64,000 nucleotides of DNA from Desulfosporosinus nitroreducens (GTDB taxonomy: Bacteria; Bacillota; Desulfitobacteriia; Desulfitobacteriales; Desulfitobacteriaceae): assembly GCF_023897015.1 (NCBI RefSeq), contig NZ_JAMHFY010000015.1, positions 1 to 64,000 of the forward strand. The letters are read 5' to 3'. Of this stretch, positions 1 to 64,000 are shown piece by piece; the first letter of the stretch is position 1, and every line of letters begins with the position of its first letter. The notes under the pieces are model-generated. The model did not search any database. It worked only from the letters and a program-made list of their open reading frames with translations, and had not been told where the DNA came from. A program made the position numbers and the translations under genes.

Positions 1-1526
1 CCATTTCCATCGAAGAGGATTCGATTGTGCTTAGTAGCTGTCTCCTTAAGAAGCTCAAGGAGGGCTTGATCGAAGTCGGTTGCTTTTTCGAGGCGATCTG
101 CAAATTGGGAGAAGACTTCAGCAAATATAGTATTGAGTACTACGTTAGGACCTGAGATGGATTGAGAAGATGCTACCATTCTGAATTCAAATTTGTTGCC
201 GGTAAAAGCGAAGGGGGAAGTGCGATTACGGTCTGTAGAGTCTTTACGGAAGGCGGGCAGGGTGATTACACCGCTGGCTAATCTCTCCCCTTGAAGGGAA
301 CGAGTGACTTCCCCATTTTGCAACTGCTTAAAAATATCTGAGAGTTGTTCGCCTAGGAAAACAGAGATGATGGCTGGAGGGGCTTCGTTTGCACCAAGTC
401 GGTGGTCATTTCCGGGAGTGGCTGCTGAAAATCTCAGTAATTCTGCATAATCATCAACAGCTTTAACAATAGCACATAAAATCGTTAGGAATTGCAAGTT
501 TTCATGGGGAGTCTTACCGGGATCCAAGAGGTTAAGTCCATCGTTGGTGGACATTGACCAGTTGTTGTGCTTGCCAGACCCATTGACTCCAGCAAAGGGT
601 TTTTCATGAAGCAAGCAAACCATGTCATGACGCAGGGCAACTTTTTTCATGGTATCCATGACAATTTGGTTGTGGTCGGTGGCAATATTTGTTGTTCCAA
701 ATATAGGAGCCAACTCAAATTGTCCTGGAGCCACCTCGTTATGTTGAGTTTTGGCAAGAACGCCCAGCTTCCATAAATCAATATTTAAGTCATGCATAAA
801 GGCAGCTACCCGAGCTTTTAAACTACCGAAGTAATGATCTTCAAGTTCTTGCCCCTTTGCTGACATCGCTCCGAAAAGAGTCCGGCCTGTGAGCATAAGG
901 TCCATACGTTGGTCGAAGAATTTCTTGTCAACGAGAAAATACTCTTGCTCTGCACCGACTGTGCTGGTGACACGGGTAGAGGTTGTATTGCCGAAGAGTC
1001 GTAATAAACGCAAAGCTTGTGTAGAGAGGGTTTGCATAGAGCGCAAGAGAGGGGTTTTTTTGTCGAGTGCTTCACCAGTGTATGAGCAGAAGGCTGTTGG
1101 AATACATAAGGTTAAGACACCGCCATCTTCTTTAAGAAAGGCTGGAGATGTACAGTCCCAAGCAGTATAACCTCTTGCTTCAAACGTAGCGCGAATCCCG
1201 CCACTTGGGAAGGACGATGCATCCGGCTCACCCTTTATTAATTCCTTACCAGAAAACTCCATAACCACGCGGCCATCTTGGGTAGGAGAGATGAAAGAAT
1301 CATGCTTTTCCGCAGTGATTCCGGTCATAGGTTGAAACCAATGGGTAAAATGGGTTGCTCCCTTTTCAATGGCCCAATCTTTCATACTGTTGGCCACAAC
1401 TTCAGCTACATCAGGGTCTAGAGGGAGTCCCTCTTCAATTGTATTGCGTAAAGATTTGTAAGTAGCTTTTGGTAAACGCTCTCTCATTATTGCGTCACTA
1501 AAGACGTTTTCCCCAAAAATATCCAT
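1..1526 (-). CDS. glnN: Glutamine synthetase type III, C-terminus cut by window edge
   Basis: ATP-dependent amidation of glutamate with ammonium in the cytoplasm. Translating the minus strand from the ATG at 1526-1524 gives about 508 residues beginning [20 protein letters not shown], the N-terminus typical of class III enzymes. Family signatures follow: [14 protein letters not shown] (glutamate/metal site), [24 protein letters not shown] and, near the window edge, a [12 protein letters not shown] block. Class III enzymes are about 700 residues, so some 200 are missing beyond base 1. A GGAGG site lies just before the ATG. The gene is divergent from the two-component system at 1797. Its leader carries a terminator hairpin (separate entry), which suggests control by antitermination. 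Identification is firm; nothing suggests decay. Confidence 0.96.
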
Positions 1527-1561
1527 TGATCATTGCCTCCTTCTAGTTTTAGCTTTTTTGT

Positions 1562-1616
1562 AAAAAACAAAAAAACGCTCCCCTCAAAGATTATACAATA
1601 AATCTTCAAAGAGCGT
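1562..1616 (-). terminator. Terminator/attenuator hairpin in the glnN leader
   Basis: Read on the minus strand, ACGCTC (1616-1611) pairs with GAGCGT (1580-1575). An inner AAGATT/AATCTT stem closes an 8-base loop, TATTGTAT. A run of about 13 mostly T residues follows. The hairpin lies 36 bases upstream of the glnN start and downstream of a plausible promoter (TTGTCA near 1667), so it sits inside the leader and not after a gene. This is the geometry of a transcription attenuator. The loop contains ATTGTA, which fits the A1/G4 pattern of ANTAR-protein target loops, but its flanking T-T mismatch is not ideal and I did not find a convincing first hairpin. Confidence 0.65.
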
Positions 1617-1796
1617 CATTGCTCTATTTGAATATGATATAAACTTAACATTTTATTGAACCGTTGACAAGAGAAAAATTTATATGTATACAGTATAAAA
1701 TTTGAAGAGATTACAGGCCAATATTTAGAAGGGATTTTAATTGAATTGACGAATTAATATGTATATTCAGAAATATCAAAGAAAGGAGAGCGGTTC

Positions 1797-3389
1797 TTGA
1801 AAGTACCTCATTTAAAATTGGGAACGAAAATTGCTATCCTCTCTTTTATTTTAGTTTTATTGTCTGTGGTTTTAGCTGGAGTGGTTATAGTCAACCGTAT
1901 TTCGGGTAAGATGGAACAAGAGATTGGACATAGGGCTATGGCAATCTCTCGTACTGTGGCTCAATTACAGGAAGTTCAAGAAAATCTAAATAAGCAAGAA
2001 GGCTTTAAGTGGATTCAACCGCTTGCTGAGCGAATACGAATTGCAACTGGAGTTGAATATATAGTGATCTTTAATATGGAAAGAATGCGTTATTCTCATC
2101 CGTATTTAGATCGGATAGGAACTGTTTTTAATGATGGAGACGAGGGACCATCCTTAGAAAGAAAAGAATATCTTTCTCAAGCGGTTGGGGTAATGGGCCC
2201 ATCAATACGTGCGTTTGTGCCAGTTCTGACTGATGAAGGAACCCGACAAGTTGGAGTAGTAGCGGTGGGAATTCTCGTGCCGACAATTAGAGATATAGTG
2301 GGTACATTAAGAATCCAACTTTATTCTTCCTTGTTAGTAGGATTAGCGCTTGGAATCATAGGCTCATTTTATTTAGCGAGAAACATAAAAAAGAATATGT
2401 TTTCCCTTGAACCTAATGAGATTGCCAGGATACTAGAAGAACGTGTAGCTATTTTCCAATCCATGGATGAAGGGGTCGTAGCATTAGATATCGAAAACCG
2501 CATTACGGTGATTAATGATAAAGCTTATCGAATTGCTGGTATAAATAGAAAGGTTCTAGGAGTTCGTTTAGATGATTTGGAAGTGCTTTATGTTCTTGCT
2601 GACCTTCTAGAAGCAAACAGTTCTTCGGAAACCACGGAACTGCTCCTTAATCAAACGTGGGTTCTTATTAATTTTCTAAAGGTGAAGGTTAACGATCAGA
2701 TCGTAGGGCATGTCATTACAATTAAAGACAAAACAGAAGTGCGTAAAATGGCTGAGGAATTAACGGGAGTTAAGACCTTTATAGAAGCCTTAAGAGTCCA
2801 AAATCATGAATCATTAAATAAATTGCACACTATTTCAGGGTTGATTCAGCTAAATAAGGCTCAAGAAGCTATGGATTACGTTTACAAAGTGACTGAGGAA
2901 CAACAAGAAGTTACGAGATTCTTAAGCCATAAGATGAAACATCCAAGTGTGGCTGGCTTACTTTTAGGGAAATACAACCGTGGTAAAGAACTTAAAGTTG
3001 ACGTCTTTTTTGATCAGGATTCCTGCTTAGGGGAGTTACCTGAGACCTTGGATACTAACTCGCTAACAATTATCTTAGGGAACTTACTGGAAAATGCCAT
3101 GGAAGCGGTGGTGGGAAAGGCGTTATGTGAAGTGCACTGTCGTATCAAACAAGAGGAGACAGAATTGATTCTTAGTATCGAGGATACTGGGGGAGGGATA
3201 ACTCCAGAGAACCAAGCTAAGATATTTCAGTGGGGATTTTCAACAAAAGGAACTGGGAATCGAGGAATTGGTCTGCCCTTAGTTAAACAGACGATCGAAA
3301 GGCTTGGAGGTACCCTGGATCTGGAGTCAGGAAGCTGGGGTACGCGCTTTGGAGTGAAGATCCCTCTTAATTATTCGCAAAAGTTCTAG
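1797..3389 (+). CDS. CitA/DcuS-family sensor histidine kinase, probably for C4-dicarboxylates
   Basis: Membrane sensor kinase of 530 residues that would phosphorylate the regulator encoded next. There is a membrane segment at about 12-34, an extracytoplasmic sensor domain at about 35-175 and a second membrane segment at about 176-195. A cytoplasmic PAS domain (FQSMDEGVVALDIENRITVI) follows. The phospho-acceptor region has the CitA/DcuS-type motif NHESLNKLHTISGLIQ, and the HATPase_c domain shows NLLENAMEA, DTGGGI and GIGLPLVKQ. The start is TTG at 1797, with AAGGAGAG 7 bases upstream. It is followed by a response regulator and a TRAP transporter, so the ligand is probably a C4-dicarboxylate or related organic acid; that is inference from context. 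Confidence 0.9.
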   Translation: MKVPHLKLGTKIAILSFILVLLSVVLAGVVIVNRISGKMEQEIGHRAMAISRTVAQLQEVQENLNKQEGFKWIQPLAERIRIATGVEYIVIFNMERMRYSHPYLDRIGTVFNDGDEGPSLERKEYLSQAVGVMGPSIRAFVPVLTDEGTRQVGVVAVGILVPTIRDIVGTLRIQLYSSLLVGLALGIIGSFYLARNIKKNMFSLEPNEIARILEERVAIFQSMDEGVVALDIENRITVINDKAYRIAGINRKVLGVRLDDLEVLYVLADLLEANSSSETTELLLNQTWVLINFLKVKVNDQIVGHVITIKDKTEVRKMAEELTGVKTFIEALRVQNHESLNKLHTISGLIQLNKAQEAMDYVYKVTEEQQEVTRFLSHKMKHPSVAGLLLGKYNRGKELKVDVFFDQDSCLGELPETLDTNSLTIILGNLLENAMEAVVGKALCEVHCRIKQEETELILSIEDTGGGITPENQAKIFQWGFSTKGTGNRGIGLPLVKQTIERLGGTLDLESGSWGTRFGVKIPLNYSQKF

Positions 3390-3436
3390 TGACGGTAGGA
3401 ACACTTAATTTGAAGTTCGTTAGGAGGGTGACAAAA

Positions 3437-4132
3437 ATGAATCCTATTGACTTAGTCTTAGTAGAAGATGATCCCATGGTAATGGAGGTCAATGAAGGAT
3501 TTATTAAAAGAATCGGTGGATTTCGAATTTGTGGTAAAGCAAAAACAGGGAAGCGAGCACTCGAAATTATTCAAGAGCTGCGGCCTCGCTTAGTCATTTT
3601 AGATATTTACCTGCCTGATTTCAATGGAATTCAGATTCTTCGAGAGATACGGCGTCAAGGGATTCCCACAGATATTATCTTAATCACTGCAGCTCAAGAT
3701 GTTGCAACAGTTCAAGCAGGTTTGCGTTTTGGAGTTGTAGACTATATCATAAAACCCTTTAAATTTGAACGGATCAATACAGCCTTAAACAATTATCGGA
3801 CTTACTCGGAGCAATTTAGAAATCGCGGAGAAATGAATCAAGAGGATCTGGACAGGTTGATTAAAATTCTCCCTAGTCAGGAAAATCCATCTAATCGGAT
3901 CAGGGAGGAATTACCAAAGGGATTAAGAGAAATTACCCTTCAACAAGTTTATAACTTTCTTAAAGAGAGCCGTGTAGGGCTGTCGGCAGAGGTAGTGGCT
4001 GAAGGTGTTGGGTTGGCGCGAGTTACAGCACGCAGGTATTTAGAGTATCTGGAAAAGAATGAGAGAGTTATACTGGAAACTCAATATGGATCGGTAGGCA
4101 GGCCTATCAACAAATATAAAATTGTACTTTAG
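3437..4132 (+). CDS. CitB/DctR-family response regulator
   Basis: Response regulator of 231 residues, partner of the kinase just upstream. The receiver domain has the acidic pair in LVEDDP, the phospho-acceptor Asp in LVILDIYLP and the conserved Lys in YIIKPF. The C-terminal 70 residues form a winged helix-turn-helix (GLSAEVVAEGVGLARVTARR) of the type found in DcuR/CitB/DctR. An upstream in-frame GTG at 3389 is possible, but the ATG at 3437 has a strong TAGGAGGGTG site and gives the normal N-terminus. The likely target is the TRAP operon that follows, by analogy with Bacillus and Rhizobium systems. Confidence 0.88.
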   Translation: MNPIDLVLVEDDPMVMEVNEGFIKRIGGFRICGKAKTGKRALEIIQELRPRLVILDIYLPDFNGIQILREIRRQGIPTDIILITAAQDVATVQAGLRFGVVDYIIKPFKFERINTALNNYRTYSEQFRNRGEMNQEDLDRLIKILPSQENPSNRIREELPKGLREITLQQVYNFLKESRVGLSAEVVAEGVGLARVTARRYLEYLEKNERVILETQYGSVGRPINKYKIVL

Positions 4133-4148
4133 GTACAATTTTACTTTT
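4118..4148 (+). terminator. Rho-independent terminator after the response regulator
   Basis: A perfect 10-bp stem AAAATTGTAC (4118-4127) / GTACAATTTT (4133-4142) has the stop codon of the response regulator in its loop and is followed by ACTTTTTG. It separates the two-component genes from the transporter genes. Confidence 0.75.
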
Positions 4149-4254
4149 TGACCAATAAGACCATAAATATCAAAAGGACCTAAAGTATTGTGAATTATCA
4201 GAATATAAAATAAACTAAAAACATTCAAACTAATAAATGAAGGGATCGTACCAT

Positions 4255-5283
4255 ATGGCTAGGAAGAGCTGGATTTGCTTAATGATGATCCTTTTTCTAG
4301 GATTATCGGGTTGTAGTAACAGAATTGTAGATGGGCAGCAAGTCAATAAGGAAGAAAAAATAGTCATTAAGTTTTCACATGTTGTTGAGGAAAATACGCC
4401 TAAGGGACTGGCCGCCATACGCTTTGCCCAGCTCATTAAGGAACGGTCACGGGGCTCAATTGAAGTTCAAGTTTTTCCGAACTCCCAATTATTTAAAGAT
4501 GGCGAAGAATTCGAGGCTTTAAGTAGGGGAGATGTACAAATGATTGCTCCAGCCACCTCTAAGATGTCCCAACTATTTCCTCAGTGGCAGATATGGGATC
4601 TTCCGTATTTGTTTTCTGATCTTGAAAGTGTTCATCAAATAATGGACGGTCCCCTGGGAAAAACCTTACTTGAGCAGTTAGAAGAGAAAAATATGCGTGG
4701 ACTGGCCATGTGGGATAACGGCTTTAAACATCTAACAAATAACATTCATCCAATTATCAAACTCAGTGATTTAAAAGGCTTAAGGTTTAGAGTCATGTCT
4801 CCGGGGATTTTGCAGGAACAATTTTTCAATTTTGGAGCAAATGCTATTATTCTTCCCTTTAATGATGTATATGAGGCCTTAAGAGAAGGCAGCGTGGAAG
4901 GCCAAGAAAATACTATTTCCAATATTTATACAAAAAAATTCAGCGAAGTTCAGAAATATTTAACCCTCAGTCAACATGGTTTTATGGGGTACGCCGTAAT
5001 CGTGAATGCGGATTTTTGGGATCAACTGCCAAGTCAAGCACGTGAACTTATAGAGAAAACTATGTCAGAAGTAACACTTTGGGAAAGAGAGACTGCGAAA
5101 GAATTAGACAGAGAACAATTAGAGGAAATTAAAAAATCGAAGATGCTCAATATCTACTCTTTAACCCCTCAGGAAAAAGTGATTTGGAAAAAAGACTTCT
5201 CCTCTGTTTATACCAAATTTGAAAATGAAAATGGGTCAGAATTTCTTACCGAAGTAAAGAAATTAAGTAAAGAAATGGAGTGA
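4255..5283 (+). CDS. dctP: TRAP transporter substrate-binding lipoprotein (first copy)
   Basis: Solute receptor of a tripartite ATP-independent periplasmic transporter, here membrane-anchored because the cell is Gram-positive. The N-terminus is hydrophobic and ends in a lipobox LSGC. The mature part carries DctP features: IKFSHVVEENTPKG at the start, an arginine in LRFRVMSPG that should contact the substrate carboxylate, and DVYEALREGSVEGQEN. It has 342 residues, normal for the family. I chose the ATG at 4255 because the ATG at 4237 has no ribosome site. The next gene is a paralogue of the same family, so one DctQM pair is served by two receptors. Confidence 0.9.
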   Translation: MARKSWICLMMILFLGLSGCSNRIVDGQQVNKEEKIVIKFSHVVEENTPKGLAAIRFAQLIKERSRGSIEVQVFPNSQLFKDGEEFEALSRGDVQMIAPATSKMSQLFPQWQIWDLPYLFSDLESVHQIMDGPLGKTLLEQLEEKNMRGLAMWDNGFKHLTNNIHPIIKLSDLKGLRFRVMSPGILQEQFFNFGANAIILPFNDVYEALREGSVEGQENTISNIYTKKFSEVQKYLTLSQHGFMGYAVIVNADFWDQLPSQARELIEKTMSEVTLWERETAKELDREQLEEIKKSKMLNIYSLTPQEKVIWKKDFSSVYTKFENENGSEFLTEVKKLSKEME

Positions 5284-5386
5284 GCCGAAAGAGAAGATTT
5301 TAAAAATTAGATTGGGAGGTGAGGCTGGTAACGGAACATAGAAATTCAGGTAATGACTGTATGAATAAATAAGAGGGGGAGAGAAA

Positions 5387-6421
5387 ATGTTTAGAAAAAA
5401 ACCAATGGCTTTAGCGTTAAGCACTGTGCTTGTCTTAACACTTTCTTTAGTTGGATGTGGAGGAAAGCCCGCTACTACCGCTGGGGATAAAGAAGTGAAA
5501 CCGATCATCGTTAAATTTGCTCATGTTGTGACTCCCGATACCCCAAAGGGGCAGGCAGCTTTAAAGTTTAAGGAATTAGCAGAACAAAAAACGAATGGAA
5601 AAGTAATAGTCGAAGTATATCCCTCATCTCAGCTCTATGGAGATAAGGAGGAATTGGAGGCAGCTCAGTCAGGTAATGTGCAAATCATTGCACCATCAGT
5701 TACAAAATTAGTCGGGTTGAACCCCAAATTCCAATATACTGATCTTCCGTTCTTATTCCCAAATAATGAAGCTGTTTATAAATTCTTTGCTTCAGATCAA
5801 ATGAAAGCACTCATGAATTCCTTAGATAAATATGATCTGCAAGGGTTAGCTGTCTGGCCAAATGGCTTTAAGCAATTTACCAATAATAAGCGTCCATTAG
5901 TAAGCCCGGAAGATTTTAAAGGTTTAAAGTTCAGAACTCAGGCAGGAAAAGTTTTGGAAGCTCAGTTTAAATCGTTAGGAGCTGGTTCTGCGACCATTGC
6001 TTTTGGTGAAACCTATGCTGCCCTGCAACAAGGCACGGTGGACGGACAAGAGAATACCTTTAATAATATTGATACTCAGAAATATCAAGAAATTCAAAAG
6101 CATCTTACAGTCACAAATCATGGCCGGCTCGATTATATGATCATTGTCAATAAGAGTTTTTGGTCAGGACTAGAGCCGGATATCCGCAAAGCATTAGATG
6201 ATTCGATGGCTGAAGCAACCAAATATGCAGTTGAACAAGCAGAACTTCTTGATAAAAAAAGTATGGATAACCTAAAAAATAGTGGGAAAATGCAGTTCAC
6301 AGAGCTAACTCCTGCTCAACTGGGAGTTTTCCGAGAAACGATGAAACCAGTTTATGCCCAATTTGAAAGTGTCCTCAGCAAAGAGTTAATCGATGCTGCC
6401 ATTAAAGCCGGACAGAAATAA
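5387..6421 (+). CDS. dctP: TRAP transporter substrate-binding lipoprotein (second copy)
   Basis: A second DctP-family receptor of 344 residues. The signal sequence ends at lipobox LVGC. Family motifs include VKFAHVVTPDTPKG, LKFRTQAGKVLEAQFKSLGA with the carboxylate-binding Arg, and GETYAALQQGTVDGQENT. It is clearly paralogous to the preceding gene but well diverged, so the two probably bind different acids or differ in affinity. An AGAGGGGGAGAG site precedes the ATG. A terminator follows before dctQ, which would give more receptor than permease; this is common in TRAP operons. Confidence 0.92.
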   Translation: MFRKKPMALALSTVLVLTLSLVGCGGKPATTAGDKEVKPIIVKFAHVVTPDTPKGQAALKFKELAEQKTNGKVIVEVYPSSQLYGDKEELEAAQSGNVQIIAPSVTKLVGLNPKFQYTDLPFLFPNNEAVYKFFASDQMKALMNSLDKYDLQGLAVWPNGFKQFTNNKRPLVSPEDFKGLKFRTQAGKVLEAQFKSLGAGSATIAFGETYAALQQGTVDGQENTFNNIDTQKYQEIQKHLTVTNHGRLDYMIIVNKSFWSGLEPDIRKALDDSMAEATKYAVEQAELLDKKSMDNLKNSGKMQFTELTPAQLGVFRETMKPVYAQFESVLSKELIDAAIKAGQK

Positions 6422-6454
6422 GGCAAGTCTCTTCGAATTCTAAAGAGATAAAGA

Positions 6455-6483
6455 GGGTTCTTCTTGCGAGAACCCTTTTTTAT
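6455..6483 (+). terminator. Terminator between dctP and dctQ
   Basis: Stem GGGTTCT (6455-6461) / AGAACCC (6469-6475) followed by TTTTTTAT. It may act as a partial terminator that raises receptor expression relative to the membrane subunits. Confidence 0.8.
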
Positions 6484-6528
6484 CAAAAGTTATCCCAGTG
6501 TGATCGCATAAGATTTGAGGTGAAATGA

Positions 6529-7029
6529 ATGAGAAAGTTTTGGCGAGTCTTTGAATTCTTGGAGGACATCGTTTCTGGGGGCCTGCTTTCGGTTGGTGTT
6601 ACGATGATTTTCTACGGGGTTATCATGCGCTATGTGTTTAATGATGCACGTTCTTGGGTTGATGAGATTTCTCAATACATGATTATCTGGGGGACGTTAA
6701 TTGGCACAAGTGTCGCCTTGCGCAATGATCATCACATCAAGGTAGATATGTTATTTAATGTCTTGTCGAAAAGGGTGCAGTACTATGTAACCTTGTTTGC
6801 ACATACGGTTGGAATCACGTTCAGTCTTTTCCTGGGTTATTATGGCTATAAATTGGTCTCGTTCACGCACAATACAGGGCAAGTGTCTACAGACGTAGGA
6901 ATTCCTCTGTATATGGTTTACAGTATTCTTCCGCTGACTGGAGCACTATTAACGTTTCGCTTTGTAATCAAACTCTATGAAGCTTCACGTAATACCGGCG
7001 GGGCCGGTAAAGTGGCGGAAAGGATGTAA
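6529..7029 (+). CDS. dctQ: TRAP transporter small membrane subunit
   Basis: DctQ subunit of 166 residues. It shows four hydrophobic segments (about 13-35, 45-63, 85-105 and 125-145) and the family signature YVFNDARSWVDEISQYMIIWGTL, spanning the end of the first helix and the start of the second. It partners the large permease encoded directly downstream and helps import substrate delivered by the DctP lipoproteins at the expense of a sodium gradient. The gap to dctM is only 4 bases, so the two are co-translated. Confidence 0.93.
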   Translation: MRKFWRVFEFLEDIVSGGLLSVGVTMIFYGVIMRYVFNDARSWVDEISQYMIIWGTLIGTSVALRNDHHIKVDMLFNVLSKRVQYYVTLFAHTVGITFSLFLGYYGYKLVSFTHNTGQVSTDVGIPLYMVYSILPLTGALLTFRFVIKLYEASRNTGGAGKVAERM

Positions 7030-7033
7030 TAAG

Positions 7034-8314
7034 ATGTTAGTAGCGTTATTGTTTATGCTTTTCGTTGTTTTCTTCTTATTGAACGTTCCTATTGCCATAA
7101 GCTTGGCAATGTCGACAATTGCGCTTATTGTCACTACGGAAACGTTTAATTTAATGATGATTCCTCAACGGATGTTCGCTGGACTGAATTCGGCGACATT
7201 AATGGCGATACCAGGCTATATTTTAGCTGGAGTTTTGATGTCTCGCGGGGGAGTCTCAAAATACTTAATTGAGAGTTTGCGGTCTTGGATTGGGCATTTA
7301 CCCGGGGGGTTATCTGTAGTTACTATTTTGGCTTGCATGATTTTTGCAGCGATATCTGGATCTAGTCCTGCGACTGCGGCAGCCATCGGAGCTATAATGC
7401 TTCCGGCTATGGTGGCAGGCGGTTATCCAAAACGCTATGCAATGGGACTAATTGCAGCAGCCGGGACTCTTGGTATATTGCTTCCACCCAGCATACCTTT
7501 GATTGTTTATGGTGTTACTGCGGATGAATCAATTGGAAAGTTGTTTATGGCTGGAGTAATACCTGGTTTGATTTTAGGAAGTATCTTAGTAGTTTCTGCC
7601 ATAATCTATGCTAAAAAGCACAACTATGGGCATGGGAAAAAATACACTTGGTCTGAACGATGGAAGGCTTCTCTAAAGGCCATACCTGCGGCTCTGTTGC
7701 CTGTGGTTATTTTAGGAAGTATATACTCTGGAATTTGTACCCCGACAGAAGCAGCGGTGGTTGCCGTCTTTTATACTCTAGTTGTTTCCATCTTCATATA
7801 TCGAGAACTTCACTTTAAAGACATTCGTGGGATTTTAAGGGAAACAATAAATACATCTTCGATGATCTTTCTGATCATCGCTGCAGCTTTAGTCTTTGCA
7901 CTCTATTTAACAAATAATCAAATACCTAATAAAGTCGCTGATTGGATAAGTAATGCAAATCTAAATATTTTCTTGTTTTTTATGGTCACTCAACTCGTTT
8001 TCTTTGTAATGGGCACTTTCTTAGAAGCAGTATCGGTTATTTTAATTACTTTGCCAATCTTATTACCGATTATTAAGCAATTAGGCATTGATCCGATTCA
8101 TTTTGCTATTGTCATGACTGTAAATATGGAATTAGCGATGATCACTCCGCCTGTAGGCTTAAATCTATTTGTTGTCAGTTCAATGGCTAGGGAACCTTTA
8201 GGAGAAGTTGTTAGAGGGGTCATTCCTTTTATAGTTTTGATGATTGCCGCAATGATCCTGTTTGTTATTTTCCCCGAGCTGTCGCTCTATATCCCACGCG
8301 TATTAATGGATTAA
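7034..8314 (+). CDS. dctM: TRAP transporter large permease subunit
   Basis: DctM subunit of 426 residues with about 12 hydrophobic segments. Recognisable stretches are AAISGSSPATAAAIGAIMLP, GILLPPSIPLIVYG, GICTPTEAAVVAVFY and MELAMITPPVGLNLFV, all hallmarks of the IT-superfamily permease. The ATG at 7034 has a GGAAAGG site and starts with the first membrane helix (MLVALLFMLFVVFF). An in-frame start further upstream, inside dctQ, would add a hydrophilic tail and is unlikely. It forms the transport channel with DctQ. Confidence 0.94.
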   Translation: MLVALLFMLFVVFFLLNVPIAISLAMSTIALIVTTETFNLMMIPQRMFAGLNSATLMAIPGYILAGVLMSRGGVSKYLIESLRSWIGHLPGGLSVVTILACMIFAAISGSSPATAAAIGAIMLPAMVAGGYPKRYAMGLIAAAGTLGILLPPSIPLIVYGVTADESIGKLFMAGVIPGLILGSILVVSAIIYAKKHNYGHGKKYTWSERWKASLKAIPAALLPVVILGSIYSGICTPTEAAVVAVFYTLVVSIFIYRELHFKDIRGILRETINTSSMIFLIIAAALVFALYLTNNQIPNKVADWISNANLNIFLFFMVTQLVFFVMGTFLEAVSVILITLPILLPIIKQLGIDPIHFAIVMTVNMELAMITPPVGLNLFVVSSMAREPLGEVVRGVIPFIVLMIAAMILFVIFPELSLYIPRVLMD

Positions 8315-8384
8315 TTGTTATTCCCATAGACGCCTTATTTAAAGCTTTCGTTAGGCCGTCAGGCAAAAAGCTAACAAGTCGCTG

Positions 8385-8418
8385 AACCTGGTCGTATTAA
8401 CGACCGGGTTTGTATTTT
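8385..8418 (+). terminator. Terminator after the TRAP operon
   Basis: A 10-bp stem AACCTGGTCG (8385-8394) / CGACCGGGTT (8401-8410) with loop TATTAA and one G-T pair, then TGTATTTT. Confidence 0.82.
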
Positions 8419-8595
8419 CAAGAGATTTCACCTTAAGAAGAGGCGAAATTTTATTAGATGTATCCGATGATCAATATGTCGAATAATTCTAAAAATTACA
8501 AAATAACAGCAGGATTTTAAGCCTAAGGATCGAATAATTTTAATAAGAAAATGCAGTGAATAAAAGTATCGTTGAATATTTTGGAGGTTTAACTG

Positions 8596-10293
8596 ATGGC
8601 TCATAAAGTAAAAGTAGGTATTGTTGGAATGGGCCAAGGGGGGGCATCCATTTATAAGACGTTACGCAGCATAGAACATATTGAGATTACAGCAGTATGT
8701 GATTGTCGTGAAAATGCTCAGGGGATTAAGATTGCACAGCTTGATGGCATATCTACTTGTTTATCCCTTCGAGACTTTTTAAAGGTCCCCAATCTTGATG
8801 TAATTATTGAGGCTACGGGAATTGAAGATGTTCAAAAACAAATAGAACGAGATAAAGAAAAATCTTGTGCAGTGATTGAAGCTCAAGGAGCTAATCTAAT
8901 GATGTCTCTTATTGAAGAAAAGGAAAAGTTAGCGGATATTAAACGTTTAAAAGGCGAACTCGATGCTATTCTGAACTCTGTCCAGGAAGCCATCGAAGTA
9001 GCTGGTATTGATGGGAGCATCAAATATGTCAACCCGTCGTTTAGTCGCGTAACTTCAATTCCCGCAAGTCGCAGAATAGGCAACAATATTTTTGAAGTCT
9101 CTCCCAATGGTGCTCTAGCTCGCTCTCTTCGTACGCATGAAGCAGTATTTGCTCATCGTGCAGTTGTCGGAGGAGCTAATGTAGAGGTAGTCGCTAATGC
9201 ATCTCCAATAGTCGTTGAAGGCAAAATGGAAGGTGCTGTCGTCGTTTTTCAACCTCTGACGGATATCTATAAATTAATGGAACAGTTGAAAGCATCCAAT
9301 CGAGTGATTGACGATTTACAAACCCGCATTAATCAGATCTCCACCAGCTCGTATACCTTTGATGATCTAATTGGAAGTCATCCTGAATTCGAAAGCGCTT
9401 TGGATTTGGCTCGAAAGGCTGCCAAAAGCAATACAACAATTCTTATTACAGGAGAATCCGGTACTGGAAAAGAGTTGTTTGCTCACGCAATTCATGGCAC
9501 AAGTTTGCGTCTTGACAAACCATTTATCAAGGTCAACTGTGCTGCTATTCCGGAAACACTGCTCGAGAGTGAGTTTTTTGGACATGAAAAGGGTGCATTT
9601 ACAGGGGCGTTGAAAACAAAACTGGGAAAGATGGAGTTAGCTAATGGTGGAACCATCTTTTTAGATGAGATTGGTGATATGAACCTTTATTTACAAGCTA
9701 AGTTATTGCGAGTCATCCAGGAAATGGAGTTTGAAAGGGTAGGTGGGTCACAAACAATCAAAGTGGATGTTCGCGTAATTGCTGCAACTAATCGCAATTT
9801 GCTCGAGATGGTCAAACAAGGGGATTTTCGAGAAGATCTTTATTACCGTCTCAATGTTTTAGAATTGCGTTTGCCATCACTTCGAAATCATAAGGATGAT
9901 ATTCCAGCTTATGTGCATTCCCTTATAGCTAAGTTTAACCGAAAGTTTGGAAAACACGTTAAAGGACTAACAACACGAGCAGAAGAAGTGTTAATGCAAT
10001 ACGACTGGCCAGGCAATATTCGTGAACTTCAAAATGTCATAGAACGGGCTATGGTAACGGTAGATGAAGAAATAATTACCCATAAACAACTCCTTAATCT
10101 TGTGGATTTTCCTTTAACCTCACAGCAAGAGCATACAATCGAAGGACTTATCCCCATTGAAGAAATGGAAAAGCAACTAATCCGCATGGCCTTGGAGCGT
10201 TATGGTAACTCTGTAGAAGGAAAGAAGCAAGCAGCTAAGGCCTTAAGGATCTCCTTGGCAACTCTTTATAATAAACTGAAGATGATGACCTAG
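8596..10293 (+). CDS. Sigma-54 activator with N-terminal Rossmann and PAS domains
   Basis: Enhancer-binding protein of 565 residues. Residues 1-115 resemble a dinucleotide-binding fold: [15 protein letters not shown] is a glycine-rich loop, and [14 protein letters not shown] and LDVIIEATG follow as in Gfo/Idh or dehydrogenase-type domains. A PAS domain covers about 125-240 ([20 protein letters not shown]). The AAA+ domain shows Walker A GESGTGKE, the sigma-54 contact loop GAFTGA, Walker [12 protein letters not shown] and [10 protein letters not shown]. The C-terminus is a Fis-type helix-turn-helix ([19 protein letters not shown]). It needs RNA polymerase with sigma-54. The nearest sigma-54 promoter is 220 bp downstream, before the fumarate reductase operon, which is its likely target. 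Sensing of NAD(H) by the N-terminal domain is inference. Confidence 0.93.
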
Positions 10294-10510
10294 GTACAAA
10301 AATATATAATTTACTATTATAATTTTTAGAACTATCTTTTATAGATTCTAGAATTTATAAACTATTTTGTTGCCAGCTATTCATTTAAAGTTGCAGTTGT
10401 ACTTTGAATCAAAATTATATTACTTCAAAGTATAACTGGAATCAGCTAAACAAAAGGATAAAAAAATTTTTACTAATAAAAATCAGAAAAGTGATTATAT
10501 TCTATCTATT

Positions 10511-10525
10511 TGGCACGGAGATTGC
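10511..10525 (+). promoter_or_regulatory. Sigma-54 (-24/-12) promoter of the fumarate reductase operon
   Basis: TGGCACGGAGATTGC matches the -24/-12 consensus TGGCACG-N4-TTGC(A/T) completely, with GG and GC separated by exactly 10 bases. It lies 115 bp upstream of the cytochrome b gene and directly downstream of a sigma-54 activator gene. The rest of 10294-10639 is AT-rich. I see no clear activator palindrome or coding sequence in it. Confidence 0.85.
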
Positions 10526-10639
10526 TATCTATAGATATAGAAGCAAAAACATAAATGGAGGATTAGACAAAGATGTTCACTCTACAGAAAAAATACTTGA
10601 ATTACTCGACAAATGAGTTCGGAAGAGAGGATTGAGAAT

Positions 10640-11245
10640 ATGAGTACGACACAAAGCCCTTACCACTTTTTAATTCGACGAGTTCATTCTATTTTAGGTT
10701 TGGTGCCAATCGGATTCTTTCTGACCTTTCACTTGATTCTTAATTTAACAGCCCTTGGGGGGGCAAAACAGTATGACCTGATTATAAGTACCATGCAGAG
10801 TTTCTCGGGGATTTTCATTATTGAACTTGTCGTCATATTTATACCTATCGCCGTGCATGCGATATATGGAACATGGGTGGTCTATACCGGGCAGGCCAAT
10901 ATTTTAAGATATAAATACGCCCGAAATTGGTTCTATATTATCCAAAGAATTTCTGGTCTTTACACTTTTGTCTTTGTAATTATTCATGTTTATCTTTTGC
11001 GTTTCGGAGAAGCAAATTTTTCAGCGTTGTCACAATTTTTGAGTCAGCCTCTGGGACTGCTCTTTTACGTTTTGGGCGTATTGTTCTCAATCTTTCATTT
11101 CACTAACGGTCTATGGGCTTTTGCGATTACATGGGGTTTGACCATTGGACCGCATTCACAGAAAGTTTGGTTATATACGTTAGGAGTTGTTTTTGTTCTC
11201 CTGTCTGCAATCGGAATGTCGGATATCTTTGCTTTTCTAAAATAA
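10640..11245 (+). CDS. sdhC: Succinate dehydrogenase/fumarate reductase cytochrome b subunit
   Basis: Diheme membrane anchor of 201 residues, of the Bacillus SdhC / Wolinella FrdC type with five helices. Histidines suitable for heme b ligation occur in RRVHSILG, LTFHLILN, IAVHAIYG, VIIHVYLLR and SIFHFTNG. It links the flavoprotein and iron-sulfur subunits to the menaquinone pool. The ATG at 10640 has an AGAGG site; an in-frame ATG at 10613 has none. It is the first gene of the operon behind the sigma-54 promoter. In a sulfite reducer the complex could run as fumarate reductase or as succinate dehydrogenase; sequence alone does not decide. Confidence 0.93.
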   Translation: MSTTQSPYHFLIRRVHSILGLVPIGFFLTFHLILNLTALGGAKQYDLIISTMQSFSGIFIIELVVIFIPIAVHAIYGTWVVYTGQANILRYKYARNWFYIIQRISGLYTFVFVIIHVYLLRFGEANFSALSQFLSQPLGLLFYVLGVLFSIFHFTNGLWAFAITWGLTIGPHSQKVWLYTLGVVFVLLSAIGMSDIFAFLK

Positions 11246-11317
11246 TAGCAAATTGCTTAGACACCGGTATCAATATCATCTGCACAAAATTGACATGAAA
11301 GAGTGGAGGGTCAGGGG

Positions 11318-13057
11318 ATGAGTAAAGTCATCGTAGTGGGAGGCGGCTTAGCAGGACTTATGGCCACGATTAAGATGGCCGAGGCTGGTACGCACGTCGA
11401 CTTATTTTCTTTAGTGCCTGTCAAACGGTCGCATTCCGTTTGTGCCCAAGGGGGAATTAACGGAGCAGTCAATACCAAAGGAGAGGGAGACTCTACATGG
11501 AATCACTTTGATGATTCAATTTATGGAGGAGACTTTCTCGCTAATCAACCGCCCGTAAAAGCCATGTGCGATGAAGCGCCAGGAATTATCCATTTGATGG
11601 ACAGAATGGGAGTGATGTTTAGTCGAACGTCTGAGGGGCTTCTTGATTTTCGCCGTTTTGGTGGAACAAAGTTTTGTCGGACAGCCTTTGCCGGGGCTAC
11701 AACTGGTCAGCAACTTCTCTATGCGCTCGATGAGCAAGTTCGACGTTATGAGGTTGAAGGATTAGTTCAAAAATACGAACACTGGGAATTACTCTCGGTT
11801 GTGCTTGATGAAGGGGATTGCAAAGGGATCGTTGCTCAAAATCTGCGAGATATGGGCATTGAATCATTTGCGTCTGACGCCGTGATCATTGCTACCGGAG
11901 GCCCGGGAGCGGTCTTTGGCAAAAGCACAAATTCCACAATTTGTACCGGAAGTGCAGTTTCAGCATTATATCAACAAGGAGTGAAGTACGCGAACGGTGA
12001 GTTTATCCAAATTCACCCCACTGCTATCCCGGGTGATGACAAGCTTAGGCTAATGTCTGAATCTGCTCGGGGAGAAGGTGGACGCGTATGGACTTATAAA
12101 GACGGGAAACCTTGGTATTTCCTTGAGGAAATGTTTCCAGCTTACGGAAATTTGGTTCCAAGGGATATTGCGACTCGTGCGATTTATGAAGTGGTCTTCG
12201 ACAAGGGGCTTGGTATTAATGGCGAAAATATGGTTTATCTAGATCTGTCGCACATTGATCCGCACCGTCTGCAACTTAAATTGGGTGGAATCCTGGAAAT
12301 CTATGAGAAGTTTGTTGGGGATGATCCGAAGAAAGTGCCTATGCGTATTTTTCCGGCAGTTCACTACTCTATGGGCGGTCTTTGGGTGGATTATGACCAG
12401 ATGACAAATATTCCGGGACTTTTTGCTGCTGGGGAATGTGAATACCAGTATCATGGAGCAAACCGTCTTGGGGCTAACTCGTTGCTTTCCGCTATCTACG
12501 GAGGTATGGTAGCTGGCCCGAAGGTGATGGAATATATTAAGAACAATAATAAAAAACAGACTCCTAGCATTCATGAGCCGGCGTTTCAGAAAGAAAAGAA
12601 ACATCAAGTTGATCAATGGGCTAAGATACAGGCTATGAAAGGGCCGGAAAACCCTTATCTTCTTCATAAAGAACTTGGTGATATTATGACTCTGAACGTT
12701 ACTGTCGTACGTTATAACGATAAATTAGCTGAAACAGACGCTGTGCTTCAAAGTCTCATGAAACGTTGGCATAATATCGGAAGAAGTGACAACATCGAAT
12801 GGGGAACCCAGGAAGGAACGTTTATTCGGCAACTTTGGAACATGCTGGAATTAGCCAGAGTCATAGCCTTAGGAGCTTTAAACCGTAATGAGAGCAGAGG
12901 GGCTCACTATAAGCCGGATTATCCAGAAAGAGATGATAAAAACTGGTTAAAAACAACCATTGCTACGTGGACAACGAGCGGCCCAGAACTAAGTTATGAA
13001 CCAGTTGATGTCTCATTGATTCCGTTGCGTGCCCGTCGTTACGATATTGATAAATAG
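11318..13057 (+). CDS. sdhA: Succinate dehydrogenase/fumarate reductase flavoprotein
   Basis: FAD-containing catalytic subunit of 579 residues that interconverts succinate and fumarate. N-terminal FAD fold: VIVVGGGLAGLMATIKMAEAG. The flavin-attachment motif is SHSVCAQGGINGAV; the expected covalent-FAD His is followed in most members by S/T at this point. Catalytic-site stretches are IQIHPTAIPG, ESARGEGG, VHYSMGGLWVD and GANRLGANSLL. The C-terminal region (RNESRGAHYKPDYPERDD) is also typical. The ATG at 11318 is preceded by GTGGAGGG; the upstream GTG at 11303 lies too close to that site. It is followed 12 bases later by the iron-sulfur subunit. Confidence 0.95.
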   Translation: MSKVIVVGGGLAGLMATIKMAEAGTHVDLFSLVPVKRSHSVCAQGGINGAVNTKGEGDSTWNHFDDSIYGGDFLANQPPVKAMCDEAPGIIHLMDRMGVMFSRTSEGLLDFRRFGGTKFCRTAFAGATTGQQLLYALDEQVRRYEVEGLVQKYEHWELLSVVLDEGDCKGIVAQNLRDMGIESFASDAVIIATGGPGAVFGKSTNSTICTGSAVSALYQQGVKYANGEFIQIHPTAIPGDDKLRLMSESARGEGGRVWTYKDGKPWYFLEEMFPAYGNLVPRDIATRAIYEVVFDKGLGINGENMVYLDLSHIDPHRLQLKLGGILEIYEKFVGDDPKKVPMRIFPAVHYSMGGLWVDYDQMTNIPGLFAAGECEYQYHGANRLGANSLLSAIYGGMVAGPKVMEYIKNNNKKQTPSIHEPAFQKEKKHQVDQWAKIQAMKGPENPYLLHKELGDIMTLNVTVVRYNDKLAETDAVLQSLMKRWHNIGRSDNIEWGTQEGTFIRQLWNMLELARVIALGALNRNESRGAHYKPDYPERDDKNWLKTTIATWTTSGPELSYEPVDVSLIPLRARRYDIDK

Positions 13058-13069
13058 GAGGGGTTTAAG

Positions 13070-13822
13070 ATGGCTGAGCAAAAAACTATACGTTTGAAAA
13101 TCCGCCGCCAGGACGGACCAAATAAACCCTTCCATTGGGAAGAGTTCGAAATAGCCTATCGTGAAAAGTCAAATGTAATTTCTTGTTTAATGGAGATTCA
13201 GAAAAATCCGGTTACCGCATCTGGTAAAAAGACGACCCCGGTGGTTTGGGAATGTAACTGTCTAGAGGAAGTTTGCGGAGCTTGTACCATGAATATTAAT
13301 GGACAGGGTAAGCAGGCGTGTTCAGCACTGGTAGACCAACTTGACCAGCCGATTGTTCTTGAACCATTAACCAAATTTCCCTTAGTACGCGATCTAATGG
13401 TTGACAGGCAGATCATGTTCGATCACTTGAAAACAGTCCATGCTTGGATCCCTATTGACGGGACTTATAATTTGGGCTCAGGCCCTAGGATGCCTGAAGT
13501 GAAGCGACAGTGGGCCTATGAATTATCTAAGTGTATGACCTGCGGATGCTGCATGGAAGCCTGTCCACAAGTCAACTCACGTTCTAAGTTTATAGGTCCG
13601 TCTGCTATTTCTCAAGTTCGTCTGTTTAATACCCATCCTACGGGTGAAATGAATAAACATGAAAGATTGGCGGCGTTGCTGGATGAAGGTGGAATCGCTG
13701 ATTGCGGCAATTCGCAAAACTGTGTACGTGCCTGTCCAAAGGAGATACCCCTGACAACCAGCTTGGCAGACTTAAATCGTGAAACTAATAAATTTGCTCT
13801 TGATCAATGGTTAAGAAAGTGA
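13070..13822 (+). CDS. sdhB: Succinate dehydrogenase/fumarate reductase iron-sulfur subunit
   Basis: Electron-transfer subunit of 250 residues. The N-terminal domain binds a [2Fe-2S] cluster through CNCLEEVCGACTMNINGQ and the later Cys in KQAC. The C-terminal domain carries CMTCGCCMEACPQ and CGNSQNCVRACPKEIPLT for the [4Fe-4S] and [3Fe-4S] clusters. It joins the flavoprotein to the diheme cytochrome. The GGAGGGG site lies 8 bases before the ATG, and the 12-base gap to sdhA indicates one operon. Confidence 0.95.
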   Translation: MAEQKTIRLKIRRQDGPNKPFHWEEFEIAYREKSNVISCLMEIQKNPVTASGKKTTPVVWECNCLEEVCGACTMNINGQGKQACSALVDQLDQPIVLEPLTKFPLVRDLMVDRQIMFDHLKTVHAWIPIDGTYNLGSGPRMPEVKRQWAYELSKCMTCGCCMEACPQVNSRSKFIGPSAISQVRLFNTHPTGEMNKHERLAALLDEGGIADCGNSQNCVRACPKEIPLTTSLADLNRETNKFALDQWLRK

Positions 13823-13960
13823 TATTTTAACAATATAGTAATATTTTTGATAAAATTCAGAATTTTAATTCACCTACTAAATATACTAGTAGTATAAAAT
13901 GGATAGCTTCGATCAATTCTAAGTTAAATGTTAGATTAGTGAAAAGGAGATTTTGAGTCT

Positions 13961-14161
13961 ATGAAAACTCTGCAAGAAGAAGCCTTTGCTCATCAGAACG
14001 AAATGAGTTCCGTAGAAGCATGGTCAAGAATGTCATTCAGTGATGAAGAGCGCAATGTACAACAAGATAATCTAAGTTTATTCGGCCCATGTTGCGCCAA
14101 TGGGTGTCAATATTGTCGTCCAAATTGTCACGAGCAGCCTGATAGATCAAATTACTTTTGA
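13961..14161 (+). CDS. Small cysteine-rich protein, unknown function
   Basis: A 66-residue acidic protein with a good AAAAGGAG ribosome site. The first 40 residues are hydrophilic. The C-terminal part has five cysteines (44, 45, 49, 52, 56) in the pattern CC-x3-C-x2-C-x3-C followed by His57, which could bind a metal or an iron-sulfur cluster. I do not recognise the family. It follows sdhB after 138 bases and ends before a strong terminator, so it may belong to the fumarate reductase transcript or have its own promoter (TATAAA at about 13896). Confidence 0.6.
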   Translation: MKTLQEEAFAHQNEMSSVEAWSRMSFSDEERNVQQDNLSLFGPCCANGCQYCRPNCHEQPDRSNYF

Positions 14162-14229
14162 TAATGGATTTTCATAAGCATTAGTCATTCAGATCCAGAA
14201 AAGAATGTTTTTATAGATCCAAATACTTG

Positions 14230-14256
14230 GGATTAGCCTCTAGGCTAATCCTTTTT
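14230..14256 (+). terminator. Terminator after the Cys-rich gene
   Basis: GGATTAGCC / GGCTAATCC stem (14230-14238 / 14243-14251) with loop TCTA, then TTTTT. It closes the sdh region. The remainder of 14162-14452 shows nothing else clear. Confidence 0.88.
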
Positions 14257-14452
14257 GCTTTATAACCTGTTTCAAGGCAAATGTAACACTTAAACGATTA
14301 TAATGATATGTAAATAAGACATACTACCTTTGGCAGCTGAATTATTTTGCACCATGAGCCCCCTTTCGCTATAATGAATGGGAATACATGGTGTGTCTAT
14401 TAATGGACTAAGAATTAGAATGGTATATTGCATTAGGGAAAGGAAACTAACA

Positions 14453-15298
14453 ATGATTGAAATTGGGAAATTTTATAAACTTAAGATTGCAAACTTTACA
14501 TCCTTCGGTGCCTATTTAGATGCGGGTACAGGCGTAAGGCACGATAATATCTTGTTGCCGATTAAACAATTACCAGAGGGCGCTAAAGAGGGAGATGAAT
14601 TAGAGGTTTTCATGTATCGAGATTCTGAAGAACGATTAATCGCCACGACTAGAAAACCGCTGGCTAAATTAGGGGATTTAGCCTACCTTAAGGTCAACGC
14701 CAAGACAAAAATTGGAGCCTTTTTAGATTGGGGTTTAGAGAGAGGATTGTTTCTGCCTTTTAAGGAACAGAAGTATCCGATTGAAGTAGGAAAAAGTTAT
14801 TTAGTTAAAGTTTATTTAGATAAGAGTCAGAGACTGAGTGCTACGACAGAAATTTATGAGTATCTCAGTGCAAGTACGCCTTATCAAAAGGACGATAAAG
14901 TTGTTGGTACGGTCTACTCCGTAAATCCCGAAATTGGGGCTTTTGTTGCTGTAGACAATAAGTACATGGGACTTATTCCTCTTAATGAGTATTTCGCAGA
15001 ACTAAAAGAAGGGGATCAAGTAGAGGCTCGAGTGATCCGAGTTCGAGAAGATGGCAAGCTTGACCTGTCTCCGAGAGAACTTTCGCATATTCAAATGGGA
15101 TCAGATACCGTGAAGATCCTGCAAGGAATTAAAGATCACGATGGATTTTTAGCACTTAATGATAAAAGCAGTCCCATCGAAATCCAAAGTCGTCTTAACA
15201 TGAGTAAGGCAGCCTTCAAAAGAGCTTTAGGTAAACTTCTTAAGGAGAATAAAGTGATCCAGACAGAAGATGGTCTGAAAAAATTACCTAACCGATAG
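14453..15298 (+). CDS. CvfB-like S1 RNA-binding protein
   Basis: 281 residues, the size of Bacillus YitL and Staphylococcus CvfB. It is built of consecutive S1-like OB folds: [19 protein letters not shown] at the N-terminus, [17 protein letters not shown] at about 75-95 and [19 protein letters not shown] at about 145-165. A C-terminal winged helix follows ([20 protein letters not shown]). Family members bind RNA and affect expression of virulence or stress genes; the role here is unknown. The ATG at 14453 has a GGGAAAGG site; an in-frame ATG at 14378 lacks one. Confidence 0.87.
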
Positions 15299-15357
15299 GA
15301 GAATATGGTCCGTTTCGAGAGGTGTTTCATACATATCGGTTGAGAGAAGTTGAGATT

Positions 15358-15816
15358 ATGAAAATTATCGTCGATGCTGATGCTTGTCCGAAGGCAGTAT
15401 TACAGATTTGCCAGAAGTTAGCCGGTGATTATGCTATCCCTGTCTGGACCGTAGCCAGTTTTAACCATAACATAGTATCTGACAATCATATTGTTGTAGG
15501 TAACTCTTCACAAGAAGCAGACATCCGGGTTATAAATCTTGCCCAAAGGGGAGATGTAGCAGTTACTCAGGATTGGGGTCTGGCGGCCATGTTATTGGGG
15601 AAAGGGGTAAAGTGTTTAAATCCTATAGGAAGAGAGTTTAACCCTTCCACTATTGAGTTTTTACTGGAGGAACGAGAGGCCAAAGCGAAATTCCGCAGAA
15701 GCGGGGGCAGAACGAAAGGTCCCAAAAAAAGAATGCCTGAAAATGATCTGCAATTTGAAAGCTGTCTGCTGGCAGTACTTAAATCAAGCTTTACTAGCGA
15801 TGGGCAAGAACTTTAA
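15358..15816 (+). CDS. UPF0178/YaiI-YqxD family protein
   Basis: 152-residue cytoplasmic protein of the DUF188 (YaiI/YqxD) family, with the N-terminal signature [13 protein letters not shown] and the internal motifs [23 protein letters not shown] and [14 protein letters not shown]. It has a PIN/NYN-like nuclease fold by family knowledge, with acidic residues near the start, but no established function. The start at 15358 has GAGAGAAG upstream. It follows the S1 protein by 59 bases and may be co-transcribed. Confidence 0.9.
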
Positions 15817-15826
15817 CTCTAGAATG

Positions 15827-15856
15827 TTGCAAAAGACTTTGCACTTTTGGTAAAAT
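15827..15856 (+). promoter_or_regulatory. Possible sigma-A promoter for htpG
   Basis: TTGCAA (15827-15832), 18-base spacer, TAAAAT (15851-15856), about 70 bases before the htpG ATG. Both boxes deviate from consensus. No CIRCE repeat is visible, so HrcA control is not supported. Confidence 0.35.
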
Positions 15857-15927
15857 TTGATTAAACTATGGATAGAGGCTCGACTTGTCGGTGCCCCTGC
15901 ATATTTAAACAACGATGGAGGTAAACA

Positions 15928-17775
15928 ATGAGTACCGCAGTAGAAACAAAGGAATTCCAAACAGAAATCAGACAATTATTGGACATTGTTATTCATTCTC
16001 TTTATACTGATCGCGAGATTTTCTTAAGAGAGCTTATTTCCAATGCCGCCGATGCTATGGAGAAGCTCCGTTACACGCAGTTAACAGGACCTGAGGTTAA
16101 GGATAAAGACGCAGTGTTAGAAATCCATATCGATACGGATGATAACTCTCATACATTAACTATAACGGATACCGGAATTGGAATGACCAAAGAAGAGTTA
16201 GTTGAGAATTTAGGAACGATTGCTCATTCGGGGTCAAAGGAATTCTTTAAACATTTAAGTGCTAAAGGGGATCAAAAGGATCTTAACCTCATTGGGCAAT
16301 TCGGAGTTGGTTTTTATTCAGCCTTTATGGTGGCAGATAAAGTGACGATTTACACACGCTCATATCATCAAGAGGGTGAAAGCTTTACTTGGGAATCTGA
16401 CGGTGTCGGAAGTTATACAATTACTGAAGGGGAGGATCGCGTCAGAGGAACAAAGATGGTTCTCCACCTGAAGGAGGATGCCTATGACTTTGCCAAGGAA
16501 GAAACTATCAAACGAGTCATTAAGCAGTACTCCAGTTTTGTACCTTATCCTATCATGGTCAATGAGCAGAAGGTAAATACAGTTGACGCTCTATGGACCA
16601 AAAATAAAAGTGAGATTTTAGACAATGACTACAATGAATTCTATAAGTTCATTGCTAATGCTCATGATGAACCACTCCTTCGATTGCATTTTTCTTCAGA
16701 TGCTCCTTTAAATATAAATACTTTATTATTCGTTCCTAAGGAGAATCTCGAACAATTTGGTTTTGGACGAACGGAGCCTGGGGTAAGCCTCTATTGCAAA
16801 AAAGTTCTTATTCAAGAAAAGTCCCCATTGGTTTTGCCTGAATGGTTGCGTTTCTTAAGAGGGGTAATAGACAGTGAAGAATTGCCCCTTAATATTTCAA
16901 GAGAAACAATGCAAGACAGTGCCTTGATCAGTAAGCTAAACAAAGTTGTTACAAGTCGCTTCCTTAAATTTCTGGACGGCCAAGCGACAGCAGAGCCGGA
17001 GAAGTTCAAAGAATTTTGGGAGAAATTTAACTTCTTCATTAAAGAAGGGGCTGCCAATGATTATACTCACCAAAAAGATCTAATTAAACTATTACGCTTT
17101 GAGTCTTCGAACACAGAGGCTGGGGAACTAGTGTCTCTGGCTGATTACACAGGCCGGATGAAAGATGATCAATCAGCAATCTACTATGTCAATGGCCCAT
17201 CACGTGAAGTTATTGAGTCTGGCCCCTATCTGGAAGTATTCAGAAACAAAGGGATTGAAGTCATATATACGTATGCAGCTATTGACGACTATATCTTTGG
17301 AGCAATCAGAGAACATGAGGGAAAAAGACTTATTTCTGCAGATGAAGCGGATTTGAATTTAGGTGATACCGAAGAGCAGGATAGAAGGGAAGAGGCTCTC
17401 TCGGAAGAAGAAGTCTCAAACCTCACCAGTTGGCTCAAAGAAGTATTAGGGAGTAAGGTAACTGATGTGCGAGAGTCGAAGCGCTTAGTTGACAGTCCGG
17501 CAGTAGTGCTTAGTCCGTATGGCACGAACAGTATGCAACGGATGATGCAAATGATGAATAAGGATCTTAATAATGTAGGCCCCAGTGTCTTAGAAATAAA
17601 TGCGGCACATGCCATGATTAAGCGCTTGGATACTGCTCGTAAAAATGAAGACTCTTTTGCTAAAATTGCTGCAGAACAGATATTCGAAAATGCTCAAATC
17701 GCTGCAGGACTTATCGTAGACCCCAGGGGAATGGTAAATCGTCTCAATGAGATCCTGGAACGTGCCTTAGGATAA
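15928..17775 (+). CDS. htpG: Chaperone HtpG (Hsp90)
   Basis: Bacterial Hsp90 homologue of 615 residues, an ATP-dependent homodimeric chaperone. The N-terminal GHKL ATPase shows FLRELISNAADA, DTGIGMT, LGTIAHSGSKEF and GQFGVGFYSAFMVADKV. The middle domain has LPLNISRETMQDS, and the C-terminal dimerisation region ends with ALG. Length is normal. A GGAGG site lies 8 bases before the ATG, and a terminator follows. It is the only clear heat-shock gene in the window. Confidence 0.97.
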   Translation: MSTAVETKEFQTEIRQLLDIVIHSLYTDREIFLRELISNAADAMEKLRYTQLTGPEVKDKDAVLEIHIDTDDNSHTLTITDTGIGMTKEELVENLGTIAHSGSKEFFKHLSAKGDQKDLNLIGQFGVGFYSAFMVADKVTIYTRSYHQEGESFTWESDGVGSYTITEGEDRVRGTKMVLHLKEDAYDFAKEETIKRVIKQYSSFVPYPIMVNEQKVNTVDALWTKNKSEILDNDYNEFYKFIANAHDEPLLRLHFSSDAPLNINTLLFVPKENLEQFGFGRTEPGVSLYCKKVLIQEKSPLVLPEWLRFLRGVIDSEELPLNISRETMQDSALISKLNKVVTSRFLKFLDGQATAEPEKFKEFWEKFNFFIKEGAANDYTHQKDLIKLLRFESSNTEAGELVSLADYTGRMKDDQSAIYYVNGPSREVIESGPYLEVFRNKGIEVIYTYAAIDDYIFGAIREHEGKRLISADEADLNLGDTEEQDRREEALSEEEVSNLTSWLKEVLGSKVTDVRESKRLVDSPAVVLSPYGTNSMQRMMQMMNKDLNNVGPSVLEINAAHAMIKRLDTARKNEDSFAKIAAEQIFENAQIAAGLIVDPRGMVNRLNEILERALG

Positions 17776-17806
17776 GATAAACGCTGGCCAAGGACGCCCG
17801 AGTAAT

Positions 17807-17842
17807 AGAAAGAGCTACATATTTTCGTAGCTCTTTCTTATT
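17807..17842 (+). terminator. Terminator after htpG
   Basis: A perfect 12-bp stem AGAAAGAGCTAC (17807-17818) / GTAGCTCTTTCT (17827-17838) followed by TATTA. The U-rich part is mostly inside the stem. Confidence 0.75.
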
Positions 17843-17896
17843 AATGATCGCAATACGATTATCTAATTGATCTATAAGAAATAAGAATTTTACAAG

Positions 17897-17914
17897 CTAA
17901 GTAAAATTACTTAG
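17897..17914. promoter_or_regulatory. 18-bp palindrome upstream of the dsr operon
   Basis: CTAAGTAA-AA-TTACTTAG, perfect 8-bp arms, about 300 bp upstream of the RsbRD_N gene in the 440-bp gap after htpG. It looks like an operator for a dimeric regulator. No regulator can be assigned. Confidence 0.45.
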
Positions 17915-18081
17915 ACTGATAGTGATAATAAGAACAAATGTATTTCTCGAACTTTGGTTTACTAACCCCTTTGTTAATAGTTTAACGATAAAGGAGGATG
18001 CGCTCCTATTTATGAGTAGAGGTTAGCCATAGTTAAAAGGAGAGATAGGACACCATTTATGTGAAAACGTTCTCAGGATAG

Positions 18082-18115
18082 GTCGATGTTGAACAGAGCT
18101 TTATTCAACATCGAC
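18082..18115 (+). other. Perfect 12-bp hairpin in the dsr leader
   Basis: GTCGATGTTGAA (18082-18093) / TTCAACATCGAC (18104-18115) with a 10-base loop. No T run follows, so it is not a standard terminator. It lies 100 bp before the first gene of the dsr module and may be a leader RNA structure. A second small GGAG/CTCC hairpin lies near 17995-18008. The rest of 17776-18215 is non-coding. Confidence 0.5.
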
Positions 18116-18215
18116 TGAATTGTGTTACAAAGACGTATTAAATGGTGGATTTGAACGTTCCTGGTAGAAAAGACAAAATGGATTTTGCTATTTAAACTAC
18201 AAGGAGTGGTCAAAA

Positions 18216-18761
18216 TTGGACGTAAAGTTTATTGAAATATTCAACGAAAAAAAAACCGCCATTTCGAGTCGATGGTTAGATGCAATGATAGCATCGTATC
18301 CCAATGACAACTCAGGTTTTTTGATGAATCAAAAAGACAGGTTTGCAAACCCGGTGGGTTACACATTTACAATAGGGATTGAAGGCATCATTGAGGTACT
18401 CGTTAAAGGGGAAGACTTTTCGGAAAGCGTATCATTCCTTGAGGATATTATTAAGGTCAGGGCAATTCAGGATTTCACACCCGCAAAGGCAATGGCTTTT
18501 GTCTTCCAACTCAAAACAATAGTTCGAGAAGAACTTGGAAAGGAAATAAGGCAGAACCAGATCTATGATGCATTATTGGATTTTGAATCAAAGATAGACG
18601 ATCTGGCGCTTACTGCCTTTGATATATATGTAAAATACCGAGAACAGATCTATGAACTGAGGACAGATGAGCTAAAACGAATGACCTTTTCACTGTTAAA
18701 GAAAGCGAATTTAATGTCCGAGATTCCAGATCAAGAATTTGAACACAAAGACCAAAAATAA
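18216..18761 (+). CDS. RsbRD N-terminal domain protein upstream of dsrM
   Basis: 181-residue soluble, mostly helical protein. It resembles the RsbRD_N (RsbT co-antagonist N-terminal) domain: FNEKKTAISSRWLDAMIASYP at the start and DFTPAKAMAFVFQLKTIVREEL in the middle. The STAS domain of full RsbR proteins is absent. By family knowledge, stand-alone RsbRD_N genes are found next to dsrM in many sulfate reducers, so a role in signalling to, or assembling, the Dsr membrane complex is plausible but unproven. The start is TTG at 18216 with AAGGAGTGG. The next gene begins 17 bases after its stop, so it is the first gene of the operon. Confidence 0.82.
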   Translation: MDVKFIEIFNEKKTAISSRWLDAMIASYPNDNSGFLMNQKDRFANPVGYTFTIGIEGIIEVLVKGEDFSESVSFLEDIIKVRAIQDFTPAKAMAFVFQLKTIVREELGKEIRQNQIYDALLDFESKIDDLALTAFDIYVKYREQIYELRTDELKRMTFSLLKKANLMSEIPDQEFEHKDQK

Positions 18762-18778
18762 AGGAAGGAGGTCGTAGA

Positions 18779-19780
18779 GTGAAAGTCTTGTTTTCTTTCC
18801 TCGCAGTCATTTTACTCATTCTAGTCGCCACCATGGGAGCGTTTATTACAAATTTGCATTTTGTCTTTGGTATTATTATCCCGTATTTAGCCTTTGCCAT
18901 GTTTGTAGGTGGATTTATTTACCGAGTTGTTAAATGGGGTCGGTCTCCAGTGCCGTTTCGTATCCCTACAACCATTGGTCAGCAAAAATCTCTCCCTTGG
19001 ATTAAGCAAAATAAGATTGAGAACCCCACAAGTGCCTTTGGTGTTATTGTCAGAATGGCTATGGAAGTCCTCTTTTTTCGCTCGCTGTTCCGTAATACTA
19101 AGACTGAATTAAGGGAAGGGCAGAATGGCCCTGAACTATCCTACGGCTCGGCAAAATGGCTTTGGTTAGGCAGTTTGTTCTTTCACTGGTCGTTCCTCAT
19201 AATCATCATCAGGCATCTTAGATTTTTCTTAGAGCCTATTCCGTTTGCAGTGCAAATTCTTGAGAGTGTTGACGGAATGTTACAAATCGGGTTGCCTGCC
19301 ATTTATCTAACAGATGCTTTTATTTTAGTCGCAGTTACGTATCTGTTCCTCAGAAGAATTTTTGTTCCACAGGTGAAATACATCTCACTTCCTGCAGATT
19401 TCTTTCCACTGTTTATGATTATGAGCATAGCAATCTCGGGGATCCTGATGCGTTACTTCTATAAAGTAGATCTTGTTGCTGTTAAGCAATTAGCAATTGG
19501 ATTAGCTACTTTTCAACCAGTGCTTCCAACAGGAATCGGGCCTATGTTTTTTATTCATATCTTCTTAGTCAGTATTCTCTTTGCCTATTTCCCAATGAGT
19601 AAATTAATGCACATGGGCGGGATTTTCATGAGCCCAACGCGCAACATGATTAGTAACAATCGTATGGTCAGACACATTAATCCCTGGAATCCCGAAGTAG
19701 AGGTTCATACTTATGAACAGTATGAAGACGAGTTCAGGGAAAAAATGAAAAAAGCTGGTATACCGGTAGAAAAGGAGTGA
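18779..19780 (+). CDS. dsrM: Sulfite reduction complex cytochrome b subunit DsrM
   Basis: 333-residue membrane protein related to the gamma subunit of respiratory nitrate reductase. It has several hydrophobic helices at about 3-22, 25-45, 120-150, 170-195 and 215-240, and histidines for b-type hemes in FFHWSFLIIIIRHLR and FFIHIFLVS. The C-terminal part includes the stretch MHMGGIFMSPTRNM. DsrM oxidises menaquinol and passes electrons to DsrK. The start is GTG at 18779, preceded by AAGGAGG. It is separated from dsrK by 6 bases. Confidence 0.93.
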   Translation: MKVLFSFLAVILLILVATMGAFITNLHFVFGIIIPYLAFAMFVGGFIYRVVKWGRSPVPFRIPTTIGQQKSLPWIKQNKIENPTSAFGVIVRMAMEVLFFRSLFRNTKTELREGQNGPELSYGSAKWLWLGSLFFHWSFLIIIIRHLRFFLEPIPFAVQILESVDGMLQIGLPAIYLTDAFILVAVTYLFLRRIFVPQVKYISLPADFFPLFMIMSIAISGILMRYFYKVDLVAVKQLAIGLATFQPVLPTGIGPMFFIHIFLVSILFAYFPMSKLMHMGGIFMSPTRNMISNNRMVRHINPWNPEVEVHTYEQYEDEFREKMKKAGIPVEKE

Positions 19781-19786
19781 TCGTGG

Positions 19787-21406
19787 ATGGCGCCGAAAGT
19801 TAAACTTCCGAAACCGGGAGAATTATCTAAGATAGATTTTAAGACACCGGCAACGGATTGGATGGATACACCAGTTGAGTTCAAACCGGGTACCTTTTGC
19901 TGGGGATCAAAAGAAAAAGATCTGCTCACGTTAGGCTTACCTAACCCAAGACAGTGGTCGCCAGCCGACGAAGACTGGAAGATACCAGAGGGTTGGGAAA
20001 CAACCATCTTGGAAGGAATGGCTGAAAGACTCAGTAAGTATCGCTCTTTCAAGATTTTCATGGACATTTGCGTTAGATGTGGTGCCTGTGCTGATAAATG
20101 TCATTTTTATATCGCTACAGGTGATCCCAAGAATATGCCGGTTCTAAGAGCAGAGCTGATTAGATCCGTCTACAAAAAGTATTTTACGAAATCAGGGAAA
20201 TTCCTAGGGCGTTTAGCAGGAGCCAGAGAACTGGACATGAACGTTTTAAAGGAATGGTGGTCTTACTTTTTCCAATGTACTGAATGTCGTCGGTGCTCGG
20301 TTTTTTGTCCTTACGGTATCGACCAAGCAGAGGTCACGATCATTGGCAGAGAGCTTCTAAATTTAGTTGGTTTGAACATTGATTGGATTTCAGGACCTGC
20401 TGCAGCCTGTTACATGAAGGGTAATCACCTTGGCTTAGAGCCTCATGCCATTGCTGGAAACATTGAATCCATGGTAGATGATATTGAGGATATAACGGGT
20501 ATTAGGGTTAATCCTACCTTTAACAGAAAAGGTGCCGAGATAATGTTTGTCACTCCCTCAGGCGACCTTTTAGGTGAACCTGGGATTCAAACTTGTATGG
20601 GATATCTCATGCTTTTCCACGAACTTGGTCTTGACTATACTTGGAGCACGTATGCTTCCGAGGGTGGAAACTTCGGTTTCTTCACATCGAATGACATGGC
20701 GAAGAGACTCAATTACAAGATTTATGCAGAAGCAAAAAGATTAGGGGTAAAATATATTATTGGCGGAGAATGCGGCCATATGTGGAGGGTCCTGAATCAA
20801 TATATGGATACTTGGCATGGTCCTGCAGACTTCCTGGAGGTTCCGGTATCGCCAATAACAGGCACAGTCTTTGAAAATGCTAAATCCACTAAAATGATTC
20901 ATATTTCCGAATTTACGGCTGACTTAATTAAACACAACAAATTAAACCTAGACCCCACTCGCAATGACCATCTGAAGGTTACCTATCATGACTCATGTAA
21001 TCCTTCTCGCGGTATGGGACTGCTCGAGGAGCCGCGAGAAATCATTAAGGCTGTTTGCAATAATTTCTATGAGATGCCAGAGAACACGATCCGAGAAAAA
21101 ACATTCTGTTGCGGAAGCGGGTCGGGACTTAACGCCTCTGAAAATATGGAACAGCGCATGAGAGGCGGATTCCCAAGGGCCAATGCTGTTAAGTACGTTA
21201 AAGAAAAACACGGAGTTAACATGCTGGCCAACATATGCGCTGTTGACCGTGCCGCTTTACCAGCTCTAATGGACTACTGGAATCCAGGGGTAGGGGTCAC
21301 CGGTGTGACTGAGCTAGTTGCAAATGCCTTGGTGATGAAAGGCGAAAAAGAGAGAACTACTAACCTTCGCTTTGAAGACTTGCCAGGAAAAGGGGGTAAT
21401 GAGTAA
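19787..21406 (+). CDS. dsrK: Sulfite reduction complex iron-sulfur subunit DsrK
   Basis: 539-residue HdrD-like protein. Two [4Fe-4S] binding motifs lie at about 95-180: CVRCGACADKCHF and CTECRRCSVFCPYG. The C-terminal half carries two CCG-type cysteine regions (GGECGHMWR with YHDSCNPSRGMG, and TFCCGSGSGLNASENMEQR) that should hold the special cubane cluster of heterodisulfide-reductase-like catalytic subunits. It is thought to reduce the DsrC trisulfide on the cytoplasmic face. The start is ATG with GGAGTG upstream, and the stop overlaps the dsrJ start by one base. Confidence 0.95.
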   Translation: MAPKVKLPKPGELSKIDFKTPATDWMDTPVEFKPGTFCWGSKEKDLLTLGLPNPRQWSPADEDWKIPEGWETTILEGMAERLSKYRSFKIFMDICVRCGACADKCHFYIATGDPKNMPVLRAELIRSVYKKYFTKSGKFLGRLAGARELDMNVLKEWWSYFFQCTECRRCSVFCPYGIDQAEVTIIGRELLNLVGLNIDWISGPAAACYMKGNHLGLEPHAIAGNIESMVDDIEDITGIRVNPTFNRKGAEIMFVTPSGDLLGEPGIQTCMGYLMLFHELGLDYTWSTYASEGGNFGFFTSNDMAKRLNYKIYAEAKRLGVKYIIGGECGHMWRVLNQYMDTWHGPADFLEVPVSPITGTVFENAKSTKMIHISEFTADLIKHNKLNLDPTRNDHLKVTYHDSCNPSRGMGLLEEPREIIKAVCNNFYEMPENTIREKTFCCGSGSGLNASENMEQRMRGGFPRANAVKYVKEKHGVNMLANICAVDRAALPALMDYWNPGVGVTGVTELVANALVMKGEKERTTNLRFEDLPGKGGNE

Positions 21407-21888
21407 TGTATAAAGGCGGAAAAATATTTGCTTCACTCATTATCTTTGCTGCGCTTTTCACTATACCGTTCTTCTATAATATGGGGAAAGTTAATGCTGG
21501 ACCGGATGTAGCGCTAAATACTGCCGCTATCCAACAACTGCCGGCATCGGAGCAACAATGTGTAGAGTCACCGGAATTTATGCGAGCCAATCATATGCAA
21601 CTTCTCAATCAATGGAGAGAAGAAGCAGTTCGAAATGGTCAGACAGTCTATGTTAATAGCCAAGGGAAAGAATTCGAAATTAGTCTTCAAGATACGTGCC
21701 TAAAATGTCATGCAACTGAGTCGGCTTCGAAACCAGCAGTTCTGAACAATCCAGTATCGACTACCGCAGGAGTGAGTAATCCGGCTTTAAACGAGTCACC
21801 TGAATTTTGTGCCTCCTGCCACGATTATTCAGCTGTGAAGCCGTTATGTTGGAGTTGCCATTTTGAGCCAAAGGAGGCAACTAAATGA
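21406..21888 (+). CDS. dsrJ: Triheme cytochrome c subunit DsrJ
   Basis: 160-residue protein with an N-terminal membrane anchor or uncleaved signal (IFASLIIFAALFTIPFFY) and three CxxCH heme-binding sites: CLKCH, CASCH and CWSCH. That number matches DsrJ of the DsrMKJOP complex, where one heme has unusual ligation. It faces the outside of the membrane. Its start overlaps the dsrK stop, and its stop overlaps the dsrO start by 4 bases, so translation is coupled. Confidence 0.94.
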   Translation: MYKGGKIFASLIIFAALFTIPFFYNMGKVNAGPDVALNTAAIQQLPASEQQCVESPEFMRANHMQLLNQWREEAVRNGQTVYVNSQGKEFEISLQDTCLKCHATESASKPAVLNNPVSTTAGVSNPALNESPEFCASCHDYSAVKPLCWSCHFEPKEATK

Positions 21889-22688
21889 GCATCAATAGAC
21901 GACAATTTCTGAGAAGAGCTGGTATGATCACTGCTTTGGGACTAGGGAGTTCCTTTATAATTAGCGGTTTCCGTAAAAAAGAGGTTGCTGAAGCAGCTGG
22001 ATTTGCCAAGGCTCCAAAAGATTTACCGGCTAAACGTTGGGCTATGGTTGTCGATATGAGTAAATTCAAAACCGAAGCTGATATTAATGGGGTTATTGAA
22101 GCTTGTCATAAGCTTCATAATGTTCCTAAATTCCCAAACACAAAAGATGAGATTAAATGGATATGGAAAGATGATTATCATCATACCTTTGCAGGTGGGC
22201 ATAACGAATATTTGGATGATCATGTATTGCACAGTCCTTTTATGGTATTATGTAATCATTGTGAGAATCCTCCTTGCGTGAAGGCATGTCCTACTCAGGC
22301 TACGTTCCAGAGACCGGATGGTATTGTCGCAATGGACTTTCATCGCTGTATAGGATGCAGATTCTGTATGGGTGCCTGTCCCTTCGGAGCGAGAAGCTTT
22401 AACTTTAGAGATCCAAGGCCCTTTATTGAAGGAGAAATTTCTCCGGATTATCCAACAAGAACTCCAGGTGTCGTAGAAAAATGTAATTTTTGCTACGAAC
22501 GTCTGGCAGACGGTCTCATGCCAGCTTGTGTGGAAAAATCTAACGGTGGATTAATATTTGGAGATTTAGATGATCCTAATTCAGAAGTGCGGAAAATTGT
22601 CAGCACGAAATTTACTATTCGACGTAAACCGGAATTGGGCACTCAGCCAAGTGTTTACTACCTGGTAGGGGGTGGCGAAGATGCTTGA
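21885..22688 (+). CDS. dsrO: Tat-exported ferredoxin-like subunit DsrO
   Basis: 267 residues. A twin-arginine signal is visible (NRRQFLRRAGMITALGLG), so the folded iron-sulfur protein is exported. Cluster motifs include CNHCENPPCVKACPTQA, CIGCRFCMGACPFGA and CNFCYERLADGLMPACVE, as in NrfC/HybA-type subunits with several [4Fe-4S] clusters. It connects DsrJ with the quinone-reactive DsrP. The start codon overlaps dsrJ, and dsrP starts inside its last 8 bases. Confidence 0.94.
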   Translation: MSINRRQFLRRAGMITALGLGSSFIISGFRKKEVAEAAGFAKAPKDLPAKRWAMVVDMSKFKTEADINGVIEACHKLHNVPKFPNTKDEIKWIWKDDYHHTFAGGHNEYLDDHVLHSPFMVLCNHCENPPCVKACPTQATFQRPDGIVAMDFHRCIGCRFCMGACPFGARSFNFRDPRPFIEGEISPDYPTRTPGVVEKCNFCYERLADGLMPACVEKSNGGLIFGDLDDPNSEVRKIVSTKFTIRRKPELGTQPSVYYLVGGGEDA

Positions 22689-23841
22689 GAAAGCACTGTC
22701 GGGCAGTAAAAGGTATTGGATTTGGGTTACACTGTTATTAGCTGTTATCGCTGTTGGCTTATTTGCTTATATGAATCAGTTTAACAATGGTTTAGGTGTT
22801 ACAGGCATGAGCCGGGATGTATCATGGGGATTATATATTGCCCAGTTTACTTTCCTTGTGGGTGTCGCTGCTTCTGCCGTTATGCTAGTTTTACCATATT
22901 ATCTGCATGACTTTAAGAAATTCGGCAAGATGGTTATCCTAGGAGAGTTTTTAGCAATACCAGCTGTGATAATGTGTATCTTATTTATCTTCGTAGATTT
23001 AGGGCAACCAATGCGGATTATGAACGTAATCCTCCATCCAAGTCCACGATCAGTCATGTTTTATGATATGATTGTCTTATGCGGGTATCTTCTCATAAAC
23101 TTAGTAGTTGGCTGGACGACTCTCGGTGCTGAACGTAAGGGAGCACCATCACCAAAATGGGTTAAACCAATCATTTATCTATCAATCCCTTGGGCTGTTA
23201 GTATTCATACAGTTACAGCCTTCTTATACGCCGGTTTACCTGGCAGGCATCTCTGGTTATCTGCTATTATGGCAGCGCGTTTCTTGGCATCTGCCTTCGC
23301 AGCTGGTCCGGCAATCCTGATTCTTTTATGCTTTATCGTTAAAAAGGTCAGTAAGTTTGATCCAGATCCTGGTGTGGGAGCAATTCAGTCCCTTGTAAAA
23401 ATTGTTCGATATGCCATGATTGCCAATGTATTCTTCTATATTTTAGAGTTATTTACTGCATTCTATAGTAATATCCCAGAATACAGTGCACCTTTAAGGT
23501 ATATCTTCTTTGGCCTAGACGGTCATACGAGTCTGGTTCCCATAATGTGGACAGCCACTGCCTTAGCATTTTTAGGAATTGCGTTGCTCGTTTTCCCAAC
23601 TCGGAAAAATGGAGCAGCCTTAACTGTCGGCCTATTGTCAATCATTACTGCTAACTGGATTGATAAAGGTATGATCCTAATTGTTGCAGGTTTTGTCCCA
23701 AATTCCTTTGAAAGAGTCATTGAATATGCACCGACTCTTAATGAGATATTGGTGACGTTAGGTGTCTATGCTATTGGAGCGTTGCTAATCACAATACTCT
23801 ATAAAGTTGCAATATCAGTTAGAGAAGAGAAAGCAAGCTAA
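22681..23841 (+). CDS. dsrP: NrfD-type membrane subunit DsrP
   Basis: 386-residue integral membrane protein with about ten helices, NrfD/PsrC family. Typical stretches are GVTGMSRDVSWGLYIAQF near the first helix pair and FVDLGQPMRIMNVILHPSPRS. It is the menaquinone-reactive partner of DsrO. The ATG at 22681, with AGGGGGTGG upstream, begins MLEKALSG; the in-frame GTG at 22672 lies inside that site. The 180 bp to dsrC contains no convincing gene. Confidence 0.93.
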   Translation: MLEKALSGSKRYWIWVTLLLAVIAVGLFAYMNQFNNGLGVTGMSRDVSWGLYIAQFTFLVGVAASAVMLVLPYYLHDFKKFGKMVILGEFLAIPAVIMCILFIFVDLGQPMRIMNVILHPSPRSVMFYDMIVLCGYLLINLVVGWTTLGAERKGAPSPKWVKPIIYLSIPWAVSIHTVTAFLYAGLPGRHLWLSAIMAARFLASAFAAGPAILILLCFIVKKVSKFDPDPGVGAIQSLVKIVRYAMIANVFFYILELFTAFYSNIPEYSAPLRYIFFGLDGHTSLVPIMWTATALAFLGIALLVFPTRKNGAALTVGLLSIITANWIDKGMILIVAGFVPNSFERVIEYAPTLNEILVTLGVYAIGALLITILYKVAISVREEKAS

Positions 23842-24021
23842 AGTTAGCTATTGATGGTCTTTGATGCTTGTTTGGGGGGTGAGGGATTATCATTCAGAAC
23901 GTGCTGTCCCAGCACGAATTGAAACTGTAAAATCACGAATGTGGATAGACAGTACAAAATCCGGTAACTTAAGCTCAAACAGTATCAATTTTATAAACAC
24001 ACATAAGGAGGAATTTGAATT

Positions 24022-24339
24022 ATGGCTCAATTACAAGTCGGCGATTTAACTGTTGAACTGGACGAAGACGGTTTTCTTGAGGATCATTCAGCATGGAATG
24101 AAGATGTAGCTCATGCTCTTGCTGCTACTGAGGAAGTTGAAGAACTTACTGAAGATCATTGGAAAATGATCAACTATCTCCGTGACTATTATGAGCAGTT
24201 TGGTGTTGCACCAATGGTTCGTAAAATGGTTAAAGACACTGGTTATGACCAAAAGAAAATCTATGAACTATTCCCAGCTGGCCCAGGAAAAGGTGCTTGT
24301 AAAATTGCTGGACTTCCTAAACCAACCGGTTGCGTATAA
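24022..24339 (+). CDS. dsrC: Sulfur-carrier protein DsrC
   Basis: 105-residue soluble partner of dissimilatory sulfite reductase. The C-terminal arm ends ACKIAGLPKPTGCV, with the two essential cysteines at 93 and 104, eleven residues apart. It forms the DsrC trisulfide that the DsrMKJOP complex reduces. The internal block MVRKMVKDTGYDQKKIYELFP is typical of the family. A strong AAGGAGGAAT site precedes the ATG. dsrAB is not in this window. A terminator follows. Confidence 0.96.
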   Translation: MAQLQVGDLTVELDEDGFLEDHSAWNEDVAHALAATEEVEELTEDHWKMINYLRDYYEQFGVAPMVRKMVKDTGYDQKKIYELFPAGPGKGACKIAGLPKPTGCV

Positions 24340-24376
24340 GCCTCTAGGTTTTGTTTATTCGGTTACAGTCCAAACC

Positions 24377-24412
24377 AAAAGAGCCATCACACTTGTGATT
24401 GGCTCTTTTTTT
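24377..24412 (+). terminator. Terminator after dsrC
   Basis: AAAAGAGCCATCAC (24377-24390) pairs with GTGATTGGCTCTTTT (24395-24409) with one bulged base, and a run of T follows. Confidence 0.88.
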
Positions 24413-24586
24413 AGATGATAATTGATAGTATTAATACTTTTAAGATGAGCTTTAAGGGTGGTGATTTTCATCAAAATTTTGTAAAATGAATTTACGATAT
24501 TTTCGAAAGTGGCCTGAGGGGCAGGACTTCCAATTATAATGTAGAATATATTAGGAAAATAGTCTCGTTTGGGAAAGGATAATGAT

Positions 24587-25036
24587 ATGGAACAACTGGA
24601 GTATCGGCTCTTCGACGAGCAAAAGAATTTTCCGGCGCTTTATCACTTCAAATCTATCGATAAAGACGAAGTTATGGTTCGCTTCTTAGCGGATTACTTG
24701 GTCAAGGATGGTGTCGTTTACGAAAAAACTTCGAATGCAATTGAGGTCCCACTCTATATTATCTATGTTAAACTTTCAGAAGATGAAAAACCGTTACTAA
24801 ACAATCGATTATCGAAAGCGGCTATGGGTTATATTGTCTTAGAAATAAGAGAATTTATTGAGTATGCATCTGAATATCCTATCATAACAAATTTAGAATT
24901 TACTTCATTATCTGACTTGGCTCTTCTCGCACAATGCAATTACTTAACATTAGGTGGTGTAGAGTGGGAAAAGACTTCTTTTGAAGTCGATGAGGACCGA
25001 CAGAGATATGTTCTTTATGCAATTAAAACACGTTAA
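24587..25036 (+). CDS. Hypothetical protein preceding the lipoprotein/ATP-grasp module
   Basis: 149-residue, acidic, soluble protein (MEQLEYRLFDEQKNFPALYH). No signal peptide, membrane helix or motif that I recognise. The ATG at 24587 has GGGAAAGG eight bases upstream; an upstream TTG at 24569 is less likely. It ends 24 bases before the lipoprotein gene and so probably belongs to the same operon as the ATP-grasp and DUF350 genes. In the E. coli yjf cluster similar positions hold small soluble proteins, but I cannot claim homology. Confidence 0.7.
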   Translation: MEQLEYRLFDEQKNFPALYHFKSIDKDEVMVRFLADYLVKDGVVYEKTSNAIEVPLYIIYVKLSEDEKPLLNNRLSKAAMGYIVLEIREFIEYASEYPIITNLEFTSLSDLALLAQCNYLTLGGVEWEKTSFEVDEDRQRYVLYAIKTR

Positions 25037-25060
25037 ATTAATTTTGAAAGGGGAAACTAG

Positions 25061-25459
25061 GTGAACAAGAGTTCTAAGATGGTGAGTTTATTTCTTTCAA
25101 CTGCTTTAGTGTTTGGAACCGTTGCATGTGCTCCGCAGCAACAGCAAGTTTTTGATCAAGAAGGTAATCCAATCACGGTTGAAGAAGATGACGATGATGA
25201 TGGCTTTTTTGGTATGTTTTTAGCCCCGTTCGGTTTTTCCAGGAAGCATTCTTCCAGTAGAATACGTCCTGTACAGCCATCAGGGGTTACTAGCGGTGGA
25301 TCCAGTTATCCAAACACGGACAGTTCAGGAACTACAAATAATCCCGGTTCGACGAATAGTAATGCCGGTATTTCATCTGGGAGCAGTTCAAAGAGTTCAA
25401 CTGGAATTTCAAGCGGCACACATGGCGGGATTGGAGGAGGTGGCTCAAGTGCAAGCTGA
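25061..25459 (+). CDS. Small lipoprotein with acidic centre and Ser/Gly-rich tail
   Basis: 132 residues from a GTG start. The signal sequence ends at a lipobox-like TVAC, so the mature protein begins CAPQQQQVFDQEGN. An acidic run (EEDDDDD) is followed by a short hydrophobic patch (GFFGMFLAPFGF) and a tail of about 70 residues rich in Ser, Gly and Thr. The composition recalls YjfM/DUF1190-type lipoproteins found with YjfC-like ATP-grasp enzymes, but this is inferred from position. The ribosome site of the next gene is formed by the codons of its glycine-rich tail, and the two genes overlap by 11 bases. Confidence 0.75.
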   Translation: MNKSSKMVSLFLSTALVFGTVACAPQQQQVFDQEGNPITVEEDDDDDGFFGMFLAPFGFSRKHSSSRIRPVQPSGVTSGGSSYPNTDSSGTTNNPGSTNSNAGISSGSSSKSSTGISSGTHGGIGGGGSSAS

Positions 25460-26696
25460 GTTGTCCTATGAGGAAATCAGAGAACGACTTTATGGACCGA
25501 TGCGTTCTGTATTTTCTTGGGATCGCTTGGATGGTGTAGAATATGGGCTGGCTGGAATTCATTATATTACTCAAGAATTTCGCGGAGAAATTGCCTTCGC
25601 CACAGAAGCCTTGGGTAAAATTTTTGCCAAAACTGTCTATGCGGTACAAACTGCTGATGACACACTATTACATGCATTGGGAATACCTCATGAGGTGCTT
25701 ACTACGGCTCGTATTCTTCTAAAACCTGAAATAGTCACGGTAATAGGCCGATTTGATTTTATTAATACGGTTGAGGGACTCAAGATGATTGAGTTTAACT
25801 CAGACACACCAACGAGTGTTGTTGAAGCCTTCTATGCTAACCATAAAGCCTGCTCCTATTTTGGCGCAAGAAGCATAAATGATGGTATGGAAGTACATAT
25901 CAAAGAAGCCTTTAAGACAATTCTTGAATCATACAAGGAGCTAGGTTATGCTACTGACTCTATAGTATTTAGTGCTTTAGGCTGGCACAATGAGGATAGG
26001 GATACAGTAAGGTATTTGCTGGATCAATCCGGTTTGCCGGCAACATTTGTTGCGCTTGAAGATCTGCGTATTTCGGGCGATCGTTTGTGCGCGTTAATTG
26101 ACGAACAGCTTGTGCCTATTGACGTCTGGTATCGTCTTCATGCCCTTGAGAAACTGGCTGTGGAACGTGATGAACAAGATCAATATCCTACGGGTGCCCA
26201 TGTACTTGATCTCGTGGCTAGAGGTAAGCTGGCAATCATTAATCCGCCATCAGCGTTCGTAGCTCAATCGAAAGCACTCCTTAGCCTTATCTGGAATCTG
26301 CATGAAGTCGGAGAGTTCTATACCACTGAGGAACACCAGATGATTGAGAAGTATATGCTGCCTACTTACATGGAAAATCAGTTTATAAATAAGTATCCTT
26401 ATGTAACAAAGCCCATCTTTGGTCGAGAAGGTGGTGCTGTTTGTTTGCATGAAGCGGATGGTACACTGGTAGAACGGGACAAAGACAATGATTATTGGGA
26501 TCAACCTATGGTTTATCAGAAACGAGTTGAAATGGAAAACGTTGAATGCAATACAGAAATTGGGCTGTTCACAGGCAGGTTACTTTGGGGATCTTTCTTA
26601 GTTGGAGGTAAAGCTTCGGCCATCAGTGCACGAATCGGAGGGAGAATAACTGGTAATCTGGCGTGTTTCTTACCAACGGGAATAAAAGTAGAGTGA
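25449..26696 (+). CDS. Glutathionylspermidine-synthase-like ATP-grasp protein (YjfC/YgiC family)
   Basis: ATP-grasp amide-bond ligase of 415 residues resembling the C-terminal half of glutathionylspermidine synthetase. Motifs include IEFNSDTPTSVVEAFY, RFDFINTVEGLK, FVAQSKALLSLIWNLHE and KPIFGREGGAV (nucleotide-binding loop). There is no amidase domain, so it is the stand-alone form whose substrates are unknown in bacteria such as E. coli YjfC/YgiC. I chose GTG at 25449 because GGAGGAGG lies 8 bases upstream; an earlier in-frame ATG lies within the lipoprotein gene. It is followed 15 bases later by a DUF350 membrane protein. Confidence 0.85.
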   Translation: MQAELSYEEIRERLYGPMRSVFSWDRLDGVEYGLAGIHYITQEFRGEIAFATEALGKIFAKTVYAVQTADDTLLHALGIPHEVLTTARILLKPEIVTVIGRFDFINTVEGLKMIEFNSDTPTSVVEAFYANHKACSYFGARSINDGMEVHIKEAFKTILESYKELGYATDSIVFSALGWHNEDRDTVRYLLDQSGLPATFVALEDLRISGDRLCALIDEQLVPIDVWYRLHALEKLAVERDEQDQYPTGAHVLDLVARGKLAIINPPSAFVAQSKALLSLIWNLHEVGEFYTTEEHQMIEKYMLPTYMENQFINKYPYVTKPIFGREGGAVCLHEADGTLVERDKDNDYWDQPMVYQKRVEMENVECNTEIGLFTGRLLWGSFLVGGKASAISARIGGRITGNLACFLPTGIKVE

Positions 26697-26711
26697 GGTG
26701 GAATTGGGTTC

Positions 26712-27137
26712 ATGTATTTAATAAACTTTTTAATGTATTTAGGAGTTACAATTCCCTTAATGATTTTCTCTGTGATGCTTTTTACATTCACAACACCTTA
26801 TAAAGAGTTTAAAATTCTAGCTGATGGAGATGATCTGGAAAATCATCGCAAAGTTTCTGCGGCAAAAGCTGTGGCATTTGATTTAGGGGGCAAGGTATTA
26901 GGAACAGCCATTTTGCTTGCATCCGCTATTTACCACTCTATAGGCATCTGGGACATGATTGCTTGGACATTGACAGGGACGATCTCCCTGATAATCGTTT
27001 ACTGGCTCTTTGAGGTATTAACTCCTATGCTCAAAGTTCGCCATGAAATTCCGAATGGAAATATTGCTGTAGGATTCTTCTCTTTCTGTTTAAGCTTAGC
27101 AACTGGGATCTTAATGGCTTCATTAATTAGCTACTAA
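26712..27137 (+). CDS. DUF350 membrane protein (YjfL/UPF0719 family)
   Basis: 141 residues with four hydrophobic segments at about 5-30, 50-70, 78-100 and 115-138. The stretch NHRKVSAAKAVAFDLGGKVLG and a conserved polar loop NGNIAVGFFSFCLSLATGILMA fit DUF350. Genes of this family recur with YjfC-like ATP-grasp and lipoprotein genes, as here. The function is unknown; an envelope modification or ion-transport role has been proposed from context. It is the last gene before a strong terminator. Confidence 0.83.
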   Translation: MYLINFLMYLGVTIPLMIFSVMLFTFTTPYKEFKILADGDDLENHRKVSAAKAVAFDLGGKVLGTAILLASAIYHSIGIWDMIAWTLTGTISLIIVYWLFEVLTPMLKVRHEIPNGNIAVGFFSFCLSLATGILMASLISY

Positions 27138-27245
27138 TCGGGATTTTTTGTATTCATCTCGGACCGTGGAACAAGGTGTGATATGCTGTACTGCTGTTAG
27201 ATTATTTTAGGCAGTTGCGAGTAAGAAGTATTATTTCGAAATCAG

Positions 27246-27295
27246 GAAGGCTTCCAAGCGACCCCTCACTTTAATGACTTGGAAGCCTTCTTTCT
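27246..27295 (+). terminator. Terminator after the DUF350 gene
   Basis: A perfect 13-bp stem GAAGGCTTCCAAG (27246-27258) / CTTGGAAGCCTTC (27278-27290), then TTTCT. The rest of 27138-27441 contains a possible -10 box TATAAT at 27352-27357 but no good -35 box and no gene. Confidence 0.85.
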
Positions 27296-27441
27296 ATAAC
27301 AATTTAATTTGCCGCAGTTGAAATGTATGTCTAAGAGGGAAGGGAATAGTTTATAATTTGTTTATATACTGTTTAGGGAAAATCAAGACCACTAGGTTAG
27401 AATATATATAGGGTCTTAAAAATATATAGGGAGTTGACAAG

Positions 27442-28707
27442 ATGAAATTCAAAAAGAAATCAGTGATGCTTGTAAGTTTCACGGTTGGAACACTGTTGTT
27501 AGCAACAACAGCTCTAGCCGACATTGCAAGTAAAAGCGGGTATGATGAACTTAAGGGTGCGATTAAGCTAACAACTGAACAAGCCAGTGAAAAGTTCGAC
27601 AGTTTCACCCTGGATTATTCAATGGCTTTGAAGGATAATGGAAAGACGTTAGAGTCTAGTAACGAAACTCTAAAGGTCGATAGAACAAAGGATGCTTCTG
27701 AAAACATATCTTCAGGTTTAAGCTTAAACGGGGATAAAAGATCTTCTCAGAGTTATTCAGACAAGACGACCATGATTCGGGTAAGTGAGAATGACCCGAC
27801 TTACTATGTGACTGAATTTACCAAGGAAAGAAAAGACGATCCTTTTACTAATCCTTTCAAGGAAGATGAAGCCGCTGATGTTGAAAAAATAGTCGATGCG
27901 ATAGTAGGAAGTCTTAAAGATCATGTCGTAGTTACTGAAAATACGGATGGAAGCAAAGCAATCACAGGATCTCTAACAGAGGTGCAAATCCCGTCTTTAG
28001 TCAATGCTGTTGCTTCGTTTCAGTTGAAACAAGAGTTTAATAATCAAAATAGCAATCAAAATAACAGCAAGATGCCTCGTCTGACCAAGGATGTCTTTGT
28101 CAAAGAGGTAAAAGGTTCAGCAAAAGTAAACGCAGATGGCGTGATGGAAAGTATCCTGGGAACTGCAGTATTGTCGGGTAAAGATGAGCAAGGGACTGTC
28201 CATGATATATCGCTTGAAGCTCTAGTTAAAGTGACGGGCATTAACACCACAACGGTCACTAAGCCTGATCTTACGGGGAAGAAAGTTGTTAAGGACATTG
28301 CCAGATATGGAGATGCTGAAATGTCTAATCCAGAGAAGTTCGTAGGCAAATTCAAAAACGACATCATAATTGAGAAAGATAGCAAGTTTGTCAAAGTCGG
28401 TGAGCGGTTTGTAGATATTACTCAAATCGACGGAAAGAGTGTTGAGGGCCGATATTACTCAGAGTTTAAGCCCGGATTTGAAGAATACGCAACAAGTTTG
28501 AGCAGTTTCAAATTTGAAGCCAAATTTGAACAAGAGCAAAAAACGAGTGCGAATTTTGAAGGCACAAACGATTCTGGAGATAAAGTACGAGGTCATATCT
28601 ATCTGAGTGAGTATGAAGGCCAAGTAAACTTTAATATTGATAATTTCAATGGATCTTTCGGAAGAGGTTTGATGTTTAATTCATCCTTTAGTCCAGTTTT
28701 AGATTAA
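27442..28707 (+). CDS. Secreted protein of unknown function
   Basis: 421 residues with a classical signal peptide (KKKSVMLVSFTVGTLLLATTALA, cleavage after ALA). The mature protein is charged, Lys- and Asp/Glu-rich and has alternating beta-like segments (GSKAITGSLTEVQIPSLV, KEVKGSAKVNADGVMESI). It has no cysteines or membrane anchor that I can see. I do not recognise a family with certainty. It directly precedes an ABC-2 transporter and a two-component system, so it may be a sensor ligand, an export substrate or an envelope-stress protein controlled by them. Confidence 0.75.
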   Translation: MKFKKKSVMLVSFTVGTLLLATTALADIASKSGYDELKGAIKLTTEQASEKFDSFTLDYSMALKDNGKTLESSNETLKVDRTKDASENISSGLSLNGDKRSSQSYSDKTTMIRVSENDPTYYVTEFTKERKDDPFTNPFKEDEAADVEKIVDAIVGSLKDHVVVTENTDGSKAITGSLTEVQIPSLVNAVASFQLKQEFNNQNSNQNNSKMPRLTKDVFVKEVKGSAKVNADGVMESILGTAVLSGKDEQGTVHDISLEALVKVTGINTTTVTKPDLTGKKVVKDIARYGDAEMSNPEKFVGKFKNDIIIEKDSKFVKVGERFVDITQIDGKSVEGRYYSEFKPGFEEYATSLSSFKFEAKFEQEQKTSANFEGTNDSGDKVRGHIYLSEYEGQVNFNIDNFNGSFGRGLMFNSSFSPVLD

Positions 28708-28734
28708 GAGCGTAAGTCACAATGAAAAGGTGAT

Positions 28735-28760
28735 GACTGCCGGGATATATCCCGGCAGTC
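28735..28760 (+). other. Hairpin between the secreted protein and ABC genes
   Basis: A perfect 10-bp GC-rich stem GACTGCCGGG / CCCGGCAGTC with loop ATATAT, about 30 bases before the ABC transporter start. There is no T run, so it is more likely an mRNA stability or read-through element than a full terminator. Confidence 0.6.
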
Positions 28761-28789
28761 GCATTAGTTTCTCACGATGGAGGTTGAGC

Positions 28790-29530
28790 ATGGAGAAAGT
28801 TATTGAGATCATGAACCTGACCAAATCTTATGGAAATGGTCGCGGAATTTACGATCTGAATTTGGACATCTATAAAGGGGATATCTTTGGTTTTCTTGGA
28901 CCGAACGGGGCAGGAAAAACGACGGCCATGAAGATTATGACAGGGCTTATCCGACCTGAACAGGGTGATGTTAGAATTTTAGGACACAGTGTAACGGAAG
29001 AGTATGAGAAGGCCATGGCAAAGGTAGGATGTCTGATTGAAATTGCAGAGTCTTATCATTATCTGAGTGCCTTTGATAATCTAAGACAACTAGCACGCTA
29101 TTATCCTGGTGTTGATCATAAACGAATTGATGAGGTTCTTGAACTGACGGGAATGCTTAAATTTAAGCATGAAAAGTCGAAAAAGTTTTCTCTTGGCATG
29201 AAACAGCGCTTGGGACTTGCAGCAGCCGTATTGTCGAGACCTCAGGTTGTCATTCTTGATGAACCCTTAAATGGGCTTGATGTCGAGGGTATGATTGATA
29301 TTCGCAAGATGATCCAGCATTTAGCGGAAAAGGAACAGACTACATTTTTCATTTCCAGTCATTTGATCCATGATGTAGAGTTAACCTGTAATCGCATCGG
29401 GGTAATCTACAATGGAAAAATATTAAATGTCGAAAACACTCAAACGATTTTGAAAAACTATGCGACACTTGAGAATTACTTTGTAAGTGAGGTAGAGAGA
29501 AATGGCCGTGTTTCAAGCAGCGCTTCTTAA
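28790..29530 (+). CDS. ABC transporter ATP-binding protein
   Basis: 246 residues of an ABC ATPase of the BcrA/CcmA type. Walker A is GPNGAGKTT, the signature is FSLGMKQRLGLA, Walker B is VVILDEPLNGLD, and the H-loop is in FFISSHLI. It powers the ABC-2 permease encoded next, which overlaps its end by 29 bases. The ATG at 28790 is preceded by GGAGG. Families of this layout export peptides, antibiotics or lipids, or give bacitracin-type resistance; the substrate is unknown. Confidence 0.92.
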   Translation: MEKVIEIMNLTKSYGNGRGIYDLNLDIYKGDIFGFLGPNGAGKTTAMKIMTGLIRPEQGDVRILGHSVTEEYEKAMAKVGCLIEIAESYHYLSAFDNLRQLARYYPGVDHKRIDEVLELTGMLKFKHEKSKKFSLGMKQRLGLAAAVLSRPQVVILDEPLNGLDVEGMIDIRKMIQHLAEKEQTTFFISSHLIHDVELTCNRIGVIYNGKILNVENTQTILKNYATLENYFVSEVERNGRVSSSAS

Positions 29531-30254
29531 TGAACTGGAGAAGCTCTATAAAAAGAAAAAAGTCTTAGTTGCCATTTTGCTGTCTCTTGCAGTAATTGTT
29601 ATTGGGCAATTGGTGATTGTAGGAGTAAGAAGCGGATTTGGACTTAGAGGAACGGGCAGTGTAGAATTCCCAATGCTTGTTCTATCGGTTGTGGTCAATA
29701 CCATTCTGCCACTTTTTACAGCCTTAGTTGCAATTGACAGTTTCTCAGGTGAGTTTACTCAAAACAGTATGCGCATCACTCTGACTCGACCTGTCAGTCG
29801 ATTTAAGATCTACACAGCAAAAATCACATCTATTGTCTTATTTATCTTGGGAGCTCTTCTTCTGCTCCTTGTTTTTTCTCTGCTGGCTGGATTTATCTTT
29901 AATACAAATTCGGCGACACTTGATTCATTGGGCAGAACTGTGTTTTCCTACTTCGTGAGCTTGCTTCCGTTGACTGTTTTGGCCTTAGCTATTGCCCTGT
30001 TGGCAAATATCTTCAAGAGCGGAATAGCTGTCTTTTTTGTATCCATTTTAACATTCCTTGCCTTAAAAGTGCTTGGTGTACTTTTTTCTCAGTATTCAAG
30101 TTTGTTCTTGACGACTCAACTTGACTGGTATAATCTATTTCTGGTAAATTCTTTTCCAATCTTAAAGATTTTGCGTCAGTTTTTAATCATGCTCGGGTCT
30201 GGGATCATGTTGTTTACGGCAGGGTTCTATATCTTTGATAAAAAGGAATTTTAA
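29502..30254 (+). CDS. ABC-2 type permease
   Basis: 250 residues with about six hydrophobic segments and the ABC-2 layout: a short cytoplasmic N-terminus, a first helix at about 20-40, and the stretch DSFSGEFTQNSMRITLTRPVSRFKIY split between loop and coupling helix. Partner of the preceding ATPase. The ATG lies inside the end of the ATPase gene in another frame, indicating translational coupling. Confidence 0.87.
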   Translation: MAVFQAALLNELEKLYKKKKVLVAILLSLAVIVIGQLVIVGVRSGFGLRGTGSVEFPMLVLSVVVNTILPLFTALVAIDSFSGEFTQNSMRITLTRPVSRFKIYTAKITSIVLFILGALLLLLVFSLLAGFIFNTNSATLDSLGRTVFSYFVSLLPLTVLALAIALLANIFKSGIAVFFVSILTFLALKVLGVLFSQYSSLFLTTQLDWYNLFLVNSFPILKILRQFLIMLGSGIMLFTAGFYIFDKKEF

Positions 30255-30263
30255 GGTGACGGT

Positions 30264-31688
30264 ATGAAACTCAAAACACGTCTAATTTTAGCCAATGCTT
30301 CGACAGTAATCATTCCTATGATCATTACTGTTCTAGTTGCATTGGTTGCTTTTTTTGTCTTCGACAAGTTATTCGGAAGCGGGATTTCTTATGAACATCA
30401 ACAAAAACAGTCAATGATCAAGGTTAAGCTTATCAATGAAACTAGCACCTGGAAACGGACACCCGAGGTTTTGGAAGAAGAGAGTTATATGAAATATCTC
30501 CTTGAACAGCTTGCTGAGATTCATGGGGAGCTTGTGTTGATCAAGGATGACGAAGTGGAATTTTCCTCCAAGAAGTTTTCTAAAATTGAAGTGGCCAAAA
30601 GTTTAGCGGCAGGGAATATTAAGGGAAGGAACGAGCCTGTTGTTATCAATGATGTTTCATATACTGTCTTTGTTACAGATCTTATGTATAAAGAAGGCTC
30701 TAAAGGGAGTTTGCTGTTACTCGTGCCTGTAGATCGGTGGGAGACAAGTTTTACGGGTTTAATCGCACTAGTTTCTATTACGTTCTTAATTACCTTTGCG
30801 GTAACGAATATTATTGTCTCCTATCAATTTTCACGAAGTATTATTAATCCTCTATATACCTTGCAAAGTGCTGCTGCAGAAATAGCTAAAGGGAATCTCG
30901 ACTACTCGATTGTTGAGGAAGGGGATCGGGAAATTCAAGAGTTGTGTCGTGATTTGGAACTTATGCGCATTAAGCTAAAAGAGTCAGTACACACTCAATT
31001 GAAGTATGAGGATAATCGAAAGTTGCTCATTTCTAGTATCTCTCATGATTTAAAGACCCCTGTAACCTCCATCAAAGGCTATGTAGAAGGTATTTTGGAT
31101 GGGATAGCCAGTAATCCGGATAAAGTGGAACGCTATTTAAAGACTATAGCCTTAAAGGCTCACCAAATTGATCAAATGATTGACGATCTTTTACTTTATG
31201 CCAAACTGGATTTAAACCAGATTCCTTTTGATTTTGAGAGAGTAGACATCGCAGAGTATTTCCAGCAGTGTATACTAGAAAATGAACCGGAGTTAGAAAG
31301 TAATAATATCGTGATTTCCTTTCACAATGAGCTGAATCATAAGCGAAATGTCCTGTTAGATCGAGAAAGAATGAAACGAGTCATTATGAACATTCTGGAT
31401 AATTCTCGTAAGTACATGAGCAATGATCAAGGTGATATTAACATCATTCTCAGAGAAACTGTTGCCAGTATCATCGTTGAGCTTCGTGATAATGGTTCCG
31501 GGATCAATGAAGGAGATTTACCTCATATTTTTGATAGATTCTATCGGGCGGATGCAGCTCGAACCAAAGGCAGCGGGTTAGGACTGGCCATTGCAAAGCA
31601 GATCATTGAAGGGCATAATGGAAGGGTATGGGCTGTCAGCCATGGAAAAGAAGGGACCAGTATCATGATCTCGCTCAGTAAGTCATGA
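30264..31688 (+). CDS. Sensor histidine kinase with HAMP domain
   Basis: 474 residues. Membrane helices at about 15-38 and 165-190 flank an extracellular region of about 125 residues. A HAMP domain follows (YQFSRSIINPLYTLQSAAAEIAKGNLD). HisKA has the phospho-acceptor His in ISSISHDLKTPVTSIKGYVE, and HATPase_c shows NILDNSRKYM, LRDNGSGI and GSGLGLAIAKQI. It is the sensor partner of the response regulator 15 bases downstream. Co-localisation with the ABC transporter suggests it controls or senses the transporter substrate. Confidence 0.93.
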   Translation: MKLKTRLILANASTVIIPMIITVLVALVAFFVFDKLFGSGISYEHQQKQSMIKVKLINETSTWKRTPEVLEEESYMKYLLEQLAEIHGELVLIKDDEVEFSSKKFSKIEVAKSLAAGNIKGRNEPVVINDVSYTVFVTDLMYKEGSKGSLLLLVPVDRWETSFTGLIALVSITFLITFAVTNIIVSYQFSRSIINPLYTLQSAAAEIAKGNLDYSIVEEGDREIQELCRDLELMRIKLKESVHTQLKYEDNRKLLISSISHDLKTPVTSIKGYVEGILDGIASNPDKVERYLKTIALKAHQIDQMIDDLLLYAKLDLNQIPFDFERVDIAEYFQQCILENEPELESNNIVISFHNELNHKRNVLLDRERMKRVIMNILDNSRKYMSNDQGDINIILRETVASIIVELRDNGSGINEGDLPHIFDRFYRADAARTKGSGLGLAIAKQIIEGHNGRVWAVSHGKEGTSIMISLSKS

Positions 31689-31703
31689 TGATGGGGGAAA
31701 GCA

Positions 31704-32456
31704 ATGAACAAGAAGATATTAATCATTGAAGATGACTCAAGTATTGCAGAGTTACAAAAGGACTATCTGGAAGTTGCCGGTTTTGAAGTTAGCGTCCATG
31801 ACAATGGAATTGAAGGATTAAGAGCGTTCCAAGAGAATGAGGTTGATCTGCTCATTCTGGATATTATGCTGCCGGGAATGGATGGTTTAGAGATTTTACG
31901 AAGTTTGAAAGAAGATAAAGATGTACCTGTTATTTTAGTATCCGCTAAAAAAGAAGAAATTGACAAGATCAAAGGGCTAAGTTTAGGGGCTGATGATTAC
32001 ATAACGAAACCCTTTAGTCCAGGCGAACTGGTGGCGAGAGTAAAAGCCCATTTGGAAAATTATGAGAGGCTCAAACTTCGGTTTAGCGAAGGGGTTAAGA
32101 AGTCAAACATTTTGACGATTCGCGGACTTAAAATCGATAAGGATTCACGCAGAGTTTTTGCTCTCGGCAAGGAAGTTAATCTGGCCCAGAAAGAATATGC
32201 CTTACTCTTGTATTTAGCTCAAAATCCAAACAGGGTTTTTGGGCGTGAGGAGTTATTTGAACGTGTTTGGGGTTTGGATGCTTTAGGTGACTCTGCCACA
32301 GTCACAGTTCATATCGCTCGAATACGCGAAAAAATTGAGAGTGACTTATCTAATCCTCAATATGTAGAAACGTACTGCACGAAAGGAACATCAAAAGAGC
32401 CAAATTATCAATACATTGAAACGGTTTGGGGCGCGGGGTATCGGTTTAGGATATAA
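31704..32456 (+). CDS. OmpR-family response regulator
   Basis: 250 residues. The receiver domain has IIEDDSS, phospho-acceptor Asp in DLLILDIMLPGMDGL, and Lys in YITKPF. The C-terminal winged helix (KEVNLAQKEYALLLYLAQNP, VTVHIARIREKIE, TVWGAGYRF) is of the OmpR/PhoB type. A 10-20 residue insertion before the last strand (TYCTKGTSKEPNYQY) is slightly unusual. The likely target is the promoter of the secreted protein/ABC operon. Confidence 0.93.
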   Translation: MNKKILIIEDDSSIAELQKDYLEVAGFEVSVHDNGIEGLRAFQENEVDLLILDIMLPGMDGLEILRSLKEDKDVPVILVSAKKEEIDKIKGLSLGADDYITKPFSPGELVARVKAHLENYERLKLRFSEGVKKSNILTIRGLKIDKDSRRVFALGKEVNLAQKEYALLLYLAQNPNRVFGREELFERVWGLDALGDSATVTVHIARIREKIESDLSNPQYVETYCTKGTSKEPNYQYIETVWGAGYRFRI

Positions 32457-32471
32457 ATTGCAATATTTAAG

Positions 32472-32511
32472 AAAAGCCTCTCCTTTCTGATGAAAGAATG
32501 GAGAGCTTTTT
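32472..32511 (+). terminator. Terminator after the two-component genes
   Basis: The arms AAAAGC-CTCTCCTTTC and GAAAG-AATGGAGAG-CTTTTT pair with a small bulge around loop TGAT; the T run is within the 3' end. Confidence 0.7.
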
Positions 32512-32537
32512 GAAGGTATTTCAAAGGAGGTTAAGAA

Positions 32538-33188
32538 ATGAACCAACTATTGACTGCTCGCAAAAAAGTGATCGAAAAGGGGATAGAAATACTTGCAACG
32601 AACCTAACGGTTGGGACTTGGGGGAATATTAGTTGTCGGATTTCTGGAGAGAATTACATAGCGATCACTCCTACCGGAATGAATTACGATGACTTAGTGC
32701 CTGAAGATATCGTGGTAATGGACTTAGAAGGAAATATAGTTAATGGTATTCGAAAGCCTTCTATTGAAGTTCCTTTGCATATATCGATTTATAAAGCACG
32801 TGAAGATGTCAAGGCCATTGTACATACTCACAGTGCTTATGCAACTGCAATGGCAGTCGCGCGAAAAGAAATTCCGGGAGCAATTGAAGACTTAGTCCAG
32901 ATAGCAGGCGGCAATGTGCGGGTCAATGAATACGCATTACCTGGTACAGAGCAACTAGGCATCAATACCGTTAAAGCACTAGAAGGCCGAAATGCTGTGT
33001 TGTTAGCTAATCATGGTATGTTGGGGGTCGGGCGCGATTTGGATGAAGCATTTAAAATATGTCAAGTTGTTGAAAAATCAGCACAAATCGTTCTTCTTGC
33101 GCAAATGATGGGTGGAGCAATTGAGTTATCCCAAGGGGATATTGACGGAATGCGAAATTTCTATCTTCAAGGTTATGGTCAAAAGTGA
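32538..33188 (+). CDS. Class II aldolase/adducin-family protein
   Basis: 216-residue zinc-dependent aldolase of the FucA/AraD/MtnB group. The substrate loop is TWGNISCRI and TPTGMNYDDL; zinc-binding histidines are in VHTHSAYA and later in LLANHGMLGVG. Length is typical of L-fuculose-phosphate-like aldolases. It is 259 bases upstream of an S-adenosylhomocysteinase-like gene. A role in the salvage of 5-deoxypentose phosphates or methylthioribulose phosphate from SAM by-products fits that context, but ordinary sugar-phosphate aldolase activity cannot be excluded. Confidence 0.88.
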   Translation: MNQLLTARKKVIEKGIEILATNLTVGTWGNISCRISGENYIAITPTGMNYDDLVPEDIVVMDLEGNIVNGIRKPSIEVPLHISIYKAREDVKAIVHTHSAYATAMAVARKEIPGAIEDLVQIAGGNVRVNEYALPGTEQLGINTVKALEGRNAVLLANHGMLGVGRDLDEAFKICQVVEKSAQIVLLAQMMGGAIELSQGDIDGMRNFYLQGYGQK

Positions 33189-33447
33189 CAGACGAGTCAT
33201 TGATCAATTCAAAGGAGACTCCCACCTTGTTTATTTCTAATAAGCCGTATACAATAGGGTGATCTAAGAATTGTTGAAGAAATTCATAATTTTAGAGTAT
33301 AATTAGTAAGGACAACACATAATTGATCTAATTGCATATAATAGATACTTACCAGACCGTATTTTATCTGAATTGAAATTGAGTTAATGTTGAAAATACT
33401 TTAATTCTAGTTCCTTAACGCGAATCAAGAAAGAAGGTAATCATAGA

Positions 33448-34707
33448 ATGGATTTAAATTATACTATTCGAGATTTATCATTAGCATCAGAAGGACAGCG
33501 GAAAATTGATTGGATCATTCCTCGAATGCAAGTGCTTAACAGTATACGTAAGGAATTTGAAAAACAATTGCCTTTTGCAGGAAAGAAAGTTGTAATTTGT
33601 TTGCACCTAGAAGCTAAGACTGCTTATCTCGCACAGGTGATTAAAGCTGGAGGGGCAGAGGTGACTGTGGTTGCCAGCAATCCTCTTTCTACTCAAGATG
33701 ATGTTGTGGCTGCTCTTGTTCAAAGTGGGATCGGGGCCCATGCTTGGTACAATGCGACAGAAGAAGAGTATAATTCTCATCTGCAGTTGGCGCTCGATAC
33801 CGAACCCGATTTTATCATCGATGATGGGGGAGACTTAGTTTCAACCATCCACACAACTCGTCCTGAACTCCTGCAAAAAGTTAAGGGCGGAGCCGAAGAG
33901 ACGACAACTGGTGTTTTACGTTTGCATTCTATGGCTCGAGATGGGGTTCTTAAGTTTCCGATGGTAGCCGTCAATGACGCTCAATGCAAGTATTTATTTG
34001 ACAACAGATATGGTACCGGACAATCCGTTTGGGATGGAATCATGCGCACGACTAATTTGGTAGTGGCTGGTAAAACAGCTGTTGTTGCTGGGTATGGCTG
34101 GTGTGGTAAAGGAGTTGCTCTGCGGGCTAAAGGATTAGGAGCGCGAGTAATCATTTGCGAGATTAATCCTATCAAAGCAAACGAGGCTTTGATGGATGGA
34201 TTCGAAGTAATGCCTATGGTTGAAGCAGCAAAGCACGGAGATTTCTTTATAACAGTTACCGGCAATATGAATGTAATCAATAAGGAGCACTTTGCTGTCA
34301 TGAAATCTGGAGCGATTATGTGTAATGCAGGACACTTCGATATTGAAGTTAATGTAGCCCAATTAAAAGAAATCTCTGTTTCCGAAAGAACTGCACGAAC
34401 TAATATTACAGAGTACACCCTTCCTAACGGTCAAAACTTATATGTTCTGGCCGAAGGCCGATTGGTTAACCTGGCTGCCGGCGATGGGCATCCTGCAGAA
34501 GTTATGGATATGACATTTGCTTTACAGGCTCTGTCTTTAGAATATATTGCAATGAATTATAAGAAGTTAGAGCCTAAGGTCTATCAAGTAAATACAGAAA
34601 TAGATGAAAAAGTAGCGATGTTAAAACTTCAATCACTAGGTTTATCGATTGATAAATTAACGGAAGAGCAGGAAGCTTATCTAGGGTCTTGGAGTTCAGA
34701 AGCGTGA
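33448..34707 (+). CDS. ahcY: S-adenosylhomocysteinase-family protein
   Basis: 419 residues. NAD-dependent hydrolase that splits S-adenosylhomocysteine to adenosine and homocysteine. Motifs: SNPLSTQDDVVAAL, NDAQCKYLFDNRYGTGQS (contains the catalytic Lys and Asp), the NAD loop VVAGYGWCGKGVALRAKG and CNAGHFDIEV. The C-terminus ends in SSEA and lacks the classical KPDHYRY tail of AhcY that closes the NAD site, so it may be a divergent homologue (for example acting on related nucleosides). In this window its product would handle the SAH formed by SAM-dependent methylation. AGAAAGAAGG precedes the ATG. Confidence 0.85.
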   Translation: MDLNYTIRDLSLASEGQRKIDWIIPRMQVLNSIRKEFEKQLPFAGKKVVICLHLEAKTAYLAQVIKAGGAEVTVVASNPLSTQDDVVAALVQSGIGAHAWYNATEEEYNSHLQLALDTEPDFIIDDGGDLVSTIHTTRPELLQKVKGGAEETTTGVLRLHSMARDGVLKFPMVAVNDAQCKYLFDNRYGTGQSVWDGIMRTTNLVVAGKTAVVAGYGWCGKGVALRAKGLGARVIICEINPIKANEALMDGFEVMPMVEAAKHGDFFITVTGNMNVINKEHFAVMKSGAIMCNAGHFDIEVNVAQLKEISVSERTARTNITEYTLPNGQNLYVLAEGRLVNLAAGDGHPAEVMDMTFALQALSLEYIAMNYKKLEPKVYQVNTEIDEKVAMLKLQSLGLSIDKLTEEQEAYLGSWSSEA

Positions 34708-34769
34708 TGTGAGGTATCTAGAATAATAATTTAATATTTTAAAAGTAGTGTTTGCCAAGTCTTATTTAG

Positions 34770-34818
34770 AGGTGCCTGACCGTAGAGATATGATCAGCAC
34801 CTTTTGTTTTTTTATTTC
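34770..34818 (+). terminator. Terminator after ahcY-like gene
   Basis: AGGTGCCTGA (34770-34779) pairs with TCAG-CACCT with one bulge, followed by TTTTGTTTTTTT. The remainder of 34708-35025 shows nothing else I can support. Confidence 0.72.
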
Positions 34819-35025
34819 TTATATGTTCCACTTTCGATGATAGGGCGGATCAATTGGGTCGGAGATAAAAGCTGCCCCATATATCCTATAAAATGTCTCT
34901 GTGTTAAGATATAATAGTTTGAGATTATAATATCTAAAACATGTTGCTCAGTATATGATTTAGACTTCATCATGTTATATCGTAACAAGTTTACAGACAG
35001 TTAATGTATAAAGAGAGGCTTAGGA

Positions 35026-37362
35026 ATGGAAAGAACACTTATAGTCGCAGAAAAGCCTTCGCAAGCTCGTGAATACGCTGCAGCACTGGGAGCAAGAGGA
35101 AGAGGCGACGGGTACCTGGAAAATGAAAAATATGTGATCACATGGTGCTATGGACACCTTTTAGAGCTAGAGCGTCCTGAAGCATATATGGATTTGGATC
35201 AAGTAGGGAAACGCTGGAGTTTAAATCGTTTACCAGTCTTACCCAGTTTGCAGGCCTTTCGTCGGGTGGTTAAACCCGGAGCTGCTAAACAATATGAAGT
35301 AATCCAAAATTGGTTAAGGTCTTCGGACATTGGAGAGATTATTTGTGGAACGGATGCTGACCGGGAGGGGCAGTTGCTTTTTCAGGAAGTATGGGATGCC
35401 GCTAAGTGTAATAAGCCCTTGTCGAGGCTGTGGATTTCCTCGCTGACAACTGCGGCTATACAAGAAGGATTGAAAAGCCTTCGTTCCGCAGAATCGGTGG
35501 CAGGATTGGCAGCTGCAGGAAATGGCCGCGCGCTTGCAGATTGGGATTTCGGAATGAATTTGACAGAAGGGTTTACCGCCTTATTTGGGAGCTTCGATGC
35601 TGTAAGGAAAAAACCCAATGTTATTTCTATAGGGAGAGTACAGACCCCGACACTTGCGTTGATTGTCGAGCGAGAATGGGAAATTGAACGCTTCGTTGCT
35701 CAGCCGTTCTTTGAAGTCAGGGCTGAATTTTCGAGTGCAAATGGGGAGTATCTCGGTAAATGGTTTGATCCAAGCGAGGACTCAAAACGGATTACAGATT
35801 CTCAAGTTGCCGAGAAGATCGTAGCCAGAACTCAAGGAAAACTAGGAAGAATTACTAAAATAGAACAAAAAAACGTACAGGAGCCTGCGCCCCTGCTCTT
35901 TGATCTAACCTCGCTGACGATTGCTGCTTCCAAAAAATATGGGTTTAGTGCGGAAAAGGTTCTCCAATTAGCCCAGTCACTCTATGAGAAAAAAGCTATT
36001 ACTTACCCACGAACTGATTGTGCTTATCTCTCAGAAGACATTGTTCCAAAGTTGCCAGATCATCTTAAAGCGGTACACCAAGAGCCCTATTCGAATTTGG
36101 CAGATGAAGCCAGTCTATTAGGTGTGCCTAAAGGTAAACGCGTAATCAATACGATCACTGCCCATCATGCCATCATTCCGACGACTGAAAAAGTCGCCAT
36201 TCATAAGCTCAATCGTGAAGAACAGAACCTCTATGATTTAGTCGTTCGACGTTTTCTGGCTGTTTGGTTTCCCCCTGCTCAATATCATCAGACGGATGTA
36301 GTAACAATGATCGAGGGTGAATCTTTTCGAACCAAAGGCAAGGTATTATTAAGCCTGGGATGGAAGAAAATTTACGACCCAGATGATTTAGAGGATGAGG
36401 GTGTCAAAAAAGGCAAGAAGAAGGACAAGCGGGAGCAGACAGAGGATGAGAACGCAACTCTGCCTCCTTTGAGTAAGGGGGAAGATGTGCAGACCAAACG
36501 TGTTTTCAGCGAAGAAAAGAGCACAAAACCGCCAAAACGCTTTACCCAAGGAGACCTTCTCAAAGCCATGGAAGGTGCAGGCAAGCAGATTGATGATGAG
36601 GTGCTCCGTCAGCAATTGAAAGGGAAAGGGTTAGGTACTGTGGCGACTCGTCCGGCTATTATGGAAAACTTAATTGACAGGGGATACATACTGCAGGATC
36701 ATAAGGCTTTGAAACCCACAGAAAAAGGGGTCGAACTTATTCGACTGATTAAGGAAAAACTTCCTCAGGCTCAGCTCCTTATTAGTGCGGAAATGACTGG
36801 ACAAATGGAGTTTGATCTTTCTAAAGTGGAAAAAGGGGAACTAAGCATCGAACAGTATATGACAGAAGTAGAAGATGCAATTGGACGAATTATTAAGGAA
36901 CTGCGTTCCTTCGAACAACGACACGGTAAAACCCCTTTGGCTCTTGCACCGACGGCACATGCTTCAATAAAGGGTAAAGGAAAAGAGGAGCCAAGAGCAA
37001 GAACTGCTCGTAAGAAAGAAAATAAGGTTCGAGAGTCCTCGAAGCAGGTCGATGAAAATAAAGTAACAAACAAGAGTCAAGTGCTAGCATTAGGGAACTG
37101 TCCTAAGTGCGGTGCAGAGGTGATCGAAGGCCAGAAGGGGTTTGGGTGTTCGAATTGGAGACAAGGATGTCATTTTGTCCTCTGGAAAACTCCGATCTGT
37201 GGTAAGGTGCTTACTCCAAATCAAATCAAAAGCTTGTTGAAGAAGGGGAAGACTCCGTTGATTAAAGGTTTTAAATCGAAATCGGGAAAGTCTTTCTCGG
37301 CCTATTTGATCTGGGAAGATCAGTCTGAAGCTAAATTGAAGTTTGAAATTGAGACCTCATGA
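35026..37362 (+). CDS. topB: DNA topoisomerase III (type IA)
   Basis: 778 residues. The Toprim domain has the catalytic Glu in VAEKPSQA and the acidic pair in GTDADREGQLLFQE. The active-site tyrosine is Tyr327 in ITYPRTDCAYLS. Domain landmarks are SIGRVQTPTLALIVEREWEI and ATRPAIMENLIDRGYI. A Lys/Glu-rich linker at about 455-500 (EGVKKGKKKDKREQTEDEN) is followed by the rest of the clamp. The C-terminus adds a basic linker and a four-Cys zinc-finger-like module (NCPKCGAEV, GCSNWRQGCHF). It relaxes and decatenates single-strand-containing DNA. The stop overlaps the MATE gene by 4 bases. Confidence 0.94.
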   Translation: MERTLIVAEKPSQAREYAAALGARGRGDGYLENEKYVITWCYGHLLELERPEAYMDLDQVGKRWSLNRLPVLPSLQAFRRVVKPGAAKQYEVIQNWLRSSDIGEIICGTDADREGQLLFQEVWDAAKCNKPLSRLWISSLTTAAIQEGLKSLRSAESVAGLAAAGNGRALADWDFGMNLTEGFTALFGSFDAVRKKPNVISIGRVQTPTLALIVEREWEIERFVAQPFFEVRAEFSSANGEYLGKWFDPSEDSKRITDSQVAEKIVARTQGKLGRITKIEQKNVQEPAPLLFDLTSLTIAASKKYGFSAEKVLQLAQSLYEKKAITYPRTDCAYLSEDIVPKLPDHLKAVHQEPYSNLADEASLLGVPKGKRVINTITAHHAIIPTTEKVAIHKLNREEQNLYDLVVRRFLAVWFPPAQYHQTDVVTMIEGESFRTKGKVLLSLGWKKIYDPDDLEDEGVKKGKKKDKREQTEDENATLPPLSKGEDVQTKRVFSEEKSTKPPKRFTQGDLLKAMEGAGKQIDDEVLRQQLKGKGLGTVATRPAIMENLIDRGYILQDHKALKPTEKGVELIRLIKEKLPQAQLLISAEMTGQMEFDLSKVEKGELSIEQYMTEVEDAIGRIIKELRSFEQRHGKTPLALAPTAHASIKGKGKEEPRARTARKKENKVRESSKQVDENKVTNKSQVLALGNCPKCGAEVIEGQKGFGCSNWRQGCHFVLWKTPICGKVLTPNQIKSLLKKGKTPLIKGFKSKSGKSFSAYLIWEDQSEAKLKFEIETS

Positions 37363-38738
37363 AACAGACATTTTCGCTCCTGCAAAGGATTAGACAATTG
37401 TTCGCAATTTTGTGGCCTATCCTGGTTGCACAAGTTACAATGTTTTCCATGAGTTTTTTTGATACTGTCATGTCTGGACAAGCAAGCACTCCAGATTTGG
37501 CGGGAGTCGCAATCGGTTCCAGCGTATGGGTGCCAATAGGTGCTGGTATAGGCGGAATTTTCGTAGCTGTAACTCCAATTGTTGCTCAATTAATTGGGGC
37601 GAGGCATAAAAAAGATATAGCTTTCCAAGTAATGCAGGGGATTTATTTAGCATTGTTGATTTCAATTCTAGTTATAGCTGGAGGGGCCTTTGCTTTAGAT
37701 CCAATTCTTTCGCTCATGGGGTTGGAGGATAACGTACTTCGAATTTCACGCAGTTACTTGTTGGCACTTGCCTGTGGAATTCCGGCACTCTTTGTATATC
37801 AAGTTTTGCGGGCATTTATCGATGCGTTGGGGAAAACCAGAGTAACTATGATGATTGCCGTATTGTCATTACCAATTAACGTGTCCCTGAATTATGTTCT
37901 TATTTTTGGGAAAATTGGTTTTTCAGCCTTAGGCGGTGTTGGGGCTGGTGTAGCATCGGCACTTACTTATTGGTGTATGTTGCTTATAACCCTGACGATT
38001 ATCCTGCGTCAGGAATCCTTCACACCCTATCAAGTATTCAGACATTGGTATTGTATATCGCTCAAGGAATGGAAAGAGCAATTAAAGATTGGTCTGCCGA
38101 TTGGTTTTGCAATTTTCGTAGAGACCAGTATCTTTGCGGTCGTTGCTTTACTGATGAGCACGTTTAATACTGTGACTATTGCCGCTCATCAGGTAGCTAT
38201 GAATTTCGCTACACTGCTCTATATGGTACCCCTTAGCATTTCCTCGGCATTAACTATTGTGGTGGGGTTTGAAGTTGGGGCTAAGCGTCATAGGGATGCG
38301 CGTCAGTACAGCTATCTTGGCATGGGGATGTCCATAGGAATGGCCTGTATTTGTGCCTCAGTTCTTTTGCTCTTTAGTGAACAAGTGGCTTCTTTATATT
38401 CTCGAGAAGTTGCAGTTATTCAAATGGCCCAGCATTTTCTGGTTTTTGCCTTATTCTTCCAACTATCTGATGCCATTGCAGCTCCAATCCAGGGAGCGCT
38501 GCGGGGCTATAAAGATGTCAATGTTACGTTCCTCATGGCCTGTATCTCCTACTGGGTTATTGGATTACCGTCTGGATACTATATGGCTAGTTATACTACG
38601 CTCGGGGCAACGGGTTATTGGATTGGTTTAGTTCTGGGATTGGCTGTGAGTGCTATTGGTTTATTAGGGCGTCTTTTAGTCGTACAGAGCCGACACAAAA
38701 CCCTAGAAGCTGCCTCTTCAGAGAAAAAAAGGATATAA
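37359..38738 (+). CDS. MATE-family efflux transporter
   Basis: 459 residues with about 12 hydrophobic helices in two similar halves. Motifs are WPILVAQVTMFSMSFFDTVM with the following SGQASTPDLAGVAIG, and GLPIGFAIFVETSIFAVVAL at the start of the second half; both are typical of the NorM/YdhE branch. It exports cationic drugs or dyes using a sodium or proton gradient. The start overlaps topB, so the two are co-translated. Its last codons (SSEKKRI) overlap the promoter-like remnant of a helicase gene described separately. Confidence 0.92.
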   Translation: MKQTFSLLQRIRQLFAILWPILVAQVTMFSMSFFDTVMSGQASTPDLAGVAIGSSVWVPIGAGIGGIFVAVTPIVAQLIGARHKKDIAFQVMQGIYLALLISILVIAGGAFALDPILSLMGLEDNVLRISRSYLLALACGIPALFVYQVLRAFIDALGKTRVTMMIAVLSLPINVSLNYVLIFGKIGFSALGGVGAGVASALTYWCMLLITLTIILRQESFTPYQVFRHWYCISLKEWKEQLKIGLPIGFAIFVETSIFAVVALLMSTFNTVTIAAHQVAMNFATLLYMVPLSISSALTIVVGFEVGAKRHRDARQYSYLGMGMSIGMACICASVLLLFSEQVASLYSREVAVIQMAQHFLVFALFFQLSDAIAAPIQGALRGYKDVNVTFLMACISYWVIGLPSGYYMASYTTLGATGYWIGLVLGLAVSAIGLLGRLLVVQSRHKTLEAASSEKKRI

Positions 38739-38748
38739 TGTTATCTAA

Positions 38749-38859
38749 GCATTCTCATTCAATCAGCTTGGGCTCGACGGATCATTGGTTAATGCTCTCA
38801 AACAACAAGGAATTGTTGAACCGGCTCCCCTCCTCTTAAGTTTAAATCTTCTTGACTAA
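38749..38859 (+). pseudogene. Remnant of the 5' end of a DEAD-box helicase gene
   Basis: The reading frame starting at 38752 gives FSFNQLGLDGSLVNALKQQG then IVEPAPLLLS and a stop. It matches the N-terminus of the intact DEAD-box helicase at 52482 (FNQLGLDESLVNALKLQG, IVEPTAIQEQ), and the DNA is also clearly similar over about 70 bases. The AAAAAGGATATAATG upstream of the intact gene, including its -10 box, is also present here (38725-38740). No start codon precedes the fragment in frame and homology stops after IVEP, so it is a decayed partial copy. Confidence 0.8.
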
Positions 38860-38877
38860 TAGCAATACTCCGAAAAT

Positions 38878-38933
38878 TAAGTCTTGGTGACTCGTTTAAG
38901 TCTTGGTGACTTAAATGAGTCGCCGAGACTTAA
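38878..38933. promoter_or_regulatory. Three tandem TAAGTC-N5-GACTTA operators upstream of the BCCT gene
   Basis: Three copies of one palindromic site: TAAGTC-TTGGT-GACTC at 38878-38893, TTAAGTC-TTGGT-GACTTAA at 38896-38914 and GAGTC-GCCGA-GACTTAA at 38917-38933. Their centres are 19 bp apart. They lie about 160-215 bp upstream of the sigma-54 promoter at 39095, the usual enhancer distance. The same site occurs three times upstream of the methyltransferase operon. I infer they bind the sigma-54 activator encoded at 42450-43871. Confidence 0.8.
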
Positions 38934-38955
38934 TAATTTGTGATGGAAAAGTTCT

Positions 38956-38984
38956 AATCCTTAAATTACTCTGAGTTAAGGATT
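38956..38984 (+). other. Hairpin between operator cluster and sigma-54 promoter
   Basis: AATCCTTAA (38956-38964) / TTAAGGATT (38976-38984), a 9-bp stem with an 11-base loop, followed by TTC only. It could be a weak terminator isolating the BCCT gene from upstream transcription. Confidence 0.45.
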
Positions 38985-39094
38985 TTCAAGCGTTTGATAA
39001 ATAGGGCCTGAAAGTTTGGCATAAGTCCTTGAAATACGTACATAGTCCACTGCTATTAAACTTTCTGAGATAACATATTAATTTATGTGATAAT

Positions 39095-39110
39095 TGGCAA
39101 AGAATTTGCA
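39095..39110 (+). promoter_or_regulatory. Sigma-54 (-24/-12) promoter upstream of the BCCT gene
   Basis: TGGCAAAGAATTTGCA: the GG and GC elements are 10 bases apart and the -12 box TTGCA is perfect. It lies about 400 bp before the transporter start, with a short hydrophobic ORF in between. A TTGACA box at 39264-39269 with a loose -10 (TATGCA) could be an additional sigma-A promoter. Confidence 0.75.
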
Positions 39111-39175
39111 ATTAAAGTTGTGGGACAGAAGTTAAGCATTTTATAAAAGGAGGTTTTGATGGTCATTTCAGGGCA

Positions 39176-39280
39176 ATGAAATATTTGAATCAAAGGAGGA
39201 ATAAAAGTAAAGGATTAACGGTATTATTCTCATTTTTCATGATATATCTTTGTATTTCTTTGCTTGACAAATCATTTTAA
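39176..39280 (+). CDS. Possible small hydrophobic protein (34 aa)
   Basis: ATG at 39176 opens a 34-codon frame, with basic N-terminal residues (MKYLNQRRNKSK) followed by a single hydrophobic segment (GLTVLFSFFMIYLCISLL), the design of a small membrane protein. It overlaps, in ATGA fashion, the stop of a six-codon frame at 39159 that has a perfect AAAGGAGG site. It lies on the sigma-54 transcript before the transporter gene. No homologue is known to me and it could be chance, so confidence is low. Confidence 0.35.
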   Translation: MKYLNQRRNKSKGLTVLFSFFMIYLCISLLDKSF

Positions 39281-39514
39281 ACTTTATGCAAGTCTAGTGA
39301 GGTAAAAAATAGCTATACTAAGGCCGATAACCTAGGGTTCTTAACGGGCATCAGCATAGGAGGATTGTTTTTCACTGACCTGAAAATACCAAGAAGGTAA
39401 TAACCAAGGATTTGCTTTCGTAACACATACTATAGATAGACACGTGGAATTTATCAGCTGACGTATCTTCTTAAACCCGGTTCTCAGATTAAATCACAAG
39501 AAAGGGTGAAAAAC

Positions 39515-41098
39515 TTGTTACAAGAGAATCTGGAAAAAATACCTAAATCTAAAGGTAAATCTGTTCTTATTAATCCTGTTGTTTTCTGGGGCAGTGCTAT
39601 TTTATGCGTTGTGTTATATGCCCCAATGCTTATTTTTGGTAAAGAACTGCAACCCTATGTTTCAACCATATTAAAAGCTATAACCTATAAAATGGACTGG
39701 TTATGGTTATTATTTGCTTTGGGCTGTGTAGTGTTTTCACTTTGGTTGGCTTTTGGCAGATATGGCAATGTAAAATTGGGCGGAAAAGATGATAAGCCTG
39801 AATTCTCAGACTTCAGCTGGATATCGATGATGTTCACTGGCGGTGTCGGAGCAGGTTTAGTTTATTGGTCCATGGCCGAGCCTATTTTTTATCTTAAGTG
39901 GCCTCCTTTCTGGGGTGAGGCATTTTCAGCGCAAGCTGCGCAATTCTCTATTGCTTATGGAATATTTCACTGGGGTATTACGGCATGGGCTATCTTTGTA
40001 CCAGGGGCCATCGCCTTTGCCTACATGCTTCACGTAAGAAAAAAACCCTACTTCTACCCAAGCTATGCTTGCAGGGGAGTATTGGGGGACCGGGTTGATG
40101 GATGGCTTGGCAGAGCTATCGATATCTTTGTTGTTATCGGTCTGGTAGGCGGATTAGGAACAACCTTAGGAACGGTTATACCTATGATGGCGGCTGTAAG
40201 CGCCGATATGCTGGGTATTGAGAATTCTATGACGGTAAAAGTTGCGGTCACACTGGTGGTTGCAGCGGTATTTACCTATAGCGCTTACTCCGGTTTAAAT
40301 AGCGGAATTAAAAAGTTATCGGAATTAAATAGTTGGTTATGTATGGGATTATTAGCGTTTGTTATGCTTGTAGGCCCCACCTTATTTATGTTATCCTTTT
40401 ATGTTGACAGCCTAGGGGTTTTGGCTACTAACTTTTTACGGATGAGTTTATATACAGATCCGATTACCAAATCTGGTTTTCCTCAAGACTGGACAGTATT
40501 TTACTGGGCCTGGTGGGCAGCATGGGCCATGTATTTCGGATTATTTGTTGCCAGGATCTCCAAGGGGAGAACGATAAAAAACGTTGTTATAAATATGATG
40601 GTTATAACGACAATCGGCTGTTCACTGTTCTTCTTAGTGTTCGGCACCTATGCAGTAGATCTTCAGCTTAATCAAGGGATAGCACTTGATAAGACTATGG
40701 TGGAGGCCGGTGCCGGGGCAATGATTAGCCAAGTCTTGCATACCTTACCCTTAACCGGAATAGTGATTCCCTATTTCTTATTTGTAATGCTTATTTTCCA
40801 AGCTACTACCATTGATTCCAATGCGTATATTATTTCAATGATTTCTAGCAAAGAGGTTAGGAATGATCAGGAATCTCCCCGCTGGACAAGACTTTTCTGG
40901 TGTGCACTCCTTGCTGTGATCGGGGTGGCTATCATGATGGTGGGCGGATTACCCGTAGTTCAGCTTTCATCTGTTGCCACCAGCGTACCCATTATATTTA
41001 TTATCATTATCTTAGGGATGTCCTTATGCAAGTGGCTTAAGGAGGATTTCGGCCAAGAAACAAAAGTGCAAGTTGTCGATTATCAGGAAGAAGACTAA
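39515..41098 (+). CDS. BCCT-family betaine/carnitine/choline transporter
   Basis: About 527 residues with 12 hydrophobic helices. BCCT landmarks: FTGGVGAGLVYWSMAEPIFY, the FHWGITAWAIF stretch and the tryptophan-rich motif VFYWAWWAAWAMYFGLF with ARISKGRTIK. These motifs line the quaternary-ammonium site of BetP-like carriers. It imports glycine betaine, carnitine or a related compound by ion symport or exchange. TTG at 39515 has AAAGGGTG eight bases upstream; GTG at 39506 overlaps that site. Its promoter region carries the same operators as the downstream methyltransferase operon, so the import and demethylation genes are co-regulated. Confidence 0.93.
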   Translation: MLQENLEKIPKSKGKSVLINPVVFWGSAILCVVLYAPMLIFGKELQPYVSTILKAITYKMDWLWLLFALGCVVFSLWLAFGRYGNVKLGGKDDKPEFSDFSWISMMFTGGVGAGLVYWSMAEPIFYLKWPPFWGEAFSAQAAQFSIAYGIFHWGITAWAIFVPGAIAFAYMLHVRKKPYFYPSYACRGVLGDRVDGWLGRAIDIFVVIGLVGGLGTTLGTVIPMMAAVSADMLGIENSMTVKVAVTLVVAAVFTYSAYSGLNSGIKKLSELNSWLCMGLLAFVMLVGPTLFMLSFYVDSLGVLATNFLRMSLYTDPITKSGFPQDWTVFYWAWWAAWAMYFGLFVARISKGRTIKNVVINMMVITTIGCSLFFLVFGTYAVDLQLNQGIALDKTMVEAGAGAMISQVLHTLPLTGIVIPYFLFVMLIFQATTIDSNAYIISMISSKEVRNDQESPRWTRLFWCALLAVIGVAIMMVGGLPVVQLSSVATSVPIIFIIIILGMSLCKWLKEDFGQETKVQVVDYQEED

Positions 41099-41138
41099 TC
41101 ATAACAGGGCTGTCGCAGTAAGACCAGCCCGGAAAATA

Positions 41139-41173
41139 GCAAAAGGCGGCTTCTGCCAGAAGCCGCCTTTTGC
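41139..41173 (+). terminator. Strong terminator-like hairpin after the BCCT gene
   Basis: A perfect 16-bp GC-rich stem, GCAAAAGGCGGCTTCT (41139-41154) / AGAAGCCGCCTTTTGC (41158-41173), with a 3-base loop. The U-rich part is inside the stem. Confidence 0.75.
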
Positions 41174-41210
41174 CGTCAAATAAATAACGAGGTTGAATAA
41201 GTAAAAGTAT

Positions 41211-41249
41211 CCAAAAGAGGATGGCTGATCACGGCCATCCTCTTTTTGG
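41211..41249 (+). terminator. Second terminator after the BCCT gene
   Basis: CCAAAAGAGGATGGC (41211-41225) pairs with GCCATCCTCTTTTTGG (41234-41249), with the T run in the 3' arm. It lies 40 bases after the first hairpin, a tandem arrangement between convergent genes. Confidence 0.8.
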
Positions 41250-41327
41250 TACTATCAGAAAGTATAAAACTTCGTTATTATACTTTCTAAGCATAAGTGC
41301 AACTATGGCAACCGCCTGCGCCTGCGG

Positions 41328-41351
41328 CTTGGCGCCGGCCAAGTTTTCTTT
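41328..41351 (+). repeat. CTTGGC/GCCAAG hairpin, copy 1
   Basis: CTTGGC-GCCG-GCCAAG followed by TTTTCTTT, preceded by a GC-rich stretch (CCGCCTGCGCCTGCGG). A similar element flanks the other side of the LysR gene at 42407. On the plus strand it has the shape of a terminator, but the neighbouring genes run on the minus strand. Confidence 0.5.
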
Positions 41352-41402
41352 ATAGTGTTCTTTCCACAGATAAAGAGACTTCTTACGTTTTAGTTGCTAT
41401 TT

Positions 41403-42308
41403 TTAAATGGGTGCGGCAATTTTACACATGGATTTAAGGGCTTCTATAAATTCTTTTTCTACTTGAGAAACAGCGTATCGGTTCGACCTTATTAAACCAA
41501 CGGTTATCCCTAGACTAACATCACTAATGGGAATAGGTATTATTTCTCCTGATTGCAAGTATATATCGTTAGTCGACATGAACTTGGGAAAGAAGGATAT
41601 AGCAATTCCTTGAGAAACGACTCTTTTGATGAGTTCAAAATTACAGAATCTAAACACCACATTTGGTTCGCCGTACTGTTTCAATATACTTGTAATGCCC
41701 CCATTATTCTTTGTAAATTCGTCATTATAGGCAACAAAGGGATATTCAAGTGCTTCTTTCAAAGAGACTGATTCTTTTGCAGAGAGAGGAGAATCTTTTC
41801 CAGCATATATCAAAAATTCATCTGAGAATAATTCCTCTCTGCAAATGTCTTTTCCTTGGATTTCTTCAGTTAAAAGAACAATCCCAAGATCATTCTTGCC
41901 AGATTGGATATTTTGCAGAATAGTTATTGACTCAGCTACTGTCAAGACAATATTAATATTAGGATGCTTATTTTTCAAGAGATATAAAACGTGTGGTATT
42001 ATCTTGTCACCCATACTAGGTATTATCCCGACCGATAGGCTGCCAGTTAAATCCGAGGTGTTTGCGATCTGTTTAATTTCCTCAACCGTATCCAGAATAT
42101 AACGTGCTTTTTCAATAATCATCTCACCAATTGCTGTCGGGTAAGCGCCTTGCGTGGTACGTTTGAAAAGTGCTGTCCCTAGTTCGTCTTCAAGTTTGCT
42201 AATCGATGAACTGACTGCCGGTTGGGTAATAAAGGCGTGTTCCGCTGCCAGAGTTATAGAGTTGTATTTAGCTACTTCGATTAAAAGGGATAATTGTTCC
42301 AATCTCAT
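41403..42308 (-). CDS. LysR-family transcriptional regulator
   Basis: 301 residues. The N-terminal helix-turn-helix (MRLEQLSLLIEVAKYNSITL then AAEHAFITQPAVSSSISKLE) is characteristic, and the C-terminal effector domain has LSVGIIPSMGDKIIPHVLYL. The ATG at 42308 has GGAGG upstream; ten extra residues from an earlier start are not supported. It stands between the BCCT gene (convergent) and the sigma-54 activator. Its target and ligand are unknown; a role in betaine or amine metabolism is inferred only from location. Confidence 0.9.
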   Translation of the reverse strand: MRLEQLSLLIEVAKYNSITLAAEHAFITQPAVSSSISKLEDELGTALFKRTTQGAYPTAIGEMIIEKARYILDTVEEIKQIANTSDLTGSLSVGIIPSMGDKIIPHVLYLLKNKHPNINIVLTVAESITILQNIQSGKNDLGIVLLTEEIQGKDICREELFSDEFLIYAGKDSPLSAKESVSLKEALEYPFVAYNDEFTKNNGGITSILKQYGEPNVVFRFCNFELIKRVVSQGIAISFFPKFMSTNDIYLQSGEIIPIPISDVSLGITVGLIRSNRYAVSQVEKEFIEALKSMCKIAAPI

Positions 42309-42406
42309 AAAATACCTCCGCCTGCATACCAAGCTCATTTCTAGAAAAAGTCGGAAGACTTGGCCATCCGTGGCGCACTCTCTAAAGATGCCGCATGCGC
42401 TGGTGG

Positions 42407-42426
42407 CTTGGTCGTAGCCAAGTTTT
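42407..42426 (+). repeat. CTTGG/CCAAG hairpin, copy 2
   Basis: CTTGG-TCGTAG-CCAAG followed by TTTT, preceded by GCATGCGCTGGTGG. It resembles the element at 41328 in order of parts (GC-rich run, GGCTTGG, GCCAAGTTTT). It lies between the LysR gene and the sigma-54 activator, both on the minus strand. A related ACTTGGCCA fragment is at 42358. Confidence 0.45.
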
Positions 42427-42449
42427 GGGTATAACTCTTTTAATTGCTT

Positions 42450-43871
42450 TTAAGTTTCTTGGCTGGTAGTACAGCTTTGTTTATAGTTACGTACAATCCT
42501 AGTTACTTTACTCTGGCTGATATTCAAAGTGGTTGCAACTTTATAAGAGCTTCCCAGCATGTTATATAATCTAATTATGATTGCCTCTTCGTCACTTGAT
42601 TTCTTGAGATTCTTCCAATTCGACAGCTCGTCTTGCAGCATGTTTGCATTTAATGGGACAGATGGTATTTTGAAAATTTTACTGGGTAAATGTTCAGGTA
42701 AAATATTTCCTTCCGGAATTGTAACTACCAATCGTTCTGCTAGGTGCTCCATTTCACGAATGTTGCCAGGCCATGAATAATTTTTGAGGATAGTAAGAGT
42801 TTGCTTATCGAACTTATGAGAGTATTTATACATTAAATCGTATTTATTTATGAAGAACTGTAATAATGGAATAATATCCTCGGATCTATCCCTTAAGGGG
42901 GGAGTATCGATTTCGATAACGCTCAACCTGTAATATAGATCCTCGCGGAACTTACCTTCTTCAATTAATTGAACTAAATTTCGATTTGTTGCTGCAATAA
43001 TCCGTATGTTAATTTTCTTATGCTCTTTTCCGCCGACGGGAATAAATCTATGCTCCTGAATAAGCTCTAACAACTTTGCTTGAATTCCCAAGGGAATTTC
43101 GCCGATTTCGTCAAGAAATAGAGTTCCGCCGTTTGCCAGTTCGACTAAACCAACCTTTCCATACTTGTCTGCTCCTGTGAAAGCACCTCTGCAATAACCG
43201 AATAGCTCTGATTCTAAAAGGTGCTCGGGAATAGTAGCACCGTTAATACAAATAAAGGGCCCTTCTTTTCGATCGCTAATTTTATGAATATCCATTGCTA
43301 AGACGTTTTTTCCGGTCCCAGATTCCCCTAGGATTAAGACCGTTGAATTTACCAGGGCTACCCTCTGTACAACTTCTAAGCACAACTTCATTTTCTCATC
43401 GCGAAAAGAGTATCCTTTAAAATAACTAACTTGCTGGCTTAATTCATCAACTTTGTTCTTATAATGTTTAACGAGTTTTTTAGTTTCATCTAGGTCCTGT
43501 TTCAATTGTTCAATTTGAGTGATATCGCGACTGTTCATAACAATGAAGTCAACTTCACCACTCTCATTAATAACTGGAGTAGCAGTCACAACCAGTTTGA
43601 TTCCAGATCTGGTTTGTTGTTCTACTGTAACAGTTTGTTTGTTTCTAAAAACAATGGGGGCAAGTGCAGGCGAATAGTATCCCTCGTTTAATAAATAGTT
43701 AAAGTTTTTCCCAATGATCTCGGAAGGGGCTAAACCATAATGTTTCTTGCATACTTCGTTCACATAGGTAACTATTCCCTTGTTGTTAACAACGAAAATT
43801 TCATCAAATGAATTGTCTAATATCATTTTTAATTCTTCTCTATCCAAACTGTTTTCGTTAATATCTACCAA
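42450..43871 (-). CDS. PAS-domain sigma-54 activator of the betaine/methylamine genes
   Basis: About 473 residues. The N-terminal PAS domain (MILDNSFDEIFVVNNKGIV) could sense a small molecule. A coiled-coil-like linker (about 120-150) leads to the AAA+ domain with Walker A GESGTGKN, sigma-54 contact motif GAFTGA, Walker B GGTLFLDEIGE and [10 protein letters not shown]. The C-terminal helix-turn-helix (SSYKVATTLNISQSKVTRIV) is of the TyrR/PrdR type. The start is probably TTG at 43871, spaced 9 bases from GGGAG; a TTG at 43880 abuts that site. It is divergent from the methyltransferase operon, and two sigma-54 promoters with shared operators flank it, so I infer it activates both. Confidence 0.92.
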   Translation of the reverse strand: MVDINENSLDREELKMILDNSFDEIFVVNNKGIVTYVNEVCKKHYGLAPSEIIGKNFNYLLNEGYYSPALAPIVFRNKQTVTVEQQTRSGIKLVVTATPVINESGEVDFIVMNSRDITQIEQLKQDLDETKKLVKHYKNKVDELSQQVSYFKGYSFRDEKMKLCLEVVQRVALVNSTVLILGESGTGKNVLAMDIHKISDRKEGPFICINGATIPEHLLESELFGYCRGAFTGADKYGKVGLVELANGGTLFLDEIGEIPLGIQAKLLELIQEHRFIPVGGKEHKKINIRIIAATNRNLVQLIEEGKFREDLYYRLSVIEIDTPPLRDRSEDIIPLLQFFINKYDLMYKYSHKFDKQTLTILKNYSWPGNIREMEHLAERLVVTIPEGNILPEHLPSKIFKIPSVPLNANMLQDELSNWKNLKKSSDEEAIIIRLYNMLGSSYKVATTLNISQSKVTRIVRNYKQSCTTSQET

Positions 43872-44024
43872 TTTCGACAACTCCCTTTTTGCTATGTCAT
43901 CAAAGCGTAATTAGAAAATAACATGTATTTCATCACTTACTAGTCATTACATAGAGAGTTAGTATAAAAAAGCAAAATTATTTGATGATTAGATTTATTC
44001 GTTTAAGATGACGCAAAATCCTGC

Positions 44025-44070
44025 AACGCTAGAATATATAAGTCAGTCTGACTTAGAATATTCTAGCGTT
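44025..44070. promoter_or_regulatory. 46-bp inverted repeat containing a TAAGTC-N5-GACTTA operator
   Basis: The arms AACGCTAGAATAT (from 44025) and ATATTCTAGCGTT (to 44070) extend a perfect 17-bp core palindrome TAAGTC-AGTCT-GACTTA at 44039-44055. Only one base breaks the symmetry. It lies about 160 bp upstream of the sigma-54 promoter at 44212, and its core is the site found three times before the BCCT gene. The likely function is as upstream activator site, possibly also controlling the divergent regulator gene. Confidence 0.8.
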
Positions 44071-44211
44071 TCATGCCTGAAACCAAAAAAATGGATATTA
44101 TTTAGACGATATTGTTTGGAATAATACACTAAATAGAGCTTTAAGCTTTATATTTAACGTCATTATGCTTATGAGAACATTTTTTATGTTTGGCAATTCA
44201 AAATCTTATGA

Positions 44212-44227
44212 CGGCATGAAAATTGCA
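44212..44227 (+). promoter_or_regulatory. Sigma-54 (-24/-12) promoter of the methyltransferase operon
   Basis: CGGCATGAAAATTGCA: GG and GC are 10 bases apart, the -12 box TTGCA is perfect and the -24 box has one mismatch (C for T). It lies 300 bp before the first methyltransferase gene. Confidence 0.72.
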
Positions 44228-44308
44228 TTATAATTTATGTAAGTTCCCTAAGAGTTAAATTGAATAAATTGTTTAAGCCATACCATCGTATGTATCTGAA
44301 TGAGTGAA

Positions 44309-44333
44309 TCAGTTATCAGTTATCAGTTATCAG
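44309..44333. repeat. Triple heptamer direct repeat
   Basis: AGTTATC is repeated three times in tandem (44311-44331), flanked by TC and AG, in the leader of the methyltransferase operon. Possibly slippage-prone sequence; no function is evident. Confidence 0.6.
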
Positions 44334-44418
44334 AGAATCGGTGGGATATTTGGAACAAGGAATACAGAGAGGTGGTGTAATTACATCTAAACTTGGGAAA
44401 TTCTTAAGATATTTATAG

Positions 44419-44456
44419 CAAGTCAAGTTGACTCTGTCTTAAGTCAATTTGACTTA
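44419..44456. promoter_or_regulatory. Two further TAAGTC-N5-GACTTA sites before the first methyltransferase gene
   Basis: CAAGTC-AAGTT-GACTCT at 44419-44435 (imperfect) and TAAGTC-AATTT-GACTTA at 44440-44456 (perfect palindrome) have centres 21 bp apart, two helical turns. They lie downstream of the sigma-54 promoter and about 75 bp before the gene, so they could mediate repression, looping or an unrecognised second promoter. Confidence 0.72.
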
Positions 44457-44528
44457 GGGGCTTTAAGGGTCTAAGGCCAATTAATACCTTGAGATTCGCG
44501 TTAAGTTATGATAAGAGAGGGTGTAATA

Positions 44529-45953
44529 ATGGCTTTAAAATCAAGGCTGGAAGTATTAACGAAGGATGATTTATTGCGGGTTCATGAAGCAACTTTAAAA
44601 ATTCTTCGTGAAACAGGTGTAGTATTTCATAGTGAGGAAGCTGTCGAAATCTTCAAGAAAAATGGTGCTAGGGTTGAAAATAAAACAGTTTTTATTTCTC
44701 GTGAGATGGTAGATCAAGCCTTAGCAACAGCTCCACGTACTTTCCGCATGCGTGCTCGTAATGAAAAATATTCTATCACCGTTGGTGAAGGTTTTTTAAT
44801 ACAGCCTAATGTAGGTCCGGTTTATATTCAAGACTTGGATAGGGGACGTCGTGAGGCAACTCTTGAGGATTATGCCAATATCCAAAAACTGTGTCAGGCC
44901 AGCGATGTGGTTGATCTGGTAGGCACAATCCCAGTTGATCCCAGTGATGTTAACAGCAACGATAAATATTTACTTATGATGTACGAGGCTTTGAAAAACA
45001 CAGAGAAACCAATTATCGGATTCTGCGCTAATACTCAGCAAGTTCGCGAACAACTGGATATGGTTGAGATTGCTCTGGGTCAACCGGGATTTCTATTAGA
45101 GAACCACTGTACAGCAGTTTTAGTAAATTCCTTAAGTCCTTTAGCCTATGCTCCTGATACTTTGGAAACTATGATTGAATATGCCAAGCGCAATCAAGTT
45201 ATCCTGCTTGCACCTTGTATTATGGCAGGAGTCAGCGGACCAATATCACTATTGGGGACAGCGGTCTTGCAAAATACAGAGACTATCGCGGGATTGGTTT
45301 TGGTTCAATTGGTGAATCCTGGTACTCCTTTGGTTTACGCTACTGCTTCCACCTCAGGATATATGAAAGAGGCTACCTACGCTGCGGGATCGCCAGAAGC
45401 TATGTTAATCAATACTGCCAGCTTGCAAATGGGCTTGGATTTCTACCACTTGCCAGTGAGAACTATGTCAGGAATCACACATTCTAAGACAGTGGATTGC
45501 CAGGCAGGGTATGAAACTATGCAAAGTTTATTGATGGGAATGATGAGCGGAGCTCAGATGTCGGTACAAAGTTTAGGAGTATTAGATGCTATCATGACTA
45601 CCTCCTATGAGAAGTTCGTAATCGATGAAGAACTAATCAGAAGAGTGAGGCGGATATCTCAGGGGATTGACACCTCGGATGAAGCATTGTCAGTTGATGT
45701 TATTCAAGAGGTGGGGCATACTGGGACCTATTTATCCCACATGAGTACCTTCGAAAAATTCCGTTCCCTGTGGACCCCCACAGTTTCGGACTGGGGTAAT
45801 TACAGTGATTGGAAGGGCTCCGGTTCTGAGGATGTCGTGATTCGTGCTAATCGCAGATATAAACAAATACTGCAAAATGCGCCTGAATCCTTACTCGATA
45901 CGGCAATCGATAAAGCTTTATTAAATTTTATCGAGAAAGCTAAGGTCCATTAA
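44529..45953 (+). CDS. MttB-family methyltransferase without pyrrolysine (glycine betaine MtgB-like)
   Basis: 474 residues of the trimethylamine methyltransferase superfamily, TIM-barrel enzymes that move a methyl group from a quaternary or tertiary amine to a corrinoid protein. It aligns with the pyrrolysine form encoded downstream: GSPEAMLINTASLQMGLDFY and SGITHSKTVDCQAGYE. At the position of pyrrolysine it has Ile316, with no amber codon. By family knowledge such proteins (for example Desulfitobacterium MtgB) act on glycine betaine or related betaines. The co-regulated BCCT transporter agrees with this, but carnitine or proline betaine remain possible. The ATG at 44529 has AGAGGG. Confidence 0.88.
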   Translation: MALKSRLEVLTKDDLLRVHEATLKILRETGVVFHSEEAVEIFKKNGARVENKTVFISREMVDQALATAPRTFRMRARNEKYSITVGEGFLIQPNVGPVYIQDLDRGRREATLEDYANIQKLCQASDVVDLVGTIPVDPSDVNSNDKYLLMMYEALKNTEKPIIGFCANTQQVREQLDMVEIALGQPGFLLENHCTAVLVNSLSPLAYAPDTLETMIEYAKRNQVILLAPCIMAGVSGPISLLGTAVLQNTETIAGLVLVQLVNPGTPLVYATASTSGYMKEATYAAGSPEAMLINTASLQMGLDFYHLPVRTMSGITHSKTVDCQAGYETMQSLLMGMMSGAQMSVQSLGVLDAIMTTSYEKFVIDEELIRRVRRISQGIDTSDEALSVDVIQEVGHTGTYLSHMSTFEKFRSLWTPTVSDWGNYSDWKGSGSEDVVIRANRRYKQILQNAPESLLDTAIDKALLNFIEKAKVH

Positions 45954-46113
45954 TAGAACTCTCACTGAGGTTACTTCAACTTATGCCCGGCATAAATAGA
46001 CGGAATTATACAATGAAATCTATTTATAATATTATTTATTTGGTAAGAGTTATTAATTTGTAGTATGAGAAATTGCTGAGGATCTATTTAGTAATCTTAA
46101 GGAGGATTATAGG

Positions 46114-46746
46114 ATGAGTGATTTTGATCAATTGGCCGATTATGTATTCAAAGGAAATGCTGCTGCAGTAAAAGACCTAACCCAAAAAATGGTGGATGCT
46201 GGTGGCAACCCCATGGAAATTATCTCTAAAGGTTTACTGATTGGTATGGACATTGTTACCCCAAAATTTAAAGCGGGCGAAATGTATGTACCGGAAGTTA
46301 TGATGTCTGCTAAAGCTCTATCTGAGGGTATGAATATAGTAAAACCGTTGCTGACAGGGGCAGACATTGCTGTAAGCAAAACGATTATCATTGGAACCGT
46401 TGCCGGAGACCTCCATGACATTGGCAAGAACTTAGTTGTGATGATTATGGAGAGCGGTGGCTTTAATGTAGTGGATCTGGGTGTTGATGTATCGCCTGAG
46501 AAGTTTGTGGCTGCTATTAAAGAGCATAATGCTAAAATCGTCGGTTTATCGGCGCTCTTAACTACAACGATGCTTAATATGAAGGTAACTATTGATCTTA
46601 TTAAGAAGGAAGGTCTGCGTGACGAAGTTAAAATTCTTGTAGGTGGAGCACCAGTTTCTAAAAGTTTTGCCGATGAAGTTGGAGCTGATGGTTATTGTGC
46701 AGATGCCATGGCAGCTAAAGAAATGGCTACCATGTACTTAAACTAA
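46114..46746 (+). CDS. Corrinoid (methyl-accepting) protein, MttC/MtgC-like
   Basis: 210-residue two-domain protein. The N-terminal helical cap (MSDFDQLADYVFKGNAAAVK) is followed by a B12-binding Rossmann domain with the DxHxxG motif at 99-104 (GDLHDIGKNLV, His101 being the lower cobalt ligand), the second motif in GLSALLTTTM and the third in LVGGAPVSK. It accepts methyl groups from the flanking methyltransferases and passes them to a methylcorrinoid:acceptor methyltransferase that is not encoded here. AAGGAGG precedes the ATG. It lies between the two methyltransferase genes and may serve both. Confidence 0.95.
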   Translation: MSDFDQLADYVFKGNAAAVKDLTQKMVDAGGNPMEIISKGLLIGMDIVTPKFKAGEMYVPEVMMSAKALSEGMNIVKPLLTGADIAVSKTIIIGTVAGDLHDIGKNLVVMIMESGGFNVVDLGVDVSPEKFVAAIKEHNAKIVGLSALLTTTMLNMKVTIDLIKKEGLRDEVKILVGGAPVSKSFADEVGADGYCADAMAAKEMATMYLN

Positions 46747-46802
46747 TTAGGTTCTAATATTGAGTCGAAAATTTATAGGAAGAATCATAGGAGGTGGAAT
46801 AA

Positions 46803-48275
46803 TTGAGAAGTGAAGTTCAAGCAGGAGTTTCGAAATTTGAGGGCTTCGGACTCAATATATTTTCGGAGAATGAACTTTATGATATCCACAGTGGAACGTT
46901 GGAGGTATTAGAAAAAACCGGAATCAAGGTGGAATCCAAAGAGGCGTTAGAAATTTTTGCGGCAGGGGGAGCTCATGTTGATTTTCAAACTCGCGTAGTC
47001 AAGATACCTCCTCACATCGTAGAAGACGCTATTCGCTCTGCTCCTAATACAGTGTTATTAGCTGGGCGAAATCCGAAACACGACATTGTCTTAGGCGGCA
47101 AGAGGGTTCATTTCATAAATTTTGGTGAAGGTGTCTCAATCATCGATCCGTATACCAAAGAGTATCGGAAGACTACTAAGCAGGATGTAGCTAATATTTC
47201 GCGCTTTTGTGATGCAATGAGTGAAATGGATGCAGTTTTACGTCCGGTGGCTCCTCAGGATGTACCGGCAGAGGCTGCTGTGGTTCATAATGCCGAGGTT
47301 ATCTTCAATAATACTTCCAAGCATGTATTTATCGGTACTGAAGGTGGAAAAAACTTTAAAAAGGTTCTGAAGATGGCTGCTGCCATAGTCGGTGGAGAAG
47401 AAAAGTTGCGGGAAAGACCAATCTTCTCGTGCAATGTTTGCCCGACAAGCCCGTTACAATTAGTAGGCCACTGTACTGAAGTAATTATTGAAGGTGCCCG
47501 GGCTGGTATAGCAGTAAACATACTATCAATGGCTATGGCTGGAGCTACCTCTCCAATTACGTTAGCAGGCAGTCTTGTAACACACAATGCTGAAGTTTTA
47601 AGTGGCATCGTCTTAAGCCAGCTAACCCGCAAGGGAGCACCAGTTATCTATGGCAGTTCAACGACAATCATGGATCTGCGTTTTGCTACGGCACCGGTTG
47701 GATCTCCGGAACTCGGAATGATCAATGCAGGTGTGGCGAAACTTGCCCAGTTTTACTTACTGCCAAGCTGGGTAGCAGGTGGCTAGGTAGATAGCAAACT
47801 TCCGGATGCCCAGGCATCTCATGAGTTTACAATTACCGCTATGCTGACAGCGTTGGCAGGGTCCAACCTGATCTATGGTGCGGGTATGTTAGAACTCGGC
47901 ATTACCTATGACTATGCACAAATGGTAATGGATAATGAGATGGCTAGGATGATTAAAAAGGCTGTTTGTGGTATAAGTGTGTCTGATGAAACTTTAGCGA
48001 TAGATGTTATTAAGCAGGTAGGAACCGCTGGTAACTTTATTAGCGAAGAGCACACCTTCAAACATATGCGTACACAATCTAAGAGTAATGTTATTGACCG
48101 TCGTATGAGGGATGTTTGGCTGGCGGACGGCGGTAAGGATTTTTCGGAAAGGGCCTATGAAGTGGCTAGGTCAATTTTAGAGAACTATAAACCTGAGTAC
48201 CTGTCTGAAAGTGTTCAAGCTGAATTACGTGCGATAGTAGAAGAAACTGAAAAAGAGTATGGTGTCAATAGTTAA
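46803..48275 (+). CDS. mttB: Trimethylamine:corrinoid methyltransferase with in-frame amber (pyrrolysine)
   Basis: The reading frame runs from TTG at 46803 through a TAG at 47784-47786 to TAA at 48275. Read with pyrrolysine it gives 490 residues with Pyl at 328, close to the position and total size of archaeal MttB. Around the TAG the protein reads WVAGG[12 protein letters not shown], the pattern of MttB active sites, and homology with the family continues without break ([35 protein letters not shown]). The enzyme moves a methyl group from trimethylamine to the corrinoid protein encoded just upstream. A small GATGC/GCATC hairpin lies 18 bases after the TAG. No pyl genes or tRNA-Pyl are in the window; they must be elsewhere. 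GGAGGTGG precedes the start. Confidence 0.92.
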
Positions 48276-48307
48276 GTTAATGACCGAATAGCTAAATATT
48301 AATTATA

Positions 48308-48350
48308 GTAATGAGGAGAACGAGCTAACTACTTTAGTTCTTCTCATTAC
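48308..48350. other. 14-bp intercistronic hairpin after mttB
   Basis: GTAATGAGGAGAAC (48308-48321) / GTTCTTCTCATTAC (48337-48350), 14 bp with one G-T pair and a 15-base loop. No T run follows, so it is likely an RNA-processing or partial-termination element between mttB and the phosphodiesterase gene. Confidence 0.65.
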
Positions 48351-48418
48351 TACATAAAGCAATCCCGTAAGAAAATCTCCACTCGGTTCAAACCATCTGA
48401 GGAGTTGTGATTTAAATA

Positions 48419-50467
48419 ATGAAAAGAGAAGCATTAACCCAGAAATTATTGGTATTAGGGGTCGACGGGATGGATCCCAAAGTAACCCGGAAGTTCTTGG
48501 CCGAAGGAATAATGCCAAACTTACAAAAATTTATAGAAAAAGGCTCGGCAAGAGAAGACTTATCCCACTTAGGTGCCCTGCCAACGATTACACCTGCATG
48601 CTGGACGACCTTAGCGACAGGTGCTTATCCTGGAACACACGGTATTACCTGCTTTTGGCGACAGTCCCCAAAGAGCTTGGACGCTGTTGTATATAATATG
48701 GATTCCAGAAACTGTGAAGCTGAGCAATTATGGAACGTAACGACTGAAGCCGGCCTTAAAACATTAGTATGGCATTGGCCCGGTTCCGCTTGGCCTCCGA
48801 CCAGTGACAACCCAAATTTAAACGTTGTTGATGGAACACAGCCGGGTTCTGTTAACATGGGTGTGGCACAACTTGATTGGGAAAAAGTTATCGCTGCTAA
48901 TGAGGAAATTACAGAATTAATATATGCTCCAAAACTTGAACGTCCTGCCGGTACTGGCTGCATGATTTCCGATCTGAGTGCTATTACTGAAGAAGAAGAA
49001 GAACCAGCTACCGATATGATGGAATTATGGTATGGTGAAGCTGCCATGACAGGCAGTGAAATCCGTGAATATATCATGGGACCAGAAAACATGGAAATGG
49101 TCATTGAAAGTATTCCTCATTATGATGTAGTCAATTCCCCGTTGAAAAATGCAGAAGGATGGGCAGCTGTACCGGCAGATGCAAAAGAATTTACTATTTT
49201 AACGTCTGATGGTATTGTAAGACGACCCACCCTGATTTTAAAGAATTCTGATGGCATCTATGACCGCATAGCAATTTATAAAAATAAGAAGGCAGAGAAG
49301 CCAATCGTAGTATTAGAACTCGGGAAAATGGTTTCCGGTATTGTAGATGACATTAATAAAGAGGGTGTATTAAAACCCGCCTGTCGTTCTATGAAACTCC
49401 TAGAACTTTCTCCGGATGGAACATCGGTGAAACTTTGGATCAGTAATGCATTGGATATTGCCCAGGATAAATTATGGCATCCAAAAGAATTGTTAAAAGA
49501 TGTCGTAGAAAATGTTGGACCGGTTCAGCCTGTTAGCTTGGTTGGGGGAGAAGATGCTTACCTGGTTGAGAAGGTTTATGAACCAGCCTGGGATTCGTAT
49601 TGTCAATGGCAAGCAAAGGCATTAAATCATTTAATTAAAAAACATGAATACCAGGTAGTATTCTCTCATTTGCATAATGTTGACTGTGCAGGTCATATGT
49701 TTTGGCATTTAGCTAAAAATCTGGAGCGCTGGAGTTATACTGACCCTGAAGTTAATCAGAACTTTATCCGGAAGTTTTACATTCAGACAGACAAATATTT
49801 GGGTGAATTCTTACATCTGTTAGATGAAGGATGGACAATCATGATTCTAGCTGACCATGGTTTACTGGTCGGGGAAGAATTCCCACCACAAATTGGTGAA
49901 TATGGCGGCATGAATGTACAGGTAATGGAGGAACTCGGTTATACCGTAATGAAAAAGGATGCAAACGGTAAAACTTTGAAAGAAGTAGATTGGGAAAAGA
50001 CAACAGCTGTTCAGACTCGAAGCAACTATATTTATATTAACTTAAAGGGTCGGGATGCCCATGGCATTGTTGACCCGGCGGACAAATATGAACTGGAAAG
50101 AAAAATTATGTCTGACCTGTACTCTTATAGATATAAAGGACAGCGTGTTATAGGGCTTGCAATGCGGAATAAAGACGCTGTTGTATTAGGAACAAACGGT
50201 CCGCAATGTGGGGATATCTTCTTCACTGTAGATGAGGGATTTAGCCGTTTACATGGTGATGGGTTATCCACTGTAGAGGGTGCTTTCGATACTTCTGTTT
50301 CCCCTATTTTTCTAGCTGCAGGGACAGGAATTAAAGAAAACTTTACAACAGCTAGAACCATTAGACAAGTTGATATTGCACCGACTATTGCAACATTAAT
50401 AGGTGTAAGAATGCCTGCCCACTGTGAAGGTGGACCAATCTATCAGATTTTAACCGAAGAAATGTAA
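48419..50467 (+). CDS. Type I phosphodiesterase/nucleotide pyrophosphatase-family protein
   Basis: 682-residue protein of the alkaline phosphatase superfamily. The first metal/nucleophile region is LLVLGVDGMDPKVTRKFL, then LPTITPACWTTLATGAYPGTHGI with the nucleophile Thr/Ser expected in TPACWTT. Later metal ligands lie in FSHLHNVDCAGHMFWH and ILADHGL. There is no signal peptide, so it is probably cytoplasmic. It is the last gene of the operon and is followed by a terminator. Relatives hydrolyse phosphodiester bonds, including choline-phosphate esters; that it supplies a choline-type substrate to the pathway is inference. Confidence 0.85.
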   Translation: MKREALTQKLLVLGVDGMDPKVTRKFLAEGIMPNLQKFIEKGSAREDLSHLGALPTITPACWTTLATGAYPGTHGITCFWRQSPKSLDAVVYNMDSRNCEAEQLWNVTTEAGLKTLVWHWPGSAWPPTSDNPNLNVVDGTQPGSVNMGVAQLDWEKVIAANEEITELIYAPKLERPAGTGCMISDLSAITEEEEEPATDMMELWYGEAAMTGSEIREYIMGPENMEMVIESIPHYDVVNSPLKNAEGWAAVPADAKEFTILTSDGIVRRPTLILKNSDGIYDRIAIYKNKKAEKPIVVLELGKMVSGIVDDINKEGVLKPACRSMKLLELSPDGTSVKLWISNALDIAQDKLWHPKELLKDVVENVGPVQPVSLVGGEDAYLVEKVYEPAWDSYCQWQAKALNHLIKKHEYQVVFSHLHNVDCAGHMFWHLAKNLERWSYTDPEVNQNFIRKFYIQTDKYLGEFLHLLDEGWTIMILADHGLLVGEEFPPQIGEYGGMNVQVMEELGYTVMKKDANGKTLKEVDWEKTTAVQTRSNYIYINLKGRDAHGIVDPADKYELERKIMSDLYSYRYKGQRVIGLAMRNKDAVVLGTNGPQCGDIFFTVDEGFSRLHGDGLSTVEGAFDTSVSPIFLAAGTGIKENFTTARTIRQVDIAPTIATLIGVRMPAHCEGGPIYQILTEEM

Positions 50468-50471
50468 TATA

Positions 50472-50526
50472 AAAGGCAGGCTAATTCACATAAACTTGAT
50501 TTCGTGGAATAGCCTGCCTTTATTCT
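50472..50526 (+). terminator. Terminator of the methyltransferase operon
   Basis: A perfect 12-bp stem AAAGGCAGGCTA (50472-50483) / TAGCCTGCCTTT (50510-50521), then ATTCTTTTATT. Confidence 0.85.
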
Positions 50527-50705
50527 TTTATTGACTCCCGTACTCAATAGCCTGACAAACAACTCGAGATTATCAACGATTTCTATATTCGGCGTGCCAA
50601 ATCGATTAATATAAAACGGTCGATACAGGAAGTAGCAAATAGATAATCAGGAGCTTGTAAAATAAATGGATGTTTAATATGGACTATTTTAAAGGAGTGG
50701 AAGAT

Positions 50706-51032
50706 ATGTCCTTAGAACAATTAAATGCTAATAGTTTCGAAAAAATCATCTATGATAATGCAGAATCCTGTCTCGTTATTTTCTCAAGAAAATCCTGTCA
50801 CGTTTGTAAAGAGGTCGTTCCTGTTTTGGAGGAGCTTCAACTGCAATACCGAGATAGGGTTGGATTCTATTACGTGGATGTAGAAGAAGATAAAAACTTG
50901 TCCCAAAGATTCTCCTTAAAAGGAGTTCCTCAGATTCTTTTCTTTAAGGATGGCGAATATCAAGCAAAACTAGCAGGGGCTGTTGACGAAGACAAAGTCA
51001 TAGATAAAATTGCGGAGGTTCTGGAATCGTAA
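50706..51032 (+). CDS. trxA: Thioredoxin with CHVC active site
   Basis: 108 residues. Thioredoxin fold with redox cysteines at 31 and 34 in SRKSCHVCKEVVP; the usual WCGPC is replaced by SCHVC, so the Trp is absent. The cis-Pro loop is KGVPQILFFKDG. ATG at 50706 has AAAGGAG eight bases upstream; an in-frame ATG at 50670 is not needed. It is 39 bases upstream of a thioredoxin reductase, which should be its partner. Thioredoxin pairs of this kind accompany glycine/betaine reductase genes in clostridia, but no grd gene is present here. Confidence 0.88.
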   Translation: MSLEQLNANSFEKIIYDNAESCLVIFSRKSCHVCKEVVPVLEELQLQYRDRVGFYYVDVEEDKNLSQRFSLKGVPQILFFKDGEYQAKLAGAVDEDKVIDKIAEVLES

Positions 51033-51071
51033 TCACTAAAACATTCTAAAGAGAGGGAGTAATTTAGGAAA

Positions 51072-52290
51072 ATGGGAGATGTGACGTACGATTTAATCAT
51101 TATCGGTGGGGGCCCCGCAGGGCTCACGGCAGCTATTTATGGGGGAAGAGCGAAGCTGAGAACTTTGGTTATCAACAAAGGAACGGTTGGCGGTTTGGTC
51201 AATACTACACGAGAAATTGTCAATTATCCGGGCTATGGCCAAATCAGTGGATCTGATCTTATGAAAGACTTTAAAAAGCATGCCGATTCCTTTGGTGTTG
51301 AATTTTCACGAGATGAAGTTGTGAGTGTTAATTTTGCTCAAGAAGATAAAATCATCTGTACGAAAAAAGGTAAAGAATACACTGCCAAGGCGGTTATCGT
51401 TGCTTGTGGCAGTGAGCCGAGACTATTAAATATTCCTGGTGAAAAGCGGCTTCAGGGCAGTGGGGTTGCGTATTGTGCAACCTGTGATGCCGAGTTTTTT
51501 GAAGGAGAAGACGTTGTTGTCGTTGGCAGCGGAGATCAAGCGATTGAAGAAGGCATGTACATTACCAAGTTTGCTCGCAAAGTCACTGTGATTGTTCTCC
51601 ATGATGAAGGCGGTTCTCGATTGTAATAAAATAAGTGCGGAAAGGGCCTTCCAAAATGAAAAGATGGAGTTTGTATGGAACTCCACGATTGAAGAAGTCC
51701 TGGGTGAGGCTAATGTCGAGGGGGTTAAAATCAAGAACTTAAAAACAGGCCGTTCGACTAAACTTCCTTGCCAGGGCGTATTTTTCTTTGTTGGGATGAT
51801 TCCTTCGACTCATTTTATTAAGGAAAGTGGCATTGGGATGGACAGAAGAGGATACATTCCCGTTAATGACTTGATGGAAACGGATCTCGAAGGGGTATAT
51901 GCGGTCGGAGACAATCGGGTTAAATATTTAAGGCAAGTGGTTTCAGCTGCAGGTGATGGGGCAACGGCCGCAGTCGCTGCCGAGCGCTATATTGAGGAAC
52001 TGAATGCGTTTAGTACGAGTGTATTGAAAAGTGACAAAAAAGTGCTCTTGCTTTTCTTCAATGCCTTAAATAATGAAAGCTTGGAGTTTAGCACTTTATT
52101 AGAAGAGGCAAATCAAGAACTGTCGGAACCCTACAAAGTGGTGAAAGTCGATACGGCCACTAAGAAAAATCTTGCCCAAAAGTATGATGTCAAAATCGTG
52201 CCTTCAGTTGTTGTATTGGACAGAGGGCAAGAGATCAAGCGATTGGACTATTCGATGGAGAAAGAAAAACTTAACGCTCAATTAAGATAA
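51072..52290 (+). pseudogene. trxB: Thioredoxin reductase-like gene with one frameshift
   Basis: The first frame (51072-51626) encodes the FAD fold (IIIGGGPAGLTAAIYGGRAK), the redox motif YCATCDAEFFEGEDVVVVGSG and the NADPH region, then runs into TAA. The second frame (from about 51610 to 52290) continues with LDCNKISAERAF, the interface VGMIPSTHF and the FAD-binding end VYAVGDNRV. Removing one G of the GGCGG at 51609-51613 restores HDEGVLDCNK and a 405-residue protein. The C-terminal about 95 residues form a thioredoxin-like extension without CxxC (VLLLFFNALNNESLEFSTLL, KIVPSVVVLD), which is unusual for TrxB. The break may be a real mutation or a sequencing error. Confidence 0.85.
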
Positions 52291-52345
52291 GACAAATCAT
52301 TAAAGTAGCTAATGTGCTAATAGATAATGGTTGATATAGAAAATC

Positions 52346-52377
52346 AAAGGAACCTATCTTGTGGGATGGGTTCCTTT
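52346..52377 (+). terminator. Possible terminator after trxB
   Basis: AAAGGAACC-TATC (52346-52358) pairs with GATG-GGTTCCTTT (52365-52377), followed by CGAAT. The stem is good but the T run is within it, so termination is uncertain. Confidence 0.55.
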
Positions 52378-52440
52378 CGAATATGTTAGCAGAAATGAAT
52401 TTATTATGACGTTTTATTTCTGATATGCCAAGAAAAAGGA

Positions 52441-52446
52441 TATAAT
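52441..52446 (+). promoter_or_regulatory. -10 box upstream of the DEAD-box gene
   Basis: A perfect TATAAT at 52441-52446 in the context AAAAAGGATATAATGG, 36 bases before the ATG. No convincing -35 box is present. The same context is duplicated in the helicase remnant at 38725-38740, which supports it being part of the original gene unit. Confidence 0.45.
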
Positions 52447-52481
52447 GGATTTATACTTTAATTTAGATAGGATGGATTATC

Positions 52482-53642
52482 ATGAATACCTTTAACCAGC
52501 TTGGGCTCGACGAATCTTTGGTAAATGCCCTTAAACTGCAAGGAATTGTTGAACCAACTGCGATCCAAGAACAAGCGATACCCTTTATTTTAACTGGAAA
52601 AGATGTATTGGGTCAGTCAGAAACAGGCACGGGTAAAACGTTGGCTTATCTGCTCCCGATTTTTCAGAAAATCGATATTTTAAAGCGAGAAACTCAAGCG
52701 ATGATTCTCACACCGACACATGAGCTGGCTATTCAGATTCAACGTGAAATGGAAACTTTGTCAAAAAACTCTGGTCTGGATATCACGTCAACTGCTATCA
52801 TCGGGAACGTGAATATAGCGCGCCAGATAGAAAAGTTAAAACAAAAACCACACATTATTGTGGGTTCCAGTGGTAGAATTCTAGAGTTAATCCAGAAGAA
52901 AAAAATTGTCGCTCAAACTATTAAAACAATAGTGCTCGATGAGGCTGATCGTTTACTTGATGAAAATAATGCCCATCATGTTAAGTCTGTGATCAAAACA
53001 ACCTTAAGCAGAACTCAACTCTTGTTATTTTCAGCGACATTACCCCCAACGACTTATCAACGGGCTTCTGAATTATTAAAGACTCCTGAGGTGATTAGGG
53101 TAACAGATAAAATAATGATCGCTCCTACTGTTGAGCATATGTTCTTCTTAGCAGAACAGCGAGATAAAGTTGAAGTTCTTAGGAAGCTGATTCGGATTAT
53201 TATTCCGACTCGAGCTTTAATTTTCATTAATAAAAGTGAAGAGATCGAAAAAATGGTGGAAAAACTTAATTTTCATGGTTTGGATGCAGAAGGAATATAC
53301 GGAGGAGCAAATAAGATCGAGCGAAAAAAGGCGATGGATGATTTTAGAAGTGGAAAAAGCACTTTGCTGGTGGCTTCAGACCTTGCTTCGAGAGGATTGG
53401 ACATCAAAGGGATTACCCATGTCTTTAACCTTGACCTGCCGGAAGATCCCCAGCTTTATCTGCATCGGGTCGGTAGAACGGGAAGAGCAGGTAATAGGGG
53501 AGTTGCTATTTCCATTGCCAACGCAAAAGAAGTTTCATACTTGCGAAGACTGGAAACTTCGTTTGAGATTAAGTTTAGTCCTAAAGAAATGCTCCAAGGG
53601 AAAATTGTCGATGTAAGGAAGAAATTACAGAAGAAAGGGTAA
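52482..53642 (+). CDS. DEAD-box RNA helicase
   Basis: 386 residues, a compact form with no C-terminal RNA-binding extension. Motifs in order: Q motif (GIVEPTAIQEQAIP), Walker A SETGTGKT, PTHELAIQ, DEADRLLD, SATLPP, and in domain 2 ASDLASRGLDIKGI and HRVGRTGRAG. It unwinds RNA in ribosome assembly or mRNA turnover, as CshA/YfmL-type proteins do; with its short length it most resembles the latter. The start matches the remnant copy at 38749. Confidence 0.92.
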   Translation: MNTFNQLGLDESLVNALKLQGIVEPTAIQEQAIPFILTGKDVLGQSETGTGKTLAYLLPIFQKIDILKRETQAMILTPTHELAIQIQREMETLSKNSGLDITSTAIIGNVNIARQIEKLKQKPHIIVGSSGRILELIQKKKIVAQTIKTIVLDEADRLLDENNAHHVKSVIKTTLSRTQLLLFSATLPPTTYQRASELLKTPEVIRVTDKIMIAPTVEHMFFLAEQRDKVEVLRKLIRIIIPTRALIFINKSEEIEKMVEKLNFHGLDAEGIYGGANKIERKKAMDDFRSGKSTLLVASDLASRGLDIKGITHVFNLDLPEDPQLYLHRVGRTGRAGNRGVAISIANAKEVSYLRRLETSFEIKFSPKEMLQGKIVDVRKKLQKKG

Positions 53643-53719
53643 GGGGGAAATCTCATATTGCTCTTTTTTTCACTGATAGTATAATTAAGTAAAACCTGGA
53701 GGAAATGGGGTTTTCTTGT

Positions 53720-54547
53720 ATGGCAGTCCATATACTGACCCGTCACATAGGACAGGATAAACAAGAAGTAAGAATCTTCAACAGTATAGTACGCATGTTT
53801 GGTACCACGCTCAATGTTTATGCTTACATAGTTGACGGTATGCTCATTGATAGTGGTCCCCATAAACTCCGAAGGGGAATTTTAGATTTTTGTCTACAAA
53901 ATCAACCTGATAAAATTGTTCACACCCATTTTCACGAAGATCATACCGGAAATACAGCATATCTAGTAGAAAAACTCCAAGTTCCCGCTTATGTTCATCC
54001 TGAATCTTTGGGTATTTGCCGTCAGAAAGGGGATATACCCTTCTATCGTTTAGCTTTTTGGGGGCATAGAATGGGCTTCCAAGCAGAGCCATTGCCTGAC
54101 TTTATTGAAAATGAACATTCTCGTTTTGAAGTGATTCAAACTCCTGGGCATACGACAGATCATGTTGTATTTTTGGACAGGGAGCTAGGCAGGTTGTTTA
54201 GCGGAGACCTTTTTCTTCACCAAAAGACTCGGGTTGTTCGTCGAAAAGAGAACATACCCCTACTCATGGAATCCTTGCGCACATTGTTGAAGGAAAGTTT
54301 TGAAACAATATATTGTTCTCATGGAGGAGAGATTAAACAAGGATATCGCTTAGTTGAGCAAAAGCTGGCTTACCTTGAAGAATTGCAAGACCAAATTTTG
54401 AACCTTTCTCAGAAGGGGCTGGATATTAAAGCAATCGTCAAGAGAATCTTTCCACAAACGCCTGCTATTGCCTATTTCAGTCTCGGAGAATTTTCTTCTT
54501 ACAACTTGGTCCGTTCGCTTATTGAAGATAAAGGTACCAGAACGTAA
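53720..54547 (+). CDS. Metallo-beta-lactamase-fold hydrolase
   Basis: 275 residues. Metal-binding motif HTHFHEDHTGN, then the second site in IQTPGHTTDHVVFLD and FSGDLFLH; the last His is in YCSHGGEIKQG. The C-terminal region is an about 80-residue helical tail ending in SLIEDKGTRT, as found in glyoxalase-II-like and RNase-Z-unrelated MBL proteins of clostridia. The ATG at 53720 or at 53705 could be used; both are within 15 bases. Substrate unknown. It lies 52 bases before the MoxR-like gene. Confidence 0.88.
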   Translation: MAVHILTRHIGQDKQEVRIFNSIVRMFGTTLNVYAYIVDGMLIDSGPHKLRRGILDFCLQNQPDKIVHTHFHEDHTGNTAYLVEKLQVPAYVHPESLGICRQKGDIPFYRLAFWGHRMGFQAEPLPDFIENEHSRFEVIQTPGHTTDHVVFLDRELGRLFSGDLFLHQKTRVVRRKENIPLLMESLRTLLKESFETIYCSHGGEIKQGYRLVEQKLAYLEELQDQILNLSQKGLDIKAIVKRIFPQTPAIAYFSLGEFSSYNLVRSLIEDKGTRT

Positions 54548-54599
54548 GAGACCGACTTTGTAAAGTGCCTTGGGGAGAGATGGAGGGAGATTTGAGATT

Positions 54600-55472
54600 A
54601 TGAAGACATCGCCCTTGGACTTAGCGCATGAACTTGAAAAAGAAGGCTATCTTATCGGTGAAGAAGCAGCGACAACCTTATTCCTTGCTTTGGCCTTGGA
54701 AAAACCTTGTCTTATTGAAGGTCCGGCGGGGGTTGGCAAGACACAGTTGGCTTTAGCACTCGCCCGGGCGGAAAAACGAAGACTGATAAGGCTGCAGTGT
54801 TATGAAGGCCTGGACATAAGTAAGGCATTATATGATTGGAATTATGCCAAACAGCTATTGCGCTTGCAACTTGCCAAGACAGAAGATTGGGATGAGATAA
54901 AATTTGATCTTTACTCGGAAGAGTTTTTGCTTTCCAGGCCTCTCTTGGAAGCAATTCTTTCGCCCGAACCAGTTCTGTTGCTGATTGATGAATTAGATAA
55001 AAGTGACGAGGAGTTTGAAAGCTTTCTCTTGGAGTTACTCGCTGAACAACAGGTTTCAATTCCTGAACTGGGAACTCTTACTTCAAAAACTAAACCTATT
55101 GTAATCTTAACCAGCAACAATTCACGAGACTTTAGTGATGCCCTAAGACGTCGTTGTATCCATATCTATCTGACCTATCCTTCCTTAGAGCGAGAAATAT
55201 CTATTCTAAGTTCGCATGCTCCCGAGCTATCTAGGGGGTTATCTAAGGACGTTTGTGAGTTTGTTGCCAAGATAAGAAAGTTGCCTTTGCAGAAGCTTCC
55301 GAGTGTTTCTGAAACCATCGATTTTGCGCGTGCGCTGAATGCTCTCCAAAAAGCAGAATTGAACTATGGAGACCTAATGGGAACACTCAGCGTGTTGCTG
55401 AAATATCCAAAAGATGTTGCTAAGCTGGAAGAGCGTCTTAAAAAATGGGAAACCGAAGCACTGCGATCCTGA
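54600..55472 (+). CDS. MoxR/CoxD-type AAA+ ATPase
   Basis: 290 residues. Walker A in IEGPAGVGKTQLALAL, Walker B LLLIDELDKSDEE, sensor motif VILTSNNSRDFSDALRRRCI. Such MoxR proteins work with von Willebrand-factor-A proteins to remodel or insert metal into client enzymes. Its partner is encoded 41 bases downstream, and no carbon-monoxide dehydrogenase or nitric-oxide reductase gene is nearby, so the client is unknown. The ATG at 54600 with GGGAG is preferred over 54570. Confidence 0.9.
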   Translation: MKTSPLDLAHELEKEGYLIGEEAATTLFLALALEKPCLIEGPAGVGKTQLALALARAEKRRLIRLQCYEGLDISKALYDWNYAKQLLRLQLAKTEDWDEIKFDLYSEEFLLSRPLLEAILSPEPVLLLIDELDKSDEEFESFLLELLAEQQVSIPELGTLTSKTKPIVILTSNNSRDFSDALRRRCIHIYLTYPSLEREISILSSHAPELSRGLSKDVCEFVAKIRKLPLQKLPSVSETIDFARALNALQKAELNYGDLMGTLSVLLKYPKDVAKLEERLKKWETEALRS

Positions 55473-55513
55473 GAGTAATCGGTTTTAACCCCGGCATAAT
55501 GGAGCAGTAAGGG

Positions 55514-56881
55514 ATGGAGACTATGGACGGATGGGTTTTTATCAGGTTGGTTCACGCTCTCAGGCAGGTTTCTTTGCCGATTTCCTCGCAGGATATTCTT
55601 GACGCTCAAACTTGTCTGGTTCGATATCCTGACATACCATGTAAACAGATATTGAAATCGCTTTTAATTCATCGCCCCCAAGATGCGGGCATATTTGAGA
55701 CGGTTTGGAAAATCGCTGTTGAAAACGCTGAGTCCCCTGAAATGAACGATTCGCTGGATGCAACCTACAAAAAGAATATTGAAGAAAACAGAGACAGTCA
55801 AGGAATTGGAGGCCAAGGAGCAGGGCGTGGATCAGGAGGAATCAGCCTGACTGCAATTGGAGATATTCTTGATCATTGTCACATTTCTAAATTGATTCCA
55901 TTTTCACGGCTTGAAGAGTTAGCAAGCAGTGGGGCAGAGTATGAAGAGGTTGTTAAAACTGTTTTGGCAGATATTGACTATTATACGTGGATTAATTCCT
56001 TTGATTTAGCTTATCAGCGAGGTACTCTTTCTGAGGACGAATGGTATACCCATCAAAACAATCGGGCTTTTATCCTGCGTGAAATTCAGCAACAGGTAGT
56101 GATGATCCAAGTTAAACTTGAAAATAGCTGGAAACCCCTTGTGCAGCAACACTGGTTGTTCAAGGCGTTAAGTTCATTATCTGAAGAAGAAAAAGAACTC
56201 GTGAAGACAAGTATTCGAAAATGGGCTCGAAAATTAGCCTTGCGACCAGGCTCTCGTTGGAAATCTTATAACAAAGGCACCATTGATATAGGGAGAATTG
56301 TACAGCAAAGCGTTCAGTGGGAGGGGGTGCTTTTCCATTTGTGCTACCGGCGTAAAGTTCCCCGTGCTCCCGAACTGGTGGTGCTTTGCGATGTCTCGAA
56401 TTCCATGGCCTCATTTGTAGAATTTTTAATTCATCTGGTGACGTGTCTTAGGGCTCGTTTTCGAAAAATACGGGTATTCTTTTTTATCGATTCAGTCTGG
56501 GATGTTAGTGAGTTTGTTTGGGATGATGATCTTAGCGGAGTGAAACAAGAGATTAAAAGCTGGGGGCATAAAGCAAGTTCGGGGTTTTCAGATTATGGAG
56601 CGGTATTTAAAGAACTCGCTGAGAACATACTTAGAGAAGTGTCATCACGAGCTATTCTCATCATACTGGGAGATGGTAAAAACAACTATCGTCCGGCGCA
56701 GCCGGAATATTTTGCCCAGATTTCGGAAAAGGTGCGTAAGGTGTTTTGGTTGAATCCTTTAGAGGTAATGGAATGGTCTGAGCCTGATAATGTTATGAAA
56801 GTATATCAAAATAATTGCTCAAAGGTCTATCGGTGCCGAACGGCCAGCGATTTACAGAGAATTGTTAAGGATGTTTTCTAA
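55514..56881 (+). CDS. VWA/CoxE-like protein paired with MoxR ATPase
   Basis: 455 residues. The N-terminal part is helical (FIRLVHALRQVSLPISSQDI). A glycine-rich linker lies near residues 95-115 (GIGGQGAGRGSGG). The C-terminal half is a VWA domain with a MIDAS-like motif VLCDVSNSMASFVEF, the further acidic residues in FIDSVWDVSEFVWDDD and ILGDGKNNY. The CoxE family acts with CoxD-type ATPases to mature a metalloenzyme or complex. The pair is probably one operon with the MBL gene upstream. Confidence 0.88.
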   Translation: METMDGWVFIRLVHALRQVSLPISSQDILDAQTCLVRYPDIPCKQILKSLLIHRPQDAGIFETVWKIAVENAESPEMNDSLDATYKKNIEENRDSQGIGGQGAGRGSGGISLTAIGDILDHCHISKLIPFSRLEELASSGAEYEEVVKTVLADIDYYTWINSFDLAYQRGTLSEDEWYTHQNNRAFILREIQQQVVMIQVKLENSWKPLVQQHWLFKALSSLSEEEKELVKTSIRKWARKLALRPGSRWKSYNKGTIDIGRIVQQSVQWEGVLFHLCYRRKVPRAPELVVLCDVSNSMASFVEFLIHLVTCLRARFRKIRVFFFIDSVWDVSEFVWDDDLSGVKQEIKSWGHKASSGFSDYGAVFKELAENILREVSSRAILIILGDGKNNYRPAQPEYFAQISEKVRKVFWLNPLEVMEWSEPDNVMKVYQNNCSKVYRCRTASDLQRIVKDVF

Positions 56882-56994
56882 GAGAGTTGCTCAGATCTCC
56901 CGGATATCAATTGTTCAATGGTTAGATTTTTAGATCTTGATTTAGATAAGAGCTACAAAATTAAAAAGCTACAAAGTAAAAAAGTTAAAAAGTT

Positions 56995-57038
56995 ATAAGC
57001 CAGTTGCTTTGATGTGAAGCGACTGGCTTATTTACTTT
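56995..57038 (+). terminator. Terminator after the VWA gene
   Basis: ATAAGCCAGTTGCT (56995-57008) / AGCGACTGGCTTAT (57018-57031) with one G-T pair, then TTACTTT. Upstream (56955-56998) is an AT-rich stretch with repeated AAAGCTAC/AAAGTTA words. The remainder of 56882-57262 contains no gene that I can support. Confidence 0.75.
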
Positions 57039-57262
57039 ACATACGTCCGTGCATCTGAGCGCACTGCATATGTGGAAATCATCTATGAACATCGCCTCAT
57101 CATGGAGAAGTGGTTATAATGAGCTAAAATTAATACTGCAAGTCAGGGTGCTGACACGAAGTTGCGGAGTCGGGTATATACTGCTTATAAGTCAAAAATA
57201 AATATTTTTCCATAGTTACATACAGGGTAATTATTCAATATTCAGGAGGTGTCAATGAGCCA

Positions 57263-58315
57263 GTGATAAAACATACAGTAAGAAAAGGGGAAACACTTTT
57301 TATTATTGCTCAGAAGTATGGAATAAGCCTTAGCTCGCTGCTCGCTGCTAACCCAAATATAAAAAACCCTTCCTTGATTAGACCAGGGCAGGTGGTAAAT
57401 GTCCCAAAGGCAGCGCCCCAGAGAACCATCGTTATTCCCAGAGAGAGCTACGGTTATAATGAAATGGTTAGTGACCTTGAGACACTTAGAGAAAGCTATC
57501 CTTTCATTAAGGTAGATTCCATTGGAACTACGGTTATGGGCCGTTCAATTCCAGTTGTAAGGATAGGGCAAGGGAAAAAAGAAGTCCATTATAATGGATC
57601 TTTTCATGCCAATGAGTGGATTACAACTTTGTTATTGATGAAATTTGTTGAAGTCTATGCTAAAGCTTACGTTTCAGGGAAAAAAATTGGAACCTTTAAT
57701 ATCAAAAGCCTATTTGACAGTGTTTCCTTGTGGGTTGTTCCTATGGTCAATCCTGATGGAGTGCAACTGGTACAGGGGAAAATCGATACGAATTCTTCAA
57801 CCTTTGCAAACGCACTGCGGATCAATCGTGGATCACGAGATTTCAGTGGTTGGAAGGCCAACATTCGAGGGGTAGATTTAAATGATCAGTTTCCGGCCTA
57901 CTGGGAGACTGAAGTGTCCAGACGAGCATCTTCTGGCCCGTCTCCCCGGGATTATACAGGGACGGCACCTCTCTCCGAGCCGGAAGCTAGAGCGATGGCG
58001 GAGTTTACAAGGGCCCATAACTTTCGCTTGGTGAGTGCTTTTCATACTCAGGGAGAGGAGATTTATTGGGGGTACAGGGGGTTTGAACCCAATGAATCAC
58101 AACAGATCGTGAATCGGTTCATAGAAGTTAGCGGATACGAAGCAGTACGGTATGTGGAAAGTGACGCAGGGTATAAGGATTGGTTTATTCAAGAATGGAG
58201 ACGACCTGGCTTTACAGTCGAATGTGGTCACGGAATTAATCCTCTGCCGATATCTCAGTTTTGGGAGATATGGGGCAAGGTAATTGGGATATTCTTAATG
58301 GGTATGTATGTATAA
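57263..58315 (+). CDS. LysM-containing M14 carboxypeptidase (peptidoglycan)
   Basis: 350 residues. N-terminal LysM (IKHTVRKGETLFIIAQKYGI, about 1-47) binds peptidoglycan. The M14 domain has the zinc ligands His and Glu in FHANEWITT, a third His in AFHTQGEEIYW and the catalytic Glu in FTVECGHG. It resembles gamma-D-glutamyl-meso-diaminopimelate peptidase I of Bacillus. There is no signal peptide, so it may act in the cytoplasm or mother cell, as in spore formers. The start GTG at 57263 has GGAGG 15 bases upstream; a three-codon frame ATG-AGC-CAG-TGA overlaps it and may couple translation. Confidence 0.88.
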   Translation: MIKHTVRKGETLFIIAQKYGISLSSLLAANPNIKNPSLIRPGQVVNVPKAAPQRTIVIPRESYGYNEMVSDLETLRESYPFIKVDSIGTTVMGRSIPVVRIGQGKKEVHYNGSFHANEWITTLLLMKFVEVYAKAYVSGKKIGTFNIKSLFDSVSLWVVPMVNPDGVQLVQGKIDTNSSTFANALRINRGSRDFSGWKANIRGVDLNDQFPAYWETEVSRRASSGPSPRDYTGTAPLSEPEARAMAEFTRAHNFRLVSAFHTQGEEIYWGYRGFEPNESQQIVNRFIEVSGYEAVRYVESDAGYKDWFIQEWRRPGFTVECGHGINPLPISQFWEIWGKVIGIFLMGMYV

Positions 58316-58346
58316 AATTTGAGCGTTTTCTCTTTGAACAAGTTTA

Positions 58347-59126
58347 CTATTTGCTGATCTCCCTGGCCAGTAAAGCTGCGCCCAACGCGGCTGTAATAAC
58401 AGGTTCTTGAAATACGAGAAGGGGGTAGCCCAGCTGCTTGGTTAGGGCATTAACCACGCCTCGATTGAGGGCTACTCCGCCCGTAAACACAATATCCGTT
58501 TCCAATCCGGTTCGCCGAGTCATAGAGGCTACTCGGCTGGCTACCGAATCACAAACCCCCGCTAAAATATCTGATTTCAATGCTCCTGCGGATACCTGGG
58601 AAATAATTTCGGATTCAGCGAAAACAGTACAAAACGAGGAAATCTTTGTGGGGTTTTCAGAGGATGAAACCAATTCCCCAATCTCATGCCATTCTATTTC
58701 CAGAGCCGTGGCCATCACTTCTAAGAACCTACCTGTACCTGCAGCGCATTTGTCATTCATTGTAAAGTCTGCGACTTTGCCATTTGGAAATAATTTAATT
58801 ACTTTGCTATCTTGCCCCCCTATATCGATAATGGTTCGAGAACTTGGAAAAAGATGACTAATTCCTTTAGCTTGACAGGTAATTTCAGACAGTTCCCGAT
58901 CAGAGGGGAAGGTGACTCGGCCATAACCGGTTGCAACCGTGGCAGTGACCTGCTTAATAGTTAAACCGAAATCAGCGAGAAGTTGCTCTTCAAGGCGTAT
59001 GGCGACTTCACGCCCATGATAGCCTGCGCGGATTTTTGCCTGTCCGAGAATTTCTAAATCATTGTTTATTAGAACCACTTTTACAGTAAGAGATCCAATA
59101 TCTACTCCGACATAGTAGTTTGACAT
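58347..59126 (-). CDS. 2-hydroxyacyl-CoA dehydratase activator (HgdC-like ATPase)
   Basis: 259 residues. ASKHA-fold ATPase carrying one [4Fe-4S] cluster per dimer, which drives an electron into the dehydratase. Motifs: GVDIGSLTVKVVLI, DIGGQDSKVI, the cluster Cys in KCAAGTGRFLEV and the second in SFCTVFAESEII. It belongs to the HgdC/BadF/BadG family. It lies downstream of the two dehydratase subunit genes on the same strand and should activate them. GGAGG precedes the ATG. Confidence 0.93.
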   Translation of the reverse strand: MSNYYVGVDIGSLTVKVVLINNDLEILGQAKIRAGYHGREVAIRLEEQLLADFGLTIKQVTATVATGYGRVTFPSDRELSEITCQAKGISHLFPSSRTIIDIGGQDSKVIKLFPNGKVADFTMNDKCAAGTGRFLEVMATALEIEWHEIGELVSSSENPTKISSFCTVFAESEIISQVSAGALKSDILAGVCDSVASRVASMTRRTGLETDIVFTGGVALNRGVVNALTKQLGYPLLVFQEPVITAALGAALLAREISK

Positions 59127-59251
59127 GAACAGTCCTCCTTATTCGATTCACGGTACGATCAGACACTAAACATAGAATATAAATCCTTGCCCTATATTTT
59201 TGTGAGGAATTATTTCGAACTTACAACCTCAACCTTGTGCTGCGGTCTCGA

Positions 59252-60493
59252 TTATTTTAGATCATCAAATGTTTCTAAGAAAGCTTGGACTCGATTGCGG
59301 ACGGGTTCTTCTGCATAGGCTCTGGGATCTGCCATGTCCGCTTCAATCATTAACCCAGGCACCCCTGTTTCACGCATTACTTCTTTGCGAATCACTTCTT
59401 GAACTAAAGAATAAGGTTTACAGGAACGATTTGAATGCATTACGAAACCATCGGCTCTGTACTCCTTGATCAGATTAATTAATTGATTGGCACGGAACTT
59501 AGGGGAACGGTTGAGAAAAACTTCAGTGTAAGTCGTCGCCATGCTTTCCATCGGAGTACCGGGAGCTTGCTCGACAGCCCAACCCCCACTATAGGTGTCA
59601 GTCACAAAACATGCCCCTTTTTCAGAAAACATTTTGTAAAAACTAAACAATTGCGGCCAGATGGCGATGTTGTCCCAGACTAAGCGAATTCGCTCATTTT
59701 CGATTGCTCCCTGAGTAAGTTCAACTCGTTCTTTGACTTCGTCTTTGAGTTTGCGGTAAAAATCAATTCCTTTCTGTGAGCCTCTTAAGACTACAATAGG
59801 TGCCATGTTGATGAAGAGATCGGGAGCGTTGAGGGGAGAGGGACTGGCTTGACAATATTGTCGGGTTTCTATCCAGAGAGAGGTGATTTTTCGACTCAAG
59901 TTCATTTGTTCAGCTAATTTTTTTTCATTGAAGCGCCGACCGGTGATTTCTTCCAAATCTGCTGCCATAGCATATAATTGTTCTAAGACGAAGTCTTTGA
60001 CCTGCGGGGTTAGTTGGTCAGTCAGAAATGGTGTATCTAGAACTAATAGTGGTACATTAAAGTGACGTGCTAAAACTTCATACCACTTTAACACTGTTCC
60101 GCAAATATTATTGCAGGCTACCAAGAGGTCGGGTTTCGGCATCCCGCCCAAAGGGGCCAGGTCTGGCCGAAGGACTCCACCGATATTTGACCGGGCATAG
60201 GAACAGAGGTCTTGGGAATAACCAGCCGCTTCAGCAACTTCGCAAAGGTCGACAGTGGCTTTGCGCGCACTGTATATAGCCGCATATTGTTCCGGATAAG
60301 CGCAATGAATATTAAAAGCGCGCAGGAGTTCGACCGGGGCACCGCTGGTGACCCAGGCCAAAGGACGTCGTAAGAATTTGCCCCAGTAACGATGCCAGCT
60401 TGTCAAAGCATAGTAGCTGCCCATAGTTTGTTGGAGTGCTTTGTTGCTGACTAGAGGCCGGTAATTGCGGCGTTTCTCTTTTGTTGTATGCAT
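59252..60493 (-). CDS. 2-hydroxyacyl-CoA dehydratase subunit
   Basis: 413 residues of the HgdB/FldC/BcrC family. Cysteines likely to bind the [4Fe-4S] cluster occur at LLVACNNICGTVLKWYEVL, AHSNRSCKP near the C-terminus (VMHSNRSCKPYSLVQEVI) and elsewhere. The family removes water from (R)-2-hydroxyacyl-CoA, or reduces benzoyl-CoA, by a ketyl-radical mechanism. It is separated by 15 bases from the second subunit upstream in the operon. The exact substrate cannot be told from sequence. Confidence 0.88.
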   Translation of the reverse strand: MHTTKEKRRNYRPLVSNKALQQTMGSYYALTSWHRYWGKFLRRPLAWVTSGAPVELLRAFNIHCAYPEQYAAIYSARKATVDLCEVAEAAGYSQDLCSYARSNIGGVLRPDLAPLGGMPKPDLLVACNNICGTVLKWYEVLARHFNVPLLVLDTPFLTDQLTPQVKDFVLEQLYAMAADLEEITGRRFNEKKLAEQMNLSRKITSLWIETRQYCQASPSPLNAPDLFINMAPIVVLRGSQKGIDFYRKLKDEVKERVELTQGAIENERIRLVWDNIAIWPQLFSFYKMFSEKGACFVTDTYSGGWAVEQAPGTPMESMATTYTEVFLNRSPKFRANQLINLIKEYRADGFVMHSNRSCKPYSLVQEVIRKEVMRETGVPGLMIEADMADPRAYAEEPVRNRVQAFLETFDDLK

Positions 60494-60508
60494 CTTAATC
60501 TTTCTCCT

Positions 60509-61642
60509 TTATAATTCATAGCCTAGCAAACTCTCTAGGAAGGCCTGAAGTCGAGTTCTTTCTTGTCCTCCTGCATTTGCCCCTTCCAGTTCAAGCGTCA
60601 GAGTGCGAATGCCGTTCTTGCGCAAACTCTCGGAGAGTGTAGCGGCATCCCAAGCATGGGGTTCGCAATATTTTCTGACGATAATAATGGCGCCTTGAGC
60701 ATGTCGTTGTTTAGCTAGAGTAGTTAAATAGGAAATTCTTTCGTTCAGACTGCGGTTTTTACACGGGCAGGGGGGCATTTCAGAGTACCTTCGGACGATG
60801 TCTAAAAGAGGGTCTTCCGATCCGCTCACTGTGACTCCTGAGAAGTGTCGAAACCCGGTGCATGTATCATCCGCAACGACTCTGCCTCCCAATTCTTCGA
60901 TCATTTCGAAAAGGCTGTCATTTTCCAGCACGGCGCTGCTGACAAGAACCTTTGCTTTGTTATGAGGTTCTTCGGCCATTTCTTTTAACGCCGGAAAGCT
61001 GTTTACAAGAGCGTGGGTATACTCAGAACGCGGCATTAGCTGTCCGGCTCTGAGCAGGGAGAAAATCAAAGGGGAAGGAAGGTTAGGACGAAGGACATCA
61101 AGTTCAGCAGCTAATTTTCGCGTATTTGCACATAAGATTAGGGCATTTCTGATAGCCTCGGCTTCGATTTTTTGTTTAGTCAGGTCCGTTAGTTTACTTA
61201 AGAGAGTATGCAGTTCGGCATGATAATAGCGGGAAGCTCCCGGGGCTTTTAACATAACTGGCGGAACAATGTCAACAGTTTTGCTCTGACCGCTGGCTGC
61301 CCAGATTCCGCTTAGACATTGCATCGTGTCACAGGTATGAGTAAACCCGATACCGACAAGGTCGCGCCACTTCTCTCTTACTTCCATGTCTAGAGTTCCC
61401 CTGGCTAAAGAACAACAATAGGCGGGGAGTTCAACTGGAGTTGAGTTCTCTGAATCCGGTAAAAGGCGCAAGGGGTGTAAACCTGCCGCTATAATTAGTT
61501 CTTCAGGAAAATAGGAACAGAAATAACCAAAAAACCTGTACTTGGGGTACCGGTTTAGGCGATCGGCGCCTTTGAGAGAGGCCTCTTCAATAAGCAGTTT
61601 CAATGATTCCTTAGAATCTGTCGGGTTAAAAGTTTCAACCAT
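60509..61642 (-). CDS. 2-hydroxyacyl-CoA dehydratase family protein, second subunit
   Basis: 377 residues. It resembles the D subunit of these enzymes: N-terminal GYFCSYFPEELIIAAGLHPL, cysteine-bearing LPAYCCSLARG and FTHTCDTMQCLSGIW, and a further Cys motif MPPCPCKNRS. Together with the preceding-strand neighbour it forms the heterodimer carrying two iron-sulfur clusters. It begins 160 bases after the acyl-CoA ligase gene ends, with hairpins in between. Confidence 0.86.
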   Translation of the reverse strand: MVETFNPTDSKESLKLLIEEASLKGADRLNRYPKYRFFGYFCSYFPEELIIAAGLHPLRLLPDSENSTPVELPAYCCSLARGTLDMEVREKWRDLVGIGFTHTCDTMQCLSGIWAASGQSKTVDIVPPVMLKAPGASRYYHAELHTLLSKLTDLTKQKIEAEAIRNALILCANTRKLAAELDVLRPNLPSPLIFSLLRAGQLMPRSEYTHALVNSFPALKEMAEEPHNKAKVLVSSAVLENDSLFEMIEELGGRVVADDTCTGFRHFSGVTVSGSEDPLLDIVRRYSEMPPCPCKNRSLNERISYLTTLAKQRHAQGAIIIVRKYCEPHAWDAATLSESLRKNGIRTLTLELEGANAGGQERTRLQAFLESLLGYEL

Positions 61643-61735
61643 TTAGGCAGTTCATCTCCTTAGGCGTTTAATAATTAATCGGGTAACGGTGTTCCAATCC
61701 TCAGCGCAAATGAATTCGTTGCGGGCCGTGCGCTT

Positions 61736-61798
61736 TCGGCGATAATCTCCACTGGAGACTATCGTCACCGAAGTCTCGATGTTCAGCTTTAGCTGAAC
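61736..61798. repeat. Hairpins between ligase and dehydratase genes
   Basis: CGATAATCTCC (61740-61750) / GGAGACTATCG (61754-61764) form a near-perfect stem, extended by TCGG/CCGA. A second stem GTTCAGC/GCTGAAC (61781-61787 / 61792-61798) lies close by. They sit in the 160-bp gap of a minus-strand operon and have no T run on that strand, so they may act on mRNA stability or partial termination. Confidence 0.5.
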
Positions 61799-61802
61799 GA
61801 GT

Positions 61803-63518
61803 TCACTGAGTTTCTGTTGGAGCAGGGGAGGATGGCTCCCGCAGAGTGCGTTTTAGAATTTTTCCAATAGCTGTCATAGGGAGGTCTGGGCGAATCTCAA
61901 CGAGTTGGGGAGCTTTATAAGGCAAGAGATGCTGTCGGCAGAAGGTGATAATCTCTTGCTCTTCGACCATCACATCTGTTTTTAAGGTGATAAATGCCTT
62001 TACACGTTCTCCCTTATAATCGTCAGGGATGCCTATAACGCATGCCTCTTTCACAGCTGGGTGCTGATAGAGGACATCTTCTACTTCGCGTGGATAAACA
62101 TTGAACCCGCCAGTAATAATCATATCTTTCTTGCGGTCTACAATATAGAAATAACCCTCTTCATCCATGTAGCCAATATCTCCGGTGTAGAGCCAACCAT
62201 CCCGGATTGCCGAACTAGTTTCTTGAGGCTGATTATAGTATCCGAGCATGATCTCCGGACCAGTAAGCACGATTTCTCCAATTTCTAGGGGCAGAAGGAG
62301 TTTTTCCCCGGTCTCAATATCTCTGACTTGCATAATGACATCAGCAAAGGGTATACCAATACTGCCTGCTTTATTTACGCCGTTATAGGGATTGGCACAG
62401 AGTGCTGTGACAGCTTCAGTAAGACCATAGCCTTCCATCAGTCTGCTTTGAGTGAGTTCTTCAAACTGGCGCTTAACTTCTGGGGCTAAAGGCGCGGCTC
62501 CGACAAAACATCCGCGCAAAGAGGAAAGGTTATAGCGTGCTAAACGAGGATGGTTAATGAGACCTATATACATGGTGGGTACTCCAGCAAAGAGAGTAGG
62601 GTTAAAGCGGTGAATTCCTTTGAGAATGTCATCTCCATTGAAGCGTGGAATAAGAACACAAGAAGATCCTGAAATCAGAGGTGCATTCATACAAACAGAC
62701 ATGCCAAAGCCATGAAATATTGGGAGAACCGCTAATAAACGGTCATCCTTTCGCATTTGGACCCAAGAGGCTCCTTGGGCGGCGTTAGCAACTAGAGCTT
62801 TATGCGAGAGCATGACTCCTTTGGGTTTGCCAGTTGTTCCTCCTGTATAAATTAGGAGTGCAATGTCTTGAGTGAGATCAATATTAATTGGGATGATTGG
62901 CTGAGATTCTTGTTGGAGCAGGTGTTTTAACCACTTGCATTGAGGTAAACGAGCTTTAGTTTCGGCAGATAATTTCCGAGACAATGGGTATAAAAGCTTA
63001 ATTGGGAGAGGCATAAATTCGTTTAAAGAAGTATAAAAAGTGTGTTCTAGGATATGGTGTTCTCCGCTATTGTGACAAGTATCTCGAACATTTTCTAACC
63101 GTCCTGCTAAGAGATCTAAGCTGATGACAACCCGGATCAACCCATCTCGAAAAATATGCAGGAGTTCAGATTCCGTGCTGAGGGGATTAACAGGGACGAC
63201 CACTGCTCCAATGCTTAAAATGGCATAATAAGACATCACATATTGAGGACAATTAGGCAGTAGAAGCCCAATTCGGTCTCCTTGATGTATGCCCATTTCT
63301 TGCATCGCACCAGCTAAGCTGTTTACCCAGTGGCCCAATTGCTTGTAACGTATCTCTCGACCGAAAAAAATTAAGGCGATAGCCTCCGAGTGGTCTTTGA
63401 CACTTCGATGGAATAATTCATCCAGCCTGACGTTCGGATAATTAAGTGTAATGGGGACTTCAAGATCGTAATGGTTAGTCCAAGGAAGGAGTTTTTCATT
63501 GGTCGAGATGTTGTTCAT
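61803..63518 (-). CDS. Acyl-CoA ligase (AMP-forming)
   Basis: 571 residues. The P-loop LLIYTGGTTGKPKG, the A5 motif MEGYGLTEAV, the A8 region TGDIGYMDEEGYFYIVDR and the catalytic Lys in MTAIGKILKRTLRE are all present. It activates a carboxylic acid to its CoA thioester with ATP, giving AMP. It is followed by the dehydratase subunits and activator, so it should supply the CoA substrate for the pathway, instead of the CoA-transferase used in amino-acid fermenters. Chain-length specificity is not predictable. Confidence 0.92.
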   Translation of the reverse strand: MNNISTNEKLLPWTNHYDLEVPITLNYPNVRLDELFHRSVKDHSEAIALIFFGREIRYKQLGHWVNSLAGAMQEMGIHQGDRIGLLLPNCPQYVMSYYAILSIGAVVVPVNPLSTESELLHIFRDGLIRVVISLDLLAGRLENVRDTCHNSGEHHILEHTFYTSLNEFMPLPIKLLYPLSRKLSAETKARLPQCKWLKHLLQQESQPIIPINIDLTQDIALLIYTGGTTGKPKGVMLSHKALVANAAQGASWVQMRKDDRLLAVLPIFHGFGMSVCMNAPLISGSSCVLIPRFNGDDILKGIHRFNPTLFAGVPTMYIGLINHPRLARYNLSSLRGCFVGAAPLAPEVKRQFEELTQSRLMEGYGLTEAVTALCANPYNGVNKAGSIGIPFADVIMQVRDIETGEKLLLPLEIGEIVLTGPEIMLGYYNQPQETSSAIRDGWLYTGDIGYMDEEGYFYIVDRKKDMIITGGFNVYPREVEDVLYQHPAVKEACVIGIPDDYKGERVKAFITLKTDVMVEEQEIITFCRQHLLPYKAPQLVEIRPDLPMTAIGKILKRTLREPSSPAPTETQ

Positions 63519-63622
63519 TACTTGCCCTCCTTTTTCACGTTAAGGTGAAATTAACCTAGGCAAAAAGATTAATTGTAATATTTAGATTAGACAGAAAATT
63601 ATGTTAGAAGAATTTTATTCAT

Positions 63623-63634
63623 GAATCCGGATTC
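63623..63634. promoter_or_regulatory. 12-bp perfect palindrome in the divergent promoter region
   Basis: GAATCCGGATTC, lying between the ligase gene (minus) and the desulfoferrodoxin gene (plus). It may be an operator; no regulator is assigned. Confidence 0.35.
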
Positions 63635-63760
63635 AATGCGTAAATAAATAATAGATTGCGTTTTTAATGATTATTATAAAAAAGTAATGTTTATAAGGAG
63701 GAAAACAACTTTTTCTGGAGAATACTAATTACAAGTAAAAAAAGAAGTGGAGGCTTGTAC

Positions 63761-64000
63761 ATGACAAATCTAAGAGAACTATATGTATGCAGTATTTGTG
63801 GAAATGTGATTGAGGTTGTTAATTCGGGAGCGTCTGCATTGGTCTGTTGTAACAAACCAATGGAAAAATTAGAGGCAGGCACTAAAGATGCCAGTCTTGA
63901 AAAACATGTACCTGTTATTGAAGAGATAAACGGGGGAATCAAAGTTAAAGTGGGCAGTGTCGCGCACCCCATGGAGGAAAAGCATTCAATCCGATTTATT
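63761..64000 (+). CDS. dfx: Desulfoferrodoxin (superoxide reductase), truncated by window end
   Basis: The ATG at 63761 (AAGTGGAGG upstream) opens 80 visible codons. The N-terminal desulforedoxin domain has the four-Cys iron site CSICGN and [14 protein letters not shown]. The following superoxide-reductase domain begins [28 protein letters not shown] (quoted in parts: [19 protein letters not shown]), with the histidines of the catalytic iron. It reduces superoxide to peroxide with electrons from rubredoxin, an oxygen defence of anaerobes. The C-terminal part is outside the window. Confidence 0.95.

Follow-up and report, generated by a model that had tools for sequence, protein, structure and literature searches.

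A conserved TAAGTC-N5-GACTTA palindrome marking a probable sigma-54 regulon of transporter and corrinoid-methyltransferase genes in Desulfosporosinus

Genes, promoters and repeats of the locus

The locus lies in a 64,000-nucleotide stretch of the Desulfosporosinus nitroreducens genome (the window) and combines a transporter gene, two regulator genes and a corrinoid-methyltransferase operon with two predicted sigma-54 promoters and six copies of a palindrome, TAAGTC-N5-GACTTA, listed here as predicted operators. In order of position, the features are:

38878..38894, strand-neutral: predicted operator copy 1 before BCCT, TAAGTC-N5-GACTCG; its centre precedes the -12 GC by 222 bp
38897..38913, strand-neutral: predicted operator copy 2 before BCCT, perfect; 19 bp from copy 1
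38916..38932, strand-neutral: predicted operator copy 3 before BCCT, with a single mismatch and a distance of 19 bp to copy 2
39095..39110, + strand: predicted sigma-54 promoter of BCCT, TGGCAAAGAATTTGCA; conserved block in an 11-species alignment
39506..41098, + strand: BCCT family transporter (Pfam PF02028, 530 bits)
41403..42338, - strand: LysR-type regulator, not conserved along with the operators
42450..43880, - strand: sigma-54 activator of PAS-AAA+-HTH type whose GAFTGA is intact; the protein proposed to bind the palindrome
44039..44055, strand-neutral: predicted operator without mismatch ahead of the mttB promoter, forming the apex of an extended inverted repeat (~44025-44072)
44212..44227, + strand: predicted sigma-54 promoter of the mtt operon, CGGCATGAAAATTGCA; conserved in 11 species, by sequence match
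44419..44435, strand-neutral: predicted operator, copy 1 of the mttB downstream doublet; three mismatches, in outer bases
44440..44456, strand-neutral: predicted operator, copy 2 of the mttB downstream doublet, perfect
44508..45953, + strand: MttB-superfamily methyltransferase without pyrrolysine (MttB1; Pfam MTTB)
46114..46746, + strand: corrinoid protein (MttC type)
46803..48275, + strand: trimethylamine methyltransferase MttB with an in-frame TAG (pyrrolysine) at codon 328

The pyrrolysine-containing MttB scores 759.8 bits against TIGR02369 (cut-off 525), and PylS and tRNA-Pyl are encoded in the same genome. The BCCT protein exceeds the TIGR00842 cut-off but falls below the glycine-betaine equivalog cut-off, and its nearest solved relative is DddT. 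For MttB1 the nearest solved structures are 2qne and 9yce (glycine betaine methyltransferase), which are nearest yet not close. An earlier reading made from the sequence alone had named this a betaine/methylamine regulon. Its description as a transporter and corrinoid-methyltransferase regulon stands, while 'betaine/methylamine' is no more than a family-level guess in view of DddT, the equivalog cut-off and MttB1. That reading also recognized the sigma-54 activator between the BCCT and mttB genes but overlooked the LysR gene, so that two regulator genes are found there instead of one.

The activator matches Pfam Sigma54_activat with 218 bits, and its Walker A (GESGTGK) and GAFTGA motifs are unchanged across 12 orthologues, as expected of the AAA+ domain of a sigma-54 activator. 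The C-terminal HTH scores 15.8 bits against HTH_50, under the Pfam cut-off of 27, and this segment is nearly invariant among the 12 orthologues. The predicted structure is of low overall quality (mean pLDDT 54), although three moderately confident helices form its end. The sub-threshold HTH score and the poor model count against the activator as binder of the palindrome. The best NCBIfam model is PrdR (NF041552), but assignment of the protein as PrdR is rejected, as it reaches 395 bits of the equivalog cut-off of 795. Related activators are numerous, with 45 matches in this genome and dozens in many of the genomes compared.

All six palindrome copies and both GG-N10-GC elements lie where they had been placed by the sequence-only reading, with a spacer of 5 in 6 of 6. 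Within the window the 38897-38913, 44039-44055 and 44440-44456 copies are without mismatch; those at 38878 (two mismatches), 38916 (one) and 44419 (three) deviate in the outer bases only, and AGTC/GACT is intact in all six. Measured to the -12 element, the BCCT operator centres lie 184, 203 and 222 bp upstream and the 44039 copy 178 bp upstream, whereas the 44419 and 44440 copies lie 202 and 223 bp downstream. The proposal that operators stand 160-215 bp upstream of both promoters is not supported in that form, as the conserved 44419/44440 doublet follows the 44212 promoter. Such a position, downstream of the operon's own promoter, is unusual for an upstream activating sequence (UAS) and counts against reading the palindrome as the UAS of the activator. 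The 44212-44227 promoter is among the most conserved blocks of its intergenic region (11 species). The upstream mttB site has no counterpart in G003 or G027 and a spacer of 6 bases in G028, which also counts against the UAS reading.

Occurrence of the palindrome within and beyond the genome

In the 5.46 Mb genome the perfect palindrome occurs four times, three times in the window and once on another contig, compared with 0.54 copies expected from genome size and window base composition (Poisson P 0.002) and none for a reversed-pattern control; the presence of three perfect copies inside 5.6 kb has a P of ~3e-11. With up to one mismatch, the count over the whole genome is 17 versus 14 for the reversed control, which is near background and counts against the activator-UAS reading. 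Among the 13 one-mismatch copies, 38916 belongs to a known target. The context check covered ten others (the C88 and C95 copies being left out), of which eight lie within open frames; of the two noncoding ones, only that on contig C28 has a sigma-54-like site before a gene. The signal of the palindrome resides in its perfect and paired copies.

Among 29 genomes of the genus (this one included), 26 of 35 perfect copies precede BCCT, mtt or mtgA genes, one marks a probable deletion scar of the locus, and eight lie elsewhere, about as many as the reversed-control total of seven. Across 82 genomes of the class, 29 paired copies are found in 15 genomes (control 0), 28 of them within BCCT/mtt gene clusters, and near-identical BCCT-side triplets are present in G011 and G006. 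An unbiased inverted-repeat search of noncoding DNA at 12 activator loci returned AAGTC-N5-GACTT as the top motif in 12 of 12. Furthermore, 71 sites with at most one mismatch (54 distinct sequences; shuffle mean 1.4) occur in 15 of 16 activator loci, although the loci of activator and paralogue are related by descent, some closely (window versus G011, 98%), and such counts are non-independent. The remaining locus, L181 (G031), lacks a site in this masked count because its sole site lies within an open frame whose start is probably over-long. Orthologues at 58-65% identity (G009, G029, G031, G040) retain spacer-5 sites at mtt/BCCT genes, while the 20 loci of two further activator groups, whose recognition helices differ, together contain no more than two such sites per spacer for spacers 2-9. 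A chance origin is rejected, perfect and paired copies being above the reversed control and the Poisson expectation. Taken together, the expectations that the motif exceeds chance frequency, here for perfect or paired copies in genome, genus and class, and that it recurs at orthologous loci are both confirmed.

The fourth perfect copy of the genome precedes mtgA, ~180 bp before a strong predicted sigma-54 promoter of that gene, and a regulon acting in trans on mtgA is therefore likely. In G000, G006, G011, G014 and G022 the mtgA sites are 148-180 bp before strong sigma-54-like promoters; in G027 the site lies 82 bp before a weaker one, and a doublet on another contig of that assembly precedes an MttB1-like gene by 165/184 bp. 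The -24/-12 promoters before the BCCT, mtt and mtgA targets are recognized by sequence match, and at all three the inverted-repeat sites are no more than a few hundred bp away from the promoter. Close to the palindrome sites of G009, by contrast, the search gave no qualifying sigma-54 promoter, which counts against the UAS reading. The enrichment before these genes, along with the promoters, supports the earlier view of the palindrome as the mark of a conserved sigma-54 regulon that comprises transporter and corrinoid-methyltransferase genes.

The candidate binder and competing explanations

The LysR-type regulator (41403-42338) could also be the protein that uses the palindrome as its operator, as its gene adjoins the activator gene in 9 of 11 close loci compared and dyad sites are what LysR proteins bind. 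However, an orthologue at E<=1e-90 is absent in G003, G027, G024 (79% complete) and G029, all of which retain the sites, and in G009 the gene is ~5 kb away with no site beside it. LysR boxes have the form T-N11-A, whereas the 13 symmetric bases of the dyad give A-N11-T. In addition, a paralogous activator shares the half-site, and its examined loci showed no neighbouring relative of this LysR. Sites thus segregate with the activator and not with the LysR gene, and binding by LysR, exceedingly improbable on these grounds, is rejected as operator presence does not follow its gene. Because the sites persist where the adjacent LysR has no orthologue, the activator is the best candidate and the likely binder. 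Counting against it, operators are present at mtgA in G014 and G022 (in G022 also at BCCT), and no close activator orthologue was found in these assemblies of 350 and 510 contigs.

A further explanation is that the repeats form RNA or DNA hairpins, acting as terminators or attenuators, rather than protein sites. At the BCCT doublet a terminator-like stem of 17 pairs is predicted, the 44039 copy is part of a stem whose arms covary (none of 500 shuffles attained its covariation score), and the spacers of paired sites are complementary in 78 of 110 cases versus 53 when shuffled (P 5e-5; 28 of 29 doublets, one G011 doublet left out). This complementarity could, however, stem from hairpin-templated mutation, and spacer complementarity is poor in several cases, namely the mttB doublets of G003 and G027 and the two doublets of G029. 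The half-site letters are fixed and outer changes are often uncompensated (e.g. TAAGTC...GACTCA), the BCCT and mtgA sites lie upstream of sigma-54 promoters, and half-site spacing tracks the activator subfamily. No Rfam match at gathering level exists in 38700-46900, and a scan of the BCCT and mttB sites for intrinsic terminators (a GC-rich stem, then a U run) picks out the BCCT doublet, whose tail is weak (TAATTTGTGA), and none of the mttB sites. Given the scan, Rfam and the uncompensated changes, an RNA or terminator role is rejected as the main function and kept as a minor, very unlikely rival.

It is highly probable that the palindrome would instead serve as the enhancer (UAS) of the activator at 42450-43880, which would act by looping and under PAS gating on BCCT, mtt and mtgA targets and switch on the import and demethylation of betaine- or methylamine-like compounds. 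Dimers would bind palindromes that stand alone or next to one another, with a centre-to-centre distance of 19-22 bp (roughly two turns of the helix), and the AAA+ ring would reach the sigma-54 polymerase through DNA looping, with the PAS domain gating activation, probably in response to a methylated substrate or its metabolite. The first target would be the BCCT transporter and the second the mttB-mttC-mttB(Pyl) operon, which has one site upstream of its promoter and a conserved doublet ~200 bp inside the predicted transcribed leader, from which activation may also occur. The third, in trans, would be mtgA together with a RACo-type corrinoid-activator gene downstream of it and a gene of weak similarity to MetF, a gene row that may form one transcript.

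Half-site spacing and known sigma-54 systems

The paralogous activator, ~46% identical, adjoins another pyrrolysine mttB. Sites near it have spacer 6 in 32 cases versus spacer 5 in one, while near the activator orthologues 71 sites with spacer 5 stand against 3. The HTH residues read SSYKVA..ISQS[KR]V in N5 proteins versus SSYEVA..ISQSKA in N6 proteins; L114, a 56% relative, is mixed (SSYKVA..ISQSKA with N5-spaced sites). The spacer-6 doublet pattern has no match in 29 genomes, and exact AAGTCA-N4-TGACTT is weakly above its control genus-wide (18 versus 12). Because this excess is only weak, the case for the N6 motif comes from the loci around the paralogue and not from the genome-wide count. 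We see about even odds that two paralogues of the same genome, each with its own corrinoid-methyltransferase locus, share AAGTC and are kept apart by N5/N6 spacing, tracking a few HTH residues, and that the N5 activator also uses the mttB doublet. It is unlikely that two or more paralogous activators read the palindrome, which would make the regulon shared and not private. AAGTC is common to the two subfamilies, the G014 assembly has operators and the paralogue without the orthologue, and the spacer-5 site on C28 (one mismatch), beside the paralogous activator, counts against an activator-private reading; near each gene, nonetheless, one spacer is used nearly to the exclusion of the other (71 to 3 and 32 to 1).

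For the anaerobic demethylation of methylated compounds by relatives of Desulfosporosinus, the locus provides an operator, an activator and a set of targets that can be tested, with a proposed regulon linking a transporter, methyltransferases (one with pyrrolysine) and a methyl-THF enzyme. The apparent use of the same half-sites one base further apart by the sister activator is the newest point; it suggests that spacing alone can insulate two related activators, a small question on regulator evolution. No published operator for such a regulator was found among the leading results (top 20 or 10 papers) of searches of the open-access literature, supplements and most subscription papers lying beyond that reach.

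Among known systems, the Clostridiales sigma-54 regulons likewise have the gene of an enhancer-binding protein (EBP) beside target operons and, as here, were delineated by comparative genomics with an inverted-repeat UAS and a -24/-12 promoter (Nie et al. 2019, PMC6615313). Their TGT-N10-12-ACA motifs, present in 15 of 39 groups, are unlike the palindrome, and the main text of that paper, apart from motif figures and supplement, contains neither 'betaine' nor 'methylamine' nor the letters AAGTC/GACTT. MttB (COG5598) already figures among the sigma-54 targets of Clostridia in a study that also describes Desulfosporosinus orientis as very rich in EBPs (PMC12316311), although no activator or operator is given for MttB in the part of that source drawn on here. 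PrdR (NF041552) is a proline reductase activator, and the present protein is far under its cut-off. GabR of Bacillus thuringiensis is likewise reported to be a PAS-AAA+-HTH sigma-54 activator of a catabolic gene and to respond to pathway compounds (PMC4279683); it is a model for PAS sensing only, as its substrate and targets differ. In the Desulfovibrio vulgaris sigma-54 regulome, EBP sites are typically upstream of the promoter and a few downstream, as here (PMC4641369). The downstream sites there are at 40-70 bp and mostly flagellar, whereas the mttB doublet lies 164-263 bp downstream, is conserved and belongs to a catabolic operon.

Copies of the palindrome and their conservation

The six palindromes (TAAGTC-N5-GACTTA) and the two GG-N10-GC elements lie where the sequence-only reading had placed them, among the following features of the window:

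38878, 38897, 38916: operator copies, BCCT side
39095-39110: predicted sigma-54 promoter, BCCT
39506-41098 (+): BCCT transporter gene
41403-42338 (-): LysR gene
42450-43880 (-): PAS-AAA+-HTH sigma-54 activator gene
44039, 44419, 44440: operator copies, mttB side
44212-44227: predicted sigma-54 promoter, mttB
44508-45953: MttB1, methyltransferase without pyrrolysine
46803-48275: Pyl-MttB, in-frame TAG at codon 328, read as pyrrolysine

Three copies are perfect (38897, 44039 and 44440), and those at 38878, 38916 and 44419 deviate at 2, 1 and 3 of the 12 fixed letters, respectively, always in outer bases. Perfect copies exceed chance frequency, with 4 in the 5.46 Mb genome (G000) against 0.54 expected from the window's composition and none for the reversed pattern. 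With one mismatch permitted the counts are 17 and 14, and loose matching is therefore uninformative. The genus, sampled in 29 genomes including this one, has 35 perfect copies against 7 of the reversed pattern. The motif is present at orthologous loci. Of the 35 copies, 26 stand in front of a BCCT, mtt or mtgA gene, eight lie elsewhere, and one is found at the junction of TopB and a helicase gene in the compared genome G014.

Doublets, with palindrome centres 19-22 bp apart, are a far more specific signature than a single perfect copy (29 in total, spread over 15 of the 82 class genomes, with 0 in the control). All except one are found in BCCT/mtt clusters, 28 in total, including one in G029 that precedes a gene for a 666-aa protein, with mttC and mtgA farther downstream. 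The exception is the G014 junction (contig C58, 1131-1167; locus L136), from which the BCCT, activator and mtt genes that separate TopB from the helicase gene in the window are absent, and which looks like a deletion scar of the locus. The two spacers of a doublet (e.g. window 38897-38932) tend to be mutually complementary, at 78 of 110 against 53 when shuffled (P 5e-5; based on 28 of the 29 doublets, which give 22 distinct pairs), so that many doublets form one large palindrome.

The candidate binding protein and its spacing

Not one gene, as first read, but two regulator genes separate BCCT from mttB. LysR was rejected as the binder, since G003, G027, G024 and G029 lack an orthologue (E<=1e-90) and all keep the sites, which leaves the sigma-54 activator as the probable binder. 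Of 73 genomes from the order, 15 encode the activator at 58% identity or above; G024 carries a 68% identical fragment at a contig end, and in the fragmented assemblies of G014 and G022 operators are present and no close orthologue was found. Activators at least 61% identical are found in Desulfosporosinus (D. hippei, D. lacus, D. fructosivorans, SRJS8, HMP52 and others), in Acididesulfobacillus acetoxydans and in further Bacillota, that of Desulfosporosinus sp. SRJS8 being 98% identical. The orthologues compared all keep the GAFTGA and Walker A motifs unchanged, the HTH is weakly recognized by Pfam, and the structure model is poor overall, with three helices at the end.

An unbiased inverted-repeat search in noncoding DNA of 12 loci returned AAGTC-N5-GACTT as top motif (12/12). 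AAGTC/GACTT sites were then counted with at most one mismatch at loci that are related by descent and hence non-independent trials. The 16 orthologue loci hold 71 sites with spacer 5 (15 loci; 54 different sequences, 44 different spacers) and 3 with spacer 6, against 1.4 and 1.1 in shuffled sequence. The paralogue, ~46% identical and adjoining a different pyrrolysine mttB, shows the reverse, with 32 spacer-6 sites (27 different) in 15/15 loci and one spacer-5 site (shuffled, 1.2 and 1.5); at each of the 15, a sigma-54-like promoter is preceded by a spacer-6 site at 84-104 bp. Two other activator groups with different recognition helices (9 and 11 loci) have in total no more than two such sites for each spacer length between 2 and 9. 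The half-site therefore tracks the ISQSK helix and the spacing tracks the subfamily. Counted over whole genomes of the genus, the exact N6 motif is only weakly above its control (18 against 12). At the G000 paralogue locus on contig C28, where the remaining sites have spacer 6, a one-mismatch spacer-5 site (42560-42576) lies 172 bp ahead of where a sigma-54-like promoter begins, possibly through cross-talk or chance. Activator group B (L158-L166) has a different palindrome, AATGC-N6-GCATT, in 5 of 9 loci.

Position relative to sigma-54 promoters

Distances run from the operator centre to the -12 GC of the predicted promoter. The operators had been placed upstream of both promoters, which holds for BCCT (161-274 bp in the genus; three genomes have a third site, at 326-328) and for one mttB site (150-252 bp; absent in G003 and G027, with a 6-base spacer in G028), but not for the mttB doublet, which lies 164-263 bp downstream and is kept in 11/11 species (one copy scored in G028). 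This doublet is taken as a putative enhancer acting from within the leader; it may alternatively have a roadblock or autoregulatory role. Downstream sites are recorded at 40-70 bp in Desulfovibrio (PMC4641369). Three more distant loci have operators at 71-145 bp, and the promoter scan found no qualifying sigma-54 promoter at the G009 locus.

The stretch of ~400 nt that separates the BCCT promoter from the start codon (39110-39505) is largely deleted in G011 and G006 and therefore probably not essential. Operator 44039 lies within a 19-pair inverted repeat (44025-44072). Comparison of nine species shows covariation in the outer arms of this repeat (9 double-changed cells; a score reached by 0 of 500 shuffles), which may reflect an RNA hairpin in the activator's leader, a cruciform or hairpin-templated mutation.

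Probable target genes and relation to known systems

The fourth perfect copy, on contig C41, separates a corrinoid-protein gene from mtgA (methyl-THF:corrinoid methyltransferase; PRK07535, 346 bits, cut-off 259). It lies upstream of a near-ideal predicted sigma-54 promoter, TTGGCACGAAATTTGCA, at 180 bp from the -12 element. Beyond mtgA come three further genes, one of HAD type, one for a RACo-type corrinoid activator (below the cut-off of the AcsV model) and one with weak similarity to MetF. The order mttB-mttC-operator-mtgA is common to the own genome, G006, G011, G014 and G027, with a different upstream gene in G022; mtgA operators lie at 148-180 bp, or 82 bp from a weaker promoter in G027. 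This arrangement, with its kept order, is what most supports a regulon in trans.

Pyl-MttB, which plain ORF calling cuts in two, is by model clearly a trimethylamine methyltransferase (760 bits, cut-off 525), and PylS and tRNA-Pyl are found in the genome. For MttB1, the nearest solved structure is glycine betaine methyltransferase and the single matching NCBIfam model scores below cut-off; for the BCCT protein, it is DddT, with a score below the glycine-betaine equivalog. The inducer could be a betaine, trimethylamine or a DMSP-like compound. G000 has three tRNA-Pyl genes and three pyrrolysyl-tRNA synthetase genes above the family cut-off:

C30:31182-31907: synthetase locus L182
C28:30714-31436: synthetase locus L183
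C23:27990-28715: synthetase locus L184

The synthetases are 50-73% identical and the tRNAs share 55-63 of 72 bases; these are possibly naturally distinct pairs.

The open-access literature searches showed no operator for such an activator. Two features are the most surprising: paralogous activators are split by one base of half-site spacing, and the doublet downstream of the mttB promoter is conserved. Taken together, the sequence comparisons give good support to the palindrome as the mark of a new candidate regulon of an already known kind.
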